From positions 1 through 20,486 of the IMG/VR virus record IMGVR_UViG_3300030060_000501: a stretch of DNA of 20,486 nucleotides; one strand, 5' to 3'. Made by a program: the position numbers and the translations under genes. A model generated the notes under the pieces. It saw only the letters and a program-made list of their open reading frames with translations, searched no databases and was not told the DNA's origin. Positions 1-20,486 of this stretch are shown here, piece by piece; position 1 is the stretch's first letter, and the number at the start of each line of letters is the position of its first letter. This DNA comes from a virus.

Positions 1-279
1 GTGGAAAATCTGAGTTACATATGTGTATGCAGCTCTGTCTCTTCCAAGGTATTCAGTAGGACTAGCACCTTCTTGAGCTTTAGTTGGTTCAGATGAAATG
101 GTTGCATTATCTTCTACTTGGACTTGCCAAAATGTAGAGTTTAATGTTTTACCTCCATTTAAACCACCTGCTGCTGTAAGTAAAGGTGTCCTTTGACCAC
201 CGACTTTAAACAATTCACCAGCGAAGTTATTAATGTTTTGTGCATAAATCGTATTGTTTGTTAACGATATGTCTGCCAT
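1..279 (-). CDS. Major capsid protein, SU10-like, N-terminal part (runs off the window)
   Basis: The first 93 codons of a leftward gene are present, starting with ATG at 279 and still open at base 1. An AGGAGAAG ribosome site lies at 286-293, seven bases upstream. The peptide begins MADISLTNN and contains LLTAAGGLNGGKTLNS (about residues 34-49), an acidic EGASPTEY segment and YVTQIF close to the window edge. I recognise this pattern from the SU10-type major capsid proteins (HK97 fold): a GG-rich turn, a beta segment with FWQ, an EGA segment and a conserved TQIF. It follows directly after a scaffold-like gene, which is the usual scaffold-capsid order. It would form the icosahedral shell. The family call rests on about a third of the protein, from memory of the family; a capsid role is more certain than the exact family. 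Confidence 0.65.
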   Translation of the reverse strand, partial: MADISLTNNTIYAQNINNFAGELFKVGGQRTPLLTAAGGLNGGKTLNSTFWQVQVEDNATISSEPTKAQEGASPTEYLGRDRAAYTYVTQIFH

Positions 280-303
280 TTTTATCTTCTCCTATTTAAA
301 TTG

Positions 304-798
304 TTATTTTTTTTCGTCTTTTATAGAGTCCATCATACGCAATTTAGCGTTAATGGTATCTCTTGGTCTTTGGTTGGAATCTCTAACGAATTTGTTGAAC
401 TCTTGTGATATATCAACAGGTTCAGCATTTACACCAATTTGATTCAAAGTCTCAACACGTGATTGAGCGTCTACTACATTTTGAGTCATATCAGCAGGAG
501 TTTCACTAGGTTGTGTGGAACTACTAACTTCTCCAAACTCTTGAGTTACAAAATCCTGTATGGACTCTACATTCATATCACCTGTATAGAGTTTAGTAAC
601 AGCTTTTCCTATTCCTTTATCTGCTTGTAGTCCTAAAGAACTCAATGCATTATTCATGGCATTGGCTTTAAACGCTTTGTTTTCAGCCTTAAGCTTTTTG
701 TACTCTTCTCTAAGTTGTTTGATACCATCTGTAGAATCGTCTACGACTTCTTCTACTGTAGTTTCTTCTTTTGTTTCTTCTTGGTTTATTTCTTCCAT
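304..798 (-). CDS. Probable capsid scaffolding protein
   Basis: This is a 164-residue, mostly helical and highly charged protein. It has an acidic Glu/Thr-rich N-terminus (NQEETKEETTVEEVV), then a Lys/Glu stretch likely to form a coiled coil (about residues 28-48), a Ser/Thr/Pro linker, and a basic C-terminus ending SIKDEKK. Length, charge pattern and position immediately before the capsid gene fit a scaffold that fills the procapsid and is removed on maturation. No catalytic motif is visible. An in-frame ATG exists at 810, but the one at 798 has GGAGAAA at a good distance, so I prefer it. The gene is the first of the short capsid transcription unit served by the promoter at 961-989. The function is inferred from context; an ordinary head accessory protein is possible. 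Confidence 0.5.
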   Translation of the reverse strand: MEEINQEETKEETTVEEVVDDSTDGIKQLREEYKKLKAENKAFKANAMNNALSSLGLQADKGIGKAVTKLYTGDMNVESIQDFVTQEFGEVSSSTQPSETPADMTQNVVDAQSRVETLNQIGVNAEPVDISQEFNKFVRDSNQRPRDTINAKLRMMDSIKDEKK

Positions 799-887
799 TA
801 TTTTCTCCATTTTTCTCTAGCATAAAATCCCATATAAAAATAATCGCTAGGTAATTAAAAGGGATGTCGCAAGGGATTTTTAATACT

Positions 888-953
888 AGTTGGACACCTT
901 GGATAACCAACTGATTACGACCCTATATTTAGTGTGCCGAACTCGTCAGGCAC
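888..953 (-). promoter_or_regulatory. Structured 5' leader of the capsid operon (two hairpins)
   Basis: The interval 811-998 has no gene. Downstream of the leftward promoter it contains two inverted repeats. GTGCC/GGCAC (934-938 and 949-953) lies right at the predicted 5' end of the RNA. AGTTGG/CCAACT (888-893 and 907-912) is a perfect 6-bp stem with a 13-base loop. The leader from about 954 to the scaffold start is about 150 nt, unusually long here, where most genes overlap. It may stabilise the capsid mRNA or control its translation. The structures are read by eye, without energy calculation. Confidence 0.45.
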
Positions 954-960
954 TATATAT

Positions 961-989
961 AGTATATAGTATTTAGAATCTAAAGTAAA
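961..989 (-). promoter_or_regulatory. Leftward sigma70-type promoter for scaffold and capsid
   Basis: On the minus strand TTTACT (984-989) and TATACT (961-966) are separated by exactly 17 bases, matching 4/6 and 5/6 of the sigma70 consensus. The predicted start is near 954. It sits just behind the stop codon of the 364-residue gene (999-1001) and would supply extra transcription of the capsid genes. The -35 is embedded in the palindrome at 977-999. Confidence 0.55.
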
Positions 990-999
990 GGTTTAGATT
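977..999 (-). promoter_or_regulatory. Operator-like palindrome AATCTAAA-N7-TTTAGATT
   Basis: Minus-strand arms AATCTAAA (992-999) and TTTAGATT (977-984) are perfect inverted repeats around a 7-base centre, covering the -35 box of the capsid promoter. The word AAATCTAAAC (991-1000) recurs on the plus strand at 19486-19495 and 19716-19725. A binding site for a phage regulator is the simplest reading. A 5' hairpin is less likely because it lies upstream of the predicted transcription start. Confidence 0.5.
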
Positions 1000-2093
1000 T
1001 AACTTTCTGTTAGACCAGTAACTTGACCTGATTGTGTTGTAGCAGCACCAGTTGCAATAGAGCTACCTGATACGCTTTGTGCTTCTATAGCAGATATTTC
1101 TTCTAATAAATTTTCATCTTTAAATAAAGTAGCATCTAATACATTAGAAGCTGTACCTACAGTTGTGTTTCTATTTTGTCTTCTAGCCATGCTACCTAGT
1201 AATCTTGCAGTAGTTGCGGCTTGAGCAAACTGTGTTCTTGCTCTACCTAATGTAACTCCTGCTTGTGTAAATTCTTGTATTCTTTCTAAAGATACATCTT
1301 CTCCTACTTCAGTTGTATATACAGCACCTAACTCTGATGCGTTTAATCTTTTTTGTAGTATTTCTTGATTTAAATTTGGGTCAATAGCTAGTGCTAATAT
1401 TGATGCTTCTTCAAGTTGAACAGATTCTCCAAGTTCATTAGAGTAATAATCGTTATAAGCTGATACAATATTTTGTTTCATGCCTTCATCCATTCTGTCA
1501 AACAATCTACTTCTAACAGTATTAACTCTATTTATATATTCACTAGGAGATACTTGATTGCCAACCATAGTTGCATATATTTCTCTACCTTTTTGTTTTG
1601 CATAACCACCTAGTCCTTGACCTACAAGTGATGCTTTTATCTGTTCAAAACCAGCAACATAAGAACCTTCTGTCATTCTTATAGCTCCTGTTTCTGTATT
1701 TACAATTCCAGGAAATACTGTGTTATATTCTGGAGTTTCTTGCATAAATGCTTTTGCTGCAGCATCTGAACCATCTCCTTCAATATATCCTTTTATATAT
1801 GCGTCAACTAATGTATCTGCATTGCCACCTGCAAATGCTTTGAGCCACGGTAAACGTATGTAAACTTGATTAGGACTTAAATTTATAGGTTCTTCTTCAG
1901 AGCTTGATGCTCCTGATGGTGCTGTATAATTAGAACCTCCTGGTAAAGACGCTGCTTCTCTTTTTGCTCTTTCTTCATCTTGATAATATCCAGCTCCTTC
2001 TAAGTCTGTAATAAATTTTTTACCACCATCTGTTTGGTCATCAACAGTTATAGGTGTTAGTTGGTCTCTTCTAAAGTATGAACGTATAGCCAT
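999..2093 (-). CDS. Structural protein, probable internal virion or ejection component (364 aa)
   Basis: I do not recognise a named family. The protein has a basic N-terminus (AIRSYFRR), a Ser/Gly-rich low-complexity linker (about residues 52-70), and then an Ala-rich helical body. A central segment reads AIDPNLNQEILQKRLNASE, followed by QAGVTLGRARTQFAQAA. I have seen this style of helical repeat in structural proteins of marine and actinobacterial phages. The C-terminus is Ser/Thr/Gly-rich. There is no signal peptide, no clear membrane segment and no catalytic motif. It starts in a TAATG junction with the preceding 464-residue gene, so the two are translationally coupled, and it is the last gene before the capsid promoter. 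An injected core protein or a minor head protein is inferred from position only. Confidence 0.5.
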   Translation of the reverse strand: MAIRSYFRRDQLTPITVDDQTDGGKKFITDLEGAGYYQDEERAKREAASLPGGSNYTAPSGASSSEEEPINLSPNQVYIRLPWLKAFAGGNADTLVDAYIKGYIEGDGSDAAAKAFMQETPEYNTVFPGIVNTETGAIRMTEGSYVAGFEQIKASLVGQGLGGYAKQKGREIYATMVGNQVSPSEYINRVNTVRSRLFDRMDEGMKQNIVSAYNDYYSNELGESVQLEEASILALAIDPNLNQEILQKRLNASELGAVYTTEVGEDVSLERIQEFTQAGVTLGRARTQFAQAATTARLLGSMARRQNRNTTVGTASNVLDATLFKDENLLEEISAIEAQSVSGSSIATGAATTQSGQVTGLTES

Positions 2094-3487
2094 TATCCTA
2101 TCCTAGTGTCTCTAAGCACATTTCCGCCTAATGAAGATGATATCTTTTCTGCCATGTCACTCATAAAGTATTCGTTTCTTTGAGCATATGCACTTGTTCT
2201 ATATTTTTTTCTAGCTTCTATTTGTGATAAACCTACACCTTCTAAGAATGTTTCATCTAACTCATCTGCTACTTCTCCGAAAGTATTTTGATAAAAAGTT
2301 TTATATGGTCCTACAACCATAGAATAATTTAAATTTTTACCTCCATATTTATCTCCCCATACAGGGTCATTGTCAAACATTTGTTGCATTGTACTATTAA
2401 AAGTACCTTGGTCATTTGCATATAACTCTACTAAATTGTTCTGTTCTTCTCTAGATAATCCATTCCAACGAGATAATCCTATGTATCTTATTGCTTGGTT
2501 TTGTGCAGTAATGCCTTGTGTATATGATGCATTTGATTGTGACCAAGTAGGATTGTTTAACTCACTTCTTGGTCCAGAAAATATTTCATAATAATTACTA
2601 TCTTTAGCATAATCAAATCCTTCAATGCCTAATACAAATCCTAAGTATTCATCAAGTAAAGTAGAAGTAATCTTGCCTCTTATAGTTTGTTCTAATAAAT
2701 TTTTGTACAGTTCTGGATTCTCTTTCTTAAATGCATCTGCGTTTACACCTATGTCTGACATTGCAGTAACTAATTCATCTTCTTTTATTCCAAGTAATTT
2801 TGCATACTTTTGATTTGTTACTGTCTCACCATTTAAGTTAAATGATAAAGGGTCATCTCCACCTGTTAATACTGTTGCGTTTAAGAAATCTAATTGCCCT
2901 TGTGTATAACCTGTTGTTAATCCTGCTCTACTAAGTTGTTCTGATGTTAAAGAAGTACCTAAAGCTAATGATTCAAACAGTAATGTTAAACCAACAGCTT
3001 TACCATTTATCTCATCAAACAACCAAGGGTATGATGTTTTTAATTCTTCAAATCCATCAAATACAAAATCAGAAAAATTATTATTAGCGACAGGTGCAAA
3101 CTTACCACCTACATTAAATCCTTGCATTGTTAAGCTACGGTCTTCTATGATTGTTCCTGGAGGAGGTGTATTAGATAATGCAGGACCTACTCTATCTTCT
3201 CCGTCTGCTGATGTACCCCAGTTAGTATTGTATCTGTTAGCAGTCAAACCATTTGCTACATAAGATATGTATGCTGGATATCCAACTAAACCAGATATAT
3301 CATATGCAAAGTAAACAACACCTTCTTTTACATATACATAATCTGCAACTAATTTATCACTGTGTACCCAATTGGCTAATCCTCTTGATGGTGCTGGTGG
3401 ACTTGTACTCCAACCATCTCCTTCATAAAGCTCTAAATCTTCTCTCTCTATTTGTCTTTGTTCACCGTCTTTATATATAGTTATCAT
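2093..3487 (-). CDS. Structural protein, probable internal virion or ejection component (464 aa)
   Basis: The function is not recognised. The N-terminal 30 residues (IYKDGEQRQIEREDLELYEGDGW) resemble a small beta module that leads into a Pro-rich SPPAPSR linker. A Gly/Asn/Thr-rich middle and a helical C-terminal half (about residues 230-464) follow, with many aromatic residues and an NLVELYANDQ segment. No transmembrane helix or enzyme motif is apparent. Its start overlaps the lysozyme stop by four bases (ATGA), and its stop overlaps the next start (TAATG). The gene sits inside the block of large virion proteins, so a role in the internal core or DNA-delivery machinery is the best inference. 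A tail or adhesin part cannot be excluded. Confidence 0.5.
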   Translation of the reverse strand: MITIYKDGEQRQIEREDLELYEGDGWSTSPPAPSRGLANWVHSDKLVADYVYVKEGVVYFAYDISGLVGYPAYISYVANGLTANRYNTNWGTSADGEDRVGPALSNTPPPGTIIEDRSLTMQGFNVGGKFAPVANNNFSDFVFDGFEELKTSYPWLFDEINGKAVGLTLLFESLALGTSLTSEQLSRAGLTTGYTQGQLDFLNATVLTGGDDPLSFNLNGETVTNQKYAKLLGIKEDELVTAMSDIGVNADAFKKENPELYKNLLEQTIRGKITSTLLDEYLGFVLGIEGFDYAKDSNYYEIFSGPRSELNNPTWSQSNASYTQGITAQNQAIRYIGLSRWNGLSREEQNNLVELYANDQGTFNSTMQQMFDNDPVWGDKYGGKNLNYSMVVGPYKTFYQNTFGEVADELDETFLEGVGLSQIEARKKYRTSAYAQRNEYFMSDMAEKISSSLGGNVLRDTRIG

Positions 3488-4341
3488 TTTGTTTCTTCTT
3501 TATTATATACTTTATCCATAAAATCTAATTGTCTATCTATTGTATCTCCAACAATTTCTTTTGTCTTACTCTTTATTGATTGACCTAACTTTCTAAAATA
3601 CTGTGGCACATCATTTATTGGGTCAAAGAAATCTGATGTTACAGTTACTGTCATCTCTTTATCTGCTTCTTGTTGTACTCGTTCTGGTGTCCAATATGGT
3701 CTTACATCATTTACACCATAAAGTTCTTGTAATGCTCTAGACCATAATTCATTAGTAGCATCATCAGGTATCATATAGCTACCTACTTTTTTAAATATTC
3801 TTTGCACTTCTGTAGGAACAGTACCTCCATTATCATCAGTGTCATTGTCTTCAAAATCAAAATTTGTAAATTTACCTTCTTTATCTAATCTATTCATTGC
3901 CCAATCAGGTACTTCACCTTTATATTTTCTAGCAAACTTTTTCTCTTGGTCTTCTCTAATATCTATAGCATTACCTTTAGAAATAAGTTCTAGACCATCA
4001 TAAGTTCCTATGTCTCCTTCAAGATTACGTAAAGTCCAAGGTCTATTAAAATAAACTAATGTTGCATACATTAGTTCTTCTTCTGAAAAATCTTCAATAG
4101 ATATATTTGGGCTATTTTTAATAAGTCTTTCAACAGTTTCTCTCGCATGATTTAAATCTAATTGCAATATTTCTATTGCTTTTTCTCTATCTATTACATC
4201 ACCCATTTCAAAATCATATGTTTCTGTTGCATTAGTATGTCCAAATCCAATAGTAGGTGTTCCATTTACATCTTCATATGCATTAGTTTTAAATCCTTCT
4301 AGCTCTTCTATTTCACCAATTATTTCTTCTGTCAGGTCCAT
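3484..4341 (-). CDS. Virion-associated T4-type lysozyme (glycoside hydrolase 24)
   Basis: This is a 285-residue muramidase-like protein expected to cut the glycan chains of peptidoglycan. The catalytic triad of T4 lysozyme is visible with exact spacing: E15 (LEGF), D24 (YEDVNG) and T30 (TIGFGHT), matching E11-D20-T26 of T4. The lysozyme core fills about the first 130-150 residues, with YFNRPWTLRN near residue 100. The remaining C-terminal half is unrelated and ends in a helical KSKTKEIVGDTIDRQLDF segment, perhaps for virion attachment. An upstream ATG at 4416 is in frame but would overlap the preceding gene by 74 bases. The ATG at 4341 has AGGA just upstream and follows the previous stop by one base, so I chose it. 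Its place among ejection proteins, with no holin beside it, suggests local wall digestion at entry rather than host lysis. Confidence 0.85.
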   Translation of the reverse strand: MDLTEEIIGEIEELEGFKTNAYEDVNGTPTIGFGHTNATETYDFEMGDVIDREKAIEILQLDLNHARETVERLIKNSPNISIEDFSEEELMYATLVYFNRPWTLRNLEGDIGTYDGLELISKGNAIDIREDQEKKFARKYKGEVPDWAMNRLDKEGKFTNFDFEDNDTDDNGGTVPTEVQRIFKKVGSYMIPDDATNELWSRALQELYGVNDVRPYWTPERVQQEADKEMTVTVTSDFFDPINDVPQYFRKLGQSIKSKTKEIVGDTIDRQLDFMDKVYNKEETK

Positions 4342-4342
4342 A

Positions 4343-6049
4343 TTAATTTCCTGATTGATTACCGATGGCTGCAAGGCTAGCCATAATGCTAGCAAAAGAT
4401 TTCCTGTATTGTGCATCTGCCTGACTTCCTGTAATTACATCTCCATAAGTATCTCTCATAAAGTCGTCAAAACTTGTTGCCATTGCTCCTGCAACATCTA
4501 CTTCTGCTTCTAGTGCTGTTGGTGTAAAGTCTCCTACTCTACCTTGACCAGCAAGGTTTCTTCTTCTTCTTGCATCTTCTAATTGAATTTCCATATTTTT
4601 TTGTCTTATATCAAAGTTTTGTTTTTGTAATGAATAATCTTGTTTAGACCAAAAATCAAAAAACTCTTGTAGTTCTCCATCTGATGCTGGTCTACCTAAT
4701 CCATCTTGTATTGCTGAGCTAATATAACTACTTGCATTTGTAAAATTAGGTTTTGTATAATTAAATATATTTTGATACGCATTGTCACTACCAAAGTTTG
4801 GTTCAAAAGCACCTGTACCATAACCATAATCTGCTAAGGAATCTTTAAAAAACTCTTTTAAAAATACATTCATATTACCTGCAGTGCTACCTGGAGCTAG
4901 AAGTATGCTATACAAATCTTCCATACTCATACCATCACCATTTAAATTAAATCTTGACATTGCAGATTCTATAGCACTTATTGTGCCACCTGGATTGTTA
5001 TCTAATACTCCATAAACAAATGTAAATGGTTGCAAGAATCCAGACTCTACTAATAAAAGTTGTGTATCCATAATGTCTTCTGGTGATGCATTAGCAAACA
5101 ATGATGTAGCTAAACCATTTTGATATAAAGGCATTGTTCCTTGATTAGTGTCTTCACTATACACATCTAAATCTAATTCTCCTATACCATAGTAATCTTG
5201 CTCACCAAAATAAGTTCTTGCTCTTGCTTGTTCTGCTTCTTCTGGTGTCATTTCTAAACCAGGTCCATATAAAGTTGCGTCTGTAAAAGCAAAACCTTCA
5301 TTAATAAATTTATCTACATAATCTGCACCATATTCGTTATCTATAATTGCATCTAAACCTGATACATATTCTTCAGTAGTTATTTCATCATTGTCAAGTT
5401 TATTTTTTAATTCATCTGCAGATGCTAAATCTATATTTTTTGCGGCTGCTGTTATGTAATCCATATCTAATGATTGTTTATTTATATATGCTTTATAAGC
5501 TAAGTCTGCTTGAGGAGCATAACCTGCAGATATTGCTGTACCTACAACATCAGCACTAATGTGTTGCAATTCAGGTGGTAATCTATCGGCTTCATGTAAG
5601 TTTATTAATACATCAGTACCTTCTGAAATAATTTCTACAGCTTCTTTCATTGCAGGAGTATCGTAAGAAAATGATTGATATATAAAATTTACATAATCTT
5701 TTGTATTTTGAGGCAATGATTCATATGATTGACCTGTCATTGCTTCAACCCACAAATGATATTCAGCTAAACTTACTTCTGGCATTTCTAAATCTGCTTG
5801 TTCTAATTGTCCACTTTCTCTAGAACTAAAGTAATTTAGTACTTCACTACCAAATTGTCGTACAAATTGTTCTCTACCTAAAAAGAAAATACTTAAAAAG
5901 TCATTAAATAATTCGGTGTTAAATGTAGTAGGTCTATTTTTTTCTGGAAGACTAAACTCATATCCACCCCAGCTATATTCTTTTTTTTCATTTACACCAA
6001 GAATAGTATCTAATACAGATTGTTCTTCTTCTGTATATTGTTCTGACAT
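4343..6049 (-). CDS. Structural protein, probable internal virion or ejection component (568 aa)
   Basis: I do not recognise the family. The protein is acidic and largely helical, with abundant Tyr/Phe/Asp. Near residues 365-380 it has NLNGDGMSMED, which resembles a calcium-binding EF-hand or dockerin loop but lacks a proper acidic residue at position 12. The C-terminal part carries a Gln/Arg-rich helix (LQKQNFDIRQKNMEIQLEDA, then RRRR) followed by an Ala/Ser-rich end. There is no signal peptide or convincing membrane helix. It begins in a TAATG junction with the stop of the 2165-residue gene, and a GGAG site lies seven bases upstream. It ends one base before the lysozyme start. Tight coupling to the giant protein and the lysozyme suggests these are assembled together in the virion. 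Confidence 0.5.
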   Translation of the reverse strand: MSEQYTEEEQSVLDTILGVNEKKEYSWGGYEFSLPEKNRPTTFNTELFNDFLSIFFLGREQFVRQFGSEVLNYFSSRESGQLEQADLEMPEVSLAEYHLWVEAMTGQSYESLPQNTKDYVNFIYQSFSYDTPAMKEAVEIISEGTDVLINLHEADRLPPELQHISADVVGTAISAGYAPQADLAYKAYINKQSLDMDYITAAAKNIDLASADELKNKLDNDEITTEEYVSGLDAIIDNEYGADYVDKFINEGFAFTDATLYGPGLEMTPEEAEQARARTYFGEQDYYGIGELDLDVYSEDTNQGTMPLYQNGLATSLFANASPEDIMDTQLLLVESGFLQPFTFVYGVLDNNPGGTISAIESAMSRFNLNGDGMSMEDLYSILLAPGSTAGNMNVFLKEFFKDSLADYGYGTGAFEPNFGSDNAYQNIFNYTKPNFTNASSYISSAIQDGLGRPASDGELQEFFDFWSKQDYSLQKQNFDIRQKNMEIQLEDARRRRNLAGQGRVGDFTPTALEAEVDVAGAMATSFDDFMRDTYGDVITGSQADAQYRKSFASIMASLAAIGNQSGN

Positions 6050-9000
6050 TAAATATCTCCTCCATAATAACTTACTTCTTCTTCTATCTCTACTCTAAAC
6101 ACATCAAAGTACATAAAGTAAAAGTCTGGATTTTCTAGCATAATTTTGTTAGCAACACCTCTTAAATAACTTCTGTACTGAGAGGCTTCCGCTCTACTTA
6201 AAGTAGCGTTTAATCCATACTCTGATTTTATTACATTCATAACTCTTTGTCTTGCTGTTAAGTATTTAATAATTCCTTTCATAGCTGATAATTCTTTTAA
6301 TTTTTTAGTAGAACCATCCGGCATATTGATTGTTGTATCCCCTTCTCTTTGTATCATCTCAGTTAATTGGTCTATTTTTGCTTGAGATGTTAAAGAACGT
6401 GGTGCTGTTGAAGTATCTCCATAGCCTTGAAATTGTTGTTGCAATTGTAATCTTACTAAATATAGTTGTTCTACTCTTTTTTGATAAGGCATGTTTGCAT
6501 ACATTGGTCCATCCATTATGACTCTTCTAGCATGTTCATATGCTAAACTTCCTTGTGCTTGTCTTACAGCTTGTTTATATTCTTCTGGTGATAAATCTAC
6601 TCTATCACCATCAGCAAAAGCTTTATTCCAAGCTTGCCAATTAAACTCGTCTAATGGACTATCAGGATACATGTAATATGCAACATCAGGATATTGTTTA
6701 AATATATCTATATTTTCTTGTTTAAAGAAACCACCTTCATCTGTAAAAGAAGTTTTTCTTATAGACTTAGATTTAGAAGTTAACAAAGAGGTAGGTTCAA
6801 AACCAAATACTTTTATAAATTGTGCTATAGCTACAACTCTATCTCCATTAGCTTTTGCTAACATTTGATAATAAGCATCTGATAATAAAGTTTGTGCAAA
6901 GTATTTACCTTCTGGGTCTCCTTCTGCAGTTTCTCTAGGGTCTAAATAAGCTCTACCTCCTGGTCCTATTTCATAATCATATTGTAAAACAGCACCTGTA
7001 GGAGCTAAGAATTGTATAAATGCTCTATGTAATAAACTTTGTGTTGCTAATCTTTTAGCTTTTTCTAATGATGCAACTTCTTGTTCTGGTGTTGAATCAT
7101 CATATGTCTGTGTCATAAACATAGCTCTTTGTATTTCTTTTACTTGATTTGCATAAGCTCTTTGAAACTCTACATCCATAGAGTCTCCTGCTGTTATTGC
7201 TTTTCTAAGCCAACTAGGTATAGCTTGCTTTGCATAAAACAATGGGTTAGCCATCTGTGGTACACCTTCATCTGGTCTACCATATGGAAAAAATACTTTG
7301 TCTACATCAGGAGTAGAAGGTAACATAGCTGCTGCAGGTATCTGTGCCAATGGTCCAAGACCAGGTATAATATCTCCAGCAACCATATTTAAACCGCTTG
7401 CATATCCTCTTAGTTTCGTATTTATACTAGGTATTTCTGTTGTTTCTTTTCCTGTTATAGGGTTTGTACCTAAAGCATCTGGATTAGGATTTTGTAAACT
7501 TTTGTCTATGTTAAATATATTTTCAAACCAATTCATGTTGTACATTTCTTCACCTGATTGTGGGTCAGTAGTAAAGAATCCTTCATCTTCATACTCTCCA
7601 AATATGCTTGGTTTACGCATAGCTTCTACACTTCTTTGTACTTTTCTACCAAATAACATCTTTTGTCCTCTTAATAATCTTGACCATGTACCAGCTATTT
7701 CAAGATAAACTTCTGCGAAAGGCATTGCTAATCTAACCATGTCTGTAATAACATGTCGTTTATTTAAATCGTAAAGCAAATCTTTTGTTTCTGTTAATGC
7801 ATATGCTTTTGCTAACTCATCAACTTGTCTTAAATCATCTACACCAAGTAGTTTAGAAGCATTAGCTTGTCCCATATTTTCTAAACTCTTAAGATATTTT
7901 CTTGCTCTGCTACCAGGGTTTGACCTACCCATAACTTTTTTAGCTTGTGCAAATACTTGTGTTCTTGCAGCGTCATCTAAATTTGCATACATGTTTTCCA
8001 TAAAGTTCCAATAAAATTGTCTAAACGCTGGAGAACGTGATAAGTCATTTGTTGTTGAACCCATCAAACCTGAAAACATTGTTTCTAATAATTTGTCATA
8101 CTTACTTGCTACATCTCCTGACATGTCAGTTCTAGATGCTTTAAATTTATGTGTGTCAGTCCATACACCACTTTTTTTAGTTCTTAACCAATTGGTATAT
8201 TTTTTATGTTGTGACTCTGACATTTCTCTATTAAATTTAAGTTTTACATCTTCACCTTTGTCAGTAATTTTTACAAATTGATTATCTGCTTTTGCAATGT
8301 GACCTATTAGTTCTTCATCTCCAGCTTGTACGATTGTGTATTTAATAACATTGTTTTCACTTTTAATAGTAGGTTTTATAGAATTTTCGTCCCATACATT
8401 ACCAACAAACTTACCATCTGGTGTGTATTCTACAGCTCTATATCTACCACCTGTCTTGTCATGTATCCTTGCAACAATAGAATCTATATATGAATCTGAG
8501 TGTACTTTACTACTAGATAATAATGATTTAGTATATCTACCTGTTTCATCAGAGTTTGATACAAATGATTTTCTCCATTGGCTTAATTCACCATCCCAGA
8601 ATGATTGTTTAACTTCATCTAAACTTCTATTAAATTGTTCTCTACCTCCTACAGGATTAAATTCAATAGAAGCTATTCGTGTAGCTAAAGGGTCATCTGC
8701 AAGTTGTAGTAACTCCTTAGTACCAGCTCCATAAAATCTTTTGTTATCTTTTGTAACCTGTGTAAATCCTCTTGCTCTCTTAGGGTCAAAGCCAATAGTC
8801 ATACCTCTATGAGATTGTGTTAACGCTCTTTGATGTTCCATAGCTAGTTCTAATGATGCATCAAATATATCTGTACCACCTCTTCCTAAATTTAAAGTGT
8901 CAGCTAAATAATCATCTCTTAATTTTTGTCTTTGTCCTTTTAACAAACCTTGTCTTTGTGAAGGTTTTCTACCTAGTACCCATGCAAACGCAGAAAATGG

Positions 9001-12000
9001 ATGTGCAAACATATTGTCTAAGTCTGCTGCCCACATACGTAATTGTTCTTCACCAACAACTCTTAATACCCAAGCAGGTCGTAAAAGAATAGATGGCTTC
9101 CATAATCTTTGCATATAGCCATCACCAATCATAGTAAGCATTCCTTCTGTTAAATTAACAATTTCTGAATCATCTGAAGTTTTCTTTACATTTACTCTTG
9201 CTTTTTTGACAACAAGCTTAATTGTTTCCATTGCAGTCTTATCTTCTTTTAAAGCTAATTCAGCTAAGTTTGCTACTGGTTTAGCTAATAATCTTTCATA
9301 ATCTTCTGTAGAAATATTTTTAGCTCTACCGGAAAGTCTTAACATTAAATCTCTCATAGGTCTAAATACTCTAATAAACATTCTTGCATCTGGCATAGGT
9401 ATAAATCCTTGGTCAAAGTATTCAGATATCAAATGTGCTGTAGCTTTTGGAACTTTATTTATTTGTACTCTTTTAGATAAATCTTTGCTATTAGCTATTT
9501 CATCTGATATATCTTCTACAACTGTTCTTAATTCTTGTGCTGTGTAAAGTGTTTCATCACCAGGTTTAATTCTTTCTATTGCATTATCAATAGCACCTTT
9601 AACATTACCTAATGTAATGTTTGGTTGGAATACTTTTTGTACAAACATAATATCTTCCATAGCTGTTTTAAGTAACGCTTCTTCTGCTTTTGTAAAATCA
9701 CTTGGTCCTGAAACATTTAATGACCTGACATTATTAAATTCAGCAAACCTTTGTATTTCTTCAGCTTGTTTTTTTGTAAGACCTTTAGACAAATCAACTA
9801 CAGCATAAGGTTTATGTCCCTGGTATACACCTGGCTTTAAACCTTTAATACCTTTCTCAATAACATGTGTACCTTTTTCTAAATAATTTGCTACTTGTTT
9901 AAGTCCTTGTCCACCTTTGCTAGCACCCATAAATATAATTGTCATGTCTGCATCATCTAAGTTGTATCTAGAAACTCTACTTATTTCTTGTTTGTCTAGT
10001 TTCATAGTTGCAAAATCTTGGTCCCAAAATTTTTGGTCGTATATTTTCTTTTTGTCTATTTCAGATAGACCTTTAAACTCTGGAACTACATCACTTACTT
10101 CATTAGTAAGAGTCTGTATTCTTTTGTCAATTCTTGTTCTATCTGCAAGAGATGAACTTAAATCATCTTTATAAGGTTTTACTGCTTCATCTAATTGTTC
10201 TTGTATTGCTGCTCTAGCATCTTTAGTTGTAGCTTCAGGAAATTCTTTTTTATATGCAGATATATTATCTGTGTTTGCTTTGTACTGTTTACCTATTTCG
10301 TCAATCTGTGTTCTTAAAGATTGTATTTTTTCTGTTACATTTCTTGTTTTAGTTTCTAGACCATTTAGTTCTTGTACATTTCTTTCTGCTTTCTGCCTTA
10401 CTTTTCTTGGTAACTTAGATACTTCTACGCCTGTTCTTTCTAATGCTTCTTGTCTAGCTACAGATAAGTTTTTTAACTCAGCAGCTTTATCTGCATCTGA
10501 CATATCAGATAAACCTAGTTCTTTCATTCTTTGTGAAACATCAGTACCAGACTTACCTCTAAAACCATAAGGAACTCGACCACCAGTTTGTATACCTATT
10601 TCATCTGCAATGTTTAAAGCAGCTTGTTCTACACCTTCGTAGTATCCACCAGTAATATATTCAACTAACGCTCTATCTTCTGGAGTAGTTGTGTTACTAG
10701 CTATATCTTTTATATCTTGTAAAATAAAATCTAATTCATCTGTATCAACTTTGTTTGATTTTTTATATTTAGATAAAACTCTTGACACAATATTTAAAGC
10801 TTCATCATCAGTTAATTGTTCTGAAAAGTAAGTATCAAAAGGTAAATCTTCTATTTTACTGCCTGGAAAGTATTCAAGTTCACCTAGTGCATTTGTGAAA
10901 TACATTCTTGTTTCATCAATACTTGCCATCCATTTTCTAATTCCTTGTACTAACTCTTTAGGCAAGTTAATGTTTTCAAATTTTTCACCTATATGTTTTT
11001 GTACGTCATTCCAAATATCTAAAATATCATTCATGTTTCTTACAGACTGAGCTTTACTAACAGTATCTGCACCTTTTTGTGTAAGTGCTAAATCTGCAAG
11101 CCTATCTAAAGCAGGTTCTGCAATAGCATCATCAACTCTTGCATACCTCATCCAATCTTGTAAATCAAAAAAAGATTGATTAAAATCGTTAACATACAAC
11201 TTTGGTGCAGGAAATGTATCAAACATTCTACCTAAAGCAGTGTTATTTAAATTATGTCTAATAGCACCAGATAAACCTACAGCTTCACCTAGTTCTCCAC
11301 CAACCATACGACCTAATTTAGATGACACCTGTCCTCTAAATATTAAAGAGTTAGGATTTAATTTCTTTGTTATTTCTCCAGCTTCTATAGCAGCTACTAC
11401 TAAATCTTCTGTTTCTCTAGTTGTCTTAGCGTTTTTAATATTTCTATGTAATACAGCGTCTGCACCACTACTACCTCTTTTACCAAGTAATCTTTTAATA
11501 GTTCCATAGTCATCAGCTTTAGTTAACTGATTTATAATTTTTCTTCCCCCTGCTGTTCTTGTTACATACTCAATTGCAGAAGGTACATGTACAGTTTTTC
11601 TTACAGCTTTATCAATAATACCAGCACCTTTCAAAGCATCTCCTTGAGATAATGACCTAGTAATTTTTCCTGCTTTTGATAAATAACCACCAACTAATAT
11701 TGTTGGGTCAGCAAGTAAAGTAAAAGCACCGTCAACAATACCTGTTGCTACGTTGTATGACCTAGAACCTGGTTCTAAAACATTTGCAAACATAGCTGCT
11801 GCTGGTGTAAGTTTTACAGTACCGTTTTTAGACCTAATTGTTAAACCTTCGTCTCTAGCTTGTTCTGAATTAGTTATATCTTCTCCGTAATAACTTTGTA
11901 CTATTTTTTTAACTTCTTCTGGGTCAGCACCTCTACCAACCATTTCTTTATATATATCTGTATTTTCTGCCATAGTAGAGTTTCCAAAAAAACCTTCGCC

Positions 12001-12546
12001 TAAATTTACTTTTTCTCCAGCTAAAGATTTTTTTATAGCTTCTCTACCTACAGACGGTCCTAATATCTGTCTTGTTTTCTGCCATTCTTTTTGTGCTTTT
12101 TTATCAAATAACAATGATGAAGCTGCTGTAACAAATCCTTGACCATCATTATGTTTTCTATCATTTAAATATTTTTGTGTAGCTAACATTGGTTTTTTTA
12201 CCAACTCATCTTGAAAAGAATCAAAGGCTACAAATGCAGTTCTAACTGCTCCTTTACCTGCATTTTTAGTTCTATCCCACCAAGTCTTTTCAACATCTAA
12301 CCATCTTTCTACTAAAGGTGCTAACTCTGGTGATTCAGTAGTTAAACCCATAAGAGCAGAACCAATTAATATATCTTTTGGCAAATAAAAATTTTCAGTA
12401 ATTAAATTTTTTAAATTATTTGCTATACCAGGATTTGCTTCTAAAGCATCTGTAATTTGTTGAGCTTGCACAAATCTTTCTTTTTGTGCTTCTTCTTCTA
12501 AATTTTCTGTATAAGGAGGTTGCCACCACCATCTAATTTCTGCCAT
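6049..12546 (-). CDS. Giant internal virion/ejection protein with an embedded, split SLOG (cpYpsA-like) domain, 2165 aa
   Basis: This is the largest gene of the window, with a near-perfect AGGAGG site before its ATG. Residues 1-600 are helical with a hydrophobic patch at about 262-292 (VDGAFTLLADPTILVGG), a style seen in T7 gp16-like injected proteins. Residues 628-680 carry GGYYEGVEQAALNIADEIG, then TGGRVPYGFR. Residues 859-952 carry RYNLDDADMTIIF, KPYAVVDLS and LNVSGP. Together they follow the order of motifs in the circularly permuted YpsA family (SLOG superfamily, MoCo_carrier). Between them lies a Lys/Glu/Gln-rich, likely coiled-coil insertion of about 180 residues. The C-terminal third has GDIIPGLGPLAQIPAAA (about 1724-1740) and FFPYGRPDEG, which I recall from large phage ejection proteins. 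The virion location is inferred from neighbours. The SLOG call is from motif order, with one extra residue in the GG-loop. No RNA-polymerase motifs are seen. Confidence 0.65.
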   Translation of the reverse strand: MAEIRWWWQPPYTENLEEEAQKERFVQAQQITDALEANPGIANNLKNLITENFYLPKDILIGSALMGLTTESPELAPLVERWLDVEKTWWDRTKNAGKGAVRTAFVAFDSFQDELVKKPMLATQKYLNDRKHNDGQGFVTAASSLLFDKKAQKEWQKTRQILGPSVGREAIKKSLAGEKVNLGEGFFGNSTMAENTDIYKEMVGRGADPEEVKKIVQSYYGEDITNSEQARDEGLTIRSKNGTVKLTPAAAMFANVLEPGSRSYNVATGIVDGAFTLLADPTILVGGYLSKAGKITRSLSQGDALKGAGIIDKAVRKTVHVPSAIEYVTRTAGGRKIINQLTKADDYGTIKRLLGKRGSSGADAVLHRNIKNAKTTRETEDLVVAAIEAGEITKKLNPNSLIFRGQVSSKLGRMVGGELGEAVGLSGAIRHNLNNTALGRMFDTFPAPKLYVNDFNQSFFDLQDWMRYARVDDAIAEPALDRLADLALTQKGADTVSKAQSVRNMNDILDIWNDVQKHIGEKFENINLPKELVQGIRKWMASIDETRMYFTNALGELEYFPGSKIEDLPFDTYFSEQLTDDEALNIVSRVLSKYKKSNKVDTDELDFILQDIKDIASNTTTPEDRALVEYITGGYYEGVEQAALNIADEIGIQTGGRVPYGFRGKSGTDVSQRMKELGLSDMSDADKAAELKNLSVARQEALERTGVEVSKLPRKVRQKAERNVQELNGLETKTRNVTEKIQSLRTQIDEIGKQYKANTDNISAYKKEFPEATTKDARAAIQEQLDEAVKPYKDDLSSSLADRTRIDKRIQTLTNEVSDVVPEFKGLSEIDKKKIYDQKFWDQDFATMKLDKQEISRVSRYNLDDADMTIIFMGASKGGQGLKQVANYLEKGTHVIEKGIKGLKPGVYQGHKPYAVVDLSKGLTKKQAEEIQRFAEFNNVRSLNVSGPSDFTKAEEALLKTAMEDIMFVQKVFQPNITLGNVKGAIDNAIERIKPGDETLYTAQELRTVVEDISDEIANSKDLSKRVQINKVPKATAHLISEYFDQGFIPMPDARMFIRVFRPMRDLMLRLSGRAKNISTEDYERLLAKPVANLAELALKEDKTAMETIKLVVKKARVNVKKTSDDSEIVNLTEGMLTMIGDGYMQRLWKPSILLRPAWVLRVVGEEQLRMWAADLDNMFAHPFSAFAWVLGRKPSQRQGLLKGQRQKLRDDYLADTLNLGRGGTDIFDASLELAMEHQRALTQSHRGMTIGFDPKRARGFTQVTKDNKRFYGAGTKELLQLADDPLATRIASIEFNPVGGREQFNRSLDEVKQSFWDGELSQWRKSFVSNSDETGRYTKSLLSSSKVHSDSYIDSIVARIHDKTGGRYRAVEYTPDGKFVGNVWDENSIKPTIKSENNVIKYTIVQAGDEELIGHIAKADNQFVKITDKGEDVKLKFNREMSESQHKKYTNWLRTKKSGVWTDTHKFKASRTDMSGDVASKYDKLLETMFSGLMGSTTNDLSRSPAFRQFYWNFMENMYANLDDAARTQVFAQAKKVMGRSNPGSRARKYLKSLENMGQANASKLLGVDDLRQVDELAKAYALTETKDLLYDLNKRHVITDMVRLAMPFAEVYLEIAGTWSRLLRGQKMLFGRKVQRSVEAMRKPSIFGEYEDEGFFTTDPQSGEEMYNMNWFENIFNIDKSLQNPNPDALGTNPITGKETTEIPSINTKLRGYASGLNMVAGDIIPGLGPLAQIPAAAMLPSTPDVDKVFFPYGRPDEGVPQMANPLFYAKQAIPSWLRKAITAGDSMDVEFQRAYANQVKEIQRAMFMTQTYDDSTPEQEVASLEKAKRLATQSLLHRAFIQFLAPTGAVLQYDYEIGPGGRAYLDPRETAEGDPEGKYFAQTLLSDAYYQMLAKANGDRVVAIAQFIKVFGFEPTSLLTSKSKSIRKTSFTDEGGFFKQENIDIFKQYPDVAYYMYPDSPLDEFNWQAWNKAFADGDRVDLSPEEYKQAVRQAQGSLAYEHARRVIMDGPMYANMPYQKRVEQLYLVRLQLQQQFQGYGDTSTAPRSLTSQAKIDQLTEMIQREGDTTINMPDGSTKKLKELSAMKGIIKYLTARQRVMNVIKSEYGLNATLSRAEASQYRSYLRGVANKIMLENPDFYFMYFDVFRVEIEEEVSYYGGDI

Positions 12547-12554
12547 TAGACCTC

Positions 12555-12872
12555 CTAATTATATCTCAATAAAGCTGCTATTTCTTTACTAGGCAATACT
12601 CTATACATTGCTTGCAATAACATGTCTGGGTCCATACCAGTCATCATTGGTTCTTGATACAAAGTATCTTGTGATTCAAATGGTCTTTCTGTAAACCTTG
12701 TAGCGTCTTGTATAGCTCCTGGATTAGGTGCTATAGGTTGTGGTGCTACCTCTGTTTCTACAATACTTGTATCTTCTCCAGCCATCATTGCAGCATTTTC
12801 TAAGTTAGCTAATTCTGTAGCTTCACCTTTAAAGTTTTCTGCTTTATATTTACCTTTAACTCCTCTACCCAT
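12555..12872 (-). CDS. Hypothetical small protein between portal and giant protein (105 aa)
   Basis: The function is not recognised. The basic N-terminus (MGRGVKGKYK) is followed by an Ala/Met-rich helix, a disordered Pro/Gln-rich middle (VAPQPIAPNP), and a C-terminal helix ending SKEIAALLRYN. An ATG at 12887 is in frame, but the one at 12872 has GGAGAAG upstream and overlaps the previous stop as ATGGGTAG, so I use it. The stop codon runs into the AGGAGG site of the giant gene, which couples the two. A head-completion or virion-loading role is conceivable from its position; nothing in the sequence shows it. Confidence 0.6.
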   Translation of the reverse strand: MGRGVKGKYKAENFKGEATELANLENAAMMAGEDTSIVETEVAPQPIAPNPGAIQDATRFTERPFESQDTLYQEPMMTGMDPDMLLQAMYRVLPSKEIAALLRYN

Positions 12873-13047
12873 AAAATTCTTCTCCATCTGGAATAATTAA
12901 CATATCTAATCTTCCTACACCTGGTATGTAAGCAATTGTAATACTATTAACAATTCTTTCTTCTACTGTATATTCTGCCATTGGTGGTATGTAATCTGGA
13001 AAGTTTCTTGCTACAATTTCTGCAAATTCAAATTCTGAACCTTCCAT
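12865..13047 (-). CDS. Hypothetical small acidic protein after portal (60 aa)
   Basis: This acidic 60-residue protein (MEGSEFEFAEIV start) has a likely helix followed by beta-type segments (EERIVNSITIAYIPG and RLDMLIIPDG). It begins in a TAATG junction with the portal stop, preceded by AGGTGG, and overlaps the next start by eight bases. The family is not recognised. Position directly after the portal fits a head-tail joining or portal-associated factor, but this is only context. Confidence 0.55.
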   Translation of the reverse strand: MEGSEFEFAEIVARNFPDYIPPMAEYTVEERIVNSITIAYIPGVGRLDMLIIPDGEEFYG

Positions 13048-14777
13048 TAACCACCACCTAGTAATGCTTGTAAGTTAGGAGGACCACCTTGTTGTACAGC
13101 TTGTGCTTGTTGTGCTTGTTGTAACATTGCTTGTTCTTCGACTGAAGGTTCATCACCTACAGCAGAAAAGAATTTTTCTAATGTATTTCCAATATTTTTT
13201 GGATTATTGTATATTTCTACAACTGCCATCATAGCTTTTGTATCTCCCTGTTGAGATTGTTGCAATAACATTTGGAACAAAATTTCTTCTGTTTTTTGTT
13301 TTGTTATTCTTTCATTAATCTGAACAATATTGTCAAGTCCGTCCATTTCTTGTTGCATTGTTTCTTTATCTATAATTCCTGCTTGTAACAATTGCAAACC
13401 AGTAATTATCTTGTTTGGTGCATCAAAGGAAGCCATAGCACCATATTTTCTTTTAGTCATATAGTTACTATCAATATCTCTATCTGGAGTATAAAACTCT
13501 GCAAAGGAAGCTCCTTTGTATGTACCAGTCATAGGTTTACGTTTGTTACCTAATAAGATTTCATCTAGTTCAAGACGCTTTGCATCTACATCTTGTAACG
13601 CATATTCTAAAATAGTATGGTATTCAGAAACCATCTGACCTACGCCAGACTCAAGTTCTTCTAAACCTCTACCTGTTACAAATGAATTAGGAGATATTGC
13701 ATCATCCTGAACTGGATAACCTGCTACTACTCTCAATTGTCTTTCGAGTCGTCCTACAGATTCAAATAACTGATATGGCAAATTAGTAACTGGTTTCACT
13801 ACTTGTGAACCAGGAGCTAAGTAATTTATAGAATGTCTACCTTTTCTATATTTACCTGACTCTATTTCGCCAATAATATTTGTTTCTGTAAAAACTGCAT
13901 CTTCCATAGCTATAACAGATAAAATATTTATCTTTGCCATAGCTGCCATTAAACCTATAACTTGGTCAAACTGACCTTGTAATTTATCAAAACTAAATCT
14001 TTTTGCAACAACAAATGCTGGTCCTGATTTAAGTGGGTTAGGAACAAAATCTACAACTTTTTTAGAAGCAGGGTGTACTACATAAGTTCCTTCTGGATTC
14101 ATGTATTCTATAATTACATCTCCGTCATCACCTGAATTTGCCCAACTACCTTCATTATTGTTTAATCCATATAACCCAGCAGGTCCATTTTGCCTATCTT
14201 CGTTGTCGTTATCGTTGTACCATGATTTTAATTCAGGATACATTTTTATTAATTCTTTAAGAGGAATGTTAGAAACAATAACAAGTTCTTGTGGTTCCTG
14301 CATATTTCCAAAATAACCAGGATAACAATCATAAGGGTTTCTTAATTCTGCACAAGGATATATATTTCCATTGCTATCTTTCTTTGATGTTATAACCCAT
14401 ACAGCAAAACCGTAACCTGGTAGCCATCTAGCAACTTGTGGTAGTTGTAATTCAAGTTTTTGCATATGGTCATACGAACTAATAATTCTTTCTATTTTTT
14501 CTTTCTTAACTTTATTACGACCACTATCTCTAGCATTTGTTATTTGTACTTCTGTTGATGGTGTTTTACCAATTTTTTGAGCTAATCTGTCCAATGCAGA
14601 TAACATTAAGTTAGGTGCAGGTAAATTACCACTATCTACTTTTGTAGTGCCTAAAAGTTCTGCTATGCCTTTTTCTCCACCATTAAGTATACTTTTAAAT
14701 TTATGTCTATCAGGTAATGCGTCTTGATGCATATTTCTAAGATATACAGCTCTGTCCAATATCTGTTGTGGTGTCAC
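13047..14777 (-). CDS. Portal protein
   Basis: A 576-residue protein expected to form the dodecameric ring at the unique capsid vertex through which DNA is packaged and ejected. It follows the terminase directly. It shows portal features: an N-terminal helical region with LPAPNLMLSALDRLAQKIG (about 52-70), a wing-like stretch LPGYGFAVWVI and NPYDCYPGYFG (about 119-157), the MEDAVF/SGKYRKGRHSINYLAPG stem-side region, and a Gln-rich disordered C-terminus (MLQQAQQAQAVQQGG). The start codon is GTG at 14775-14777, with GGAG inside the end of the terminase gene about nine bases upstream. The next ATG would remove 14 residues. The gap to the terminase stop is only four bases, and the stop forms TAATG with the next gene. 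The call is firm from order and these segments; the exact portal subfamily is not determined. Confidence 0.85.
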   Translation of the reverse strand: MTPQQILDRAVYLRNMHQDALPDRHKFKSILNGGEKGIAELLGTTKVDSGNLPAPNLMLSALDRLAQKIGKTPSTEVQITNARDSGRNKVKKEKIERIISSYDHMQKLELQLPQVARWLPGYGFAVWVITSKKDSNGNIYPCAELRNPYDCYPGYFGNMQEPQELVIVSNIPLKELIKMYPELKSWYNDNDNEDRQNGPAGLYGLNNNEGSWANSGDDGDVIIEYMNPEGTYVVHPASKKVVDFVPNPLKSGPAFVVAKRFSFDKLQGQFDQVIGLMAAMAKINILSVIAMEDAVFTETNIIGEIESGKYRKGRHSINYLAPGSQVVKPVTNLPYQLFESVGRLERQLRVVAGYPVQDDAISPNSFVTGRGLEELESGVGQMVSEYHTILEYALQDVDAKRLELDEILLGNKRKPMTGTYKGASFAEFYTPDRDIDSNYMTKRKYGAMASFDAPNKIITGLQLLQAGIIDKETMQQEMDGLDNIVQINERITKQKTEEILFQMLLQQSQQGDTKAMMAVVEIYNNPKNIGNTLEKFFSAVGDEPSVEEQAMLQQAQQAQAVQQGGPPNLQALLGGG

Positions 14778-14781
14778 TTAT

Positions 14782-16695
14782 CTAACTCCAAGGTAACTCG
14801 TTCCAATCCATAGTATCATACTTATCGTAACTTGGAGAGTAATCATAGGACAAATCAGCGTATGTTAGCCTTGTTAATGTCCTAACAGTTTTCATAGGAA
14901 ACCATGAAGCCATAACAACGTCTGATGCTACACCCCTATTGTTTCCTTGACCTTTTGAAGCAAAATATGTCAGTTGCTTTGTGTATAATATAGATTTTGA
15001 TATTCCTTCATCATTACCAAAAGGTAATGTTATAACACCTTCTTGAAACATAGGTGCTAATGCAGTTACACCAAATTTTTCGTCCCACTTATTTTTATGT
15101 GTTTCGTGTCCTTCTAGTTTAATTCCTTGTGTTGCTGCAAACTTTTTAATCCTATCATCTTGTCTAATAGCTTTTTGAAAACCATTTTCTTCTATAACCC
15201 AATGATAACAATTGTATTTGTCATACCATTTTTTAATAAGTTCTAATGCTTCATCTAGACCTCCACCTTGGTGGTTTTCTAAATCAACCATTTGTAATTT
15301 AGGTTTTCCGTTTTCTGTATCTACAGCCCATAAAAATCCTGCTTGATAACCTGTTGCAGCAGGGTCTAAACCTGCAACTAAATAACTTTGTTTAGGTATA
15401 TATCCTAAAGGTATAGAAGTGTCATAACATTTTTCTATAATTTCAGGATTAAATATATTAAGACCTTCTGCCATAGCTTTATTTAAATAAACCATCTCAA
15501 AGTTCTTTAATCCACCTGTAGTTAAGGCATCATTCTTTCTATTCATTAACCATTTAAAAGTTCTAAAACTTCCCCACAACATACAGTCAACATGTTTTTC
15601 TTCATCAAATTCTGCTATTGAACACATGCTATCGTGTGCTTCTTCTACTATTGTTTCCCATGCTGTATTGTTCAAAAGAGATGAATACAAGTCTTCTGGA
15701 TGTTGTCTAGAACCAATTAAAACCATAGCTGTGTGTTCTTCTTTTCTAGAACCTAATGTTGTTGTCCACCATTGTTTTGTATTTTCTCTTGACTTAGGTT
15801 GCATTGTAGAACTGTGGTCTTCAATGTCATCTGCAATAATTATGTCACAGTCTCTTGATAGAATTTTACCACCTCTACCTATGCCAATCATTGTTGGTGA
15901 TTTAATACCAGGTATAGTTCTTGTTGCTACAGAAAATTGATTTTGTGACCATGATTTACCTGTTCTATTAGCAGGTTTAAAACTACCGCCTGGTCCACAG
16001 TAAGCTTCTTTTAACTTATCGTTATTATCTAATGTATCCATAATTGATGACACAGAGTTTTTTGCAATGTCTTCGTTACCACCAACCCACATAATTCTTA
16101 TATTAGGATTAGTACATATAAGCCAAACTACAAAATGTATAAGTAATTCTGTCTTACCATGTCTAGGTGGAGATAGTATCATTTGTTGTCCACCAGTTTC
16201 TATAGCTTTTATAATTGAATCTATCCATACTTTATGAAAATCAGCAGTCTCAAACAATTCACCTTTTTCTGTTTGAAAATACATATCTCTAAAATCTTGG
16301 AAATCTTTTTCTGCTTGCAATGTAGCTTCTGATTTTTTCCAATTTTGTGTTTGTGCTGCTTGTTCTATATCTTCTTGATAAGCACCTAAGAGTCTTGAAA
16401 TATGTGCTGGAGTACAACCTAACAATTCTGCTATAGCATTACGTTTCATTGTTCCGTTTATTAAATCTAATGCGTAACCTTCTTCTACAAACTTGTCATA
16501 CAAAGCACCTCTTCTAGTTGTAGCTACTTTAGATTTGTTTACTTTTTTTTCTTCAGGTATATATTCACGATTTTGTTTAACACCTCTATGTACTCGTTTT
16601 TGTTCACGCCATTTACAAGTATCTGAACAATACTTTCTTTTTCCTTTAGGTAAAGAGTTATCGCATTCTGGAGATACACATATTAAATTAGGCAT
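14782..16695 (-). CDS. terL: Terminase large subunit with N-terminal zinc-finger and HTH extension
   Basis: A 637-residue packaging motor. ATPase: Walker A SPPRHGKT at residues 175-182, Walker B DIIIADD at 284-290 followed by the catalytic acidic pair, and a coupling motif around LIGSRQHPED (326-335). RNase H-type nuclease: acidic residues D444 (LVAGLDPAATG), E502/E503 (WVIEENGFQ) and D592 (VASDVVMASW). Unusually, the ATPase is preceded by about 130 residues: a Cys4 site (C6, C11, C23, C27) in a short ribbon, a basic linker, and a helix-turn-helix-like NAIAELLGCTPAHISRLLGA (86-105). Such a DNA-binding module is normally supplied by the small terminase subunit, which I do not see separately. 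The ATG overlaps the stop of the preceding 37-codon gene by eight bases. It acts at the portal during DNA packaging. Confidence 0.93.
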   Translation of the reverse strand: MPNLICVSPECDNSLPKGKRKYCSDTCKWREQKRVHRGVKQNREYIPEEKKVNKSKVATTRRGALYDKFVEEGYALDLINGTMKRNAIAELLGCTPAHISRLLGAYQEDIEQAAQTQNWKKSEATLQAEKDFQDFRDMYFQTEKGELFETADFHKVWIDSIIKAIETGGQQMILSPPRHGKTELLIHFVVWLICTNPNIRIMWVGGNEDIAKNSVSSIMDTLDNNDKLKEAYCGPGGSFKPANRTGKSWSQNQFSVATRTIPGIKSPTMIGIGRGGKILSRDCDIIIADDIEDHSSTMQPKSRENTKQWWTTTLGSRKEEHTAMVLIGSRQHPEDLYSSLLNNTAWETIVEEAHDSMCSIAEFDEEKHVDCMLWGSFRTFKWLMNRKNDALTTGGLKNFEMVYLNKAMAEGLNIFNPEIIEKCYDTSIPLGYIPKQSYLVAGLDPAATGYQAGFLWAVDTENGKPKLQMVDLENHQGGGLDEALELIKKWYDKYNCYHWVIEENGFQKAIRQDDRIKKFAATQGIKLEGHETHKNKWDEKFGVTALAPMFQEGVITLPFGNDEGISKSILYTKQLTYFASKGQGNNRGVASDVVMASWFPMKTVRTLTRLTYADLSYDYSPSYDKYDTMDWNELPWS

Positions 16696-16801
16696 TATGC
16701 TTCATTTCTTGAAGCCTTAAGTTTGTTAGTTTTTTATAAACTAATTCATTATCTTTTTTAAATTCACTATTTTTAAATTTAATCCAATATGTTCTTTTCA
16801 T
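16688..16801 (-). CDS. Small basic protein (37 aa), overlaps terminase start
   Basis: A 37-residue peptide starting MKRTYWIKFKNSEF and rich in Lys/Asn, probably one or two helices. The family is not recognised. Its ATG overlaps the stop of the upstream 70-residue gene as TAATG, and its stop lies inside the terminase start as ATGCCTAA. It therefore fills the gap exactly and can keep ribosomes moving into the terminase gene. The perfect fit at both ends is the main support; coding is likely but the function is unknown. Confidence 0.6.
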   Translation of the reverse strand: MKRTYWIKFKNSEFKKDNELVYKKLTNLRLQEMKHNA

Positions 16802-17013
16802 TACTCTTCTTCTTGTTCAGCTCTTACTTCGTTCATAGTTTGCATATTAAAGTTGTAATCTATTACAAACTGCTCTAATAATCTATCTACTGTATATACA
16901 TCGTGATTATTTAACTTTAAACTTGTTTGTGTTACTTCTTGTCCACCACAAGCATTTGCTAATTTTATTGCCCATTTTTTTAATTCTTTAGGCTCACTAA
17001 ATAAATTGCTCAT
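16801..17013 (-). CDS. Hypothetical small helical protein before terminase (70 aa)
   Basis: A 70-residue protein with helices at LKKWAIKLANACGG and DRLLEQFVIDYNFN and an acidic tail RAEQEEE. The start has an excellent GGAGG site and overlaps the nuclease stop as ATGA. No family is recognised. A tiny small-terminase-like or DNA-binding adaptor is a possibility from its position just ahead of the terminase, but it is shorter than known small subunits and no HTH is clear. Confidence 0.65.
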   Translation of the reverse strand: MSNLFSEPKELKKWAIKLANACGGQEVTQTSLKLNNHDVYTVDRLLEQFVIDYNFNMQTMNEVRAEQEEE

Positions 17014-17354
17014 CTCTTACCTCCATAGTATTCAACAGCATGTCCATTATCTACCATTAATTGATTTATATTTAGACCGTTAATAAAAAATTCACCAAGT
17101 ATTCTTCCAAATTTACCTTTGCCGTGAGATTGTAATTCTATTACTTCATCAGTTTCAAATTTATTTTTTAACCAATCCTTTGCAGCAAGCCCTCTTGCTT
17201 TCTCTTCTTTATCTCTGGTTCTAGACTCTGGAGCGTTAATGCCCATAAGTCGTACACGACATTTATGCCACACATCAAAACCCAAATCAATTCGTACATC
17301 TACAGTATCACCATCTACTACTCTAAGTATTTCTACTTCGTAATAGTATTTCAT
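17010..17354 (-). CDS. Staphylococcal-nuclease-like (SNase/thermonuclease) protein
   Basis: A 114-residue OB-fold nuclease. Visible family landmarks are VDGDT (13-17), VRLMGINAPESR with R35 and E43 (equal in number to the catalytic R35/E43 of staphylococcal nuclease), and KFGRILGEF with R84 standing for R87. The strand-helix order after these also fits, ending with NQLMVDNGHAVEYY. The protein is a complete, minimal domain without a signal peptide, so it should act inside the cell, cutting DNA or RNA in a calcium-dependent manner. Possible uses are host-genome breakdown for nucleotides or trimming of replication/packaging intermediates. The start overlaps the stop of the 39-codon gene as ATGA, and its end overlaps the 70-residue gene. 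The family assignment is strong; the biological substrate is not known. Confidence 0.9.
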   Translation of the reverse strand: MKYYYEVEILRVVDGDTVDVRIDLGFDVWHKCRVRLMGINAPESRTRDKEEKARGLAAKDWLKNKFETDEVIELQSHGKGKFGRILGEFFINGLNINQLMVDNGHAVEYYGGKR

Positions 17355-17470
17355 TTTTTTATTTTCTTTATTTTACCGTTTTTAGTTCTAGCAAACTTAT
17401 GTGTTTTAGTTTCACGTATTAATGTTCCGTAATACCTTTTACCACGCCACATCCAACTAACTTGTGCCAT
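17351..17470 (-). CDS. Small basic protein (39 aa)
   Basis: A 39-residue peptide starting MAQVSWMWRGKRYYG and ending in KIKKIKK. The beta-like WMWRGKRYYGTLIRETKTHKF segment looks like a short folded hairpin with basic residues, compatible with nucleic-acid contact. Its ATG forms TAATG with the stop of the 57-residue gene, and its TGA overlaps the nuclease ATG. I have the impression that similar short proteins occur beside terminase genes of other environmental phages; this is memory, not a search. Confidence 0.65.
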   Translation of the reverse strand: MAQVSWMWRGKRYYGTLIRETKTHKFARTKNGKIKKIKK

Positions 17471-17643
17471 TACTTACCTACAGCTTTCTGTGCTCGTTTG
17501 TGAGCTTGTGTAAATGTAGCACCTCTGAGCATAGAGTTTTTCATGTACTGCATATGTTTTTTACTATGATGTTTAGAATGTTTTTTCATAGTTTCTTGTT
17601 GTCTTTTACTTAACTTAGATAAATCAACACCTTTAACTTTCAT
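17470..17643 (-). CDS. Small His/Lys-rich helical protein (57 aa)
   Basis: A 57-residue protein starting MKVKGVDLSKLSKRQQETM, followed by a His/Lys-rich helix (KKHSKHHSKKHMQYMKNSM), then a conserved-looking GATFTQAHKRAQKAVGK end. The pattern LSKRQQ...HSKHH...TFTQAHK is familiar to me from short hypothetical proteins of aquatic phages. Start and stop both form TAATG junctions. Probably fully helical and nucleic-acid binding by charge; no function is known. Confidence 0.7.
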   Translation of the reverse strand: MKVKGVDLSKLSKRQQETMKKHSKHHSKKHMQYMKNSMLRGATFTQAHKRAQKAVGK

Positions 17644-17828
17644 TACTTCTTCTTTCTTTTTGTTGCTCTTGATTTTTGTACAGCTTTCAAATCTATGTAT
17701 TTACCTTCTTTGTAAGCTTTTGCAGTTCGTTTAATTTCTGCAGCAACTTTAGATTTAGAATTTTTTTTGTTTTTTAAATATTTTGCTGGCACACCTTTTT
17801 CGTATGGTACTTTTTTCTTAGATGCCAT
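17643..17828 (-). CDS. Small Lys-rich protein (61 aa)
   Basis: A 61-residue, highly basic protein. After MASKKK it has VPYEKGVPAKYLKNKKNS, then a helix AAEIKRTAKAYKEGKYIDLKAV and a KKRKKK tail. The first part resembles short conserved phage proteins with a VPxKYL motif. ATG follows the stop of the 79-residue gene without a gap, and the site upstream is only a weak A-rich one, so translation probably depends on coupling. Possibly nucleic-acid binding from charge alone. Confidence 0.7.
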   Translation of the reverse strand: MASKKKVPYEKGVPAKYLKNKKNSKSKVAAEIKRTAKAYKEGKYIDLKAVQKSRATKRKKK

Positions 17829-18068
17829 TTACTTTTTTTTCTTTATATCGTTATCTTGTGAATGTCCACCTCTAATAAAACTATTTACCCTACCCATAGC
17901 CCATGCTTGCATAGATGCAGATTTAGAACCAGATGATAAATAAGCACCTTGTCCTCTTCTGTACACTTGTGCTAGTTGTCCATAAGTGTATTTAGTTTTT
18001 GCAGCTTTAGCTTGTAAAGTTTTTTTAGTTGCTGCGTTTATTGGTTTTCTTTTAGGTTTCTTTGCCAT
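17829..18068 (-). CDS. Conserved small basic phage protein with YRRGQGAYLSSG motif (79 aa)
   Basis: A 79-residue protein with a basic N-terminus. The core is TYGQLAQVYRRGQGAYLSSG (about 28-47), then QAWAMGRVNSFIRGG and a KKKK tail. The YRRG-x-GAYxSSG...WAMxRVNSF pattern is one I recognise from a widespread phage-encoded family of unknown function. The start has a clear AGGAGA site that overlaps the upstream TAG. The charge and small globular core suggest nucleic-acid binding. It belongs to the small-gene cluster upstream of the terminase. Confidence 0.75.
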   Translation of the reverse strand: MAKKPKRKPINAATKKTLQAKAAKTKYTYGQLAQVYRRGQGAYLSSGSKSASMQAWAMGRVNSFIRGGHSQDNDIKKKK

Positions 18069-18077
18069 TATGTTCTC

Positions 18078-18350
18078 CTACCATTTAGTTTTGTTTGCCC
18101 AGTATGCTGCAGACATTTTACCTTTTTTAATGTTTTTAGCATGACGAGCTTTGAACGACCTAGACCTAGCAGTATTACCTCTATCGCCAGTTACGCCTTG
18201 TTGTCCAAATCTAATTAACTTTAATGTATGACCTTCCTGTGCTAATACAACATGTGACTTCTTTGGATGTTTAGGTGTACGTTTAGGTTTGTTAACTCCT
18301 GAGAGTCCATGTTTCTTTATTAAGTTTTTTCTTCTATTAGCATGTGCCAT
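18078..18350 (-). CDS. Conserved small basic phage protein with KARHAKNIKKGKMSAAYWANKTKW end (90 aa)
   Basis: A 90-residue, strongly basic protein. After a Lys/Arg-rich head it has a beta segment SHVVLAQEGHTLKLIRFGQQG and then the C-terminal signature FKARHAKNIKKG followed by MSAAYWANKTKW. I recognise this signature as a recurrent hypothetical protein of many tailed phages, usually of similar length and often with the same RFGQQGV turn. Its biochemical role is unknown; an RNA/DNA-binding protein is plausible from charge. It begins two bases after the stop of the 20-codon gene with only a weak A/G-rich ribosome site, so it is probably coupled. Confidence 0.8.
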   Translation of the reverse strand: MAHANRRKNLIKKHGLSGVNKPKRTPKHPKKSHVVLAQEGHTLKLIRFGQQGVTGDRGNTARSRSFKARHAKNIKKGKMSAAYWANKTKW

Positions 18351-18352
18351 TG

Positions 18353-18415
18353 TTACATTTTCTTTTTACGTTTTTTGCCTTTTTTCTTTGGCTTACTATA
18401 CATCTTACCGTACAT
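18353..18415 (-). CDS. Lysine-rich micropeptide (20 aa)
   Basis: A 20-residue reading frame, MYGKMYSKPKKKGKKRKKKM, more than half lysine/arginine. It is supported by the strongest ribosome site of this region (AAGGAGATAAC before the ATG), which lies in the end of the upstream gene, and by exact fit between neighbours: one base after the upstream stop, two before the next start. It could be a real micropeptide binding nucleic acid, or a leader whose translation feeds the 90-residue gene. It is too short for any family call. Confidence 0.55.
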   Translation of the reverse strand: MYGKMYSKPKKKGKKRKKKM

Positions 18416-18416
18416 G

Positions 18417-18533
18417 TTATCTCCTTATAATTTTGTTATATTCCACACAACCAAGATTAACACATTTCTTGTGTTTCTTTGTAATCTCTAGTTGTTTATT
18501 ACAACTCTTACAAGTTGTAATGACTTTACTCAT
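18417..18533 (-). CDS. Cys4 zinc-ribbon-like mini-protein (38 aa)
   Basis: A 38-residue peptide with TCKSC (C8, C11) and KCVNLGC (C24, C29), spaced like a small zinc ribbon or treble-clef knuckle: CxxC, 12 residues, Cx4C. The ATG is preceded immediately by an in-frame TAA and no ribosome site is visible, so translation may depend on termination of the 161-residue gene 11 bases upstream. The last codons (AGG AGA TAA) provide the ribosome site for the following micropeptide. Related Cys pairs occur at the terminase N-terminus (C6, C11, C23, C27). Zinc binding is likely; the partner is unknown. Confidence 0.6.
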   Translation of the reverse strand: MSKVITTCKSCNKQLEITKKHKKCVNLGCVEYNKIIRR

Positions 18534-18543
18534 TTAAAATATT

Positions 18544-19029
18544 TTAGTTATTTTTTTCTAAGATGTCTTGCAATAAATTTCCGCTTATCGTATGCGAGCG
18601 TACCAGCCCTGTTTCGAGCAACTCGCTCTTCTCTATCTTTATTGTGTGTGAAAAAAAATTTTTTATTTCTATAACTTGTTTCATTAAGTAAGGGTTTAAC
18701 TCTGAAGGATTCCAGTAAAGAAGCTCGGCGGTTGGGTATATCCAATAGAAGAAGTAGTCTGGAAAGGTTTGCATAGCCTCCCCTATCTCTAGTCGGTCGT
18801 TTTCTTTATATAGTTCTAGGGAAACTAGGTTATTATCTTTTGTTGTTTTATCTGTTTTTATTTTAAGATACTTAGATTCTAATTCATTAGATACAATAAA
18901 GAAATCGGCACCCTTCTCGCTCTCCTCTGGTCCTGCAGGTCTCACTACATACACAGTCTTACCATTAGAGTCTACGATATCTTCATACCATCTTCTTAGT
19001 AATTGCCTTCCTAGTTCTTGCATATACAT
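18544..19029 (-). CDS. Hypothetical protein, possibly PD-(D/E)XK-nuclease-like, with a slippery run (161 aa)
   Basis: The first gene of the leftward operon. Residues 41-45 ADFFI, 54-61 YLKIKTDK, 69-74 VSLELY and 89-97 FPDYFFYWI follow the strand order of phage restriction-fold nucleases with a KTD core and a later (A/P)DYxxY motif. However, the acidic residue normally before xK is replaced (KIK), so an inactive or misassigned fold is possible. Near codon 124 there is a run of six A and eight T. A -1 shift there would replace the tail by THNKDREERVARNR and a basic end stopping at 18548, four bases before the normal stop. The predicted promoter (19038-19066) puts the RNA start almost at the ATG (leaderless); ATG 19023 is an alternative start. 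CpG content is higher than in the late genes. Confidence 0.55.
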   Translation of the reverse strand: MYMQELGRQLLRRWYEDIVDSNGKTVYVVRPAGPEESEKGADFFIVSNELESKYLKIKTDKTTKDNNLVSLELYKENDRLEIGEAMQTFPDYFFYWIYPTAELLYWNPSELNPYLMKQVIEIKNFFSHTIKIEKSELLETGLVRSHTISGNLLQDILEKNN

Positions 19030-19037
19030 ATCATACT

Positions 19038-19066
19038 GTTATAGTAAACTTACAAATATTTTTTAA
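19038..19066 (-). promoter_or_regulatory. Predicted leftward promoter of the main operon
   Basis: Minus-strand TTAAAA (19061-19066) and TATAAC (19038-19043) lie 17 bases apart, matching 4/6 and 5/6 of the sigma70 consensus. The predicted RNA start, near 19031, is only about two bases before the ATG at 19029, and no ribosome site is visible, so this would give a leaderless mRNA. It is the only candidate seen upstream of the run of about 15 coupled genes. Confidence 0.4.
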
Positions 19067-19702
19067 TAAGGTATTTACAGGTAAAGGAGCTATCGGACGG
19101 CTAAAAGCTAGCTACTTATCAAGGATAAGGACTGGGATTACCACAAGGCTAGTACCCAAGGAATAAGGTTATTAAATTTTTAAAAAAATTACACGCATAT
19201 GTCCGCTTACGCACAAAACGACAAACACTACACATTTAAAAGAAAGTTTTAAACGCTTGTGTTTAGTCCCCTTTACTGTTAAAGTAGGACATAGTGAACG
19301 GTGGTGTAGTTCTCAACTATACCTTCCTTGTCGTGTAATATACCTGCTACACCACAGTTCCTAGTCAGACAAATTACCACATATATTTTTATGACTTACG
19401 TACTATATATAGGGGGTAGCTAGGTTAAATCCCCCCTCGCATACACCTGCGTAGGCATAATGCGTACTCGTATATAGGGAAATCTAAATCTAAACTTTAC
19501 ATATAGATTTGCACTCATATGCGTATGTATGCCCCTATGTGTCCTACATTGATTAAAAATTAGTTCCTATGGGTTGAAACGATAACTAGTTCGCATAAGG
19601 CGTACGCATAAGGAAACCAAAACAGAAAAAAAAATATCAGTAAAAAACATAAATGAAATATAGGCGAATCATAGGCGTGGGCGTGTGGCGTTCTTTTGGT
19701 GC
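19067..19702. other. Gene-free control region with inverted repeats and TGCGTA words
   Basis: No convincing gene is present in about 640 bases; only 10-17-codon frames without ribosome sites occur. Small stems: AGCTA/TAGCT (19088-19092, 19109-19113), CTTATC/GATAAG (19115-19120, 19124-19129) and TGGG/CCCA (19133-19136, 19155-19158). Then a nested pair AAACAC/GTGTTT around TTTAAAA/TTTTAAA (19223-19264), CTTTA/TAAAG (19271-19284) and the 9-bp GTGGTGTAG/CTACACCAC (19301-19309, 19347-19355). GGGGG/CCCCC follows at 19412-19436. TGCGTA or its complement occurs at 19208, 19448, 19461, 19520 and 19603. It separates leftward from rightward transcription and could hold a replication origin, regulatory RNA or both. 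Confidence 0.5.
19486..19509 (+). promoter_or_regulatory. Copy of the AAATCTAAAC operator-like element
   Basis: AAATCTAAAC (19486-19495) is followed by TTTACATATAGATT. Allowing one inserted and one deleted base, the 24 bases match the minus-strand palindrome at the capsid promoter (977-1000) almost throughout. AATCTA (19487-19492) and TAGATT (19504-19509) form the inverted repeat. No good -10 box lies at the right distance, so this is more likely a protein-binding site than a promoter. Confidence 0.45.
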
Positions 19703-19731
19703 TTGACACGATTTGAAATCTAAACTATCTT
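19703..19731 (+). promoter_or_regulatory. Rightward sigma70 promoter with AAATCTAAAC in its spacer
   Basis: A perfect TTGACA (19703-19708) is followed after exactly 17 bases by TATCTT (19726-19731). The last ten spacer bases (19716-19725) are AAATCTAAAC, the word also found at the capsid promoter, and TAGATT at 19741-19746 is its inverted half. Transcription should begin near 19738 and read the 132-codon gene. A protein bound to the word would compete with RNA polymerase. Confidence 0.7.
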
Positions 19732-19742
19732 TAATTTTAGTA

Positions 19743-19760
19743 GATTGAAAAAATTCAATC
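19743..19760 (+). promoter_or_regulatory. Perfect 7-bp hairpin at the 5' end of the rightward mRNA
   Basis: GATTGAA-AAAA-TTCAATC is a perfect stem with a four-base loop, about five bases after the predicted transcription start and ending 23 bases before the ATG. It may protect the 5' end of the mRNA, or act as a DNA operator just downstream of the promoter. Confidence 0.55.
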
Positions 19761-19783
19761 GTTAAAAAAAAGGCAGGTAAAAA

Positions 19784-20182
19784 ATGGCGAATCAAGAATC
19801 GCTTTTTCAACCATACAAAAGCAACTTCGGAAAATACAAGGTTGTTAAGACTAGGGGCGAAATCTCCCTAAAATACGATAAGGAATCGGAAGGCAAAACG
19901 CGTTATATTATATGCGATTTGATAGATGGCGAATACAAGCCATTAGGCGTATTAAAGCAATATGAGGCAGTAATACAATTCAAAAACCTAATGGAAATTA
20001 GCCCTAGCCCCCTTAATCGTAAGGCATTAAAGCCATTGAAAAATGGGACTATGTCAGCCGAATTTATGGGCTTAATCGGTAGCAACCGAATCGCTCAGGA
20101 ATTTGAGGGAAAAGTCCCTACAATTCAACAGGCTAAGGCGTTTATGAATAGTAAATTTAAAGGTAGCCCTTTAGACTACTAA
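19784..20182 (+). CDS. Hypothetical protein of the rightward single-gene unit (132 aa)
   Basis: The only rightward gene. ATG follows AGGCAGG (19771-19777) at six bases. The 132-residue, basic protein has a beta-rich first half (GKYKVVKTRGEISLKYD, then RYIICDLIDGEYKPLGVL) and a helical second half (TMSAEFMGLIGSNRIAQEF, then TIQQAKAFMNSKF). No signal peptide, membrane segment or catalytic motif is visible, and I do not recognise the family. It has its own consensus promoter, a 5' hairpin and a strong terminator. Its codons are rich in CpG (about 17 CpG in 400 bases), whereas the leftward structural genes nearly avoid it. This self-contained form and foreign composition resemble phage moron genes, which often serve host take-over, defence or exclusion; that role is inference. 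An early regulator is the alternative. Confidence 0.75.
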   Translation: MANQESLFQPYKSNFGKYKVVKTRGEISLKYDKESEGKTRYIICDLIDGEYKPLGVLKQYEAVIQFKNLMEISPSPLNRKALKPLKNGTMSAEFMGLIGSNRIAQEFEGKVPTIQQAKAFMNSKFKGSPLDY

Positions 20183-20195
20183 TCTAAACTAAATT

Positions 20196-20228
20196 AAAAG
20201 CCCCCCTATGCGTAGGGGGGTTTTTTTT
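20196..20228 (+). terminator. Strong Rho-independent terminator, partly bidirectional
   Basis: CCCCCCTA (20201-20208), loop TGCG, TAGGGGGG (20213-20220) gives a perfect 8-bp GC-rich stem, followed by eight T and preceded by AAAAG. It lies 18 bases after the stop codon of the rightward gene. On the minus strand the same stem is followed by four T, so it can also stop leftward transcripts. Confidence 0.92.
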
Positions 20229-20376
20229 ATGCTCTTTTCCTATGCATTATGCATTATCAACCTAATCAAAAAAGCTATACCTAGATACAAAAGATTAACT
20301 CACAGTAGCCCTCACGCCCACGAGGTTTAATTTTAAGGGGGGGCAATCAAGATTATGGGGCATTGTAGCCAAATAG
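20229..20376. other. Gene-free stretch between terminator and candidate small RNA
   Basis: No reading frame of interest is present on either strand. It holds a tandem TATGCAT (near 20232-20245), a CACGCCCAC word (20313-20321) that is the complement of GTGGGCGTG at 19677-19685, and a run of seven G. With the flanking features, the 304 bases after the rightward gene contain no protein-coding gene. Confidence 0.4.
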
Positions 20377-20404
20377 AAAAAACTAGGGCTTAAATCAGCT
20401 CTAG
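20377..20404 (-). terminator. Leftward Rho-independent terminator of the candidate small RNA
   Basis: An 8-bp stem with one A-C mismatch (20397-20404 and 20383-20390, six-base loop) is directly followed on the minus strand by six T (20377-20382). Confidence 0.6.
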
Positions 20405-20448
20405 CGTTCTCACAGAACAAAAGCCTTATTTCATGGGCTTTTATCCTA
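20377..20448 (-). ncRNA. Candidate 72-nt small RNA with three consecutive hairpins
   Basis: From a predicted leftward start near 20448, the RNA would contain AAAAGCC/GGCTTTT (20436-20442 and 20419-20425, 10-base loop). Immediately after it comes GTTCT/AGAAC (20414-20418 and 20406-20410, loop GTG). Then CTAGAGCT/AGCCCTAG (20397-20404 and 20383-20390, one mismatch) is followed by six U. Nearly every base is in a stem, and a promoter with extended -10 lies at the right distance. No open frame fits. It is not a tRNA (no T-loop motif). The target is unknown. Confidence 0.5.
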
Positions 20449-20454
20449 TAATAA

Positions 20455-20483
20455 ATTATAGCACATACCCCTATATATATGAA
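20455..20483 (-). promoter_or_regulatory. Leftward extended -10 promoter of the candidate small RNA
   Basis: On the minus strand TTCATA (20478-20483), a 17-base spacer and a perfect TATAAT (20455-20460) are present. TGC directly before the -10 makes an extended -10 element. The predicted start at about 20448 lies six bases before the first hairpin of the RNA. Confidence 0.6.
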
Positions 20484-20486
20484 ATA

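Follow-up and report, generated by a model that had tools for sequence, protein, structure and literature searches.

Does a 2165-residue protein encoded among the virion genes of a phage carry a nucleotide-binding SLOG domain, and what might such a domain do there? The window, meaning the whole stretch of DNA that was analysed, is a complete virus record of 20,486 bases with 33.3% G+C. Its reverse strand encodes the giant protein at 6049–12546, and its open reading frame, its relatives and the gene order mark it as a probable internal (ejected) virion protein with a split SLOG domain. Full-length relatives of 2163–2168 residues are present at six other compared loci (L004, L005, L006, L008, L012 and L015). 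In L140 and L141 the giant ORF is broken, either ahead of the SLOG domain or within it. The original prediction placed a circularly permuted YpsA (cpYpsA) type of SLOG domain at 9691–10665, which corresponds to residues 952–628. Its motifs lie at the residues claimed, with GGYYEG from residue 633, NLDDADMTI from 862, KPYAVVDLS from 912 and LNVSGP from 943.

Profile searches were carried out with and without the residues between the two halves. PF12694 matched the whole protein in two stretches with 29.8 bits (E 5.6e-7; Pfam-A, curated cut-off 26.2) and the 325-residue span with 37.7 bits (E 2.1e-9). When the halves were joined without the insert, the score rose to 48.5 bits (E 9.8e-13) in a single match covering profile positions 4–127. 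Taken separately, the N-terminal half (21.2 bits, E 2.5e-4, profile positions 4–38) and the C-terminal half (22.8 bits, E 8.4e-5, positions 88–125) are under the cut-off, and each matches PF12694 and no other Pfam family. A genome-level search that scores pieces singly detected both (17.7 and 16.6 bits, neither above the cut-off) and gave no PF12694 match in 14 control genomes. A local profile built from 146 uncut cpYpsA sequences matched the giant protein with 54.9 bits (E 3e-17). Residues 623–671 correspond to profile positions 7–54 and residues 850–954 to positions 64–148, so both pieces fall in the right order, as the predicted circular permutation of the motifs implies. Against the same profile, 200 shuffled versions and one reversed version of the giant protein reached no more than 3.8 bits. 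A chance motif match is ruled out by this maximum together with the score of the joined halves and the local profile E value.

Searches by single sequence gave less. With phmmer against the PDB, mostly coiled coils and no cpYpsA protein were recovered. Coiled-coil matches (ZapB, keratin, JetC, LmuB) were rejected as family evidence as they fall mainly on the insert. Neither the giant protein, the joined domain nor two sister giants had a tblastn match in 50,697 phage records. An alignment of 82 sequences (A11) was assembled from this phage, 15 split relatives and 66 uncut relatives, the latter taken from 138 non-redundant uncut sequences. The profile of this alignment, which is mostly of uncut sequences, matched PDB entry 3IMK at E 2.8e-50.

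AlphaFold2 was run on A11 and gave a model with pLDDT 77.9 and pTM 0.57; on 10 close sequences it gave no usable fold (pLDDT 49). The strands of the model are drawn from both halves (residues 630–632, 653–658, 868–873, 914–918 and 942–946), and long helices occupy the insert (residues 684–709, 714–754, 759–768 and 774–820). The top PDB match in Foldseek is 3IMK (probability 1.00, TM 0.77 by target length, E 0.026), and no PDB match in that search reached E 0.001. VIA-align 2 paired model residues 22–369 with 155/158 residues of 3IMK (Z 18.4, rmsd 3.3, 23% identity). The next row has Z 10.8, and lower rows mostly pair the insert (model residues 114–227) with helical coiled-coil proteins, which we take to be hairpins. 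The first match to the model in a viral structure library carries the annotation DNA processing protein A, at E 2.8e-6, with a molybdenum cofactor carrier lower down. A failure of the halves to form one Rossmann-like fold would have spoken against the assignment; in the model the halves together match 3IMK. Because uncut relatives were in the alignment, 66 of them cpYpsA sequences, the model is not independent evidence of family membership. A single sheet built from both halves, with the arm projecting, is supported as a predicted arrangement by the alignment to 3IMK and the positions of the helices, from which it was read rather than from coordinates.

Pfam, the local profile of uncut relatives and the match of the model to 3IMK thus bear out the predicted membership, and they confirm residues 621–968 as one cpYpsA-type SLOG domain (PF12694), interrupted after strand 2 by an insert of some 170 residues, most of them helical. 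The domain lies where it was claimed, in a span drawn slightly too short, since the 3IMK match covers residues 621–968. Because that match runs to residue 968, the domain end falls near 9643–9646. On the reverse strand, the N-terminal half (10504–10665, residues 628–681) is defined by PF12694 positions 4–38, local profile positions 7–54 and the model strands. It contains strand 1, the GG-YYE-GVE loop with the GxE residues G638-V639-E640, strand 2 with TGG, and P-x-GFR. The inserted helical arm occupies 9997–10503 (about residues 682–850), as judged from model secondary structure, coiled-coil structural matches and low identity. The original prediction had given it about 180 helical residues; a long helical insertion is indeed found, and the insert proper is nearer 170. 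The C-terminal half (9646–9996, residues 851–967) was placed by PF12694 positions 88–125, local profile positions 64–148, conservation and the model; its landmarks are N862, D867, T869, G881, the KP at 912–913, N944-G947 and the last helix. By sequence profile and by model, then, a protein coded among virion genes shows a genuine cpYpsA SLOG fold that a helical arm splits. An Rfam search of the whole window gave no match.

The split is not confined to this phage. Both halves and an insert were found in 41 distinct contigs, this phage counted, with 165–361 residues beyond the model between the halves (46 rows minus five repeats: L149, L135, L157, L055 and the second L076). Because it is common to 41 distinct contigs, the insertion is no quirk of a single phage, and a single-assembly artefact is ruled out on the same ground. 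Near relatives on 15 contigs are 71–100% identical, 14 of them aligning across all 325 residues including the insert; L014 is cut. In L141 the C-terminal half alone was detected, and the split relative L059 has a Pfam score of 16.5 bits.

The distribution of the domain within one phage family was examined by a search based on the terminase, using the best 80 of at least 586 relatives. In 32 of these 80 loci an ORF of 700 residues or more lies downstream of the terminase, and 7/32 giant ORFs contain the SLOG domain (L055, L056, L057, L059, L060, L061 and L076; in L060, whose contig is cut, the N-terminal half alone is visible). The terminases of these seven are 67–94% identical to that of this phage. 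The other 25 giant ORFs, of which 19 are complete and some near-identical, gave no SLOG match better than E 0.17, and their terminases are at most 61% identical. A terminase tree with 34 rows places those that lack SLOG in one group, except for the very distant Streptomyces phage Dennebes, with support of 94/93, just below the threshold for a firm branch. Four further SLOG-less rows (L080, L084, L124 and L127) were left out for in-frame stops in the stretches taken. Because the SLOG-less terminases fall in one group, one gain or loss within the family suffices.

Residue conservation was compared between split and uncut sequences. Ten positions are kept in 16/16 split rows of A11: G638, D/E640, T654, G656, N862, T869, G881, P913, N944 and G947. 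The GxD/E signature, G638-V639-E640 here, is present in 41/41 distinct split rows. We take this GVE to be the same motif as G53 and E55 of YpsA. Other positions that are near-invariant in uncut sequences have changed. The Q of GGQTGAD is altered in the split rows, with the exception of L057, which lies outside A11, and the T is lost in many rows and kept in the GGNTGVD of L143–L148, and the L056 group retains a GGNxGVD loop; the contrast in Q and QTG with the uncut set is inflated because the uncut loci were picked using the QTG pattern. T859, the T of the RT before N862, is changed in 16/16 split rows of A11 and T885 in 10/16. In the group of six rows to which this phage belongs, R858 and R949 have changed as well (V858-S859 for RT, S949 for the R of GPRE), and the GG loop has one extra residue. 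In YpsA, G53 and E55 form the GxD/E signature, predicted to bind substrate, and the G53A and E55Q changes lose focus formation (PMC6459960).

Selection was estimated from five sequences. The halves have dN/dS of 0.075–0.30 in 20/20 pairwise values (two halves each), and the insert 0.18–0.45 in 10/10. Both halves are under purifying selection and are on average more constrained than the insert. The 60-residue bin of lowest identity in the protein lies within the insert in 4/5 pairwise comparisons; in the fifth, with L012, the bin at 961 is lower.

These results bear on whether the SLOG fold binds anything at all. It could be a purely structural block without ligand function, the arm serving as a packing element. 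The drift that the split group shows at near-invariant positions, which means that even binding could be lost in the group of this phage, would fit such a role, as would the ability of phages of the same terminase family to manage without the domain (the 25/32 giant ORFs above). Also consistent with it, no second recognised domain, and hence no other effector domain, passes its own cut-off in a Pfam search of the 2165-residue protein, where cpYpsA alone does so. Against a structural block stand the loop and pocket residues kept in every split row (G638, D/E640, N862, G881, N944 and G947, with GxD/E throughout the 41 contigs) and the stronger average constraint on the halves. We consider it unlikely.

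The kept acidic residue could instead belong to an active enzyme that cleaves the N-glycosidic bond of a nucleotide by LOG-like chemistry. The LOG phosphoribohydrolase motif is PGGxGTxxE, and it is missing from the 2165-residue protein. Several residues near-invariant in uncut cpYpsA have changed, and we know of no catalytic activity in the cpYpsA family. Activity is known for LOG-clade SLOG domains and has been predicted for viral ones (PMC9503650). On balance an active LOG-like enzyme appears very improbable. Binding or sequestration would be likelier than cleavage, since the glycines and the acidic residue of the loop persist while the Q of GGQTGAD and the T of RT, both near-invariant in uncut relatives, have changed, as have the R of RT and the R of GPRE in the group of this phage.

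The arm raises a further question. A long helical arm that breaks the domain just after strand 2 might let a nucleotide sensor gate another activity of the giant protein, or the timing of ejection, and SLOG domains that act as sensors have been described (PMC9503650). Two observations argue against such gating: no second activity was recognised in the giant protein, and the insert varies from 165 to 361 residues, a range that a precise lever would tolerate poorly. A sensor of this kind seems very unlikely.

The gene neighbourhood bears on whether the giant protein is in the particle. On the reverse strand the terminase and portal genes come first, followed by two small ORFs and the giant gene. 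After it come genes for a protein of 568 residues, one with a lysozyme domain, one of 464 residues and one matching phrog_8424; next is a small protein in the usual place of the scaffold, and last a capsid protein of SU10 type. The terminase large subunit (14782–16695, reverse strand) matches phrog_38 at E 9.8e-65 and is 26% identical to that of Dennebes (E 4e-28). The portal protein (13047–14777, reverse) was recognised by its tblastn match (23%, E 2e-22) to the portal gene annotated in Dennebes; Pfam and PHROG searches with it gave no match. Downstream of the giant gene lie the lysozyme-domain protein (3484–4416, reverse; PF00959 E 6.4e-11, phrog_7 E 4.3e-14), the phrog_8424 protein (999–2093, reverse; E 7.9e-13) and the start of the major capsid protein, cut by the end of the window (1–279, reverse; PF17236 E 1.1e-8, above the cut-off). 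Upstream of the terminase, 17010–17354 encodes a small staphylococcal-nuclease-type protein (PF00565, E 4.9e-13). The terminase itself has an N-terminal cysteine-rich stretch and a weak Crp-type helix-turn-helix match (E 0.0017, under the cut-off). As a separate observation, the G+C content and the origin of the nearest named terminases in Streptomyces phages would fit, indirectly, a marine Ca. Actinomarinales host, for which a G+C of about 32.5% is given (PMC7771536).

In Dennebes the terminase is followed by an endolysin, the portal and small ORFs, then by a protein of 1635 residues; further genes separate this from phrog_8424, after which come tRNAs, the scaffold and the capsid. We take Dennebes to be of podophage form. 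Its gp13 is a phrog_8424 protein (E 2.2e-153) located just before scaffold and capsid. Its gp9 (Beephvirinae; phrog_10618) occupies the same slot as the giant protein, but has 1635 residues and lacks a cpYpsA match, whereas the giant protein here has 2165 residues and the split SLOG domain. A profile of 18 family giants matched the Dennebes giant in two weak collinear stretches (E 6e-9, 19.6 bits, a single comparison); the global alignment of the 18 giants behind it does not place cargo sites and was used for the Dennebes comparison only. BLASTP between the two giants was negative (E 0.08), as was a profile of one 343-column stretch (residues about 1016–1350) against the Dennebes giant (probability 0.3%). 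The predicted place of the protein in the ejection apparatus gains from gene order and the weak whole-length Dennebes profile match and loses from the two negative direct comparisons. Gene order and this weak likeness suggest that the giant protein is an ejected internal virion protein. The same negative comparisons, and a virion assignment that rests on gene order, would allow a protein made late in the infected cell and left out of the virion, an alternative compatible with the other readings of the domain. A gene placed between the portal and the lysozyme and capsid genes, and collinear with the Dennebes protein of the same slot, speaks for the virion instead, and for polyvalent proteins encoded at such positions packaging is considered likely (PMC5512222). 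Late synthesis outside the virion is quite unlikely.

The company kept by uncut cpYpsA domains was also examined. A first scan of genome contigs found no relative, and a later one found them. The uncut scans covered the best 80 of at least 533 genome relatives and the best 80 of 235 viral relatives. Among the 160 uncut ORFs with a match from these best-80 lists, none has a two-piece match; 157/160 match once over the full length, with no more than 23 residues in excess, and three have a partial match. The uncut domain sits in an ORF of 1000 residues or more in 20/80 distinct viral contigs (91 viral loci minus 11 repeats) against 2/80 genome loci, which is a pattern and not a rate because giants were part of the query alignment and the lists are the best 80. 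The sequences suggest that SLOG in giant phage proteins recurs.

DUF7831 lies alongside cpYpsA in L057, L164 and L306 (E 1.5e-34, 1.1e-34 and 4e-17, respectively). Weaker companions, all under the cut-off, are NADAR in L162, L163 and L306 (E 8e-5 to 3e-4), DUF4326 in L163 (E 0.002) and ART-PolyVal in L306 (E 0.003). DUF7831 and, more weakly, NADAR, DUF4326 and ART point to NAD or ADP-ribose signals. The giant protein of L057 (14008–20112, end cut) has the split SLOG with the longest insert (361 residues), DUF7831 in a stretch absent from the giant protein of this phage, and before the SLOG an ASCH-like stretch (Pfam only E 0.2); of the group members seen, it combines the most domains.

Several other giants deserve mention. 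L306 (815–7930) encodes a 2372-residue protein with an uncut cpYpsA domain, DUF7831, weak NADAR and ART-PolyVal matches and a second SLOG-like half at 951–1029. Lysozyme and phrog_8424 genes come after it, as after the giant gene of this phage. A backbone profile for the giant protein of this phage gave no match at E < 0.01 to 22 uncut giants, L306 included. When 10 genes next to uncut giants were compared with PHROG, seven gave no match and one matched a family of unknown function; the remaining two, both of L306, are the lysozyme and phrog_8424. A 2647-residue ORF of the cyanobacterium at L201 (Calothrix sp. PCC 7103) has two full cpYpsA matches (1787–1964 and 2179–2353) and a weak third, partial one. 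The HExxH motif, absent from the giant protein of this phage, occurs in giants of SLOG-less sister phages at residue 474 of L065, 552 of L068 and L067 and 533 of L070. In L065 and L068 it lies within a stretch missing from the giant protein here. This stretch may possibly be metallopeptidase cargo, and Pfam found no metallopeptidase family in it in L065 or L068.

How might the split domain act? We propose, tentatively and at a little under an even chance, that the packaged giant protein enters with the genome and that its SLOG pocket captures a host nucleotide of adenine or ADP-ribose type before phage gene expression. The giant protein would be packaged in the virion and would pass into the cell together with the genome. 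Its pocket would be formed by the loop with G638-V639-E640, TGG, N862, G881 and N944-G947. The captured ligand would most likely be an NAD-derived immune signal or a toxic metabolite of the host, and binding on delivery would blunt an NAD-linked alarm ahead of phage gene expression. The helical arm would most likely be an add-on for contact with a partner or for signalling to the remainder of the giant protein that a ligand is bound. Packaging, delivery, ligand and effect are steps that we infer. A bolder version holds that, in this uncultured phage group, the split SLOG is a virion-delivered trap removing an NAD- or ADP-ribose-derived alarm signal before expression, that the arm is an anchor or switch, and that the giant protein is a chassis into which effector domains are plugged, here SLOG, the HExxH protein, DUF7831 and the ASCH-like stretch, at separate sites. 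This version is doubtful. Host second messengers are sequestered by phage sponges, among them Tad1, Tad2 and Acb2 (PMC12043709). A pocket carried in the virion would act ahead of the spread of the alarm, and T4 proteins that are injected and block a host defence set a precedent (PMC12373910). For experiment the split offers a clear handle, with a defined domain, a removable arm and uncut relatives for comparison.

Among known systems, Thoeris ThsA combines SIR2 with SLOG; no SIR2 family was found in the 2165-residue protein (Pfam, E up to 1), and ThsA is absent among the PADLOC matches listed. A search of open-licence PMC literature returned no paper for cpYpsA, DUF7831 or molybdenum carrier with phage. 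A study of viral SLOG domains (PMC9503650) describes them as mostly YpsA-like and, as a rule, standalone. It adds that they tend to occur together with Macro, NADAR and Nudix, and proposes that in that company they counter immune signals of ADP-ribose type. Phage YpsA-like SLOG domains with NADAR, Macro and DUF4326 in the same source resemble ours in SLOG clade and in the company of related copies, but the domain here is split and lies within a giant protein encoded among virion genes. Polyvalent phage proteins, as defined in their survey (PMC5512222), are likewise very large and coded with portal and terminase genes, and L057, like them, has more than one domain. They carry several disparate known domains per chain, whereas in the giant protein here cpYpsA alone is above the cut-off and L057 adds DUF7831. 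The main text of that survey contains no occurrence of SLOG, YpsA or NADAR, and the recurrence of SLOG in giant phage proteins goes unmentioned in it. With the cpYpsA family itself (PF12694; PDB 3IMK, titled putative molybdenum carrier protein) the domain has motif order, GxD/E loop and fold in common; it differs in the at least 165 residues inserted after strand 2, in its 2165-residue host protein and in the changed Q, RT and R positions. The domain family and the kind of place, a giant phage protein, are already known; against the open-licence PMC literature searched, the split by a helical arm is new.
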